Part shown: piece after piece, positions 1 to 36,180 of the stretch
Numbering within the stretch: the first letter of the stretch is position 1
Layout of the letters: every line of letters starts with the position of its first letter
IMG/VR virus record: IMGVR_UViG_3300033145_000902
Location: 1-36,180 of that record
Source: a virus
Strand: one strand, 5' to 3'
DNA length: 36,180 bases
Made by a program: the position numbers and the translations under genes
Notes under the pieces: generated by a model
What the model saw: the letters and a program-made list of their open reading frames with translations, nothing else
Databases searched by the model: none
What the model was told of the DNA's origin: nothing

Positions 1-114
1 AGGCTCAAGGAACCACTGAGGAGCGAAAGGCTTACAGGGAAAGACTACTTGAGGAAAATCCTGAGTTTGCTGTTGCAAGGCGAGAGCGTGAGGCTTATGG
101 TCTACTGCTACCAG
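1..114. repeat. Left copy of 114-bp terminal direct repeat (contig overlap)
   Basis: Bases 1-114 are identical to 36067-36180. This is the signature of a circular assembly or a circularly permuted genome, with the overlap left in by the assembler. It lies inside the coding sequence of the giant protein and keeps its frame, so it is not an intergenic terminal repeat. Confidence 0.95.
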
Positions 115-803
115 AAAAACAGGTTAAAAAGTATGTTGAATATTATTCCCTGCCAGATAAGGGCATGGAAAGGGAACTGTATTTAGCAGAGAATCCCGAC
201 TTCGCTTCCGTCATAGGTGCTAATCTACCAGAAAAGCACATCGAAAGCCTTAGAATATCAGTTAAATATAAAGATTTGGATGCGATATATGCCTCTTATG
301 CTGACAGACAATCACCCAACTTTATTAAGGACTCTAAAGCTAGAGCGGAGGCAAGGGCAAAACTATTAAATAGTAATCCCGAATATGCTACTGAACGTAA
401 GAGACGTGATGCTTACGATTATAATTTCCCCGATAAGATGATTGATAATTATGTGGAGTATTATAGCCTGCCAACGGAAGGGTGGGCTAGAGAGAGATAC
501 CTTAAAGAACATCAGGAATTCTACGAGACAGCTTTCAAGATACTGGGGTGGATGGATAGAATAGACTTCTCTAAAGTTCCTTCTGAAAGAGTGGAGCGGT
601 TATACAATGAATATCTCGCACTTGAAACAGGCGTGGCAAGAGACGACTTCAGGTGGGAGAATAGAGACCTTGACGAATGGCTGGTAAAAGCAAAAGGTTA
701 CACTCCAATCACTGAAAAGCGCAGACGAGCAGCGCTTACTCCTGGAGAACGTGCCCTTGAAAAACTGAGAGGAGCAGAGGAACCACTGGTAAAACCGAAG
801 TAG
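3..803 (+). CDS. C-terminal part of giant virion-type protein (continues from 30270..36066)
   Basis: The frame is open from the first bases and closes with TAG at 801-803. When the 114-bp overlap is merged it is the same frame as the gene starting at 30270; the joined gene is 6,600 nt, 2,199 residues, and this part holds residues 1933 onward. It carries one and a half of three tandem repeats of about 95 residues (the first two lie partly or wholly at the right end). Each repeat has an ARR/RKR-rEAY helix, an LPDxMVDNYVEY-like segment and a RERYLxENPEF-like segment. The last 60 residues are basic and Pro/Arg-rich. An ATG at 165 is internal and has no independent ribosome binding site, so I do not call a separate gene there. 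Its position between portal and scaffold suggests a large internal or ejected virion protein; that role is inferred. Confidence 0.85.
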   Translation, partial: AQGTTEERKAYRERLLEENPEFAVARREREAYGLLLPEKQVKKYVEYYSLPDKGMERELYLAENPDFASVIGANLPEKHIESLRISVKYKDLDAIYASYADRQSPNFIKDSKARAEARAKLLNSNPEYATERKRRDAYDYNFPDKMIDNYVEYYSLPTEGWARERYLKEHQEFYETAFKILGWMDRIDFSKVPSERVERLYNEYLALETGVARDDFRWENRDLDEWLVKAKGYTPITEKRRRAALTPGERALEKLRGAEEPLVKPK

Positions 804-807
804 CGAC

Positions 808-836
808 TTGACATAATAGCAAAAATATGCTATTGA
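808..836 (+). promoter_or_regulatory. Candidate promoter before the scaffold/capsid genes
   Basis: TTGACA at 808-813, a 17-base spacer, then an extended -10-like TGC-TATTGA (TATTGA at 831-836). The -35 matches consensus; the -10 matches only in part. It sits in the 60-bp gap between the giant gene and the scaffold gene, so it could give extra head-gene expression. Confidence 0.5.
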
Positions 837-847
837 TTATATCAATA
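831..847. promoter_or_regulatory. Palindrome over the -10 and just before the scaffold ribosome binding site
   Basis: TATTGAT (831-837) and ATCAATA (841-847) form a 7-bp perfect inverted repeat with a 3-bp centre. A second inverted repeat, ATAGCA/TGCTAT (816-821 and 828-833), overlaps it. The first fits an operator for a dimeric regulator, or an RNA hairpin beside the AAGGAGG site. Which of these applies is not shown. Confidence 0.4.
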
Positions 848-863
848 AGGAGGTTAACATAAT

Positions 864-1511
864 ATGGACGGCGAAACCAAAACAGGACAGGAAGCTCTTC
901 AGCCACAAGCTGGACAGCCTTCTGTCGAAGAGGGAGGTAGCCCTTCAAACGAATCCGAGAAAACCTATACTGAAGCGGAGGTAGCCCAGAGACACAGCAA
1001 ACTGGACAAGACTATTGCAACCCTCACCAAAGAGCGTGATTTGCTGAAGCAGAGCAGCGATGAAATGAAACAGCAACTTGAGGAATTGCAGAGGCGAATT
1101 GACGAGCAAGAGGAAGAGCAAGCAAAATCCAATCCCGACTCCCTTAAAATCTATCAGAAACAGAAAGAGTTAAGGGAAATGGAGGCAAGACTCAAAGAGC
1201 AACAGAGGCAACTTGAGCTGGAAAGAGAACAGAACGCCGAAAAACTCCGTCTTGCCGATGAACTCCATGCAGAGAACATGGTCATTTCCAAAGCTCTTGA
1301 ATACCACGTGGACATCGGTGAACTGAAGGAAAAAGCCAAAAAGTTCAACCTGAGCACCGAGGAGCAAATCTCCGAGCTTGCTGCTACTCTTGCGGGTGCA
1401 TCCAAGAAACCAATCCCAAAGGGCGACTCAGGCAGAGGTGTTGGCGGAACGGATTTGGACAATATGTCGGCTTCCGAACTACTGCGATATGCAGTAAGCC
1501 AACGAAAATAA
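864..1511 (+). CDS. Capsid scaffolding protein (DUF4355/Gp20-like)
   Basis: 215 residues with an AAGGAGG site 10 bases before ATG. The first 45 residues are Gly/Ser/Pro/Glu-rich and look disordered. Residues about 40-150 are a long, highly charged coiled coil rich in Glu, Gln, Lys and Arg. A less charged C-terminal part contains a Gly-rich linker and a short helix (LLRYAVSQRK) like the capsid-binding tail of scaffolds. Length, composition and position directly before the major capsid gene match phage scaffolding proteins of the Gp20/DUF4355 type, which template prohead assembly and then leave. I see no protease domain. The family assignment is by character rather than by a diagnostic motif. 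Confidence 0.75.
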   Translation: MDGETKTGQEALQPQAGQPSVEEGGSPSNESEKTYTEAEVAQRHSKLDKTIATLTKERDLLKQSSDEMKQQLEELQRRIDEQEEEQAKSNPDSLKIYQKQKELREMEARLKEQQRQLELEREQNAEKLRLADELHAENMVISKALEYHVDIGELKEKAKKFNLSTEEQISELAATLAGASKKPIPKGDSGRGVGGTDLDNMSASELLRYAVSQRK

Positions 1512-1525
1512 GGAGGAAAACTTAA

Positions 1526-2551
1526 ATGGCCAATACCATTACGGAGTATGGCTATCTATCCACTGATGCGATGGTCAAGGGTATCATCAAGACCATCGTG
1601 AATGAATCGCCGTTTCTGGCTCGCCTACCCTTCCGTGAGATTTCGGGTAATTCTCTACTCTACAACCTTGAGTCTACGGAAGCTGGTGCTAGCTGGTTTT
1701 CGGTAGGTGATACATGGGTTGAGAGCACAACTAACTGGGACCAGAGGTCGGTAGGACTGTCTATTCTTGGCGGGGATGCCGATGTGGACAAATTTGCCAA
1801 GCAGACTCGAAGCAATGAACAGGATGTCAAGGCTGCTATTATAGAACTCAAAGCTAAGGCAGTCGCCGATGAGTTTGAGAAGCAGGCTATCCGGGGGTAT
1901 ACCACTACTCTTTACTCCACCAAGCAGATGAAGGGACTCATGCACCTGCTGGCTGAGTGCGAGTCAAGTTCTGCTACCGACTGGGATGGCTCGCTTTATA
2001 CTAACCCTGGCACTGGCAACAATACGCAGGTGGTTACTGCTTCTGATACTTCAACAGCTCTCACCCTTGACATGATGGATGTCTTGAGAGACCAGGTAAA
2101 ACCCAAACCAGACTGCTTCATCATGTCCAGGATGTCGAGGAACAAGCTGGCTTCACTGGCCAGGGCTGCGGGCAATAACCTCGAATACGTTCCCGACCCA
2201 CGAAAACTCGGTCATCTGGTAACCATGTATGGCGAGCAGGAAGTCATAATCTCTGACTTCATTCTGAACAATATTCAGGACGGCTCATCTGGGGTGGTTA
2301 CTATCAGGGACACTAATCCATCGACCACCAGAGCATCTGGCTACGACAACACTGTTATCTTCGCCGTAAGGTGGGGAGAAAATGACGGTGTAGCTGGCGT
2401 GACCAACGGTTGGATTCAGACCGAGGACATCGGCCCGTTGGAGACAAAAGATGCCGAAAGAACACGCATCAAGTTTTACTGTAATATGGCGAACTTCGGC
2501 AAGGTCTCTCTGGCTGGCCTGATTAATGTGGTTCCTGGTACAGCTCTGTAA
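1526..2551 (+). CDS. Major capsid protein, HK97-fold type
   Basis: 341 residues with a strong AAGGAGG site and ATG 14 bases after the scaffold stop. The N-terminus (MANTITEYGYLSTDAMVKGI) followed by an ESPFLARLPF segment, a long helix near residues 95-125 rich in Lys/Ala/Glu (the expected spine helix), and a C-terminal segment with FYCNMANFGKVSLAGLINV are typical of phage capsid proteins of the HK97 superfamily. The order terminase, portal, giant protein, scaffold, capsid, decoration protein supports the call. There is no obvious propeptide, so the separate scaffold probably guides assembly. It is expected to be the most abundant virion protein. Confidence 0.85.
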   Translation: MANTITEYGYLSTDAMVKGIIKTIVNESPFLARLPFREISGNSLLYNLESTEAGASWFSVGDTWVESTTNWDQRSVGLSILGGDADVDKFAKQTRSNEQDVKAAIIELKAKAVADEFEKQAIRGYTTTLYSTKQMKGLMHLLAECESSSATDWDGSLYTNPGTGNNTQVVTASDTSTALTLDMMDVLRDQVKPKPDCFIMSRMSRNKLASLARAAGNNLEYVPDPRKLGHLVTMYGEQEVIISDFILNNIQDGSSGVVTIRDTNPSTTRASGYDNTVIFAVRWGENDGVAGVTNGWIQTEDIGPLETKDAERTRIKFYCNMANFGKVSLAGLINVVPGTAL

Positions 2552-2582
2552 CCGAGAATAAAGGAAAAGGAGGTTAAATGAA

Positions 2583-3002
2583 ATGGCGTATTCGGATAAT
2601 ACTACCGGCGGTAGAATAATCAAGGAAGCTCATGTGCCTTTTAAGATTACTCTCGCCGAGGGGTGCAAGGTCGGTGACTTGCTTGGCTATTCAAGTGGAT
2701 GGAAAAGAGCACTGGCAACAACTCCGAACCAGATAGACGCCAGGTTGGTAGCTGGGGAAACTGGCGAGAGTGCGGATGTTATCACCGCCTACGGTGATGC
2801 CGTAATCAAGGGCGTCTCGGGCGCAACGCCAGGTGGCTCTGTCTATTTGGCTGAAGGCACAAACTACGGACAGACCACCCAAACAGCACCAGACACTACA
2901 GGTGATATAAATGCACCCATCGGTATAGCCCTGAGTTCAGACGAAATATATCTCTATCCCGGTGGCTTCCCCGTGTACCACGATGCCGACCATCGAGCTT
3001 AA
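2583..3002 (+). CDS. Capsid decoration/cement protein (DUF2190-like)
   Basis: 139 residues immediately after the capsid gene, with a GGAGG site. The sequence is small, beta-rich and Gly/Ala/Thr-rich, with a GDLLGYSSGWKRA motif near residue 38 and a VSGATPGGSVYLAEGTN-like segment near residue 85. This pattern is seen in DUF2190-type head decoration proteins, which are usually 110-150 residues and sit beside the major capsid gene. It would bind the outside of the mature capsid to stabilise it. No enzyme motif is present. The family call rests on pattern and position. Confidence 0.65.
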   Translation: MAYSDNTTGGRIIKEAHVPFKITLAEGCKVGDLLGYSSGWKRALATTPNQIDARLVAGETGESADVITAYGDAVIKGVSGATPGGSVYLAEGTNYGQTTQTAPDTTGDINAPIGIALSSDEIYLYPGGFPVYHDADHRA

Positions 3003-3014
3003 TGAGATGGGTAT

Positions 3015-3040
3015 GGGGGGAGAGGGGAAACTCTCCCCCC
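3015..3040 (+). terminator. GC-rich hairpin after the capsid decoration gene
   Basis: GGGGGGAGAG (3015-3024) pairs perfectly with CTCTCCCCCC (3031-3040) around a 6-base loop. There is no T-run after it (AATATC follows), so it is more likely a partial terminator or an mRNA-stabilising structure that separates very high capsid expression from the genes behind. It is the strongest simple hairpin in the head region. Confidence 0.6.
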
Positions 3041-3059
3041 AATATCTAGTGGAGTTATC

Positions 3060-3530
3060 ATGAATGAAGCTATGCTTAAGGCACTTGAGACCAATCCGAG
3101 ATACGATTACAGCTATGCCTTTAGTGAAAATGGGAGTGGGATAAAGAACCTGATTATAAACCGTTCTCTCACTGGCAAGGGGAGAGGTTTTGTTATCAAT
3201 TCAATAAAAGCACCAATTGAAAAAGCGATTGTTACCTCCGTCAAACTATTCATAAAGGTTTTTGGGAGAGTAACTAAAGAAAACAGCAGGCTTCGCAACA
3301 CACATACCATACTCGACTTAAAAGACGAATTCTTCTGTCATTACATCAATCGCAGCCGAATGGAGTTATTTGACTGCGCATGGGAATTACTGGCATTTGA
3401 AATTGAACATGACAGCCATTATGAATGGCTTTTTAACTGGCTCATTAATCGTATTCAAGAGGAAAAATCCAGAGGTAACTGGATTGAGCCTGATAAAGAA
3501 TTTCCACAGGAAGGATGCTGGAAGGAATAA
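3060..3530 (+). CDS. Hypothetical protein, 156 aa
   Basis: ATG with a GGAG site 8 bases upstream, in the 57-bp gap that also holds the GC-rich hairpin. The protein is basic in its first half (residues 25-85, several Lys/Arg and hydrophobic stretches) and rich in Trp, Phe and acidic residues in its second half (residues 100-150). I do not recognise a family and see no Cys pairs, signal peptide or clear membrane span. Capsid-proximal accessory genes of this size are often virion or completion proteins, but the sequence itself does not show this. Confidence 0.6.
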   Translation: MNEAMLKALETNPRYDYSYAFSENGSGIKNLIINRSLTGKGRGFVINSIKAPIEKAIVTSVKLFIKVFGRVTKENSRLRNTHTILDLKDEFFCHYINRSRMELFDCAWELLAFEIEHDSHYEWLFNWLINRIQEEKSRGNWIEPDKEFPQEGCWKE

Positions 3531-3531
3531 G

Positions 3532-3747
3532 ATGGCGATATACTTATATTATTGCCCAGTATGCGACCATAGCTTTGAACTTCATAAGCCGATGGCAAAA
3601 GCTGGTGAGGATGAGGAATGTCCGAAGTGTGGGGTCAAGGCTATGAGGAAATATACTCCAGTGGCTCACAGCTTCGGTTGGAGACTCACTGAAGCCTGCC
3701 AGCTACCTGGGGGTAGTAAGTGGGCGGAAATTGAACGTGATGTGTGA
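3532..3747 (+). CDS. FmdB-like zinc ribbon protein, 71 aa
   Basis: Starts at the ATG directly after the preceding stop, with the AAGGAA of that gene's last codons as a ribosome binding site; an upstream in-frame ATG at 3370 lies inside the previous gene and is rejected. The first 45 residues hold CPVC and CPKCG, spaced as in FmdB-type regulatory zinc ribbons (MxxYxYxC, then a FELHKPM-like turn). The tail is short and ends in IERDV, nearly the same C-terminus as the next gene (LERDV). The zinc ribbon suggests nucleic acid or protein binding; its partner is unknown. Confidence 0.7.
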   Translation: MAIYLYYCPVCDHSFELHKPMAKAGEDEECPKCGVKAMRKYTPVAHSFGWRLTEACQLPGGSKWAEIERDV

Positions 3748-3757
3748 AGGAAGAATA

Positions 3758-4336
3758 ATGGAATATGAAATTGGCACTATAGCACATGGGGGAGAAATAG
3801 GCAAAAGCGGGGGAGCAAAACGCAATCTATTTATCTTCCGTGCATGTTTAGGTTGTGGTAAGCCTCAATGGGTAGCTTATCGTAAGAGTAAAGGAAAACC
3901 AGAAACGGTTCGTTGCCAGTCATGTGCAGGTTTACACAGGTATGAAGGAGTTGCGAAACGAAAATATCAAGTCCGTGGCTATACATGGGTCAAATTAGAT
4001 AAGGATGATTTCTTCTACCCTATGGTTCAGAAGGATGGCTATGTTCGAGAACATCGCCTAATCATGGCGAAACATCTTGGTAGATGCTTACAGCCTTGGG
4101 AAACGGTTCATCATAAAAACGGCGACAAGCATGACAACCGAATTGAAAATTTAGAGCTAGCACTTTCGCAAGGAGAACACATTAGAAGCCATAATAAAGG
4201 TTATCGAGAAGGATACCTTAAAGGTTTATACGATGGGCATGAAACCAGAATAAAAGCATTGGAACAACGTGTTACCATATTGGAAGCTGAAAATCTACTT
4301 CTGAAACAACGGGCTGAGTTGGAACGTGATGTCTAG
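3758..4336 (+). CDS. HNH homing-type endonuclease with coiled-coil tail
   Basis: 192 residues from ATG 3758, which has GAAGGAAG upstream; a TTG at 3731 is a less likely start. An N-terminal zinc-binding region (CLGCG near residue 30, CQSC near residue 52) is followed by an HNH_3-like core: REHRLIMAKHLGR, then WETVHHKNGDKHDNRIENLE near residues 115-135, which contains the HH and N-rich metal-binding turn. The C-terminal 35 residues form a leucine-zipper-like coil. Free-standing HNH genes in phage head operons are usually selfish homing elements that nick or cut DNA. An 11-bp direct repeat (GAACGTGATGT at 3733-3743 and 4322-4332) flanks the gene, consistent with insertion. Confidence 0.85.
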   Translation: MEYEIGTIAHGGEIGKSGGAKRNLFIFRACLGCGKPQWVAYRKSKGKPETVRCQSCAGLHRYEGVAKRKYQVRGYTWVKLDKDDFFYPMVQKDGYVREHRLIMAKHLGRCLQPWETVHHKNGDKHDNRIENLELALSQGEHIRSHNKGYREGYLKGLYDGHETRIKALEQRVTILEAENLLLKQRAELERDV

Positions 4337-4345
4337 GAGGATGTT

Positions 4346-4570
4346 ATGGCAAGCAATATACCTGAGATTACAATCACAGAATTTAAGCGGTTAAAAGTAC
4401 CTGAACTGAAACGCCTGAAGTCCTGCGAGGTCTTTGCTGATGGCGAATACCTCTTTACATTTGTTAATTCTGCTACCGATTATATTAGAACACAAACTGA
4501 GGGGCTCGGTATGTTGAGCAATACTCAGGGTGGAGATGATATAGAGAATATTACTAGAGTGGAACAATGA
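4346..4570 (+). CDS. Hypothetical protein, 74 aa
   Basis: ATG with an AGGAGG site that overlaps the end of the HNH gene. The first 45 residues are basic, with a repeated xKRLKxPELKRLK pattern and then CEVFADGEYLFTFVN; the rest is polar and acidic. I recognise no family. Its stop overlaps the start of the next small gene (ATGA), which implies translational coupling. Confidence 0.55.
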   Translation: MASNIPEITITEFKRLKVPELKRLKSCEVFADGEYLFTFVNSATDYIRTQTEGLGMLSNTQGGDDIENITRVEQ

Positions 4571-4710
4571 AAACCATAGAGGAATTAGCTATATGGGTTG
4601 TAGTTTCCATTTCTATCTGTTTGGTCTTGCCTTATCGACTATTCTATGCATGGCGAAGGATATTAAAGCTAAAACAAGGGAAAAAGGGGGTAGGATATGC
4701 CAGTAAGTGA
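4567..4710 (+). CDS. Small single-span membrane protein, 47 aa
   Basis: ATG overlaps the TGA of the preceding gene (ATGA). Residues about 7-24 are strongly hydrophobic (LAIWVVVSISICLVLP), followed by a basic segment (YAWRRILKLKQGKKG). By the positive-inside rule the C-terminus would be cytoplasmic. Its 3' end overlaps the next gene by 14 bases. The function is unknown; small membrane proteins in phage head-tail operons include lysis accessory factors. Confidence 0.5.
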   Translation: MKTIEELAIWVVVSISICLVLPYRLFYAWRRILKLKQGKKGVGYASK

Positions 4711-4861
4711 AGCGCAGCGTAAATTGGCGTGCATTGCACTGAGCATCAAACGGGGTGAAACTAAGCCTTCCTATAGTAAGGAAGCAGCCGAAATGGCAAA
4801 GAGTATGTCAGAAGAAAAGCTCTCTGAGTGGTGCTCGGCTAAGGAGCTGGAAAAGGAATAA
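4697..4861 (+). CDS. DUF3008-like small protein, 54 aa
   Basis: ATG after a GGGGGTAGG region, overlapping the preceding gene. The sequence opens MPVSEAQRKLACIALSIKRG and contains KSMSEEKLSEW, which is the pattern of the DUF3008 family of 50-70-residue proteins (MPxxSxAQ..AxxALxxKRG....AKxMxxSMSExQLxxFA). These occur in phages and bacteria and have no established role. The match is clear in the first 20 residues and around the SMSE motif. Confidence 0.65.
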   Translation: MPVSEAQRKLACIALSIKRGETKPSYSKEAAEMAKSMSEEKLSEWCSAKELEKE

Positions 4862-4875
4862 GGATATAAAGTATT

Positions 4876-5199
4876 ATGGGGTATGATTCTTTTGATATGA
4901 CTGACGATGGTGGCAGACCGCTAACACCTGAATATTTCGGCGGCGTTGTCTATGAAAATCAAGACATGGCAACAGGAGATAGCGCCAGAAGGTTTGAGAG
5001 CAGTTCCAAAAAGCTTAGAGACGTAGTAATCCAAGTGGCTACCTATGCTCAGCTATTCGGTGATAGTTCCAATCAGCGATACCAAGTAGAAGCTGGTGAT
5101 ACACTTGGATTTACCCGTGTAGATGTTTCAACCCTTTATTTCAAGAATGCCACAGCAGGTCAAAATGGTGTTGTGAGGATCCTGGGAGTGGAGGAGTAA
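4876..5199 (+). CDS. Small beta-rich virion-type protein, 107 aa
   Basis: The N-terminal 45 residues are acidic and Gly/Asp-rich. The C-terminal 60 residues read as a small beta-sandwich: VVIQVATYAQLFG, a VEAGDTLGFTRVDVSTLYFKN stretch, then VVRILGVEE. The second half resembles the C-terminus of the 7233..7589 product in strand order and residue pattern (EAGxxxxxR....LYxKxxTA..xVxxLxVEx). Such modules are common in short virion or tail-surface proteins. The function is inferred from position and fold-like pattern only. Confidence 0.55.
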   Translation: MGYDSFDMTDDGGRPLTPEYFGGVVYENQDMATGDSARRFESSSKKLRDVVIQVATYAQLFGDSSNQRYQVEAGDTLGFTRVDVSTLYFKNATAGQNGVVRILGVEE

Positions 5200-5200
5200 G

Positions 5201-5758
5201 ATGGGAGTACATATATTAAAATTACCATCTGATATAGCAGCTATACTCAATAATGTTACCAGGCATCTGGTTATACCTGCCGACTCTCTGGGCAAGAACC
5301 CAACGAATCCTCCTGCCATAGATGTTTATGGTATCTGCCAAGCTCTTGAATTTACCGTAGATACCGATAAGGCATACTACAAAATCCATGTGCCCGATGA
5401 CTGGGTAAGTGGAACCGACATACTGATATACATTCACTGGACGCGCAGCTCTACTGGTGGTGACGACTCCACGAAAACCGTGAAGTGGCAGCTAAAATAT
5501 CTTGCTGTTAACGGCACAAGCGAAAATGTCAACTCTGGTGAGACCACTCTTAGTATTGAGGACACCTACGAGTCCTCAGATATTAACCAACAGGTTGCTT
5601 ATCGTACTGACGCACTGACAATACCTGCGGCGGCTATCGAGGTTGGGGATTGCATTACTCTCGAGCTGATGGCGATAACGCCGACAGGTACAGCACTGAG
5701 TGAACCGGCTTGCGTGGGTTTGAGTATATCATGGACGGCGAAGCAGGTTATCAGCTAG
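5201..5758 (+). CDS. Beta-rich structural protein, 185 aa
   Basis: ATG with GGAGGAG directly upstream, 1 base after the previous stop. The protein alternates hydrophobic and polar residues typical of jelly-roll virion proteins: YYKIHVPDDWVSGTDILIYIHW, then VKWQLKYLAV, ending CVGLSISWTAKQVIS. No catalytic motif is visible. It lies in a run of consecutive beta-rich proteins between capsid and tail, so a head-surface, fibre or neck role is likely. I cannot place it in a named family. Confidence 0.6.
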   Translation: MGVHILKLPSDIAAILNNVTRHLVIPADSLGKNPTNPPAIDVYGICQALEFTVDTDKAYYKIHVPDDWVSGTDILIYIHWTRSSTGGDDSTKTVKWQLKYLAVNGTSENVNSGETTLSIEDTYESSDINQQVAYRTDALTIPAAAIEVGDCITLELMAITPTGTALSEPACVGLSISWTAKQVIS

Positions 5759-5829
5759 GGGGGAAATAATGGTCTACAAAATGGTGCTGGTAATGACTCG
5801 AAGGAAGAGAAAAAATAAGGAGGTAAATC

Positions 5830-6492
5830 ATGGCAGTCAAAGCTCTATCAATAGAAGCGGAACGAGTCAATTTTATAGGATTAAGCACTGATACCAAGCC
5901 TACAGCATCCAGCCATGATGGGCTACCATCACCGGTAACAGGTTCTACATTTGTTGAACACGATACTGGCAGTGTTTACATCACTTATGATGGCACTAAC
6001 TGGAAGCTAAAAGACTTGGCAATCAATGCGCTGGTTACAAAACTCCGCCATCCATTTGCGAAAGGCTCATTGACTACTAATGGAGTTCAGTATTGCACTG
6101 CTCAAACTGGTGTTGACAACTCCGCCTATGTCGAGGTTGAGTCTATTACATTCCAGCAACCAGCAGATATGACACTTGAGGAAATAGAGTTCGGTCTAAC
6201 GGGTGCTGTTAAGGTGGATGGGTCGGGTAGCACGGATGACATCAACTGGAAGTGGCAGGCAAGTGATGACGGCTCAAGCTGGGAAGACCTGATAAGCGAA
6301 CAAACCGAAAGTAATACGAATACTTTTACCGATGTTTCCTGTTCGGGCAGGTTTGCTCCTACTGGTAATTTCCTGGGAACTGGCTCCAGTTTTAAGGTTA
6401 GAATGGTAATCAAATCCAGTGGAGCCACCGACACGGTTAGTGGCAAGACCAAGAATTCATCCTACATTCTCGCCAAATACAGGAGAGTCTAA
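5830..6492 (+). CDS. Beta-rich structural protein, 220 aa
   Basis: AAGGAGG site 6 bases before ATG. The N-terminal 65 residues contain the pattern GSTFVEHDTGSVYITYDGTNW, seen at the start of many phage head- or tail-fibre proteins. The following 150 residues look like a beta-sandwich (VEVESITFQQP, WKWQASDDGSSWEDL, KVRMVIKSSG). It ends YILAKYRRV and its stop is followed at once by the next ATG. A virion surface or fibre role is inferred. Confidence 0.6.
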   Translation: MAVKALSIEAERVNFIGLSTDTKPTASSHDGLPSPVTGSTFVEHDTGSVYITYDGTNWKLKDLAINALVTKLRHPFAKGSLTTNGVQYCTAQTGVDNSAYVEVESITFQQPADMTLEEIEFGLTGAVKVDGSGSTDDINWKWQASDDGSSWEDLISEQTESNTNTFTDVSCSGRFAPTGNFLGTGSSFKVRMVIKSSGATDTVSGKTKNSSYILAKYRRV

Positions 6493-7194
6493 ATGCGAAT
6501 TCGGCAGCTAGAAGTTATGGCTGAGGAATATATCCTTGAGCCTAATCTTGTCCTCTATGCCCCTTTGTGGAAAAGAGATGGTGCTTCCTTCATGTCGGAT
6601 GACCATTATGGGCATTCCTGCTCCGTAACTGGTGCTGTCTGGACTCCACAGGGCAGAAGTTTTGATGGCACGGACGACTACATAAACTGTGGTACTTCGG
6701 CTGCTTTTAACGCTACCACCGAGCTTACTTTAATAGCCTGGGTTGCCCCGGCAGATGTGACACCAGCATCCACAAAAATGATAATTGCCAAGTATAATAC
6801 TAATGGTGACCAGAGGTCATGGGAGCTTGAACTTCGCACTGATGGCAAGTTAGGGGTTAGTTTTGGAGACCCATCTGATGGCACTTATGAAGGCAGAGTA
6901 GATAGTGATGTGGCTGTTTTCACTACGGATAACGAATGGGTATACGTTGCTATGTCTTTTCATTCTGGCACGGTTGTCCTGTACAAAAATGGCAGTTTGA
7001 TATCCTCTCACACGGTAAGTGGGGCAGTGCCAGCCAGTCTCTTTGTTTCTACTACACCAGTATTTATAGCCTTCAGGGAGGGATACAATAGGTACCTGGC
7101 TGGTAAAGTGGGAGATTGTTTTATATATAACCGTGCTCTAGAGCCTTCAGAAATCCATCAAAATTATCTGGCAACTAAATGGAGATATCAGTAA
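6493..7194 (+). CDS. LamG/concanavalin A-like jelly-roll virion protein
   Basis: 233 residues. The hallmarks of the Laminin_G_3 fold are present in order: LVLYAPLW near residue 18, FDGTDDYINCG near residue 57, ELTLIAWVAP near residue 74, then NEWVYVAMSFHSGTVVLYKNGSLI (about residues 138-160) and GKVGDCFIYNRALEPSEI near residue 210. These domains bind carbohydrate or protein, so a role in adhesion to host surface polymers is likely. ATG overlaps the end of the previous gene's stop region (AGGAGAG site); an internal ATG at 6517 is a weaker start. Confidence 0.8.
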   Translation: MRIRQLEVMAEEYILEPNLVLYAPLWKRDGASFMSDDHYGHSCSVTGAVWTPQGRSFDGTDDYINCGTSAAFNATTELTLIAWVAPADVTPASTKMIIAKYNTNGDQRSWELELRTDGKLGVSFGDPSDGTYEGRVDSDVAVFTTDNEWVYVAMSFHSGTVVLYKNGSLISSHTVSGAVPASLFVSTTPVFIAFREGYNRYLAGKVGDCFIYNRALEPSEIHQNYLATKWRYQ

Positions 7195-7232
7195 TGAAAT
7201 ACAGCGCAAGTCTTGTAGTGGTGGAGAGATAA

Positions 7233-7589
7233 ATGAGCAATGAACTATCAGTAACAGCTAAGGTTAATTTTAGCAAAGGCGGAGCCAAGGTTACCAGGGC
7301 GATAACAGATTTTGTTGATGTTTCTGGCGATGCGTTTACCCACGAAGTGCAAGAGGTAGGAACTTCCGAAGAACAACTGGCTCAAGGGGCTGACCTCGGC
7401 ACACCAGGATATGTGCTGGCTATCAATCTGGATGATACGAATTATGTTGAAATCGGTTCAACGACTGGGGTCTATGATATTAAATTGAAAGCTGGTGAGA
7501 TTGCGTTATGGAGGCATAATTCTGCTACCATCTATGCTAAAGCTAACACGGCTGCTGTGAATGTAGAGTACCTGATTGTGGAGGATTAA
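7233..7589 (+). CDS. Small beta-rich virion-type protein, 118 aa
   Basis: GGAGAG site and ATG. The protein has two beta-rich halves: VTAKVNFSKGGAKV at the start, and YVEIGSTTGVYDIKLKAGEI followed by ALWRH and AVNVEYLIVED at the end. This pattern recurs in short phage structural proteins placed before head-tail connector or tail genes. The C-terminus resembles that of the 4876..5199 product. No enzymatic motif is present. Confidence 0.6.
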   Translation: MSNELSVTAKVNFSKGGAKVTRAITDFVDVSGDAFTHEVQEVGTSEEQLAQGADLGTPGYVLAINLDDTNYVEIGSTTGVYDIKLKAGEIALWRHNSATIYAKANTAAVNVEYLIVED

Positions 7590-7591
7590 TT

Positions 7592-8632
7592 ATGGCGATG
7601 ACGCTAAGCCAAATGAGAGATGCGGTCAAAAGAGACCTCAAGACTATCGATTTCACCGATAGCGAACTGGAGGATATTATAGAACAGGTCCTTGTTGAAG
7701 TCTCTGATGTTGCGCCCTATCAGACAGTTGAAGCTGTAGCTGTAACCGATGAATTAAAAACTCTTGACATCAGTGGAATTACAAATCTGCTTGGGATTGA
7801 CAGGGTGGAATATCCCGTAAACGGCACACCTAGAAATTATCGCAATTTTGAATATATTGATAACGAAACCATAGAACTGGATATGGCTTCGTCATTTGGT
7901 GATGATGGCACTGAAGGAACACTTGATGGGACAGTAACATTTACCTCAGGCAGTGCTACCGTAACTGGCTCTGGTACCAGCTTTTCCAGTGTTCTCAACA
8001 AGGAGAGCTTTATCAAGAAATCCAGTGGCTCGCGGTGGTATCGGGTTTATGAAGTCGTAAGTGATACAGAACTTACTCTTGAGGAGACAGCCAAAAGTGC
8101 AGATGATGGAGCTGATACTGCGGACTCTACGATATACATCGACTACGGCGCAAGGATTTACTGTAATAAACTCCATACTCTTTCAACTTCCTCTACACTA
8201 AATGATAAAGAGGAGCACGTTGTCTTGCTTGGCTCGGTAGCCAGAGCTGCTTCCCTATGGCTTAATAAAACAAAGGAACAGATTAATCAGGCAGAGGCAA
8301 GGCTATCTGATAATTCTACCATTGAAGGGATGGCTGCCAGAATACAGCAAGCGATTGACGACTTGACTTCTGCACGGAGCTATATCAATCAGATAAATGT
8401 AGGCGGGAGACCGCAGGCGGACTATATAGCAACCGCCATGCGTGAGACACAGAACGCCGTAGCCTATGCTAATGAGACAGCGGCTTTCCTGAGGGAATCT
8501 CAGCAATACCTGAATATGGGGAGTCAAATAAGACAGTATCAAGCGTGGGTAGATAGAGCAGAGGTGGAGTACAAACGAGCCTTGCGAACAATTGCCAAAC
8601 GAAAAGTAAACCAGTCTTACTACAGAGGATAA
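7592..8632 (+). CDS. Head-tail adaptor/tail-tube-A-like protein with inserted beta domain
   Basis: 346 residues, GGAGG site. The N-terminal 95 residues (TLSQMRDAVKRDLKTIDFTD, then DIIEQVLVEVSDVAPYQ) resemble phage adaptor (gp6/gp11-like) proteins that join portal to tail. Residues 113-184 are an inserted beta domain that occurs again in the next protein (residues 250-324), about 39 of 68 positions identical in an ungapped hand alignment. Residues 200-346 are long helices rich in Ala, Gln and Glu (EEHVVLLGSVARAASLWLN, then RAEVEYKRALRTIAKRK). The adaptor role fits helix content and position between capsid and tail genes, but the family is not certain. Confidence 0.6.
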   Translation: MAMTLSQMRDAVKRDLKTIDFTDSELEDIIEQVLVEVSDVAPYQTVEAVAVTDELKTLDISGITNLLGIDRVEYPVNGTPRNYRNFEYIDNETIELDMASSFGDDGTEGTLDGTVTFTSGSATVTGSGTSFSSVLNKESFIKKSSGSRWYRVYEVVSDTELTLEETAKSADDGADTADSTIYIDYGARIYCNKLHTLSTSSTLNDKEEHVVLLGSVARAASLWLNKTKEQINQAEARLSDNSTIEGMAARIQQAIDDLTSARSYINQINVGGRPQADYIATAMRETQNAVAYANETAAFLRESQQYLNMGSQIRQYQAWVDRAEVEYKRALRTIAKRKVNQSYYRG

Positions 8633-8681
8633 TATGCATCGTATGTAACATATTAATAAAATAACATGATTAACGAGAACT

Positions 8682-11375
8682 ATGAGAACTCTAACCGATA
8701 CGCTAAATGCAGAACAAAAAGAGTTATCTCTCACCCCACGACCTCGTATCACTCTCTCAAAATCGGGTGAATCCGATATTGTTCTTGAATATGACCGCAT
8801 TAAACAGATACCTTCTCATGAGGAAAGAGAGGATAGCCAGACCCTTCAAGTAATTTGCGACAATAGCGATGGCTACTTTACCTCACTTGCATTACAAGGC
8901 TGGGATGCTGTTCTGGAATGGGGCTTGGTAACTTCTGCTGGAACCGAATACTCCGCCTGCGCCCCCCTCAAGGTAATGTCTCAAAGTTTATCCTCTAACC
9001 CTGCTGCATTGCTCTGCTATCTCTCCATGACTGGAATACCTAATCAATTGGAGGATGACAAAGCCAGTGTAAAATACAATCACCATAAGTCAGATACCAA
9101 AACAGTCAAAGACTTAATAACCGAGATAATGGATGGGCAGCCTGTTGATACCGAATTGACCGAGGAGCAAGATGAATTTGACAGTTACATTGACCTTGAC
9201 AGAACACAATCAGACCCACTTGATGCTGTAGGGCAACGCTTAAGTATTCCGAACAGATGGATTAGCAAAGTCTCCTTCAAGCTGAAAAAGACAGGTTCGC
9301 CTGGCGGGACAAATGTTACCTTTCGTATTCGTGATGTTGAAACAAACAATATTTTTGCCAGCAAAGATTTCCCTATTGCCAGCATAGGCACTTCAGCTTC
9401 GTGGTGTGAGGCTACTCTGACGCTTAGCGGAACTGTAACTTTTACAAGCGGTTCCGATGCCATTAGCGGTTCAGGCACAAGTTTTACTACTGAGCTAAGT
9501 GCAGGCGATAAAATCAAGAAGTCCAGTGGTAGCACGTGGTATACAGTGTCGGCGATTACGGATGATAGTAACCTTACCTTATCCAGTAATGTCGTGGCAT
9601 CTGATGATGGGGCTGATACTGCCGATGCTACAGAGCGCGCTATAAACATTGACAAAGAGATAACCTATGAAGGCAATACACCTATCGGTGGTGTCTGGAT
9701 TTATTGCGAGCACACTGACGGCGATGCCAGTAACTATGTCTCCATTTCTTATAATTCCTTTGCGTTGAAATCAGGTGAGTGGGGGCTTTATGTCCACACA
9801 TCTGCTGGTGCCGATGATTTAGGGCATACTAATGAGGACTGCGCCTATCGCTACAAATATATTGATGATGGAATAGATTGCTTTGACCACTGCACATCTT
9901 ATGATGTTGTCTATGATAGTGAAGATAGTTTGATTGATTCATACTTGCCCAAAGATGCCTTCCAGATACAAAAGAATGACAATCGTCTGAGCGTAGTTAA
10001 CCGACTGCTTGCTTTCACCTCATGTGTAAAGCGATTTGAAGCTGATGGCAAGATGCATGTGTTCACCCCCACTACATCTGGGGACAGCTACGACTACGAG
10101 TATTCTTTAGATACTGATGACCACCAGTTTTTCTCAAAATCACAGCGGGAGACTCTGGTTATACCTAATCGCTATGTGGTATCCAGCTATGAAGATGATG
10201 ATGACCAGTATTCAGGTGAGGCTACCAGCGCAGCCAGTTATGCTCTGCTCCCCAAATCAGAATTTGTCTCACGCAAACTGACTTCCAACGCACAAGCCAC
10301 TTCTATTGCTGAGGCACTGATAACCCAAGCAGAACGTGCTGCTTCAACAGGCTCAGCTTCTGTGCCTCTCAATGTCGGTGCCGAGGTTTGGGACTATGTG
10401 AAGATTACCGACTCAAGGCAATCTGATAGCAGGACTGGTAATCTTGGAGTTATCAGGCGAACTTATAATCCCAATCAGAACACATGGCGCATGGCATTTA
10501 GCTTCGGTAAAGGCGGTAGAAAGCCAGTCCCAGGTTTTATGCCCTCAGCAATTGAGGAAGTGGTGGCAGAAGGGATGACCGACGCATCGGTTATTCGCTA
10601 TGGATGGTTCTCTGATGTATGGTGGCCTGCTGCAAAAGAGTATCTGAAACAATTAGTCTGGTATGGCTTTACCGATGAAAAAGATGAGGAGCACTGGGGA
10701 ATTTATGACATCTATGCTTTCCTGCTTAAAGTATTTCCTAACATAGAAAAGTGGCTGAATTACTATAACGAGGTAGAGGGGTCAGAGGATGTTGACGATA
10801 CCATAGCCAATGCCCTCGTAGGCTATCTGAGGCAATTAAGGGATGACCCTGACCCAACACTCGGTGCCCATCTGGACATGAACGGTTATTATCTCCGTGC
10901 TGGCACAGGCAATAATGCTCGTATCGTAACAGACACAGACAAGAACATCTACTTTGATGGCCCGGGCGGGCGGTTGATGAATATAGATACGAATGGCAAT
11001 TTTGATACAGACGGTGGCAAGATTATAAATCTTGATGACCCTACAAACGGCGGGGATGCTGCCAATAAAAACTATGTTGACGACCAAATTCCTTTTACTA
11101 CAATGTCTAACCCATCACGCTCACTCTCCGTTGATTATCAAAACTCAAGTAGCACAAAACCCAGGATGGTCACGGTCACACTAGAATTAGCAGATGTAGA
11201 TTATACCACTGTTTATATTGGAGCTTCCACTGGAAGTTATGATGCACTTTATGGGCCTGCTAATGACCTCGGTGCTGCCGGTGGGCGTTGGTCTATAACT
11301 TTCATCGTGCCACCAAGCTATTATTACAAGGTGGCTTCTGATGGGTCAATAGTTGAATGGTTTGAATGGGATTAA
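8682..11375 (+). CDS. Baseplate/tail-fibre protein with tail-tip domain
   Basis: 897 residues. Residues 1-120 resemble the N-terminal part of phage minor tail/hub proteins. Residues 250-324 are the domain shared with the 7592 product. Residues about 440-620 (NRLSVVNRLLAFTSCVKRFEADGKMHVF onward, in pieces) resemble the hub region of Gp44/Gp27-type proteins. Near residues 790-812 the DPTNGGDAANKNYVDDQI motif is the classic trimeric fibre repeat. The last 80 residues (IVPPSYYYKV, SIVEWFEWD) match fibre-tip domains. It probably spans from tail hub to receptor-binding tip. No clear Shine-Dalgarno precedes ATG 8682; the 49-bp gap is AT-rich. Confidence 0.75.
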   Translation: MRTLTDTLNAEQKELSLTPRPRITLSKSGESDIVLEYDRIKQIPSHEEREDSQTLQVICDNSDGYFTSLALQGWDAVLEWGLVTSAGTEYSACAPLKVMSQSLSSNPAALLCYLSMTGIPNQLEDDKASVKYNHHKSDTKTVKDLITEIMDGQPVDTELTEEQDEFDSYIDLDRTQSDPLDAVGQRLSIPNRWISKVSFKLKKTGSPGGTNVTFRIRDVETNNIFASKDFPIASIGTSASWCEATLTLSGTVTFTSGSDAISGSGTSFTTELSAGDKIKKSSGSTWYTVSAITDDSNLTLSSNVVASDDGADTADATERAINIDKEITYEGNTPIGGVWIYCEHTDGDASNYVSISYNSFALKSGEWGLYVHTSAGADDLGHTNEDCAYRYKYIDDGIDCFDHCTSYDVVYDSEDSLIDSYLPKDAFQIQKNDNRLSVVNRLLAFTSCVKRFEADGKMHVFTPTTSGDSYDYEYSLDTDDHQFFSKSQRETLVIPNRYVVSSYEDDDDQYSGEATSAASYALLPKSEFVSRKLTSNAQATSIAEALITQAERAASTGSASVPLNVGAEVWDYVKITDSRQSDSRTGNLGVIRRTYNPNQNTWRMAFSFGKGGRKPVPGFMPSAIEEVVAEGMTDASVIRYGWFSDVWWPAAKEYLKQLVWYGFTDEKDEEHWGIYDIYAFLLKVFPNIEKWLNYYNEVEGSEDVDDTIANALVGYLRQLRDDPDPTLGAHLDMNGYYLRAGTGNNARIVTDTDKNIYFDGPGGRLMNIDTNGNFDTDGGKIINLDDPTNGGDAANKNYVDDQIPFTTMSNPSRSLSVDYQNSSSTKPRMVTVTLELADVDYTTVYIGASTGSYDALYGPANDLGAAGGRWSITFIVPPSYYYKVASDGSIVEWFEWD

Positions 11376-11394
11376 CCAGATAAAGGAGGTTATA

Positions 11395-11583
11395 ATGAAA
11401 TCTAAAAAATGGTCTGCAAGTCGCACTCTTTGGGTAAACTTTATTGCCATTGTAGCTATTGTGCTTAACAGCTTGTATGGCATTGAGTTAGACGCCGAGA
11501 TTCAAGCTGCCCTGAGCACATCAATCCTAGCAGTAATAAACATAATCTTGAGGCTGAGAACTTCACAGCCTGTGGGGAAGTAA
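11395..11583 (+). CDS. Holin-like membrane protein, 62 aa
   Basis: ATG 11395 has an AAAGGAGG site at ideal distance; an in-frame ATG at 11353 lies inside the fibre gene and is rejected. Two hydrophobic segments, LWVNFIAIVAIVLNSLYG (about residues 11-28) and a C-terminal ALSTSILAVINIILRL (about residues 38-53), flank a short acidic turn. A basic N-terminus and a polar tail complete a two-span small holin-like topology. Its place after the tail genes and before a second membrane protein fits a lysis cassette. There is no recognisable endolysin next to it, which weakens the holin assignment. Confidence 0.6.
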   Translation: MKSKKWSASRTLWVNFIAIVAIVLNSLYGIELDAEIQAALSTSILAVINIILRLRTSQPVGK

Positions 11584-11584
11584 G

Positions 11585-11833
11585 ATGCCAAACGGTAATT
11601 ACTGGCTGAACGAAATGGAATTTGAGAGGGCATTAAAACAGATGTCTGACCGAGACCTGTTAGAGTTTACCGCCCGACAAACGTATTCTGTTTGCTTGTT
11701 AGCTCAAAACAACGAAAAGCGCATTAGTTCGCTGGAAAAAAGGAACCACAGAATCATCGGAACTATTGGCGGGATAGCAGGTGTGATAGGAGCAATCATA
11801 GCCAGTGCTATCAACTATTTTGTGAGGAGCTAA
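11585..11833 (+). CDS. Membrane-anchored XhlA-like protein, 82 aa
   Basis: Follows the previous gene by 1 base. A soluble helical N-terminus of about 55 residues (EFERALKQMSDRDLLEFTAR, then NEKRISSLEKR) leads to one C-terminal membrane span (IIGTIGGIAGVIGAIIASAIN). This layout, about 80 residues with a C-terminal anchor, is that of haemolysin XhlA-type proteins found in phage lysis modules. It overlaps the next ATG by one base. The function is inferred from topology and context. Confidence 0.55.
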   Translation: MPNGNYWLNEMEFERALKQMSDRDLLEFTARQTYSVCLLAQNNEKRISSLEKRNHRIIGTIGGIAGVIGAIIASAINYFVRS

Positions 11834-12834
11834 TGCTAAGCGGAGATATAACTAAGCAATACCTCTCAAGATTCCGTAATGCATCATCACTGCTAATAGC
11901 ACGTAAATTACACGATGAACACCCCCTGATATTCGCCGATGTGGAAACCGCTAGAAGCTGTGTGCGGTATTATCGTGGGGCACTTGGCAAGCACGCTCGC
12001 AAAAGTCTAGTCTCTGACGAGTATATTCGTTCTCTTGAAGAGGCGATGTCTCATAAGTATAACCCTTTTGGGCTTCCTGAATCGGTTAGTGATAACTGGA
12101 CTCCTGTAACATTACCCTTCCATAAGGGTAGGGGTTTACTAGTAGCTGACCTGCATATTCCTTATCACGATGTAGAGGCAATAACAATAGCCTTCCAGTG
12201 GGCAAAAAAGAATAACTATACAGATTTCGTTTTAATTGATGGAGATATAAGCGACCACTATACAATTTCACGGTTTGAAAAAGACCCACGCAACCGTTCA
12301 TTCAAGCAGGAGCTTGATGATACCAACCAATTCTTTGATGCCCTGGAGAAGGCTTTCCCCAAAGCTCATATCATAATTAAGTATGGGAACCATGACTACC
12401 GCCTTGAAAGTTTCCTCAGACGCAGGGCTCCTGAACTTCTCGATATGCAGGACTTTATCAAAGACGAATACCTTAAGCTAAAACAAAGGGGCTTTATAAC
12501 CGTTCCTCATGATGTTCCGATTAAAGTAGGTAAGCTCAATATATTGCACGGGCATGAGTTCCAGAACATGTCAATAGCGGTTAACCCAGCAAGGGGGGCT
12601 TACCTTAAAGCATTGGAGTGCGTTATGTTAGCTCACTGCCACCGAACTTCTCAACATGCTGAAATGTCTCTATCTGGCAGGCTGGATACGTCATGGTCAG
12701 TAGGTTGCCTCTGTCAACTTCACCCTGAATACGCCAGAATCAATAAGTGGAATCAGGGTATGAGCGGGCTAGAATTTGACGAAGATGATTTTCAGATAGA
12801 AAATAAAAGAATAGTGAAAGGTTCACCAAGATAA
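11833..12834 (+). CDS. Calcineurin-like metallophosphoesterase
   Basis: 333 residues, AGGAG site. The metallophosphatase motifs appear in order: VADLHIPYHD (near residue 98), DGDISDH (near 136), YGNHDYR (near 185), LHGHEF (near 236) and LAHCHRTSQ (near 264), supplying the two-metal site. Residues 1-80 are a helical, basic extension. This type of phage phosphoesterase hydrolyses phosphodiesters or phosphomonoesters; whether the substrate is DNA, RNA or a nucleotide cannot be read from the sequence. It sits just after the membrane proteins and before a nucleotide-binding DUF4406-like gene, so nucleotide or nucleic acid metabolism is more likely than lysis. Confidence 0.85.
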   Translation: MLSGDITKQYLSRFRNASSLLIARKLHDEHPLIFADVETARSCVRYYRGALGKHARKSLVSDEYIRSLEEAMSHKYNPFGLPESVSDNWTPVTLPFHKGRGLLVADLHIPYHDVEAITIAFQWAKKNNYTDFVLIDGDISDHYTISRFEKDPRNRSFKQELDDTNQFFDALEKAFPKAHIIIKYGNHDYRLESFLRRRAPELLDMQDFIKDEYLKLKQRGFITVPHDVPIKVGKLNILHGHEFQNMSIAVNPARGAYLKALECVMLAHCHRTSQHAEMSLSGRLDTSWSVGCLCQLHPEYARINKWNQGMSGLEFDEDDFQIENKRIVKGSPR

Positions 12835-13139
12835 TGCGTTTAATCTATATCGCTGGTGCCTTCCGTGCCCCTACTCCCTGGCAGATAGAGCAGAATATCA
12901 GACGGGCAGAAGAAGCCTCTTTGAAAATCTGGAAACTGGGCGATGTGCCAGTATGCCCTCATACCATGACCAGGTTTTTTCAAGGCGAATGCCCTGATGA
13001 GATTTACTTAAAAGGCACTCTTGAAATGCTGTCAAGGTGTGATGCAATTCTGATGCTCAAGGGGTGGGAAAAGTCCTCTGGGAGTATTCAGGAATTGGAA
13101 CTGGCAAAATCACTGGAGTTAGAGGTTATATATGAATAA
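12834..13139 (+). CDS. DUF4406/nucleoside deoxyribosyltransferase-like protein
   Basis: 101 residues; ATG overlaps the previous stop (TAATG). The sequence IYIAGAFRAPTPWQIEQNIR at the N-terminus, PVCPHTMTRFF near residue 43 and CDAILMLKGWEKSSGSIQELELA near residues 70-90 match DUF4406, which belongs to the nucleoside 2-deoxyribosyltransferase-like fold. The SxGSxxExxxA segment is the usual catalytic-Glu region. A role in nucleotide salvage or base exchange is suggested by the fold; activity is unproven. Confidence 0.75.
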   Translation: MRLIYIAGAFRAPTPWQIEQNIRRAEEASLKIWKLGDVPVCPHTMTRFFQGECPDEIYLKGTLEMLSRCDAILMLKGWEKSSGSIQELELAKSLELEVIYE

Positions 13140-13314
13140 TGACTTCCTATTAGAGCAGATTAAGACAATAAGAAATCTCTGTGATGTAGCTATATTCCTG
13201 AGACAAGAAAAGGGGATTGAGTGTGAAAAGGGGAGTCTGCTAGCCACGATATTGGAATTGCTTTATGAGGAAGCGCAGTCTCTTACGGATGAGCACTGCG
13301 TGGTAAAGGAGTAA
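13132..13314 (+). CDS. Hypothetical protein, 60 aa
   Basis: ATG overlaps the end of the preceding gene by 8 bases, with AGAGG upstream. The protein is a short, acidic, probably helical product (two helices around residues 5-25 and 38-53) with two Cys. No family recognised. Tight overlap and the ribosome binding site support it as real. Confidence 0.55.
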   Translation: MNNDFLLEQIKTIRNLCDVAIFLRQEKGIECEKGSLLATILELLYEEAQSLTDEHCVVKE

Positions 13315-13324
13315 TATAACATAT

Positions 13325-13565
13325 ATGTTATACTATTTATGCGATAATAGTCGGCTTTCTGGCAATTATCCTGATACAAAATGCACCAAAAATGTATAGA
13401 CGTTTCCGTATGGTATGCCCTAACTGTAAAGGTTACTACTATGTGGAAGTAATAAGACCTTATGAAACTGAAACATGCCCCTTCAAGTGTGGCTATAAAG
13501 ATAAGTTTGAGGAATTTATAGATTGTGAGGTGGTACTCAATGGAGAGCGGGGAACGAAAGAATAG
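13325..13565 (+). pseudogene. Membrane-anchored zinc ribbon protein with apparent 1-nt frameshift or non-ATG start
   Basis: A frame ending at TAG 13563-13565 encodes a membrane span (IYAIIVGFLAIILIQNAP) then a ribbon with CPNCKG and CPFKCG. It has no ATG, GTG or TTG before the span. The ATG at 13325, placed after AAGGAG, is one base out of frame: removing a single T at 13328-13329 would give MYTIYAIIVGFL in frame. Either the gene is frameshifted, the assembly has an error, or an ATA/ATT codon starts it. An internal ATG at 13392 would give only the soluble ribbon (57 residues). Confidence 0.5.
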
Positions 13566-13705
13566 CTCAAACAACTCTGGTATGCAAGGTTTGTAGCAGG
13601 CGTATCCTACCAGGGCATAAATTCTACCGAAAATTGCTACCAGTAGGACATTCTTACAGGTGGCAGGCTATCTGTGTGTGGTGTGGTGAGAAGATGAAGC
13701 CCTGA
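13562..13705 (+). CDS. Zinc ribbon protein, 47 aa, no canonical start
   Basis: The frame ending at TGA 13703-13705 encodes VCKVCSRRILPG, then YRWQAICVWCGEKMKP: a two-CxxC zinc ribbon. No ATG, GTG or TTG is available in frame; an ATA at 13562 overlaps the preceding TAG and CTG at 13577 is another option. ATG 13541 upstream is one base out of frame and would give MESGER if one A were removed. As in the preceding gene, a lost base or unusual start is needed. Confidence 0.45.
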   Translation: MAQTTLVCKVCSRRILPGHKFYRKLLPVGHSYRWQAICVWCGEKMKP

Positions 13706-13726
13706 AATCAAAATCTGAGGGCTTTT
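13697..13726. terminator. Bidirectional terminator between convergent operons
   Basis: AAGCCCT (13697-13703) pairs with AGGGCTT (13718-13724), followed by TT on the plus strand and preceded by AA-rich sequence in the other direction. It overlaps the stop of the last plus-strand gene and lies 21 bases beyond the stop of the convergent minus-strand gene at 13747, so it can end both transcripts. Confidence 0.6.
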
Positions 13727-13746
13727 AAGGGTTGATTAATGGTAAA

Positions 13747-14022
13747 TTACTTTGGTTTGACTGGTCTGGGATACCTTCCATCAGAATAAACATAATAGGG
13801 TTGAATAGTAACCGTCCCTGTTTTTTTGAGGCGATAAATGGTTTCTGATGATACTCTAATGTCAATATCGCCACATTTACAAATTCTCTCAGACTCTAGT
13901 TTTATTTTCCTTTTCGCACGTTCTTCATTTAGCGCATGAATAAGTTGCGTTCTTGTAATAGTATGCGAAAATGTTTCATTGTGATAGACACTTCGCCATA
14001 TAATGGCTTCATAAACATTCAT
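13747..14022 (-). CDS. Hypothetical protein, 91 aa, last gene of minus operon
   Basis: I choose ATG 14022, which has AGAGG 6 bases upstream, over an in-frame TTG 3 bases earlier. It overlaps the upstream gene by 14 bases. The protein is basic, with an N-terminal helical half (ITRTQLIHALNEERAKRKIK) and a C-terminal beta-like part containing KTGTVTIQPYYVY. A CKCG pair near residue 50 is present, but no second pair. Family not recognised. Confidence 0.55.
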   Translation of the reverse strand: MNVYEAIIWRSVYHNETFSHTITRTQLIHALNEERAKRKIKLESERICKCGDIDIRVSSETIYRLKKTGTVTIQPYYVYSDGRYPRPVKPK

Positions 14023-14215
14023 CAATTACCTCTCGCTTTAGTGTTTTCCAAGGGAAACTGTCTTCTGACGATATGAGTTCAACCATCTTACGACCATTGT
14101 TCGGGCAAGGATAAGGAATCGCCCCTTGCCACCATTTCACCCCAAAGTGAGGCTTACGCTCAGGTACACGTTCTCCGCACTCCATGCAATAACCTCGTAC
14201 ATAGACGGTTTTCAT
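14009..14215 (-). CDS. Small Cys-containing protein, 68 aa
   Basis: ATG with AGAGGTG upstream. CMEC near residue 10 and CP near residue 37 suggest a degenerate zinc-binding site (CxxC plus single Cys). The centre is Trp/Pro-rich (FGVKWWQGAIPYPCPNNGRK). No named family. Overlaps the next gene, which supports operon membership. Confidence 0.55.
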   Translation of the reverse strand: MKTVYVRGYCMECGERVPERKPHFGVKWWQGAIPYPCPNNGRKMVELISSEDSFPWKTLKREVIDECL

Positions 14216-14216
14216 T

Positions 14217-14417
14217 CTACACCTCTTTTCTGTACTTTTTATGGTTTGTCCTTTTCTCCCATTCTTTCACCAGTAAGGCCAGGCTATAAAGCACTCTCTT
14301 AACCTCACTCCCGTTTAGTTTGTTATGGTAGCAGACATTTGGCTCAAGCCTTTTAATCAACCTGTCTGAATTGGCTATTCTGGTTACTCCTGATATAAGA
14401 GCATCATCAATCTCCAC
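14217..14417 (-). CDS. Hypothetical protein, 66 aa
   Basis: GTG start at 14417 shares one base with the TAG of the gene upstream, with GGTGGGG as ribosome binding site. The product is helical and basic (VKRVLYSLALLVKEWEKRTN in the second half). No domain recognised. Confidence 0.55.
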   Translation of the reverse strand: MEIDDALISGVTRIANSDRLIKRLEPNVCYHNKLNGSEVKRVLYSLALLVKEWEKRTNHKKYRKEV

Positions 14418-14584
14418 TATTCCCCACCATCCATTTCCTTCTCAATATCCTCACTTCCACAATACGTACAGTGCTCACAGGTAATGTAATCCTCCAGTGC
14501 TGTGATAGCTTTAAACCTGTATCCGCAGGACTTGCAGGTGAACTTCCAGTTAATCCACTCGGGGTCATCTATTGATGTTTGCAT
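14417..14584 (-). CDS. Zinc ribbon protein, 55 aa
   Basis: ATG 14584 has GGAGG exactly 6 bases upstream and is preferred over an in-frame ATG at 14611. It overlaps the end of the DUF5131 gene by 20 bases. The sequence WKFTCKSCGYRFKAI, then CEHCTYCGS, gives two or three Cys pairs of a rubredoxin-like zinc ribbon. An acidic tail follows. DNA or protein binding is likely; the partner is unknown. Confidence 0.65.
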   Translation of the reverse strand: MQTSIDDPEWINWKFTCKSCGYRFKAITALEDYITCEHCTYCGSEDIEKEMDGGE

Positions 14585-15392
14585 TGAGAGCCTCCTCTGA
14601 TATTCCATCACCTTCTCCTTTAGGTATATCTTGAATTAAATTTTCCCCCATCAAGGGTCGCAAATTGTCTTTTAGAAAATAGGGGATATTTGCTCTCTTA
14701 CATACTTCTATGATTTCATTAACCCAGATTTTAAGGGGTGGCTTATAGGGCTTGGTCTGGGCACCGACAATCAGCCAGTTGATGCCAGCAGCTTGTAGCA
14801 TTTGCACCTCTGTCATTTCTCCTGCGTCTCCATAATCGGGCTTCCCTGGCTTCATCACTCGTCCCTGTAATGGCTCAAAGGAGAGGAACTTAACTTTAGC
14901 TTCAACAGGCTTTAGCCCTCTAAGTGCGTGCCAATACATATCTTCGGTCGTCGCACTCACTCCCACCCAGCAGTTATCAGGAAACGGACTCCACTTGATA
15001 AGGTTCTGGGGCTGCTTGGTGAGTAAGTAAAAGCGGTGCTGTGTATGCTTTCTAATCTGAGCGATAACACGTGCTTGCCATTCGTGGGGAATCCCGATGC
15101 CGAAGAGGTCGCTCATGTCACAGACGAAGATACCCTTTGGTTTGCCACCTGGAAGCGCACATAGTTTTTCATGCCAGTAACGGGGATAGAAGGGGTCAAG
15201 GGAATAATTAAACAAATCTCTAGGAGTTGGTGCCAAGTTCTCATTAGCTCGGTATCTAGCCTTCAACCGCCCGTTGGCCAGCTTGCGAGCGTAGCAGTAG
15301 GGGCAATTATTTAAGCAACCAGTTATAGGGTTGAAGGTATATCCTTGCGTTCCGTCTGGGTTACGCACCCACTCAATCTGTGTCCTGTTCAT
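14565..15392 (-). CDS. DUF5131 family protein (phage Gp37/Gp68-like, radical SAM-like)
   Basis: 275 residues; ATG overlaps the previous TGA with AAGGAGG upstream. The N-terminus has TQIEWVRNPDGTQGYTFNPI then GCLNNCPYCYARKLA, a CxxxCxxC cluster-binding motif as in radical SAM enzymes and in DUF5131. Later VCDMSDLFG, FYLLTKQPQNL, NCWVGVSATT, KFLSFEPLQG and WLIVGAQT are the usual conserved blocks of the family. DUF5131 proteins are common in phages and mobile elements; the reaction is not established. Length is normal for the family. Confidence 0.85.
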   Translation of the reverse strand: MNRTQIEWVRNPDGTQGYTFNPITGCLNNCPYCYARKLANGRLKARYRANENLAPTPRDLFNYSLDPFYPRYWHEKLCALPGGKPKGIFVCDMSDLFGIGIPHEWQARVIAQIRKHTQHRFYLLTKQPQNLIKWSPFPDNCWVGVSATTEDMYWHALRGLKPVEAKVKFLSFEPLQGRVMKPGKPDYGDAGEMTEVQMLQAAGINWLIVGAQTKPYKPPLKIWVNEIIEVCKRANIPYFLKDNLRPLMGENLIQDIPKGEGDGISEEALNANINR

Positions 15393-15634
15393 TTCGCCTC
15401 CTCCTTAACCTTTTTATATCTTTCTAAAAATCCCATCGGTGTTAAGAGTTGAAAGGCTTCCGTAAAACCTTCTTCACCTGCATATTTCAGGAGCCAGCTA
15501 ACATAACCTCCCCATGAGAGTCTGCCACCATGTATGCGGTAATTGGGAAAGTAGTCTAGGGCATCAATCCATTGCCCGCCTGTAGCATTGGTAGTTATTG
15601 GCAAAGCAACATTATCTAAAACAAGGAAATTCAT
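15389..15634 (-). CDS. Hypothetical protein, 81 aa
   Basis: ATG overlaps the TGA of the upstream gene (ATGA) with AAGGTAGAG as ribosome binding site, and its end overlaps the DUF5131 start the same way. Rich in Trp, Tyr and Gly (GGQWIDALDYFPNYR, SWGGYVSWLLKYAG). No family recognised. Coupling on both sides suggests co-expression with the DUF5131 protein. Confidence 0.6.
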   Translation of the reverse strand: MNFLVLDNVALPITTNATGGQWIDALDYFPNYRIHGGRLSWGGYVSWLLKYAGEEGFTEAFQLLTPMGFLERYKKVKEEAK

Positions 15635-15984
15635 AACTCTACCTTCCTGAAGCCCGCTCTGAGCATAGCCAATATCCCCCTCTCAAAGCCATTAAAAGCC
15701 ATAATATAGACATCTTCTTCCGTTGCTGGTTCGCTACCCGCTTGCTCTATCTGTTTGTCATAAGGATTTTCTGGCAAGCTCTGGTCATCACTCAGCTTGA
15801 CGTATCCTGCCTCTTTGATGATGGCAAGGATTCGATTTGCGAAACAGTAATTGCAATAGTCGGGGAAGCGAATGTCTATGCCCGCTTCAGCTTCAATAGC
15901 TGCATCATCTGGACACTCAATTTCACAATTAAATAGCCCTATATTGTCTCGTGCATAATGTGCTAACTTCTCTCTCAGTTCCAT
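15631..15984 (-). CDS. Hypothetical protein, 117 aa, with one Cys pair
   Basis: Strong AAAGGAGG site 6 bases from ATG. It is the first gene after the structured RNA region on the minus strand. An FPDYCNYCFANRILAII stretch near residue 40 has one CxxC pair, with a CEIEC pair nearby at residues 20-24, so a metal site is possible. The second half is acidic and then amphipathic (YIMAFNGFERGILAMLRAGF). Family unknown. Confidence 0.6.
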   Translation of the reverse strand: MELREKLAHYARDNIGLFNCEIECPDDAAIEAEAGIDIRFPDYCNYCFANRILAIIKEAGYVKLSDDQSLPENPYDKQIEQAGSEPATEEDVYIMAFNGFERGILAMLRAGFRKVEL

Positions 15985-16022
15985 CAGTTACCTCCTTTGC
16001 CTTTCTCAGCCAGTTTTTCTCT

Positions 16023-16373
16023 GGGACTGGGGCTGGTGACGCTACCTCTCACCACTTCCTAGCACTTATTGACATCGGCTAGTTATACACTGGCTATGCA
16101 CCCCAGTCCCTTTGCCCTGAGCCTATTACATTACCCTCCTGTCTTACGCTTCCCTGCGTTCCCTCGGCTCAGGCTCCTCCAGCTAGTCGGCAAGTATGGT
16201 TCAGTTAGTCACGGCTGTCGTCTCTCGCCACAACACTTAGCTAACTCAGGCGGACTAGTTTTAGTTAGCACCGCTTTCGCCTAGTTTCACCTTGCAGGTA
16301 GCTGGCAGGTGCTTGCTGGCACCCCTCCTTACTATTAAGGCGACTTCCACAGCATACATCGCCACCAGCAAGC
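16023..16373 (-). ncRNA. Candidate large structured RNA (approximately 350 nt), family unknown
   Basis: Seven non-crossing perfect helices can be drawn. In plus coordinates: 16023-16032/16101-16110 (10 bp) enclosing 16059-16063/16078-16082; 16116-16123/16166-16173 (8 bp) enclosing 16146-16149/16156-16159; 16183-16188/16253-16258 enclosing 16203-16208/16241-16246; 16311-16319/16365-16373 (9 bp) enclosing 16339-16343/16359-16363. Read on the minus strand, 16273-16280 is GCGAAAGC, a GNRA-type loop. No gene with codon character exists here on either strand; a 71-codon plus-strand frame is the antisense of the helices. The minus strand is chosen because both flanking genes run that way. It resembles large ornate phage RNAs such as GOLLD or ROOL in style, but I recognise no family motif. 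Confidence 0.65.
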
Positions 16374-16383
16374 TATTCGATTG

Positions 16384-16560
16384 TTAACGATTTCTGGAAC
16401 GTGGCACTTTAATCTCCATTTCAGTCACACCACCCGCACCATTCCATTTCAATACTAGCCTGATTGTGCCATCGTGATAGCCAACCTTAAAGGTCGCTTC
16501 GCCATTATCAGGCACACTCTCAATCAATCGCAGAAGCGATTTTAATTCACCGATTTTCAT
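16384..16560 (-). CDS. Hypothetical protein, 58 aa
   Basis: ATG 16560 with GGATGG upstream; TAA 16384-16386 lies just before the structured RNA. Sequence begins MKIGELKSLLRLIESVPDNG and continues with a beta-hairpin-like FKVGYHDGTIRLVLKW. It ends in basic residues (VPRSRNR). The pattern is protein-like and the start is good, so I count it as a gene. Family not recognised. Confidence 0.55.
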   Translation of the reverse strand: MKIGELKSLLRLIESVPDNGEATFKVGYHDGTIRLVLKWNGAGGVTEMEIKVPRSRNR

Positions 16561-16596
16561 TATCTTTTACCATCCTTATGTTCATTATTCTATGGA

Positions 16597-16746
16597 TTAC
16601 CGTTTTCGCCTTGCGTCATAAATTAGAAACCTTTTCACGTACTCACTCGGTTTAATCCCCCGACGCCTTGCTCTCCTCATAATTATATGATACACGTCAA
16701 GTGGAATTCTGAGGGCTATAACCCGTGTCTTACTATTCTTCATCAT
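16597..16746 (-). CDS. Ribbon-helix-helix (Arc/CopG-like) DNA-binding protein, 49 aa
   Basis: ATG 16746 with AGGGGA upstream. The sequence fits the ribbon-helix-helix fold: a strand (TRVIALRIP), helix 1 (DVYHIIMRRARRRG), then helix 2 (KPSEYVKRFLIYDA) with the PSEYV start typical of CopG/Arc proteins. Such proteins dimerise and bind DNA through the strand. It is probably a regulator of this operon or of the opposing one. Length is typical for the family. Confidence 0.75.
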   Translation of the reverse strand: MMKNSKTRVIALRIPLDVYHIIMRRARRRGIKPSEYVKRFLIYDARRKR

Positions 16747-16772
16747 ATACAATTCCCCTGAGGGTGTTACAC

Positions 16773-17078
16773 TTATTCTGTGCGCTTTGGTGGTGTATCA
16801 ATAATTGCATCCAGATCCTCTAAGCGCCTGATTATATGATATGGTATGCCGTCCTGCTCGCATTGTTTTTGGAAGGCTAATTGCCAGTCAGACATCTTCC
16901 CTGCGGGCAACTTAATTTCCAGGTAGTGAACTCTGCCATTAAGATGCATGACTCTATCTGGTGCACCCCTGTAACTACCCAACCCCTGGGTAATCTGGAA
17001 GTTGAATATCCCCCTGAGGGCAAGGTAGTCTTTAATCTGTGATTTCAGGTGTGTTTCTGTCATCTTAATTTGTCTCAT
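16773..17078 (-). CDS. VRR-NUC domain nuclease
   Basis: 101 residues. The VRR-NUC (PD-(D/E)xK) core is complete: an N-terminal helix (ETHLKSQIKDYLALRG), GAPDRVMHL (the PD), VHYLEIKLP (the ExK), then MSDWQLAFQKQCEQDGIPYHI (second conserved block). Short stand-alone VRR-NUC proteins are common in phages and are taken as Holliday-junction-type or repair endonucleases. It follows the recombination directionality-like gene with 3 bases between. ATG 17063 is an alternative start. Confidence 0.85.
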   Translation of the reverse strand: MRQIKMTETHLKSQIKDYLALRGIFNFQITQGLGSYRGAPDRVMHLNGRVHYLEIKLPAGKMSDWQLAFQKQCEQDGIPYHIIRRLEDLDAIIDTPPKRTE

Positions 17079-17081
17079 AAT

Positions 17082-18146
17082 TCACTCTCTACTAGCCTTA
17101 ATTTGCACGTATGCCTCACTTGGTTTTACTGCCAGGTCATTCCAGCTCTTGATATTCAACTCATCCCACTGCTGTTGATAGGAAAGCCCGAAGTCCTCTT
17201 TGAGGGCTCTGGCTAACTGCTCAATAGTCTTGATGGTTTCCGAGTTGCGACTTGATTTCTTCTTCTCAGAAGGTGGTTCTGGTGCTGGTACATCATCCTC
17301 AGCTTCTTCTTCTGTCGGCTCTGGTGGTGGTTGCTGCTGTTTCCCTTTTACCTCGCCGGTGGTGGTATTAACAGGATCTTCAATTCCCCAAAGTTCCTCA
17401 ATATCCTTTTCAGTCTCAATCTCGAATTGTTTTTCAAGGTCTGGTGCCTCCAGCATGAACATCTTTGCCTGCTCTCTGGCAGCATCAGCAAGCTGTGCAA
17501 GGGTAACATCGGTTCTCAGATTCAGCACATAAACCATCTGCTTTCTGCCAGTCTCGGGGTTGTTTACCTGTATCGGCTCCAAGGTCAGCTTTAATGGTAT
17601 CATACTTATTCGCCCGAAAGCCCGTTTGATAACTTTGGCACATGAATTGATATTGAGCATCGAGTTCTTGGAGCTAGTGTCTATCTGCCATATACCAAGC
17701 CCCGGCACTTCTGGCAAAATAAAGCGCAGATTCATTACCTCTTTGCACTTCTTTTCCTGATACTCAGGGCAGTTCTTGCCAGCGCAGGGTATCTCCTGCA
17801 TCTTCACGGTTCCTGGTTTTTTGGCATCTGGTAATTGCCCAGTCTTTATATCAATCATACGGGTAGCACTCTCACCATCACCTTTACAGACAAGACCATA
17901 GGTCTGATTGTAAGCACGGTAATACTGAGTAGCCCAGGTTTCCTCATCTTCAACCGGTATCAATATGGGTAATTCCTTTGGTGTCTCCCCGTAAAGTTCT
18001 ACCAGCTTCTTATAGTCCGAGTGGTCTTTGGGGAAAACGAAAAATTCAGACTTGCGTGGAAATCCACGCTCCGGGTCTTTAGTTCCTAATTTTATCTTTC
18101 CAAGCCTCGGCAATCTTACATTATCTGATAAATCTTTTATTGGCAT
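17082..18146 (-). CDS. Gp3-like recombination directionality factor homologue
   Basis: 354 residues with GGAGGTG upstream. The opening (MPIKDLSDNVRLPRLGKIKL), KSEFFVFP, then a Cys cluster (CAGKNCPEYQEKKCKEV near residues 121-138) and VPGLGIWQIDTSSKNSMLNIN match the Gp3-like family named after the phiC31 factor that reverses serine integrase. The C-terminal 120 residues are a Pro/Glu-rich linker and a short helical domain. No integrase lies in the genome, so in this phage the protein may have another role; this family is widespread among phages with varied context. Confidence 0.75.
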   Translation of the reverse strand: MPIKDLSDNVRLPRLGKIKLGTKDPERGFPRKSEFFVFPKDHSDYKKLVELYGETPKELPILIPVEDEETWATQYYRAYNQTYGLVCKGDGESATRMIDIKTGQLPDAKKPGTVKMQEIPCAGKNCPEYQEKKCKEVMNLRFILPEVPGLGIWQIDTSSKNSMLNINSCAKVIKRAFGRISMIPLKLTLEPIQVNNPETGRKQMVYVLNLRTDVTLAQLADAAREQAKMFMLEAPDLEKQFEIETEKDIEELWGIEDPVNTTTGEVKGKQQQPPPEPTEEEAEDDVPAPEPPSEKKKSSRNSETIKTIEQLARALKEDFGLSYQQQWDELNIKSWNDLAVKPSEAYVQIKASRE

Positions 18147-18147
18147 A

Positions 18148-18579
18148 TTATTTCACCTCCAACACTTTACTTAAATCCTGTGCTATTATAGCTTGGGGCT
18201 CTTGAGTTACTTTTACAAACTCAAGCGGGGTGGCTTTGGCAAATCCCTCAAAGGACTTCTTATCAAGACTTAAAGCTATCTGATGTTCCGTTGCCCATTT
18301 CAGTGCTTCTTTCGGGTCATAATCCAGTCGAATAACTTCTCTAACACCAACCCCTGGTGCCGGCGCTTTATTCCCCGTCTCATGGTAGGCTTGCAGGGTT
18401 AGGTCACGGAGCTTGGATTCTTCACTGGCAACTAAAGCAGCAGTGAGAGTAGCTTCATCAAGCAGGGCACGGTTTTCGCTTTCCCATTTTAGTCTAGCTG
18501 CATTTTTAGCCTCCAGTGCTTTTAATGCTCGTTGCCTTGCCTCTGCCACCACCTTAACCTGTTCTAATAGTTCTTGCAT
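18148..18579 (-). CDS. Coiled-coil phage protein, 143 aa
   Basis: Strong AAAGGAGG site. Residues 1-60 are a helical coil rich in Ala, Glu and Arg (VKVVAEARQRALKALEAKNA). Residues 65-143 contain a globular part with VGVREVIRLDYDPKEALKWA and LDKKSFEGFAKATP. This layout is seen in unnamed phage replication-region proteins next to recombination genes. No catalytic motif. It is 2 bases from the directionality-factor gene. Confidence 0.65.
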   Translation of the reverse strand: MQELLEQVKVVAEARQRALKALEAKNAARLKWESENRALLDEATLTAALVASEESKLRDLTLQAYHETGNKAPAPGVGVREVIRLDYDPKEALKWATEHQIALSLDKKSFEGFAKATPLEFVKVTQEPQAIIAQDLSKVLEVK

Positions 18580-18580
18580 G

Positions 18581-18907
18581 TTAGACTCCTCCTTTCGTCT
18601 CCGTTATTCTCTGAAAAGTCAACCATCGGTCATAGTCTTTGAGTAAGTCGCTTACCATACCATCAATCCTTTGAGTTTCGGTTTTAGGATATACAGGGTC
18701 ATTGGGTAGCACGGCATCATGGCGAGCTTCTTTATAAAGTTCACCATTTTTAGCATCCCACTGCCAGCCGTCAAGGTTGAAATTACCATAAGCAAGCATC
18801 CGCTGACCTAGCACAGCGTTATATCTACCATCATACTCAAAGCTAGGTTTGAAGCGAATCTCCAAGAGCCCTCCCCATGTGTTGTACTTGCAATTGAAAT
18901 CAGGCAT
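18581..18907 (-). CDS. Hypothetical protein, 108 aa
   Basis: GAGGAGGTG upstream of ATG; 1 base before the coiled-coil gene. The protein is rich in aromatic residues (NTWGGLLEIRF, YGNFNLDGWQWDA). No Cys pairs except one Cys, no membrane span, no known family recognised. Confidence 0.6.
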   Translation of the reverse strand: MPDFNCKYNTWGGLLEIRFKPSFEYDGRYNAVLGQRMLAYGNFNLDGWQWDAKNGELYKEARHDAVLPNDPVYPKTETQRIDGMVSDLLKDYDRWLTFQRITETKGGV

Positions 18908-18934
18908 TGTTCTTCACCTCCTCTTTTGATTTTA

Positions 18935-19846
18935 TTAACTTATTTTTTCCAGTAACAATACACGCTCACATCTGAATTTACCGTCTGTGTTATATGGTAT
19001 AACTACTCCAGGCAACCATTCCCATTTTATGAGAACCTTCCAAACGCCAGTTTCGGGTAAGTATTCCCACGTTCTGGTTGCCACGTTCACTCCGCAGGCA
19101 CAATCTACCGTAGGTAGAGGGTTTACAACCTCGGATATTTCTTCCCCTAGTTCTATTTTCCATGATGATGGCGGTGGGAAATTAGAGCCGAAAGCTTTAT
19201 ATGCAATATAACCATCTGTTGTTTTTTCAAGGTTCTTTGCCATCCAGTCTACAGGAGATAGTAATCCTCTTATACGACTCAGGTCGGCACGACTCAGGTC
19301 GGCATGACTCAGGTTGGCATCACTCAGGTTGGCATCACTCAGGTTGGCATCACTCAGGTTGGCATGACTCAGGTTGGCACGACTCAGGTCGGCATGACTC
19401 AGGTCGGCATCACTCAGGTTGGCATCACTCAGGTTGGCACGACTCAGGTCGGCACGACTCAGGTCGGCACGACTCAGGTCGGCACGACTCAGGTCGGCAT
19501 GACTCAGGTCGGCACGACTCAGGTCGGCACGACTCAGGTTGGCATGACTCAGGTTGGCATCACTCAGGTTGGCATCACTCAGGTTGGCACGACTCAGGTC
19601 GGCATAACGCAGGTCGGCACGACTCAGGTCGGCACGACTCAGGTCGGCATCACTCAGGTTGGCATCACTCAGGTTGGCATCACTCAGGTTGGCACGACTC
19701 AGGTCGGCATGACTCAGGTCGGCATCACTCAGGTTGGCACGACTCAGGTCGGCATAACGCAGGTCGGCACGACTCAGGTCGGCTTTGGTGCCACCGTTGT
19801 TCTCTAGCCATTTTTTATGTTCATTTATTATAGCTTGTATATCCAT
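18935..19846 (-). CDS. Pentapeptide-repeat protein with C-terminal globular domain
   Basis: 303 residues. After a 21-residue helical N-terminus ([17 protein letters not shown]), residues 22-191 are 34 consecutive pentapeptides of the form A(D/N)LSx, the signature of the right-handed quadrilateral beta-helix. Residues 192-303 are a globular domain with [20 protein letters not shown], then [15 protein letters not shown] and WKVLIKWEW, like the end domains of several phage pentapeptide proteins (DUF5758-type). Pentapeptide proteins such as MfpA and Qnr mimic DNA and bind gyrase, so protection or inhibition of host topoisomerase is possible but unproven. Ribosome binding site CGGAGG. Confidence 0.85.
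19274..19783 (-). repeat. Tandem array of 34 x 15-bp units encoding the pentapeptides
   Basis: The 510-bp array repeats a unit read on the plus strand as ACTCAGGT(C/T)GGCA(C/T)(G/C). Variation is limited to two or three positions, so the DNA itself is nearly uniform. An order of unit types ([20 protein letters not shown]) occurs at units 1-4 and 11-14, suggesting a larger duplication. Such an array can change copy number by slippage or recombination. Confidence 0.85.
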
Positions 19847-19869
19847 AACTTGCTTACGCCTCCGTCCTC

Positions 19870-20031
19870 TTATCCTTTTTCTGCGAATCTAACTTCGTTG
19901 TCATAGCAGGCATCTTCTTTGCCGTAGTAACCTGGGCACTCGCCAACTTCGGCAAGTTCCAGCCATTCTTCCTCAGCGTTGACGTTAGTGCAGTCACGAT
20001 AGCGGTAGAATACACATGAACTACACTGCAT
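19870..20031 (-). CDS. Cys-rich small protein, 53 aa
   Basis: ATG 20031 has AAGAAGG upstream and is preferred over an in-frame ATG at 20076 that lies deep in the overlapping gene. [16 protein letters not shown] at the start, then GECPGYYG and DACYDNE, give five or six Cys, suggesting a compact metal-binding protein. Acidic overall. Overlaps the end of the upstream gene by 11 bases. Family unknown. Confidence 0.55.
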
Positions 20032-20230
20032 TGTGAGCCTTCTTTCGTCTGACACCATGTTCCTCCTCGCAGACACGCCTCAACATCAGGATATAATTTA
20101 TACGATGAGCCTTACATGTTGGACATATCGGTTCTAATAGACACTGGCTAAGGTATAATCGCCGTGCTCTCCGAGACCAGTTGCTTGCACGCAGTATCCT
20201 AGCTGCATGGAGTAAATCAAAGAATGTCAT
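20021..20230 (-). CDS. Hypothetical basic protein, 69 aa
   Basis: Strong TAAGGAGG site before ATG. Arg-rich helical sequence (ASNWSRRARRLYL) with a CLLEPICPTCKAH Cys cluster near residues 30-42. Could bind nucleic acid through the basic helices. No named family. Confidence 0.55.
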   Translation of the reverse strand: MTFFDLLHAARILRASNWSRRARRLYLSQCLLEPICPTCKAHRINYILMLRRVCEEEHGVRRKKAHNAV

Positions 20231-20243
20231 TATTCATTCCTCC

Positions 20244-20372
20244 TTAATTAAAGTTAAAATCCGTCAGGCACACCCAGTAAGACCAGAATGGTATGCCTTT
20301 CCTTTCCAACCACAGGTCGGTAATTAGTCTGCTTTTCTTGTTGGGTAGTTTTGTTGCGTAGTGGATTAGCAT
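20244..20372 (-). CDS. First gene of minus operon, 42 aa
   Basis: ATG 20372 lies 6 bases after AAAGGAG and about 20 bases after the strong TATAAT box; an ATG at 20378 overlaps the binding site and is rejected. Sequence MLIHYATKLPNKKSRLITDL then WLERKGIPFWSYWVC. Aromatic- and Lys/Arg-rich, no family recognised. Its position right behind the promoter and ahead of the next AAGGAGG makes a real gene likely. Confidence 0.5.
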   Translation of the reverse strand: MLIHYATKLPNKKSRLITDLWLERKGIPFWSYWVCLTDFNFN

Positions 20373-20398
20373 TTCCATCTCCTTTAGCTTTTGCTTAA

Positions 20399-20427
20399 AT
20401 TATAAGGATGGTAGCCCTGATTTGCAA
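20399..20427 (-). promoter_or_regulatory. Promoter of the 20.4-13.7 kb minus operon
   Basis: On the minus strand TTGCAA (20427-20422), a 17-base spacer and a perfect TATAAT (20404-20399). It reads into the 42-residue gene and the chain of overlapping genes down to 13747. The rest of the 187-bp gap between the divergent transcripts (20373-20559) holds no gene. It contains AGCTAATT twice and a short CTCGTTTT tandem repeat. Confidence 0.7.
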
Positions 20428-20559
20428 GCTAATTAAGAGGCTTCCAGATACTTTGAGCTAATTCCATCCTGCTAAAAGCTCTCGTTTTCTCGTTTTTTCA
20501 TAGCGTAACACCTCAATTTACTGTTTGAATAGCCTGTTAAAATGTGCTAGGTTATCAAT

Positions 20560-20763
20560 ATGCGTGAAGGCCTGGCATTTTTATTACAGCGTATCCACAA
20601 TTACAGGGCTACCCTGAGAGTGCTCGATAAATGCAGTCGGGATAACGGAGGTTGCGAGAATTGCCCCGACTTAATAGAGTGTCGAGAACTATATGACCAG
20701 CGATGTCAGAGGTGGAAAATTCCCAAGAAGGAGTTATTCAAAAGGCGTGAGCGTGATGTCTGA
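20560..20763 (+). CDS. Cys-rich small protein, 67 aa, possibly leaderless
   Basis: ATG 20560 has no Shine-Dalgarno sequence. A TTGAAT...TAGGTT pair (20525-20530 and 20548-20553, 17-base spacer) would place the transcript start at or next to the ATG, so a leaderless message is possible. The product has CSRDNGGCENCPDLIECREL (residues about 25-44), a likely metal site, then a basic tail ending RRERDV. The tail resembles the C-termini of the 3532 and 3758 products. Family unknown. Confidence 0.55.
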   Translation: MREGLAFLLQRIHNYRATLRVLDKCSRDNGGCENCPDLIECRELYDQRCQRWKIPKKELFKRRERDV

Positions 20764-21244
20764 ATGTCCAACCTGTAAAGGCAAAGGGGTACTGCCGTTT
20801 ATTAAGAATGGCAGGGTAATTCCCAATGCATGGATTGATTGCCCTGCTTGCTATCAAGAGCGCACCAGGGAGCACTACATCCCTGTAACACCCTCAGACT
20901 TTGACTTCCCTTGTAGTGGTACTTTCAGAGGATTTTACCATGAGGAATTTGGAGGTGGAGACCCTGCCAATCATGGTAATTACCGAACGTCGACTGACCT
21001 TACGGGAATCGAAGACAGGTTAAATGATTTAGAGGCTGAAATTGCCAGACCTGGCAGCATACCCAGGCGGTACACCGAGGAATTAAAGCAGATTAAGGGG
21101 CAAATGCTGTACTTGCAGGGTAAAATCAATAAGCAACACGTAACAACCAAGCCCTACCGTGCATGGCAAATAACGAAAAGCGGGCAAAGCCCGGGGCAGA
21201 GCCCGGGGCGGGAAGATATTACAGACCGACTGTACAGGAGGTAA
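20756..21244 (+). CDS. DnaJ-type zinc-finger-like protein, 162 aa
   Basis: ATG 20756 overlaps the end of the previous gene; an upstream in-frame start at 20693 would give an unlikely extension. It opens MSECPTCKGKGVLPF and has DCPACYQE near residue 35, similar to a half DnaJ cysteine-rich domain. A helical middle (IEDRLNDLEAEIA) follows. The C-terminus contains a repeated SPGQSPG and ends REDITDRLYRR, resembling motifs in two other proteins of this genome. Function unknown. Confidence 0.6.
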   Translation: MSECPTCKGKGVLPFIKNGRVIPNAWIDCPACYQERTREHYIPVTPSDFDFPCSGTFRGFYHEEFGGGDPANHGNYRTSTDLTGIEDRLNDLEAEIARPGSIPRRYTEELKQIKGQMLYLQGKINKQHVTTKPYRAWQITKSGQSPGQSPGREDITDRLYRR

Positions 21245-21245
21245 A

Positions 21246-21545
21246 ATGATAAAGTATTATCGCAGGGTTAATAAAAATCCAGAAGTCCGTAAGGTGTATG
21301 ACATTGATAGGCTACTAGATGACTGTTACAAAATGGTAAACGATGCTAGGGCTAGAATTCAAAATCGAGATTATCCTATTCATATTGTATTGCCCGTTGA
21401 TGATTTGCGGATTTTGCGTTATGCTCTTGCTAAAGATAGAGCAAAAGAAGTGGCAGTTACTGGGAGTTTACATCCTTACACCGAAACGTTATTCGGTGCA
21501 ATATTGCATGAATCAATTCTTATAGCTAAACCTTTTGTTTTTTAA
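21246..21545 (+). CDS. Hypothetical protein, 99 aa
   Basis: CAGGAGG site 4 bases before ATG, directly behind the previous gene. The protein mixes helix (YDIDRLLDDCYKMVNDARARI) and strand (PIHIVLPVDDLRILRYAL). No catalytic motif that I can identify. Single gene cluster with the methyltransferase and helicase. Confidence 0.6.
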   Translation: MIKYYRRVNKNPEVRKVYDIDRLLDDCYKMVNDARARIQNRDYPIHIVLPVDDLRILRYALAKDRAKEVAVTGSLHPYTETLFGAILHESILIAKPFVF

Positions 21546-21582
21546 TCACCTTTAAGAATTTTTATTTTCAGGAGTGGTAGCT

Positions 21583-22347
21583 ATGACCTTTGATGACATA
21601 ATCAAGGCAATTCCTTATGAGCCGTACTTCAGAGACCCTACGGCGGATATAGTTATTTACTGTCAAGACTGCCGTGCTGTTTTGCCTCACATTCCCGATA
21701 AGAGTATAGACCTTGTGTTGACTGACCCTCCGTATGGTGTGGGTAAGAAGTATGGGGATAATTACGATGATAATTCTCAGGGTTACTGGGAGTGGTTTTT
21801 GCCAGTTCTAATTGAGATTAAACAAAAGGCTCTAGTTGTAGCCTTGCACCATCGCCCACAAATCTTAAAGCATATTACCGATTGGGACTGGATTGCTATC
21901 TGGCATAAGCCCATATCAATGGGTTCTCGTATCGGTAATTCTCCAGTATTACCACATTGGGAACCTATTATCTTATGGGGAATACATTCGCTCGGAACGA
22001 AAAGGGTAAGTATGCCTGATGTTATTAGAGCTTTACCAATACCAGGCGGAGCAGCTGGTTTAAGAAATAAAGGTAATGGTCGTAAGGTAATGGGGCGTGA
22101 AGCTCATAATCTTATTGATGGTTCTCCCCACCCATTTCCAAAACCAACCATTTTGACCGAATCTCTAATTTATGGATTAAGTTCTACTGATGATATAATC
22201 TTAGACCCCTTTCTCGGCTCTGGCACAACTTTAGTCTGTGCTAAAAAACTTGGGCGTAGAGCAATCGGCATCGAAATTGAAGAACGCTACTGTGAAATAG
22301 CCAAGAAGCGATTGGCACAATCTGTAATGGCACTGGAGACTGAATGA
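21583..22347 (+). CDS. DNA methyltransferase, beta-class N4/N6 type
   Basis: 254 residues from ATG 21583, which has CAGGAG at the right distance (a GTG at 21574 overlaps that site). Catalytic motif IV is TDPPYG near residue 48, and the S-adenosylmethionine motif I, DPFLGSGTT, comes late near residue 210 followed by GIEIEERYCEIAKKRL. This order (IV before I) marks the beta class, as in phage adenine-N6 or cytosine-N4 methylases. The recognition domain between is short. No partner restriction gene is present, so it is an orphan modifier, probably protecting phage DNA from host enzymes. Confidence 0.9.
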   Translation: MTFDDIIKAIPYEPYFRDPTADIVIYCQDCRAVLPHIPDKSIDLVLTDPPYGVGKKYGDNYDDNSQGYWEWFLPVLIEIKQKALVVALHHRPQILKHITDWDWIAIWHKPISMGSRIGNSPVLPHWEPIILWGIHSLGTKRVSMPDVIRALPIPGGAAGLRNKGNGRKVMGREAHNLIDGSPHPFPKPTILTESLIYGLSSTDDIILDPFLGSGTTLVCAKKLGRRAIGIEIEERYCEIAKKRLAQSVMALETE

Positions 22348-23561
22348 AGTCGATAGTTGAGAAGATAGAGCCAGAAGGTTTTATTGCCTCGTACCTTGAC
22401 TGGGCGCATGACCTAACCGATGCATCCAGCGAGTTCCACCTGGGGACTGCCTTAACCTGTCTCTCTTCATGTATTGGCAGCAAGGTTGTTTACATGGGCT
22501 TTGGCGGTCAAAGGCAGTGGCCTAATCTTTATACTCTGTTGCTCGGCCCGTCTGGCATATCCCGCAAGACAACCTGCATCAAGATGGGGCAATCTTTAGT
22601 TAGTGCCGTTGAGCCCCTGTTAATTGCCGATGGTATAGAGACAAGAGAAAAGTTTATCAGTTACCTGGCTTCGCAACCAACTGTCATGTGGCCAATACCT
22701 GAATTTTCTGCCGTCTTGGGGGCATGGACACGCTCTTATGCTGATGGTTACAAGGAGTTTATAACGGACTGGTTCGACCCGGAAGAGTTAAGACACCGGC
22801 GGTTGGTGGGGAATAAACTGGCAACAGACAATTCTGCTGCTAATGTGCGGGTAGAAAAAGCAGCGATAAATATATTAGCTGGCTCTACACTCGAATGGTT
22901 GAGGGAAAAACTGACAGAAGGGGACCTGAAAGGCGGGCTAATGGGCAGGTTTCTTATATTCCCTTCTGGGGAAAAGAGGAAAGACCCAGGGCTTAATGCC
23001 GACCCTGACAGGGTTAAACGGCAAGCTCTGGTCGACTATCTGAAAGCGATTTACAACATGAATCCCAGCTGGGTAGATGTGAGGGGAGTCATCGACCAGT
23101 TCAACACATGGCAAGCTAAGGCACAGAGGCATCTTGAGCTAAACTATAATCCTGAAACTGTAGGCTTCCAGTCAAGGGCGGTGATGCACACGTTGAAACT
23201 GGCTGTATTAATCTGCATAGCGGAGCATCCGACACCTGAGCCGAAATACATCCTAACTGAACGTCAGTTAAAAAAGGCTATCGCGCTGGGCGACTGGCTA
23301 ATTGAGAAAATGATAGACCTTGCGGAGACTGGCTTTACCAAGTCCAAGACTGAGAGTTATGTGCAGAAGCTGTTACAGATGGCAAGCAGCAATAGCGGGG
23401 TGAAGCGCAGTGATGCCATGCGGATGATGCATTGCAGTTCAAGGGAGTTCGAAGTCATTGTTCAAACGGCGGTTGAGCGGGGGCAGTTAAGGGTAGAAAA
23501 GGAAACAGGGCAGACGAAGCCTGCCCTGTGGTATAAGTCAGTTCCGAGGTCTGATGATTAA
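22344..23561 (+). CDS. DUF3987-like replicative helicase/primase-helicase with C-terminal winged-helix-like domain
   Basis: 405 residues; ATG overlaps the methyltransferase stop (ATGA). The start, FIASYLDWAHDLTDASSEFH then LGTALTCLSSCIGSK, and a Walker A-like LLGPSGISRKTT near residues 67-78 match DUF3987 phage/plasmid helicases, as do ILAGSTLEWLREKL and GGLMGRFLIFPSGEK (about residues 176-210). Residues 342-398 form a separate winged-helix-like domain that is 21 of 57 residues identical, ungapped, to the stand-alone protein at 25117..25413. With no polymerase in the genome, this is the main replication protein visible. It ends 1 base from the convergent gene. Confidence 0.8.
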   Translation: MKSIVEKIEPEGFIASYLDWAHDLTDASSEFHLGTALTCLSSCIGSKVVYMGFGGQRQWPNLYTLLLGPSGISRKTTCIKMGQSLVSAVEPLLIADGIETREKFISYLASQPTVMWPIPEFSAVLGAWTRSYADGYKEFITDWFDPEELRHRRLVGNKLATDNSAANVRVEKAAINILAGSTLEWLREKLTEGDLKGGLMGRFLIFPSGEKRKDPGLNADPDRVKRQALVDYLKAIYNMNPSWVDVRGVIDQFNTWQAKAQRHLELNYNPETVGFQSRAVMHTLKLAVLICIAEHPTPEPKYILTERQLKKAIALGDWLIEKMIDLAETGFTKSKTESYVQKLLQMASSNSGVKRSDAMRMMHCSSREFEVIVQTAVERGQLRVEKETGQTKPALWYKSVPRSDD

Positions 23562-23562
23562 C

Positions 23563-24270
23563 TCACTCTGCGCTTTCCTCCCTGATAGCTTTCTCGATAA
23601 GGGCAACAAGCCCGATATTTTCTGCTAACGCTGGATTAGCTTCTACAGCTGACTCTGCTGCCCATACTGCTGCCCTTGCTGCTGCCCATACTGATACCCA
23701 TGCTGATACCTCTGCTGACCATGCTGCCGTCCATGCTGATTTTATTACTGCCTCAACGGCTGCCCTTGCTGCCCACGCTGCTCTTATTGCAGCCCATACT
23801 GCTGACTCTGCTGCCTCTGCTGCTGCCCCTCTTATCGTTGCTACTGCCCATGCTACTTTCAATGCTGCTTCCGATGTTCTATCCTTGCCAGATAGCCAGT
23901 TATTTGCCCATGTTGTGAATCCTTCATCGTGATAGACTTCCAAAGCGCAGAGGATGGCGAATCTTACCCGCTGGTTAGTGGTAATCTCTGGCAAGGGTAT
24001 CTGCCTGATAGTAGTGCATTGTTTCACACCGACTGCTAGCTTATCATTTGCCACAACCTTTTTCACCCGGCACTCCCACAATATGGGGTCGCTAAAGTTA
24101 GCATGACACGGGTTAAACATGGCTGCCTTAAGGGGGTGGTCGTAAACGTGGATAACATCTTCTGAGCATAGATTGTTGCCTTTGCCCTTTGCCTTATGAG
24201 TAACATTCTCTCCCCATTGAGTGTTGTTTTCAGTCTGGTAATTCTCGTCGGTTAGCTTGTAGTACTTCAT
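23563..24270 (-). CDS. DUF7666-like protein with Ala/Trp-rich C-terminal helix repeats
   Basis: 235 residues; ATG overlaps the TGA of the upstream gene. Residues 1-80 (YYKLTDENYQTENNTQWGEN, then CSEDVIHVYDHPLKAAMFNP and DPILWECRV) match the DUF7666 domain of phage proteins. Residues about 130-215 are highly repetitive, with Ala and Trp in short helical units such as AAIRAAWAARAAVEAV. They may form a helical bundle or fibre. The DNA of this part is correspondingly repetitive (GCTGCC runs). Function unknown. Confidence 0.7.
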   Translation of the reverse strand: MKYYKLTDENYQTENNTQWGENVTHKAKGKGNNLCSEDVIHVYDHPLKAAMFNPCHANFSDPILWECRVKKVVANDKLAVGVKQCTTIRQIPLPEITTNQRVRFAILCALEVYHDEGFTTWANNWLSGKDRTSEAALKVAWAVATIRGAAAEAAESAVWAAIRAAWAARAAVEAVIKSAWTAAWSAEVSAWVSVWAAARAAVWAAESAVEANPALAENIGLVALIEKAIREESAE

Positions 24271-24425
24271 TGTATTACACTTTCCTTCTTTACATAGTTT
24301 TCTTTTGAGTTTATCCTACGCCTACCACACACCCCGCACCTGTACACTGGCACTTTTCTTGTACCGCTCCAGGTATAGCCATTTTTCATCATCGGCTTAT
24401 TGCAGCATATCGGTCTGTCTGCCAT
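24267..24425 (-). CDS. InsA-like zinc ribbon protein, 52 aa
   Basis: ATG 24425 with GGGAGG upstream, and its TGA overlaps the next ATG. MADRPICCNKPMMKNGYTW then VYRCGVCGRRRIN is the short zinc-ribbon pattern (CC...CxxC) seen in InsA-type and related transposon/phage ribbons. It is a coupled operon member, so I take it as real. Possible DNA-binding role. Confidence 0.6.
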   Translation of the reverse strand: MADRPICCNKPMMKNGYTWSGTRKVPVYRCGVCGRRRINSKENYVKKESVIQ

Positions 24426-24440
24426 AGCTTAGTTACCTCC

Positions 24441-24675
24441 CTTATTTATTTGGGCAGTTTCATTATGCGGAGCAGTCGTTCAGCATCAGATTTATCAAAG
24501 TCCCAGTCTGCTTCGCCAGCATCGTATTCGTTGCCAGCAGTGTCAACCATCATGTCATATACCATGTCAACATCAACGCCTTCCCAATCATCCCCACCAG
24601 CTAAATTCTCTCCCCATTCCCTGAGTTCCCTGTCTGTTAGTTTTCTCATTGTATCCCCCCTTATTTATTTGGGCA
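24441..24675. repeat. 16-bp direct repeat flanking a small gene
   Basis: CTTATTTATTTGGGCA occurs at 24441-24456 and 24660-24675. On the minus strand the first copy contains the last codons and stop of the 24446..24649 gene plus the next leader; the second copy lies in the leader of that same gene. The second looks like a remnant of another gene end (LPK-stop), so one gene or leader was probably duplicated or inserted here. Confidence 0.75.
24446..24649 (-). CDS. Acidic small protein, 67 aa
   Basis: AAGGGGGG site before ATG. The protein is very acidic (about 19 Asp/Glu; WEGVDVDMVYDMMVDTAGNEY in the centre) and ends LLRIMKLPK. Small strongly acidic phage proteins are often DNA mimics or inhibitors of host nucleic acid enzymes; the composition permits that but does not show it. 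Confidence 0.55.
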   Translation of the reverse strand: MRKLTDRELREWGENLAGGDDWEGVDVDMVYDMMVDTAGNEYDAGEADWDFDKSDAERLLRIMKLPK

Positions 24676-24703
24676 ATTTAGAGACTTGCCCCGGTTGAAT
24701 GGA

Positions 24704-24946
24704 TTAGTTGATTATGATACCGTGCTGATGGCAGCGTTCCTTGAAATCATCAATGGCTTGCCCCAATGACAGGTCATAGTGACCGAGTATAAAGCAATTC
24801 GTGTCTTCCCCCATGACCTCAAGATGCGTGCGATATGGAGTTACCTTAGCTATCGGGTCATTCCACATCACCACCCGGATTGGCTGACAATTTAGTTCTA
24901 TTAACCAATCGCTGACCAGATTTACATTGACATCGTTGGAATTCAT
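24704..24946 (-). CDS. Hypothetical protein, 80 aa
   Basis: Strong AAGGAGG site, first gene behind the promoter at 24982-25011. Contains WLIELNCQPIRVVMWND and LGHYDLSLGQAIDDFKERC, an alternating beta-alpha pattern. No family recognised. Confidence 0.6.
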   Translation of the reverse strand: MNSNDVNVNLVSDWLIELNCQPIRVVMWNDPIAKVTPYRTHLEVMGEDTNCFILGHYDLSLGQAIDDFKERCHQHGIIIN

Positions 24947-24981
24947 CTCCTGTCCCTCCTTGGAAATCTTTTTTTATTTTC

Positions 24982-25011
24982 AGAATACACTATCTTGCCT
25001 TGCCTTGTCAA
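24982..25011 (-). promoter_or_regulatory. Promoter of the 24.9-23.6 kb minus operon
   Basis: On the minus strand a perfect TTGACA (25011-25006), an 18-base spacer and TATTCT (24987-24982). It lies 36 bases ahead of the ATG at 24946. The remaining sequence up to 25116 has no gene; it holds a GTTAGC/GCTAAC inverted repeat near 25068-25113. Confidence 0.65.
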
Positions 25012-25116
25012 ACTTTACTTTAGTGATTTACAGCAACCTTAATACCTATTCCTCCTAATATCTCTTGTTAGCTCGCTTATTCTCCCATTTTCACCTATCC
25101 CATTGAGGCTAACTCG

Positions 25117-25413
25117 TTACGGCTTTCTCTTTGGATATAACTGTTCTGTTACATCTGTCCGCATGGATTGCTGGGAGTCCAGAGCGTCCTTCGCCCCTGG
25201 CTCTGCTACGTAATACTGCACGGGCTTTGTTCTCCCTTTCTCGCGGTGTATGGTTATTAACTCCTCGTATACCGCCTTTTCCACCAGCTCCTCCATCTCT
25301 ATGGCGTTTACATGCAATAACTGCATAGCTCTACTATGCCTTATCCCCCCACTCCCACTTGCTAACTGTACTAATTTCGGTAATTTCCATTCCAATACTT
25401 TAACTTCTTTCAT
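25117..25413 (-). CDS. Stand-alone winged-helix-like protein, paralogue of the helicase C-terminus
   Basis: 98 residues, GGAGGTG site. Residues 13-69 (KLVQLASGSGGIRHSRAMQL and on to GRTKPVQYYV) align without gaps to residues 342-398 of the helicase, about 21 of 57 identical, with the A-M, TKP and wing positions kept. The pattern of three helices and a beta wing suggests DNA binding. The C-terminal 25 residues carry RTDVTEQLYP, similar to the N-terminus of the 25882 product. It is transcribed from a strong promoter at the edge of the 12-bp repeat array, so it is a likely array-binding regulator or origin protein. Confidence 0.7.
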   Translation of the reverse strand: MKEVKVLEWKLPKLVQLASGSGGIRHSRAMQLLHVNAIEMEELVEKAVYEELITIHREKGRTKPVQYYVAEPGAKDALDSQQSMRTDVTEQLYPKRKP

Positions 25414-25431
25414 TTTTCACCTCCAGCTCTA

Positions 25432-25461
25432 AATATACCATGTTGCTAGTTTTCTTGTCAA
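25432..25461 (-). promoter_or_regulatory. Strong promoter of the stand-alone winged-helix gene
   Basis: On the minus strand a perfect TTGACA (25461-25456), an 18-base spacer and extended -10 TGG-TATATT (TATATT at 25437-25432). The first 12-bp repeat copy lies 30 bases upstream of the -35, a position suited to control. Confidence 0.7.
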
Positions 25462-25490
25462 TTTACCCGTTAACTTTTAGGCGTGAAAAA

Positions 25491-25659
25491 GATATTGCAC
25501 AAAAATTAGAGATATTTCACAAAAAAAGATTGTGAAATATTAAGCGTGGGTTGAAACTTTTTGTGCTATATCTTGTGCTATTTCTGGCATAATCTGTGCT
25601 ATTTCTCCGTGCAATATCCCCCCCCGAATTCGTGCGTGGCTGTGCGTAATATAGCACAA
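25491..25659. repeat. Iteron-like array: eight copies of TTGTGCWATWTC
   Basis: Copies on the minus strand are 25491-25502, 25511-25522 and 25648-25659. Copies on the plus strand are 25530-25541, 25561-25572, 25573-25584, 25594-25605 and 25607-25618. They differ from the consensus at 0-3 positions. Copies at 25511 and 25530 form an inverted pair with 10-bp perfect arms (25512-25521 and 25531-25540). Two copies abut at 25572/25573. An AT-rich stretch follows (25661-25750). This is the layout of a replication origin or a multi-site operator. Confidence 0.75.
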
Positions 25660-25702
25660 GATTTTTGATGCTCTTATATTAAAATATATTTTTGTGATTT
25701 TT

Positions 25703-25731
25703 TTGACCTTTATTTAGATATGATATATATA
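25703..25731 (+). promoter_or_regulatory. Candidate promoter of the plus-strand packaging/virion genes
   Basis: TTGACC (25703-25708), a 17-base spacer and TATATA (25726-25731) inside the AT-rich stretch. It reads towards 25882 and the terminase genes. With the minus-strand promoter at 25432-25461 it frames the repeat array, so both could be under the same control. Confidence 0.5.
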
Positions 25732-25832
25732 TGAGATAAATTGTTGTTAATTATCTCTTCCTCCCCCCTCCCCCTTAATAGAACGTAGTGCTTACAAGGC
25801 ATACAGAAGCAGCTGGGCAAAAAGGCGGATTA

Positions 25833-25874
25833 ATGTATATGCTTGACTTTTTCTCCCCAGTGTGCTATCTCTAA
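25833..25874 (+). CDS. Possible 13-residue leader peptide
   Basis: ATG 25833 follows AAGGCGG at about 5 bases and the frame (MYMLDFFSPVCYL) ends at TAA 25874, 7 bases before the next ATG, which itself lacks a binding site. Translation of the leader could deliver ribosomes to the gene at 25882. This is a weak call. Confidence 0.25.
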   Translation: MYMLDFFSPVCYL

Positions 25875-25881
25875 TAGTAAT

Positions 25882-26193
25882 ATGGAAGATGAACATGCAC
25901 TAACGGAACCTGAGAGGATTGATGTTACCCAGCTGATATACCCTGAGTTGTCGTTCGAAACGGAAGAGACACAGCCTATAATGGATGTGGAGGAGCGGAA
26001 GCGCAGGCTGTCCAGGTTCGCCAGGGAAAACATACTCACTCCATCGGGTCGCCCCCACCGTGCGCAGAATGTTGAATCCATTAAGGAACTGAATAGAATG
26101 GAAGGCTCGTATGCCCCCACCAGGCACCAGCATGCCCATGTGGTTTTTGAAGTGAAGATGGTGGAGAAAGGAAAACGTACCGATGAGAATTAG
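25882..26193 (+). CDS. Hypothetical protein, 103 aa, possible small terminase subunit
   Basis: I choose ATG 25882, which opens MEDEHALTEPERIDVTQLIY; a TTG at 25843 would add 13 residues. The basic middle (ERKRRLSRFARENILTPSGR) and PHRAQNVESIKELNRMEGSY resemble short DNA-binding packaging proteins, and its place first in the packaging cluster fits a small terminase. No helix-turn-helix is clear, so the role is tentative. The RIDVTQLIYP segment resembles the RTDVTEQLYP of the 25117 product. Confidence 0.5.
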   Translation: MEDEHALTEPERIDVTQLIYPELSFETEETQPIMDVEERKRRLSRFARENILTPSGRPHRAQNVESIKELNRMEGSYAPTRHQHAHVVFEVKMVEKGKRTDEN

Positions 26194-26383
26194 AACAATG
26201 CTCGTGCTTGCGGTATCCCTGATTAATGCGCTGTGGCTGGCTCACGTGTTCGTATTCCTGGGATTGTTCGGGTACTATCCAATTAGGGAGCCAGTGTCAT
26301 GGGTCGCATGGGGCGAGCTGTGCTTAATGCTGGTGATAGCTGGTGCTACTGTTGAGAGGATAATTAGACTCAGGGAACGATGA
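26183..26383 (+). CDS. Two-span membrane protein, 66 aa
   Basis: Overlaps the previous gene by 11 bases, AAAGGAAAA site. Hydrophobic spans MLVLAVSLINALWLAHVFVF (residues about 6-25) and VAWGELCLMLVIAGATV (residues about 41-57) are joined by a short loop, with a basic C-terminus. The topology is holin-like, so it is a second holin candidate, though its place before the terminase is unusual for lysis genes. Confidence 0.6.
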   Translation: MRIRTMLVLAVSLINALWLAHVFVFLGLFGYYPIREPVSWVAWGELCLMLVIAGATVERIIRLRER

Positions 26384-26634
26384 TGGGTTTACATAATAGT
26401 TATTGTGCGCCCTTCACTACCTCCTGGCGATTGAGAGCCTGCCCCAGGTGCGGCGGCGATATGTACCAGGACCACGACGGGTGGCACAAGGTGTGGGGGT
26501 GTCTCCAGTGCGGTGGGGTGGTCAGTTCTGTGAAGGTCCCACCGTTTTACCGCACCCGCAAGTCCCCCCGTGCCCGATTATCACCTCGGGTGGGGAAGTT
26601 AGAGATAGACAAAAGTTATAGCACTAAAATTTGA
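26380..26634 (+). CDS. Zinc ribbon protein, 84 aa
   Basis: ATG overlaps the previous TGA (ATGA). CPRCGGDMYQDHDGWHKVWG then CLQCGG is a clear two-CxxC zinc ribbon. The C-terminal half is basic (FYRTRKSPRARLSPR) and probably binds nucleic acid. A role in transcription control or packaging is possible from position. Confidence 0.65.
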   Translation: MMGLHNSYCAPFTTSWRLRACPRCGGDMYQDHDGWHKVWGCLQCGGVVSSVKVPPFYRTRKSPRARLSPRVGKLEIDKSYSTKI

Positions 26635-26659
26635 AAATCGGCAGTGCAGGGGGGTAAAT

Positions 26660-26857
26660 ATGCGACGGATAGACTTTCTTGATGTAGACATACAGGTAGC
26701 GATAGTTGATTTAGGGAGGAAGCAGCAGAGGATAGCGTCTGAGTGTATGAAGGTATGGGATAGTATGAGTGGGAAGTTACCGAGCTTTCAATCTTTTTGT
26801 GAGATGTACATGAGGGAGAGGATGGAGGGTTTAATAGGGAAGGTTAGGTGGAATTGA
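26660..26857 (+). CDS. Hypothetical protein, 65 aa
   Basis: GGGGGG run upstream of ATG as a binding site. Helical product (VAIVDLGRKQQRIASECMKVWD) with two Cys and several Met; ends overlapping the terminase GTG start by 10 bases. No family recognised. Confidence 0.55.
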   Translation: MRRIDFLDVDIQVAIVDLGRKQQRIASECMKVWDSMSGKLPSFQSFCEMYMRERMEGLIGKVRWN

Positions 26858-28290
26858 TAGGAGGCACTACGGAAGTTCAAGACATAGAGAAGCAGGTAGT
26901 AGAGATAGAGGTACCCAAGCCTTATGGTGGGTGGCAGGAAGAGTTTGTGCGGTGTGTAGCAAAGAGGCAGGTAATTAAAGCTGGTAGGCAAAGTGGGAAG
27001 ACGTATGGTGCGGGGATAAAGGCGTGTTTGGCGTTTTTGGGTATATGCTGGAGTTGTTTAGGGGAAGGGTGTGGGTTATGTGATAATACGGGGCGGACGA
27101 ATCAGAAGCGGGTATTATATGCAGCGCCCACGGCGGAGCAGACGGACATGTTCTGGTATGAGGTAACGAATGCGCTCATGCCTGGGATAGAGACGGGGCA
27201 GTTCAAGAAAGATGAGACAGAGAGGACGATAGAGGTTGTTGGGACGAACATTGTATTGAAAGCCAAGACAGCGTGGAACGCCAACAGTTTAAGAGGTGGC
27301 AACTGGGATGTGCTGATACTTGAGGAGTTCCAGTTAATGAATGAGGATACATGGACTGATGTAGGGGCAGCCATGTTGCTTTTATCTGATGGCACGGCGA
27401 TATTTATTTTCACTCCGCCTTCGTTAAAAAGTGAGGGAGTAAGTAAAGCGAAAGACCCCCGTCATGCCAGCAAGTTATTTCAGAAGGCTCTGGCTGATAA
27501 GAGTGGGAGATACAAAGTTTTTCATGCAACCTCAATGGATAACCCGAAGTTGAGTAAGGAAGCACTGGATGAAATTACGGGCGATATGTCGATGGACACA
27601 TACCGCCGTGAGATTTTAGCGCAGGATGACGAAATTGAGCAATCGTGGCTCGTTTACGGTAAGTTTGACGATACCCAGTGCATGATTAAAAGGTTTCCCA
27701 TTCCTGATAATTGGACAGTGTTTAGCGGTCATGATTTTGGGGAAGCCAACCATGCTGCCCTGTTTGTGGCACAGGTTAGACTGCCCTTACCCCCGCAAGC
27801 TCCTGCTTACTTAAGGGTTGGTGATTACGTGGCGTTTGCCGAGTATGTTCCAAAGGCTGGGTCGTCGGCGGAAAGGCACATTGAGCATTACAAAGACATC
27901 ATGGGTAGAAAGGATGATGGGACACTCAGGTTAAGGTTGGAGAGGGCTGTTGGCGGGAATGTAACCACTGAGGAAGAGACGAGGCAGTTGTACCGCAGGC
28001 TTGGCTGGAATATCAAGGCACCAGAGATAACAAGGGTAAAGCTACAGATAGATAGGGCGATGGCGATTGTAGAACAAAAGCAACTCTATGTCTTTGATGA
28101 CTTGCATAATCTGTTGAGGGAAATTCACGATTGTATGTGGGAAATAGACCCGGAGACAAAGAAGCCATTGGACAAAGTAAAGGATGAGGCAAAGTATCAC
28201 TTACTGTCCTGCTGGCGTTACTTATCAACGGTACTGATACCCAAAGTCCCATTAAGAACGGGGCGGGGAGCACAGGTCTGGAATATGTAG
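26848..28290 (+). CDS. terL: Large terminase subunit with Cys4 insertion
   Basis: 480 residues from GTG 26848 with AGGGAAGG upstream. The Walker A (KAGRQSGKT, residues 44-52) and Walker B (DVLILEEFQ near residue 150) of the packaging ATPase are present, then a coupling segment (IFIFTPPS). The nuclease domain begins with SGHDFGEANHAALFV near residue 297 and ends with DEAKYHLLSCWRYL near residue 450, which supply its acidic residues. Between Walker A and the next strand sits CWSCLGEGCGLC (residues 67-78), a C-x2-C-x4-C-x2-C zinc-ribbon-like insertion not normal for terminases. It cuts and pumps phage DNA into proheads through the portal. Confidence 0.9.
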   Translation: MELIGGTTEVQDIEKQVVEIEVPKPYGGWQEEFVRCVAKRQVIKAGRQSGKTYGAGIKACLAFLGICWSCLGEGCGLCDNTGRTNQKRVLYAAPTAEQTDMFWYEVTNALMPGIETGQFKKDETERTIEVVGTNIVLKAKTAWNANSLRGGNWDVLILEEFQLMNEDTWTDVGAAMLLLSDGTAIFIFTPPSLKSEGVSKAKDPRHASKLFQKALADKSGRYKVFHATSMDNPKLSKEALDEITGDMSMDTYRREILAQDDEIEQSWLVYGKFDDTQCMIKRFPIPDNWTVFSGHDFGEANHAALFVAQVRLPLPPQAPAYLRVGDYVAFAEYVPKAGSSAERHIEHYKDIMGRKDDGTLRLRLERAVGGNVTTEEETRQLYRRLGWNIKAPEITRVKLQIDRAMAIVEQKQLYVFDDLHNLLREIHDCMWEIDPETKKPLDKVKDEAKYHLLSCWRYLSTVLIPKVPLRTGRGAQVWNM

Positions 28291-28303
28291 TTGGAGGCGA
28301 ACC

Positions 28304-30067
28304 ATGTCCGACAATATGACTAAAATAAAGGAATTTGAAGGTATTTTCAATCAGCGATATCAAAGAATGGACGAAGATAGGGCTCTATACCTGCTCGAGG
28401 ATTATGTCTTGCGAGATGAACAAAAAAAGAAGGTTGCCGACGCAATCTCCGTTACCATGCCAGAGCCCCGCATGTTTGCCGAGAAGGTGTTTGCTATTAT
28501 CAACTCGGCTCACATGCAGTCAAAGGTTATCGGCAAAGGGTTGTCAGACCGTGAAACAGCAATAATCGAGAATTGCATTGATGACCTCTTTGTCAGTATA
28601 GATGCAAGGCTCATGCAGAAGGGGAGCAGAATACTAAAGCCATTTATAATAGAGCAGGATTGTATCAGGGGAACAATTATAAGCCAGAACTTGCTCAAAG
28701 AAATGCCTGACGGCACGTACGTGCCAGATATTGTTCCATGCGATGCACGCTATACAGTCTATGAATTTGACGACAAGGGGCTTGCATGGTGTTCCCCTAA
28801 ATTTTTCAGGACAAGGGATATGATTGAAAGCGAGTACCCTGACGCTAAAGGCATACCAAACGGCAAGAATATCCCCGTGCAACCCTATGCCGACAGGAAC
28901 GTGATTGAGACGTATGTAAACGGTAAGAAAATATGGGAGGAAGAAAATACACTAGGCTACGTGCCGTTTGTTGTGGTGGAATCGGCAAGCGGGCCAATGC
29001 TGATGGATAGAGATTATTTCAAACACCGTGGGGAGAGCATTTATGCTGTGGTGAGAAAATTATACCCCGAAATCAACCGTCATGCCTCTATCCTTACCAC
29101 GCTGGATATGCTATCCTTCCTCGGCGGGTGGCAATATGAAAGCGAAATGGGCGAACTTGCCCAGAAGCCAGAACACCCGATACGGGGCACACGTAAAGTT
29201 ATCCCAGTGGAAAAGGGCGGAGGCTACAAACCACTTCCTGTAAATGACATCCGCAACGCTTCTCGTATGCTCCAGTATTTACTCCTATCAGCCTTGCAGA
29301 GAGCTACGTTCTCTAACCTGGAATATGGCACACTTACCATGCCACTATCGGCGGTAGCAATTTCCAAGATGATGTCAACAAGGGATGCTATTATCCTGAT
29401 GAGACTCCATGATATGGCACTTTACTATCGCCAGACTGCCAAGATGTTGCTAGACCAGTATATCAGGGGCGGGATTGAAGCGCAACTCGGTGAGCCAGGA
29501 TTGGAACGGAAATATGACAGAAAGGATATTGATAAGGATTTTGCTATCTTCTACGATTTCACTCCCACTTCTCCTGAAGCAGATATAGCCAATACCGCCG
29601 TAGCGCAACAGCAGAAGATGCTCGGCATGTCGTGGAGAAGTATTCTGGCAAATACCTTGAAGGTTCAGGATGTTGCTGGGGAACTGGAAGCGGAACGCAG
29701 GGAAATGGCTGATAGAATGGATGTGGCTAATGTGCTCTACGACCAGGTATTTGCCTACCGTGATAAGGGAGACAATCTTGATGATAAAAAAGAGAAAGAG
29801 AAATACTACCTCAAAGCCGAACTCACCTTGCAACAGCTTGAGACTATATTGAGGCAAAGGGCTATGGGGCAATTGACAGGTCTTAATATGCAGGGGTCAG
29901 AGGCGAAGGGTGGAGAGGGCGCGAAACCTATGGTGCCTTTGCTCGGCGGAGGGCAGGGCGGTAGCGGTACCCCAGAACGTGAAGAAGAAGTTACGCCTGA
30001 CGAACTGGAAGAAAGGCGTGAAAGCAGGGAAAGTGTTGTCAGAAGGCAGACTGCCGAAGGAGGATAA
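28304..30067 (+). CDS. Portal protein
   Basis: 587 residues, TTGGAGG site, 13 bases after terminase. The length and helical content suit portals of podovirus type (about 500-700 residues). Blocks such as FAIINSAHMQSKVIGKGL, YVPDIVPCDARYTVYEF, SIYAVVRKLYPEINRH and GTLTMPLSAVAISKMM appear in order, then a Met/Gln-rich C-terminal crown (residues 490-587) that is charged and Gly/Glu-rich. The dodecameric ring is the DNA channel at the capsid vertex. Direct adjacency to terminase is diagnostic. Confidence 0.85.
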   Translation: MSDNMTKIKEFEGIFNQRYQRMDEDRALYLLEDYVLRDEQKKKVADAISVTMPEPRMFAEKVFAIINSAHMQSKVIGKGLSDRETAIIENCIDDLFVSIDARLMQKGSRILKPFIIEQDCIRGTIISQNLLKEMPDGTYVPDIVPCDARYTVYEFDDKGLAWCSPKFFRTRDMIESEYPDAKGIPNGKNIPVQPYADRNVIETYVNGKKIWEEENTLGYVPFVVVESASGPMLMDRDYFKHRGESIYAVVRKLYPEINRHASILTTLDMLSFLGGWQYESEMGELAQKPEHPIRGTRKVIPVEKGGGYKPLPVNDIRNASRMLQYLLLSALQRATFSNLEYGTLTMPLSAVAISKMMSTRDAIILMRLHDMALYYRQTAKMLLDQYIRGGIEAQLGEPGLERKYDRKDIDKDFAIFYDFTPTSPEADIANTAVAQQQKMLGMSWRSILANTLKVQDVAGELEAERREMADRMDVANVLYDQVFAYRDKGDNLDDKKEKEKYYLKAELTLQQLETILRQRAMGQLTGLNMQGSEAKGGEGAKPMVPLLGGGQGGSGTPEREEEVTPDELEERRESRESVVRRQTAEGG

Positions 30068-30070
30068 GCT

Positions 30071-30268
30071 ATGCCAAGATTAAGCAACGAAATGATAAAT
30101 AACCGTGTGCGTGCAGCCATGCAACCGCCTGCACAACAGGTTGCTGGTAAGTTACCACCAACTACTATGGAAAATCTCATCCAGAAAGCAAAGGCTAAAC
30201 GTGGGGCTGCACCAGAGATAAAACTATCGCCTGAGCAAAAAGTCGACTTGAAGGCAAGAGGTATATGA
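30071..30268 (+). CDS. Hypothetical basic protein, 65 aa
   Basis: GAAGGAGG site before ATG; ends 1 base before the giant gene start. Sequence is Pro/Ala/Lys-rich (AAMQPPAQQVAGKLPP, IQKAKAKRGAAP), largely disordered in appearance. It may be a virion or head-assembly peptide by position; no family recognised. Confidence 0.55.
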   Translation: MPRLSNEMINNRVRAAMQPPAQQVAGKLPPTTMENLIQKAKAKRGAAPEIKLSPEQKVDLKARGI

Positions 30269-30269
30269 C

Positions 30270-33200
30270 ATGGCAACACCAAAAATTGGAGGGCTGCGCT
30301 CATACCGTACAGGTGCAGGTGAAAAACCACCAGAGCCTAAAGAGCCTGCGCTGGTCAAACCACGTCTTATCACTATACCACGTGAGCCTGAAGATGAATT
30401 AACTAAACATCTGCGTAAAATCCTTCAGATACCAGGCGCTGAAAGACGGCTAACCCAATTTGGAGAGATTGAGCTCACACCTGAATCTCTGAAGCAGGCT
30501 GGATTGGAACTGGATATTGGAGAAGGCTCGCACCTAAAGGTAAAACTTGGAGACAAAGGCTACCAGTTCTTTGAAGTTCCGCCTGCTGAAGCTGAGGGAA
30601 TTCCTGGAATCAAGATAAAACTTCCCGAAACCATGACGACTGAGGGGTGGAGTGTTACCGATGAGGGCTTGCTGAAATCAGCTACTGGGGAGCTATTCAC
30701 ACCTGAGGAACTGGAACAGCAAAGACAGACTGACCTGCGTGAATTTGAGCAGACCATTTTGCCTCAGTTACCAGAGGAATTGCGTGCTCAGTATGGCAAT
30801 ATCCCGATGGAAGATTTCATGGCAAAACTTGAAGAATACAGGCAGCCGTTCATTGAAAGACAGGAAAACCTTAATGAAGCCTTTTTTGCCGTGTTCCCAG
30901 AATTTGAGAAACTGGGGGAGGGTGCCGTAAGCGAATGGATGACTAAACTCGAAACCGACGAGAAATTCCAGGAAGATTTTGTTACCATGCTTCTGCAACG
31001 GGGTAGAACTACCGAGACCGAGAATCTGCTCAAGGCAATGGGGGCTGATGATACTCAGGTGCAGGAATTCTTTGCCGAACCTGAAGTTGAGCCTCCCGAA
31101 TTAGAGGCAAGACTTCCAATAACCGAGCAGGCAATTAGTGATATTAATGAGGCATGGAGGGGGTTTACTACTGGCGAGTTCAAGTGGAGTGAACTTGGGA
31201 AAGTTGCACTGGCAGGGCTTGGGACTGCTGGTGCTTTTATGGAGAAATATATCGGGAGACCCTGGGAAGGGTTTTTAATGGAGTCGGCAGCAAGGCTAAT
31301 GAACGCTGTTGGGCAAGGCGATGAATGGAGTAATTGGATTGTGCAATCCTCCGATGTTCTCCGAAAGAAGTATGGCTGGGCGGGTATTTTCTCTGAAGAC
31401 ATATCCTATATGTGGGACAGGGTAAAGTTTGCTGCCGAGAAAATGGGGCAACCATCGTGGGCGTTGACAGCGCTGGAATGGGCAAATCCTGCTTACCTTA
31501 TCCCCGTTGGTGAAGCGATAGGTATTGGTGCTCGCTTTACTTCACAGATAACAGTGCTTGGTAAGGTATTGACCAAAACTGCTGCTGGAGTTCAGGCTAT
31601 CGAAAGAGGTTTGGCTTATCCAATAGCCAAGCCTCTTGAACTAGGAGCTAAAGGTGTTCTCAAGGTTGGCGAGAAACTGGGCGAGAACGCAGCCCGAAGG
31701 CTTGTTGAGCAAGCTGATAATCTACTTCTCACAATCCCAGCAAGTGATGATATTATCAAAGGAGTGCTGGTTGATAACTGGCAAAAGAGAGTGCTGACTA
31801 CAGCAGCTAGAGTCCCAATAATCAAGACTGGCATTCAAAAAGTGTTGGGTAATCGCATCCTTATAAAGAAGGAAAGCCAGATACTCGAAGATATTGTTGG
31901 CAGGGCTTCTGTAGTTAATGCAGAAATCAGGCGCATGGGCATCAATGCTAAAGCAGTTAAAGTTTGGGAGTTGCGAGACATTGACCTGAATCCAATCAAA
32001 TCTTTTGGCTTCAATAATCAGGCTTTTTCTAAGAAAATGTTTAGCAGGTTACTACCTGAATATGCTGGTGAAAAAGATATAGCAGGCACTTTGGAACACA
32101 TTTTTACCAATCCCCAAAAGTACGACTGGACGGGTATGTCAAAGCAACTGAACTATGTTACAAGAATTCATGAAGTCAACACTGAGGTTCTTAACCTGCT
32201 TAAAGCAGAGGGTGTGCCTCCTAAGAACTTAACCGAAGATTGGTGGATTCACAGGGTTGTGCAAGGCAAGTTTGACCCTGAAGGCGAATTGATTGCTATA
32301 AGAGGTAAACCAGGTGTAAAACCAGGGCGAGTTGGCGCAAGACCCTCTTATGAAATGCACCGCAAGGCTCCGACTATGGCTGAGGGAATTGCTTGGGGAG
32401 TCAAGTATAACCAAAACCCCGAAGTAGCGGTTGCCTCTTATATAGAGGAAGCATTTAAGAAGATAGCCGATAGTAGAGCGGTCAAGATGGTTGAGGAGTT
32501 TGGTATCTTGCCATCTGAAAGACTGGCAGAGCGATTCCCCGAAGTGGTAGCAAGAGCGGAGTTGACCAAAGTTGAACTTGCCGATGCTGCTAAATTTGGC
32601 TCGGTCATAAATCGTGCTCTACGAGGTGAGAGAATTCCTGAACAAACTCTCAGGTCTATAGAAAAGAGATTTCCTGTTCTTGGCGCAAGGTTGAGGTCGG
32701 CAGTTAAGGGAACACCACTAAAGCCAATGGATGAAGCTGCTAATCTTGCTGAAACTGGAGCAAGGGAATTATTTGATTACCCGCAAAAGATACCTCCAAA
32801 GATAGTTTCTGAGGCTGAATGGGTTACAATGTCTGTGCCAGATAGAGTCGCTTTGGTAAAACAGGTTGGGCTTGAAGGCAAAGTAGGTTCCAAATCATGG
32901 AAAGCATTAAGTGCTAAAGAAAAAGAGGCTTTGACTACAATTGAAGTAATCAAACCCAAAGTAGAAGGGATTAAGGGGCTTGAAGGTGAGTCTGCTATAA
33001 AGAGAATTAAATACGAACCTCCACCAGCCAAGACACCAGATGCTCGCAAGTCTGAATTGGAAGCACTGCGCCGAGAAGTTAAGGCGCTTACAGAGGCAAG
33101 AAAAGCACCTTACTGGCAGGCTAAAGCTGAACGTGCTCTCAGAATGGAGCAGGTGAGGCAACCTGAAATCGGTGAAGGCTTTCTACTCCAGCCTTTTGCT

Positions 33201-36180
33201 AGTGGCAGGATATTCAAGCAAGATTTTATAGACGCCTTCAACAAGTTCTTTGGACATGATGCTGGCTCAAGTGTTCTGAAAGCAACCAGTGATGTGGCTG
33301 GTATTCTCAGAATGGCTAGAGCGTCTCTTGACTTCTCGGCTATGGCAATCCAAGGTTTGCCATCTTGGGGACTGGCTCATGCCTATGCCATGTTTAACCC
33401 GAAGATAGGTATGAGGATGCTCGGTGCGTGGTATAAAGCCTTTTTTGAGTCAACAAGGGCGTTCTTTGATGCCAGTGTGGTAGCTGGATTCATGAAAAAG
33501 AACCAGCAGATAGCTTTACAGAGAATATCATTCGGGGGAAGTTCCAGGGTGGTTGACTACTTTGCTGCACTGGAAGCGAGAACTGGTATCGGTGGTAAAG
33601 CAGAATGGCTGATGGAGAAACTACCATTGAAACCTTACCATCGGGCAGAGACAGCCTTTTTTGGCGCTGGCGAGATGGTGAGAGATGAGTTCTGGCGCAT
33701 ACTATCTCCGAAGGCGATTAAAAGCGGTAAGGAATTCGAGTTGGCTCGCTTCCTTGACAGGATAACAGGGATTAGCGATGCAGCTTCTCTTGGCGTTCCT
33801 CTTACAACAAGACAGTTGGAGCAGACATTCGCCTGGTTTGCGCCGAATTATACCAGGGCTTGTCTCACCGTTCTGGCAGATATATTCAGGGGGGGCATGA
33901 CTGGCGCTGAGGCGAGGAAAGCATTAGGCGGTATGATAGGCGCTGGTTCCATCATGTATACAGGTGTTCAGTTTGCCATGCAAAAGAGTGAAGGCAAGTC
34001 TGATGAAGAGGCATGGGATACTGTCTTGGGAGGCTTCGGTGTTCATGCCGACCCGATAACAGGTGAGGTTGAATGGCAACCGACAGGGCAGTTTATGACT
34101 ATTAAGGTCGGTAATTATAACTTTGGATTCGGCGGGTTCTGGTATGGGCTATTAAGATTGGCTGGCAATATTAATGAAGCAATCAACAGTGTGGGTGATA
34201 AAGAGCCAATTGACCTTGTACGCATTATAAAGCATGGTAGTTTTAACAAGCAGGATAATCCATTTATCTACTGGTGGTATAGTCGCTCATCACCACTATT
34301 CGGCACGGGCTTTGAACTGGCTACCGGCAAGGACTTTTTGGGTTATCCTATTGAGACGAAAGAACAGTACCTGGAGTATATTCTTACCAGATTTGAGCCG
34401 ATATGGGCAGAGCAAGGATTAAACTGGATGGTGCCAGGTTTTGCCAGAGACTATGAAATCCCTGAAGGTGCTGCCAGAGCAGCTGTCATTCCAGCAGAAC
34501 TGTTCGGTTTAAGGACGTTCCCTGAAAGCCAGTGGGTAAAATTCTACGATAAGGCTAACGATTATATACAGAGAATACCTGCGGAGGAATTGGATGAAAA
34601 GCAAATAGAGGCATGGCAACAGGGGAAGCTCACATGGAAACATCTGACTGAGATGCAGAAGGCTACTCTATTTCAACGCTACCCCGAATTGGAGGATGAA
34701 TATACCAAAGCTCTAAGTGATAGCCAGTTGAGACAGCGAGAGCATTGGAAGGCATGGGAGGGGAGGATTGAGGAGGAACGTAACATTTATTATAAACGCA
34801 TAGAAGAGCTAACCCAAAGGTTAATCTCTGGAGATATAGATAGCAGGGAATACAGGGAGATGGCTGGCGAGGCTGGACAAAATTATGGAGCAGCTTTGGA
34901 CTCTATTGAGCGAGACCCAAACTATGCTATGATTTACGATTACTTTGCGCAGAAGCAGGCTGAAGGCGATAAGTATGGATTTCGGGATGATATCATGCTC
35001 GGCGAGTATCAGTCTGAAATACTTTACGCTGAGGATTTGGTTGATAGCAAGGGCGACTATGATTGGGAAGAAAGAAACCGCAGGATAGATGCATTTATCG
35101 AGAAGTGGGGGCAGGATGGATATGACAGGATTCAAGCCTATCTTCAGCAGGAAAAGGGGCACAAGGGGCTGAATGAAGTATGGATTAGAAAAGGAACTGA
35201 TATTGAAGCATTAAGTCGTGGATACTGGGAATTACCCTATAAGCCGATAATAGAGATGGATGAGGGTGATGAAGCTGATGGGAATATACCTGCTGAGTAC
35301 CTGGCTTTATGGAAGCAGTATCAGGATACTGAAGATAAAGAGGCATTTCTTGAGGAACATCCAGAGCTGGCGAAGGATTGGCGTGCTGAGTGGCGCAAAG
35401 AGCACCCCGAAGATGATGCTCGGCTAGCCTTGTGGGGCTACGGTGGTAAGTTGCAATCAATGGAAGCCTATAACCTTGTAGAGAAGTGGAGCAAGGAACT
35501 CGGCATACCATTAGAGCAGATGGGATTGGGCATACCTCCGAGAACTTTGGTTAAGCCTTATTTTGAATATCTGGATAAGCAGAGGGAATACGGGGGTAAT
35601 AGTCCTGAAGCCAAGCTGTTCAGGGTAGAGAACAATGGCTTTGAGGATTGGGCTGAGGAAAACTGGGGTTGGAAACCTGTTAAGGAACACTCTGAAGCAT
35701 TGCGGATAAGCGTCAAATATCGTGAGCAGGATAAGGAATATGAATCTATTCAAATGGAAGATGATAAGGCGCAGCGTGAAGCAAGGGCTGAATATCTCGC
35801 CAAAAACGATGAGTACAGGATTGCACGTAAAAGGCGTGAGGCATACCAACTTGAATTGCCAGACGAAATGGTAGATAACTATGTAGAGTATAGTGAACTT
35901 TCTCAATATGGTTACTGGCGAGAAAGATACCGCAAAGAGAATCCCGAATTTAATGCCACTATCAGCAAAGTTCTTGAATTGCAACCAATAGAACCTGATA
36001 AAATACCTGATGCCCGCTATGACGAAATTTACGAGAAATACAAAGACCTGTTCAGGCAGTACGAAGAGGCTCAAGGAACCACTGAGGAGCGAAAGGCTTA
36101 CAGGGAAAGACTACTTGAGGAAAATCCTGAGTTTGCTGTTGCAAGGCGAGAGCGTGAGGCTTATGGTCTACTGCTACCAG
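30270..36180 (+). CDS. Giant virion-type protein, large-polyvalent-protein-like; wraps across the contig ends
   Basis: Open from ATG 30270 (AGAGG upstream) to the window end and on into 1..803; 2,199 residues when joined. It starts with a charged, Glu/Pro-rich region (residues 1-290), then hydrophobic helices near residues 310, 405 and 1225 (for example GGMIGAGSIMYTGVQFAM). Around residues 1310-1430 a block (FIYWWYSRSSPLFGTGFELA, TGKDFLGYP, VIPAELFGLRTFP) resembles C-terminal parts of large polyvalent phage proteins. The end holds three approximately 95-residue repeats. No tape measure exists elsewhere, and the position between portal and scaffold is that of ejected internal proteins, so it may be carried in the capsid and injected with DNA. 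The function is inferred. Confidence 0.8.
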   Translation, partial: MATPKIGGLRSYRTGAGEKPPEPKEPALVKPRLITIPREPEDELTKHLRKILQIPGAERRLTQFGEIELTPESLKQAGLELDIGEGSHLKVKLGDKGYQFFEVPPAEAEGIPGIKIKLPETMTTEGWSVTDEGLLKSATGELFTPEELEQQRQTDLREFEQTILPQLPEELRAQYGNIPMEDFMAKLEEYRQPFIERQENLNEAFFAVFPEFEKLGEGAVSEWMTKLETDEKFQEDFVTMLLQRGRTTETENLLKAMGADDTQVQEFFAEPEVEPPELEARLPITEQAISDINEAWRGFTTGEFKWSELGKVALAGLGTAGAFMEKYIGRPWEGFLMESAARLMNAVGQGDEWSNWIVQSSDVLRKKYGWAGIFSEDISYMWDRVKFAAEKMGQPSWALTALEWANPAYLIPVGEAIGIGARFTSQITVLGKVLTKTAAGVQAIERGLAYPIAKPLELGAKGVLKVGEKLGENAARRLVEQADNLLLTIPASDDIIKGVLVDNWQKRVLTTAARVPIIKTGIQKVLGNRILIKKESQILEDIVGRASVVNAEIRRMGINAKAVKVWELRDIDLNPIKSFGFNNQAFSKKMFSRLLPEYAGEKDIAGTLEHIFTNPQKYDWTGMSKQLNYVTRIHEVNTEVLNLLKAEGVPPKNLTEDWWIHRVVQGKFDPEGELIAIRGKPGVKPGRVGARPSYEMHRKAPTMAEGIAWGVKYNQNPEVAVASYIEEAFKKIADSRAVKMVEEFGILPSERLAERFPEVVARAELTKVELADAAKFGSVINRALRGERIPEQTLRSIEKRFPVLGARLRSAVKGTPLKPMDEAANLAETGARELFDYPQKIPPKIVSEAEWVTMSVPDRVALVKQVGLEGKVGSKSWKALSAKEKEALTTIEVIKPKVEGIKGLEGESAIKRIKYEPPPAKTPDARKSELEALRREVKALTEARKAPYWQAKAERALRMEQVRQPEIGEGFLLQPFASGRIFKQDFIDAFNKFFGHDAGSSVLKATSDVAGILRMARASLDFSAMAIQGLPSWGLAHAYAMFNPKIGMRMLGAWYKAFFESTRAFFDASVVAGFMKKNQQIALQRISFGGSSRVVDYFAALEARTGIGGKAEWLMEKLPLKPYHRAETAFFGAGEMVRDEFWRILSPKAIKSGKEFELARFLDRITGISDAASLGVPLTTRQLEQTFAWFAPNYTRACLTVLADIFRGGMTGAEARKALGGMIGAGSIMYTGVQFAMQKSEGKSDEEAWDTVLGGFGVHADPITGEVEWQPTGQFMTIKVGNYNFGFGGFWYGLLRLAGNINEAINSVGDKEPIDLVRIIKHGSFNKQDNPFIYWWYSRSSPLFGTGFELATGKDFLGYPIETKEQYLEYILTRFEPIWAEQGLNWMVPGFARDYEIPEGAARAAVIPAELFGLRTFPESQWVKFYDKANDYIQRIPAEELDEKQIEAWQQGKLTWKHLTEMQKATLFQRYPELEDEYTKALSDSQLRQREHWKAWEGRIEEERNIYYKRIEELTQRLISGDIDSREYREMAGEAGQNYGAALDSIERDPNYAMIYDYFAQKQAEGDKYGFRDDIMLGEYQSEILYAEDLVDSKGDYDWEERNRRIDAFIEKWGQDGYDRIQAYLQQEKGHKGLNEVWIRKGTDIEALSRGYWELPYKPIIEMDEGDEADGNIPAEYLALWKQYQDTEDKEAFLEEHPELAKDWRAEWRKEHPEDDARLALWGYGGKLQSMEAYNLVEKWSKELGIPLEQMGLGIPPRTLVKPYFEYLDKQREYGGNSPEAKLFRVENNGFEDWAEENWGWKPVKEHSEALRISVKYREQDKEYESIQMEDDKAQREARAEYLAKNDEYRIARKRREAYQLELPDEMVDNYVEYSELSQYGYWRERYRKENPEFNATISKVLELQPIEPDKIPDARYDEIYEKYKDLFRQYEEAQGTTEERKAYRERLLEENPEFAVARREREAYGLLLP
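36067..36180. repeat. Right copy of 114-bp terminal direct repeat
   Basis: Identical to bases 1-114 and in the coding frame of the giant protein, which shows that the ends join. Unique genome length is therefore 36,066 bp. Confidence 0.95.

Follow-up and report, generated by a model that had tools for sequence, protein, structure and literature searches.

The locus considered here raises the question of what fills the 399 bases, devoid of a minus-strand frame, between the end of a 58-aa gene (16384) and the start of a 117-aa gene (15984), and what it may do there. The window, i.e. the whole stretch of DNA analysed, is an entire IMG/VR virus record (G000, 36,180 bp) with a 114-bp terminal repeat; its plus strand carries the virion gene set, while the minus-strand operon to which the two genes belong codes for a Gp3-like recombination factor, a resolvase/endonuclease-like protein and a DUF5131 protein. 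The original prediction placed in this gap a large structured RNA of no recognisable family, transcribed from the minus strand.

The element in the window

The element, located at 16023-16373, has a G+C content of 0.52 vs ca. 0.45, and it lacks coding character as predicted, with stops in all three minus frames and no conserved reading frame in its relatives, where one was looked for. The features of the locus, all on the minus strand, are as follows:

16384..16560, minus strand: upstream gene, 58 aa, function unassigned, ending at the element
16381..16387, minus strand: TTAACAA, 5' boundary motif before P1, overlapping the stop codon of the upstream gene
16311..16373, minus strand: domain P1, with inner stems GGCGA/TCGCC and CCTTA/TAAGG; the same stem occurs in 27 aligned relatives
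16373-16365 with 16319-16311, minus strand: closing stem of P1, 9 bp, GCTTGCTGG/CCAGCAAGC
16176..16308, minus strand: domain P2, the family core, with the hairpin ACC-TGCAA-GGT (16299-16289) and a large variable interior; matched by covariance model R1
16305-16299 with 16185-16179, minus strand: stem of P2, 7 bp, CCAGCTA/TAGCTGG
16240..16269, minus strand: hairpin in the P2 interior, 7 bp, GCTAACT/AGTTAGC, private to the window and not conserved in relatives
16116..16173, minus strand: domain P3, optional in the family and present in 12 members
16173-16166 with 16123-16116, minus strand: stem of P3, 8 bp, CCTGAGCC/GGCTCAGG
16023..16110, minus strand: domain P4, with small hairpins in its interior; the outer helix covaries in 22 members
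16110-16101 with 16032-16023, minus strand: closing stem of P4, 10 bp, GGGACTGGGG/CCCCAGTCCC
15631..15984, minus strand: downstream gene, 117 aa, with a strong Shine-Dalgarno site; its start MELRE- and the surrounding sequence recur in relatives L026 and L055/L073

The nested perfect helices on which the prediction was built are present: among perfect helices of 7 bp or longer, the best nested combination comprises 41 bp, compared with 14.0 ± 6.7 bp in dinucleotide shuffles, none of 200 reaching 41. The folding energy of the window element is unremarkable (MFE z = -0.53, with 30 of 100 shuffles as good), so the element would be missed by folding energy alone. This ordinary energy is what speaks for chance pairing or a decayed gene, a reading already refuted by ca. 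40 homologues, by covariation and by the covariance-model match in the independently chosen relative L001. The adjoining gene with an excellent ribosome binding site was also correctly recognised, its ATG (15984) lying 38 nt past the end of P4. The predicted loop, GC-GAAA-GC, does exist, but it is private to the window genome, the conserved tetraloop hairpin of the family being CCC-GAAA-GGG in P2. Readings of the element as a K-turn, a group I/II intron or attC were dropped after inspection by eye.

Elsewhere in the window, one open frame of ca. 2,205 codons runs from 30252-36180 into 1-800, across the contig junction, when the two ends are joined by overlap of the 114-bp terminal repeat; this speaks for a complete genome that is circular or permuted. 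The minus operon also codes for a 303-aa pentapeptide-repeat protein (18935-19846, minus strand; Pfam Pentapeptide, 4e-61). The terminase large subunit (26848-28290, plus strand) has a single close relative in the phage collection, from the archaeal Methanosarcina virus MetMV (57.6% over 174 aa); a host assignment based on this likeness was dropped, the MetMV record having no match to the P2 model. Two further matches in the window were set aside: a possible second P2 at 3695-3785 (E 0.39), in overlap with a short ORF of zinc-ribbon-like character, and a model match at 7027-7106, lying opposite a coding gene and taken as chance.

A family of tandem hairpin domains

No relatives of the window element were found by blastn among phage and plasmid records, and a 22-nt exact pattern from the window had no match in viral contigs; the elements of two relatives, compared with phages by blastn, gave nothing beyond a chance 25-nt match. 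The downstream 117-aa protein used as bait brought in no relatives. It was L002, a relative of the DUF5131 gene, that showed two short matches collinear with the window element and thereby made a conserved frame visible, namely CTTGCTGG..CCAGCAAG and, after it, CCAGCTA. Used as a search pattern, this frame returned 31 contigs, of which about half were genuine by inspection, a looser form gave further relatives, and a pattern on the second domain alone returned 33 contigs, nearly all genuine. Altogether, DNA patterns and the covariance model yielded ca. 40 distinct viral relatives, from viruses known only by environmental DNA, with 36 distinct P2 domains plus L001, L002, L037 and second copies.

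The R1 model matches P2 of the window (16176-16308) with E 2.6e-6 among 45 sources, or 2e-7 with filters off and the window alone, the window being itself one of the 22 model sequences. An independent check is provided by L001, which was fetched by means of its Gp3-like protein with no DNA pattern and is thus an independently ascertained homologue: R1 matches it at 7106-7214 (E 9.6e-5), directly after the Gp3-like gene, with the element starting 16 nt past the Gp3 stop codon. At E up to 0.05, R1 matched 41 of 44 whole records, most of them just once (the exceptions being G003, G004 and the MetMV record), a fraction which is no measure of how common the element is, since the records, L001 apart, were selected for holding the pattern. 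The strict P1 plus P2 pattern had one match, chance-looking, in 84,980 prokaryote genomes.

As the prediction had it, no known family signature is present: Rfam gave no gathering-level match in the window and none relevant on the element at E up to 10, nor any relevant in the loci of 16 relatives at E up to 5 or 1. No description of this RNA family was found in the open-access literature; subscription papers were mostly outside the scope, and a prior report is possible.

The family consists of tandem hairpin domains in the fixed order P1-P2-(P3)-P4, with P2 as the core. The P1 consensus is GCTTGCTGG-TGTC..(C)CGAG-CCAGCAAGC, and that of P2 is (T)GCCAGCTA-CCCGAAAGGG-..-CTAC-TAGCTGGC(A), comprising a GNRA-type hairpin, H1, the conserved core sequence GCCAGCTACCCGAAAGGG..CTACTAGCTGGC, and an internal helix, P2b, in which the bases before TAGCTGG pair with the interior. 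The optional P3 has the consensus CCTGAGCC..GGCTCAGG, and P4, N-GGGG-TG..AG-CCCC-N, ends shortly before the next Shine-Dalgarno site. The set of domains varies from P2 alone (L058, L060 and the second copy of L048) through P1-P2 (L054, L064, L065) and P1-P2-P4 (L002) to P1-P2-P3-P4 (the window, L026, L055), and the length of the element from ca. 80 to 400 nt. TTAACAA occurs within 30 nt upstream of 13 of 36 elements, compared with 0.3% of random positions, and this boundary motif is often followed by more stop codons. In L048 (11100-11460, minus strand), a direct repeat of ca. 70 nt (TCTAAGGATACTGTCTAGGCAGTACC...AGTAGTGGGGTG) precedes two P4-like starts, apparently a recent duplication of the 5' part of P4, and in L053 (708-928, plus strand) there are two tandem P2 domains, the first a diverged variant found by the covariance model only.

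The base pairing was assessed by permutation, which ignores the kinship of the sequences, though most members are unalignable outside the motifs; on this basis the outer helix of P4 forms 88 of 110 pairs in 22 members, compared with 41.3 ± 5.4 for permuted partner arms (0 of 10,000), and P2b occurs in 29 of 37 members, compared with 18.4 ± 2.1 (0 of 5,000). The P4 sequences were chosen by the GGGG/CCCC motif only, and the pairing outward of it was compared with the arms of other members. The covariation score of P4 from a pair-counting tool is 0.398 against 0.111 in shuffles (0 of 500), and it is much lower with the partner slid. In P2b, GTAGC/GCTAC, GTATC/GATAC, GTCAT/ATGAC and GGAGC/GCTCC replace one another. 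Pairing of the P2 flanks is above the permuted level (12 of 3000) and that of P1 weakly so (55 of 3000), while for the outer pairs of P3 alone covariation is not significant (293 of 3000). Individual members carry compensatory changes: in P1, L072 has GATGG/CCATC in place of GCTGG/CCAGC, and L067 has GCTCGCTGG/CCAGCGAGC; in a second P2 copy of G032, found by the model only, the stem GCTGGCTA/TAGCCAGC differs by two compensatory pair changes from GCCAGCTA/TAGCTGGC, with H1 and CTAC kept. A pseudoknot inside P2, joining the segment after H1 to the bases before CTAC, seemed plausible on visual inspection of L029 and L065 and was rejected as not above permutation (8 vs 8.2). With covariation clear in the homologues, the region 16023-16373 is a real structured RNA on the minus strand, belonging to a family without an Rfam match.

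Exchange of domain interiors and genomic setting

L055 and L073 are 98.2-99.8% identical over ca. 7.5 kb, and the sole piece that cannot be aligned is the interior of P1, ca. 67 nt in one and 50 in the other, bordered by the constant stem motifs; the interiors of P2, P3 and P4 are identical. In the pair L063/L065, identity is 83% on one side and 78% on the other but does not extend into the interiors of P1 and P2. Conversely, single domains are common to viruses whose neighbouring sequences are unalignable: P2 of L047/L053 (87.5% over exactly the domain) and of L057/L078 (92%), P1 of L017/L038 (89%) and of L023/L052 (86%), and a P3-type domain of L014/L053 (91%). The replaced P1 interior together with the domains common to unrelated viruses indicates that each interior is exchanged as a whole, the breakpoints falling within the stems or close beside them. 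A second role of the stems may be to provide homology for recombination, which would explain the low variation of the P1, P2 and P3 stems relative to the interiors, the constancy of the P1 and P2 stems being partly imposed by the search patterns. The L055/L073 pair poses a testable question, namely why one hairpin interior of ca. 65 nt was replaced with all else kept over 7.5 kb.

The element usually starts just past the upstream stop codon and fills the space between two operon genes, nearly all copies being intercistronic. It shares its strand with the nearest downstream gene every time (40 of 40) and with the upstream one in 34 of 36 cases, so that it is read on one strand. Its neighbours, identified by family search or resemblance, are mostly replication and recombination genes, such as those for a RecT-like protein (Pfam match below its cut-off), a Sak4-like ATPase and a CRISPR-associated-like nuclease, and the gene immediately downstream varies (nuclease-like, small unknown, HNH-like, terS). 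In the flanking genes there is no integrase or transposase constantly beside the element. In L002 (1244-2562), two successive ORFs start as the DUF5131 N-terminus does (MNRTQIEWVQNPDG.. and MNRTSIEWVRNPDG..), the first running into HNH-type endonuclease-like sequence, as if the copy had been interrupted. Downstream of the element of L028 (minus strand), a TTGACA-type promoter is followed by an inverted repeat (CGTTACTACTTCGTAACATG), possibly a repressor operator, and then by a small HTH-like gene.

Some P2-only copies lie in structural operons. That of L048/L074 is located ahead of terS/terL/portal, ca. 20 nt past a promoter consensus, TTGACA-N17-TATGAT, and those of L058 and L060 precede portal- and scaffold/capsid-like genes, read as such from the translations with no family match. 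L048 and the L017 record (G007) each have one copy in the replication operon and one upstream of terS; the terS-side copy of G007, a weak model match (E 8e-4), follows a terminator-like hairpin instead of preceding one. In L060 and G007 there are further promoter-like sites, some way off, and most copies are in mid-operon. By a stricter definition, only two strong terminators lie on the same strand in the 117 kb downstream of the elements, 23 and 51 nt past P2-only copies, and most copies have no terminator nearby. Counts of promoter and terminator consensus near the elements are not clearly above those in shuffles, the single sites being only suggestive.

Possible function and comparison with known systems

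The reading that we favour, tentatively and with a probability of about 0.4, is that of a cis-acting RNA on the operon transcript. The element would be transcribed within the operon mRNA, would fold as transcription proceeds and would act on its own transcript, most likely at the level of transcription elongation, with less pausing or termination along a long phage operon as the result, in the manner of the put RNA of HK022; P2 would be the functional core, with P1, P3 and P4 as accessory domains. Action in cis is favoured because one and the same virus can have copies at different operons, because the downstream gene is not constant, and because P2-only copies sit past a promoter or before a terminator. 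Control of one particular downstream gene is probably not involved, since this gene differs between viruses. Several points count against a put-like action: hypervariable, swapped interiors are unexpected in an RNA docking on a conserved polymerase, mid-operon copies have no nearby terminator, and the G007 copy lies past a terminator-like hairpin. Moreover, the promoter-P2-terminator layout is also the look of an independent small RNA gene, which counts against the cis reading as such.

A nearly equal rival, possible though more doubtful, is a trans-acting noncoding RNA encoded in the operon and released by processing, whose constant stems would display hypervariable target-binding interiors (as decoy, sponge or antisense) swapped under diversifying selection, because such interiors fit a re-targetable RNA better. 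The wholly replaced interior between viruses 98-99% identical elsewhere, the single domains common to unrelated viruses, the promoter-P2-terminator unit of L048/L074 and the usual single copy per record all suit it; against it, the presence of copies in two operons of a single virus argues for cis, and the interiors match the virus's own transcripts no better than those of other members do (mean longest match 9.2 vs 9.2). An extension of this reading, which we regard as rather unlikely, is an RNA "cassette rack", in which the constant stems would act as RNA frames and, at the same time, as short homologies for phage recombination swapping the interiors, so that a lineage could redirect an RNA acting in trans at host defence or at rival phages; if true, it would allow fast re-targeting. 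Slightly less likely still is a cis element acting on the processing or stability of the mRNA or insulating the translation of neighbouring genes, with hairpins protecting or cleaving the intercistronic stretch and TTAACAA..TAG stopping ribosomes before entry. The element does often occupy the whole gap from the end of the upstream gene nearly to the following Shine-Dalgarno site, its boundary motif carries stops in several frames, and the downstream gene is not constant, but any hairpin would do for this purpose, which leaves the conserved P2 core (GCCAGCTACCCGAAAGGG..CTACTAGCTGGC) and the fixed domain order unexplained. A DNA-level palindromic element, be it a recombination site, a replication origin or a small mobile element, is improbable: conserved inverted-repeat arms, changing interiors and cassette exchange are expected from short-repeat recombination, yet the single orientation to the downstream gene (40 of 40), the fixed order P1-P2-P3-P4, the conservation by covariation of P2b as a multi-branched internal helix and the lack of a constantly adjoining integrase or transposase all speak against it.

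The family is a class of structured phage RNA new to the catalogues, with ca. 40 examples to test; it would represent a new antitermination element of phages if its action is on transcription, and an RNA-based arms-race locus if it acts in trans.

Integron attC sites are imperfect palindromes with a variable interior, involved in cassette exchange. The element resembles them in these respects and differs in having no integron integrase seen in the flanking genes, one orientation in 40 of 40 cases and covarying multi-branch helices; attC core sites in the right arrangement were not seen on inspection by eye only. Plasmid copy-control antisense RNAs combine conserved stems with hypervariable loops, as does the element, which nevertheless has many tandem stems, no conserved opposite-strand promoter that could be seen and no excess complementarity to own transcripts (9.2 vs 9.2 nt). 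The EAR element is an intercistronic structured RNA inside the long eps operon of Bacillus, and the present element shares this placement within an operon but differs in sequence and has no Rfam model match; neither OLE nor any other curated Rfam family gave a relevant covariance-model match to the window element or the loci of 16 relatives.

ROOL and GOLLD, RNAs characterised by a homo-oligomeric cage, were named in the original prediction for comparison. The likeness holds for general style only, both being large multi-helix noncoding phage RNAs supported by covariation, and fails for the Rfam match and the tRNA association. ROOL and GOLLD are often found near tRNA islands (PMC12286853), a frequent, not universal, association, whereas ARAGORN found no tRNA in the complete 36-kb window genome. 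The element is also shorter (ca. 80-400 nt) and operon-internal, with tandem separable domains and swapped interiors.

HK022 put, a short phage RNA located past early promoters and independent of phage proteins (PMC9378689), may serve as a working analogue, with no membership claimed. The element is larger and modular, with most copies in mid-operon, and the likeness drawn here is not one of sequence. Like put, it would be a phage RNA in an operon transcript, of which more than one copy per genome is possible, and the P2-only copy of L048/L074, just past its promoter, recalls the placement of putL (PMC9378689).

Follow-up and report, generated by a model that had tools for sequence, protein, structure and literature searches.

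A DUF3987 helicase and a 98-residue protein encoded in the same phage genome share a domain, and the gene for the small protein lies at the edge of an array of short repeats. What might a detached copy of a helicase tail do at such a place? The initial annotation proposed that both proteins bind the same repeats, the helicase for loading at a replication origin and the free copy as competitor or regulator. Here the proposal is examined in the window, i.e., the whole stretch of viral DNA that was analysed (36,180 nucleotides), and in genomes carrying related helicases; the observation was confirmed, and the interpretation found partial support. Coordinates are collected in Table 1.

Table 1. 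Features of the window and iteron arrays of other helicase loci
Feature	Position	Strand	Basis
DUF3987 helicase, 405 aa	22344-23561	+	PF13148, E 3.1e-15; PHROG primase/helicase families
C-terminal winged-helix tail of helicase, residues 342-405	23367-23558	+	Alignment, AlphaFold2 model
Leftward gene block, free copy first, between helicase stop and array	23563-25413	-	ORF lists
Free winged-helix protein, 98 aa, helicase-tail paralog	25117-25413	-	Alignment, AlphaFold2 model, Foldseek
Promoter-like site of free gene, TTGACA-18-TATATT	25432-25461	-	Consensus match only
Cluster of eight TGTGMWATWTC-like sites, both orientations (iteron-like array)	25491-25658		Motif counts against shuffles
AT maximum of the genome (82% over 100 bp), candidate unwinding element	25656-25760		AT content
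Outlying ninth site, TGTGCTATCTC	25861-25871	+	Motif match
Small-terminase-like ORF	25882-26193	+	Comparison with G003 small terminase
Iteron arrays after tailed helicases in other loci	L046 9553-9745; L048 3100-3305; L047 7770-7945; L049 10438-10620; L086 7323-7600

The phage and its closest relative by structural genes

The two ends of the window (1-114 and 36067-36180) are identical over 114 bp, and a giant open reading frame (30270-36179; protein of about 2,200 residues) runs in frame across the junction into positions 1-803. Thus, the phage genome is very probably circular and complete in this record, at about 36,066 bp (36.07 kb). Only two hints to the host emerged, a 47% terminase match in a Dehalococcoidia MAG and a partial match in a Methanosarcina virus, MetMV. 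The latter involves the large terminase (26848-28290), 57.6% identical over 174 residues and far above other phage matches, and raises the possibility of exchange between bacterial phages and archaeal viruses.

By structural genes the closest phage is G003 (36,217 bp), with terminase and portal proteins 74% and 80% identical, respectively. Its genome yielded no match to the helicase or to the free copy and no cluster of TGTGMWATWTC sites; instead, it carries SSB, ERF and a DnaB/KaiC-like ATPase gene beside an AT-rich repeat stretch. Apparently, one replication module has replaced another. The end of the G003 record (L030/L031; 35623-36216) reads by eye as a homoserine kinase (thrB) gene, which suggests an integrated phage or a carried-along host gene.

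The free protein is a diverged copy of the helicase tail

The helicase scores 56.7 bits against PF13148, above the curated cut-off of 27. DUF3987 is the only Pfam domain found in the protein, which has no primase domain; its sequence includes a Walker A-like GPSGISRKTT, and unwinding activity is predicted. The free gene has an ATG start, a ribosome site (GGAGGTG) and, directly upstream, a near-consensus promoter (11/12 match, with TG before the -10 box). At the other end of the leftward block, positions 23563-24270 encode a 235-residue protein with an Ala/Trp-rich repeat stretch at about 23655-23828 and no family match.

The gap-free alignment of the small protein to helicase residues 342-398, with 21 identities in 57 positions, was reproduced and found to extend to residue 405 (23/64 identical, 36%; BLASTP E 1e-13). 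None of 2000 shuffles reached its score of 125, the best scoring 53. The corresponding DNA segments are only 54% identical, and mismatches are commonest at the third codon position (27, 22 and 39 of 64 codons at positions 1, 2 and 3, respectively). The low DNA identity and the third-position excess suggest that both proteins have been maintained and speak against a recent duplication of the DNA; such an excess would be expected of protein-coding copies under selection. No Pfam, NCBIfam or PHROG family matched the free protein above cut-off or better than E 0.01.

In AlphaFold2 models built from shallow alignments, both the free protein (core pLDDT about 79-88) and the tail (about 75-83) adopt a canonical winged helix. 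In both, three helices are accompanied by a β-hairpin wing, and every element of one lies at a constant offset of 329 residues from its counterpart in the other. The notion of a shared domain, which differing folds would have contradicted, is thus borne out by structure prediction. Outside the tail the model of the full helicase was poor and unreliable (pLDDT 44), and only the tail part was therefore used. Foldseek matched the free protein to winged helices in the PDB, including those of PadR, MarR and TFIIE; resemblance to TFIIE alpha is weak in both sequence and fold. The tail probably binds DNA.

The wing motif G-x-T-K-P is conserved in the two copies. The start of helix 3, the recognition helix, reads S-S-R-E-F in the helicase tail and N-A-I-E-M in the free copy, so that a basic residue (Arg) in the former is Ile in the latter; the tails that go with arrays in L046-L049 and L086 (see below) likewise have a basic residue at this position. 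In the free copy the recognition helix is acidic (A-I-E-M-E-E), within a domain of neutral overall charge; the helicase tail is basic (+3, pI 9.4).

An iteron-like array adjoins the AT maximum of the genome

Eight sites, each with 0-1 mismatch to TGTGMWATWTC, lie within 168 bp (25491-, 25511-, 25531+, 25562+, 25574+, 25595+, 25608+ and 25648-, the sign giving the orientation). Shuffling the genome 40 times never gave a 180-bp span with more than three such sites. Spacing is irregular, at 12-40 bp. What had been described as a 12-bp array is therefore a genuine repeat array without the 12-bp tandem form: a 12-bp distance separates just one of the pairs of sites. The strongest repeats of the window outside the array fall in protein-coding repeats. 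Positions 19276-19783 hold 34 copies of a 15-bp repeat inside a minus-strand frame (18935-19846) that reads as a pentapeptide-repeat protein, the long overlapping ORFs of the opposite strand being by-products of the repeat.

The array sits in a 468-bp gap between divergent genes. The free gene does lie at its edge, its start being 78 bp from the first repeat site. The repeats begin 30 bp upstream of the -35 box and leave the core promoter of the free gene uncovered; hence, simple autorepression by promoter blocking is not indicated. Of the hallmarks of iteron origins, repeats clustered beyond chance and an AT-rich neighbour are both present, whereas an array directly beside the initiator gene is not, the helicase stop lying 1.9 kb away.

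Some related helicases are accompanied by iterons in chromosomal loci

The comparison set comprised 30 other DUF3987-helicase loci: six phage genomes, three viral contigs and 21 chromosomal loci from genomes in the class and phylum of the Dehalococcoidia MAG. In most of them a winged-helix-like tail can be made out by eye at the C-terminus of the helicase. Helicases and control ORFs were scored uniformly for arrays against one threshold. Among the chromosomal loci, an array lies directly downstream of the stop codon in 8/21 helicases, as compared to 11/268 control ORFs from the same loci (Fisher p 9e-6, a value that overstates independence since the eight cases fall in two related groups, L046-L049 and L075, L084-L086). 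Four of the eleven control matches correspond to the second array in L084 and L085. Two further loci, L079 and L083, stay under the threshold, yet the first- or second-ranked repeat window follows the helicase stop, with repeats of other cores. In several chromosomal loci the densest repeats are those directly after the helicase stop.

The arrays of L046-L048 and L075/L084/L085/L086 contain 10-13 sites with TGACA-type cores, 12 of them at nearly fixed positions in L084-L086; the repeats of L049 read CTGTCACA. These arrays of chromosomal elements combine inverted and direct iterons and are candidate origins. CHC2/Toprim primase genes neighbour the arrays in L047 and L075, and the helicase itself is fused to an AEP primase in L079 and to a weak Toprim match in L049. 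Such a setting is the one expected of an origin.

The location of the arrays directly downstream of the helicase stop supports the idea that tail and iterons would together form an initiation module, and a role of the tail as origin binder is moderately supported. The origin-like character of the array in the window gains backing from these iterons directly beside related tailed helicases. In the nine viral helicase loci, no array next to the helicase equalled those of the chromosomal loci in clarity, and a search of the window for the TGACA-type and other iteron motifs of the relatives revealed no cluster. Among the papers searched, none mentions DUF3987 together with iterons; the one on PICMI satellites, in which a DUF3987 primase is used, is silent on iterons.

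The free copy was found only in this phage

If the free copy were a regular partner of the module, it might be expected to co-occur with tailed helicases and repeats, as the initial annotation had it. The survey went against this. No acceptable free paralog turned up in the 30 other helicase loci (the chromosomal ones covered over 6-20 kb around each helicase), and searches with the free protein through phages, plasmids and 393 genomes from the class to which the Dehalococcoidia MAG belongs gave no match. Viral contigs scanned with one protein at a time, free copy or helicase, were also without a match, and profile searches with the domain or the helicase gave no match or a few distant loci. 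Provisionally, then, the free copy is seen only in this phage, a picture in which very close records may be hidden. Since it is absent from all relatives examined, it does not appear to be essential to the module; equally, none of these relatives has a free copy without repeats.

Three candidates were not accepted as free copies. The one in L050 (E 0.04) is an antisense ORF and the one in L080 (E 0.013) looks by eye like an excisionase-like HTH protein. In MW202554, the small HTH protein encoded next to the helicase does not qualify either; the one match to the tail of that phage's helicase came from a short overlapping frame (E 0.38).

Possible roles of the free protein

The explanation that we consider best, and hold tentatively, is that of an origin with a tail-loaded helicase, at which the free winged helix regulates initiation. 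The C-terminal winged helix of the helicase would recognise the iteron-like sites and the motor would be loaded at the array, the adjoining AT-rich stretch melting first. The free protein, made from its own promoter at the array edge, would occupy the array or act on the helicase tail there, by competition or in mixed complexes, and may thereby tune the timing of phage DNA copying. Binding, origin activity and the direction of regulation are what we infer here, and regulator of initiation is the best reading of the free copy. The different start of helix 3 counts against simple competition: the free copy may bind other sites, bind weakly, or act via the helicase. Also speaking against this explanation are the 1.9 kb between helicase and array, the lack of equally clear arrays in viral loci and the other cores (TGACA types) of the relatives' arrays.

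A different view, unlikely but deserving attention, is that the helicase tail gave rise to a transcription regulator, the free protein, with the array providing operators for the divergent leftward block and the rightward packaging and late genes while replication starts elsewhere. The position of the array between divergent genes would fit, as would sites in both orientations at roughly helical spacings and the presence of PadR and MarR regulators among the closest solved folds. However, the repeats leave the core promoter of the free gene uncovered, and an origin is favoured by the AT-rich neighbour and by the iterons that go with tailed helicases. One role does not exclude the other.

Less probable, yet a serious rival, is a part in packaging, the array being a recognition site beside the terminase genes. 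The array lies immediately upstream of the small- and large-terminase genes, and the G003 small terminase (PF03592) aligns to the small-terminase-like ORF through its C-terminal part only; the N-terminal HTH region of the G003 homolog is absent from this ORF, and the free winged helix could supply the missing DNA-binding part. Lambda terminase, which uses a winged helix at repeated sites, offers a precedent. Against this, the paralogy of the free protein is to the helicase tail and not to any terminase subunit, and iterons accompany tailed helicases in elements with no terminase noted in the vicinity. Finally, the winged helices could be protein-contact modules (for hexamer assembly or partner binding), the free copy acting on the helicase and the closeness of the array being incidental; this we regard as improbable. 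The acidic recognition helix and neutral charge of the free copy, the weak TFIIE alpha resemblance and the many winged helices of replication proteins that do not bind DNA are set against a wing motif conserved in both copies, a basic helicase tail and the iteron arrays that accompany tailed helicases.

Relation to known replication systems

Like iteron plasmid origins, the window has clustered short repeats beside an AT-rich stretch, but its sites occur in both orientations at irregular spacing, and motor and origin-binding part would reside in one protein. Satellite phage P4 offers a similar arrangement: an origin-binding alpha helicase, an iteron origin and a small phage-encoded replication regulator, Cnr. 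P4 alpha combines origin recognition, helicase and primase, whereas the window helicase carries no primase and the small protein duplicates the helicase tail.

The winged-helix tails of PrimPol-PV1-type primase-helicases may recognise origins, as has been suggested (PMC5862659); DUF3987 (PF13148) helicases of phages and mobile elements likewise join a helicase to a C-terminal winged helix with this proposed function. Compared with these systems, the window helicase has no primase part, the phage has an extra, free copy of the tail, and the array is tied to the tail by comparison only. In plasmid pIGRK, the full-length initiator RepR is accompanied by a shortened form, RepR′, that binds origin DNA and inhibits replication (PMC6854812). 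These antagonistic long and short Rep forms are a precedent for the free copy as a brake; yet RepR′ arises from an in-frame internal start of the same gene, whereas the free copy has a gene of its own, encoded on the opposite strand and diverged to 36% identity.

DUF3987 is common in phages and mobile elements and has no assigned function in Pfam. A winged helix with adjacent iterons provides a testable one, origin recognition plus unwinding in one protein, and the link between tail and iterons offers a way to predict origins. Possibly, though we would sooner doubt it than rely on it, winged-helix-tailed DUF3987 proteins constitute a broad, unrecognised class of iteron-type initiator-helicases in phages and integrated elements, and this phage's detached copy of the origin-binding domain is a dedicated replication regulator beside the origin. 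As a detached paralog of the binding domain, the small protein would bring to a phage a type of compact competitor or regulator, with its own gene, that is known from a few plasmids.
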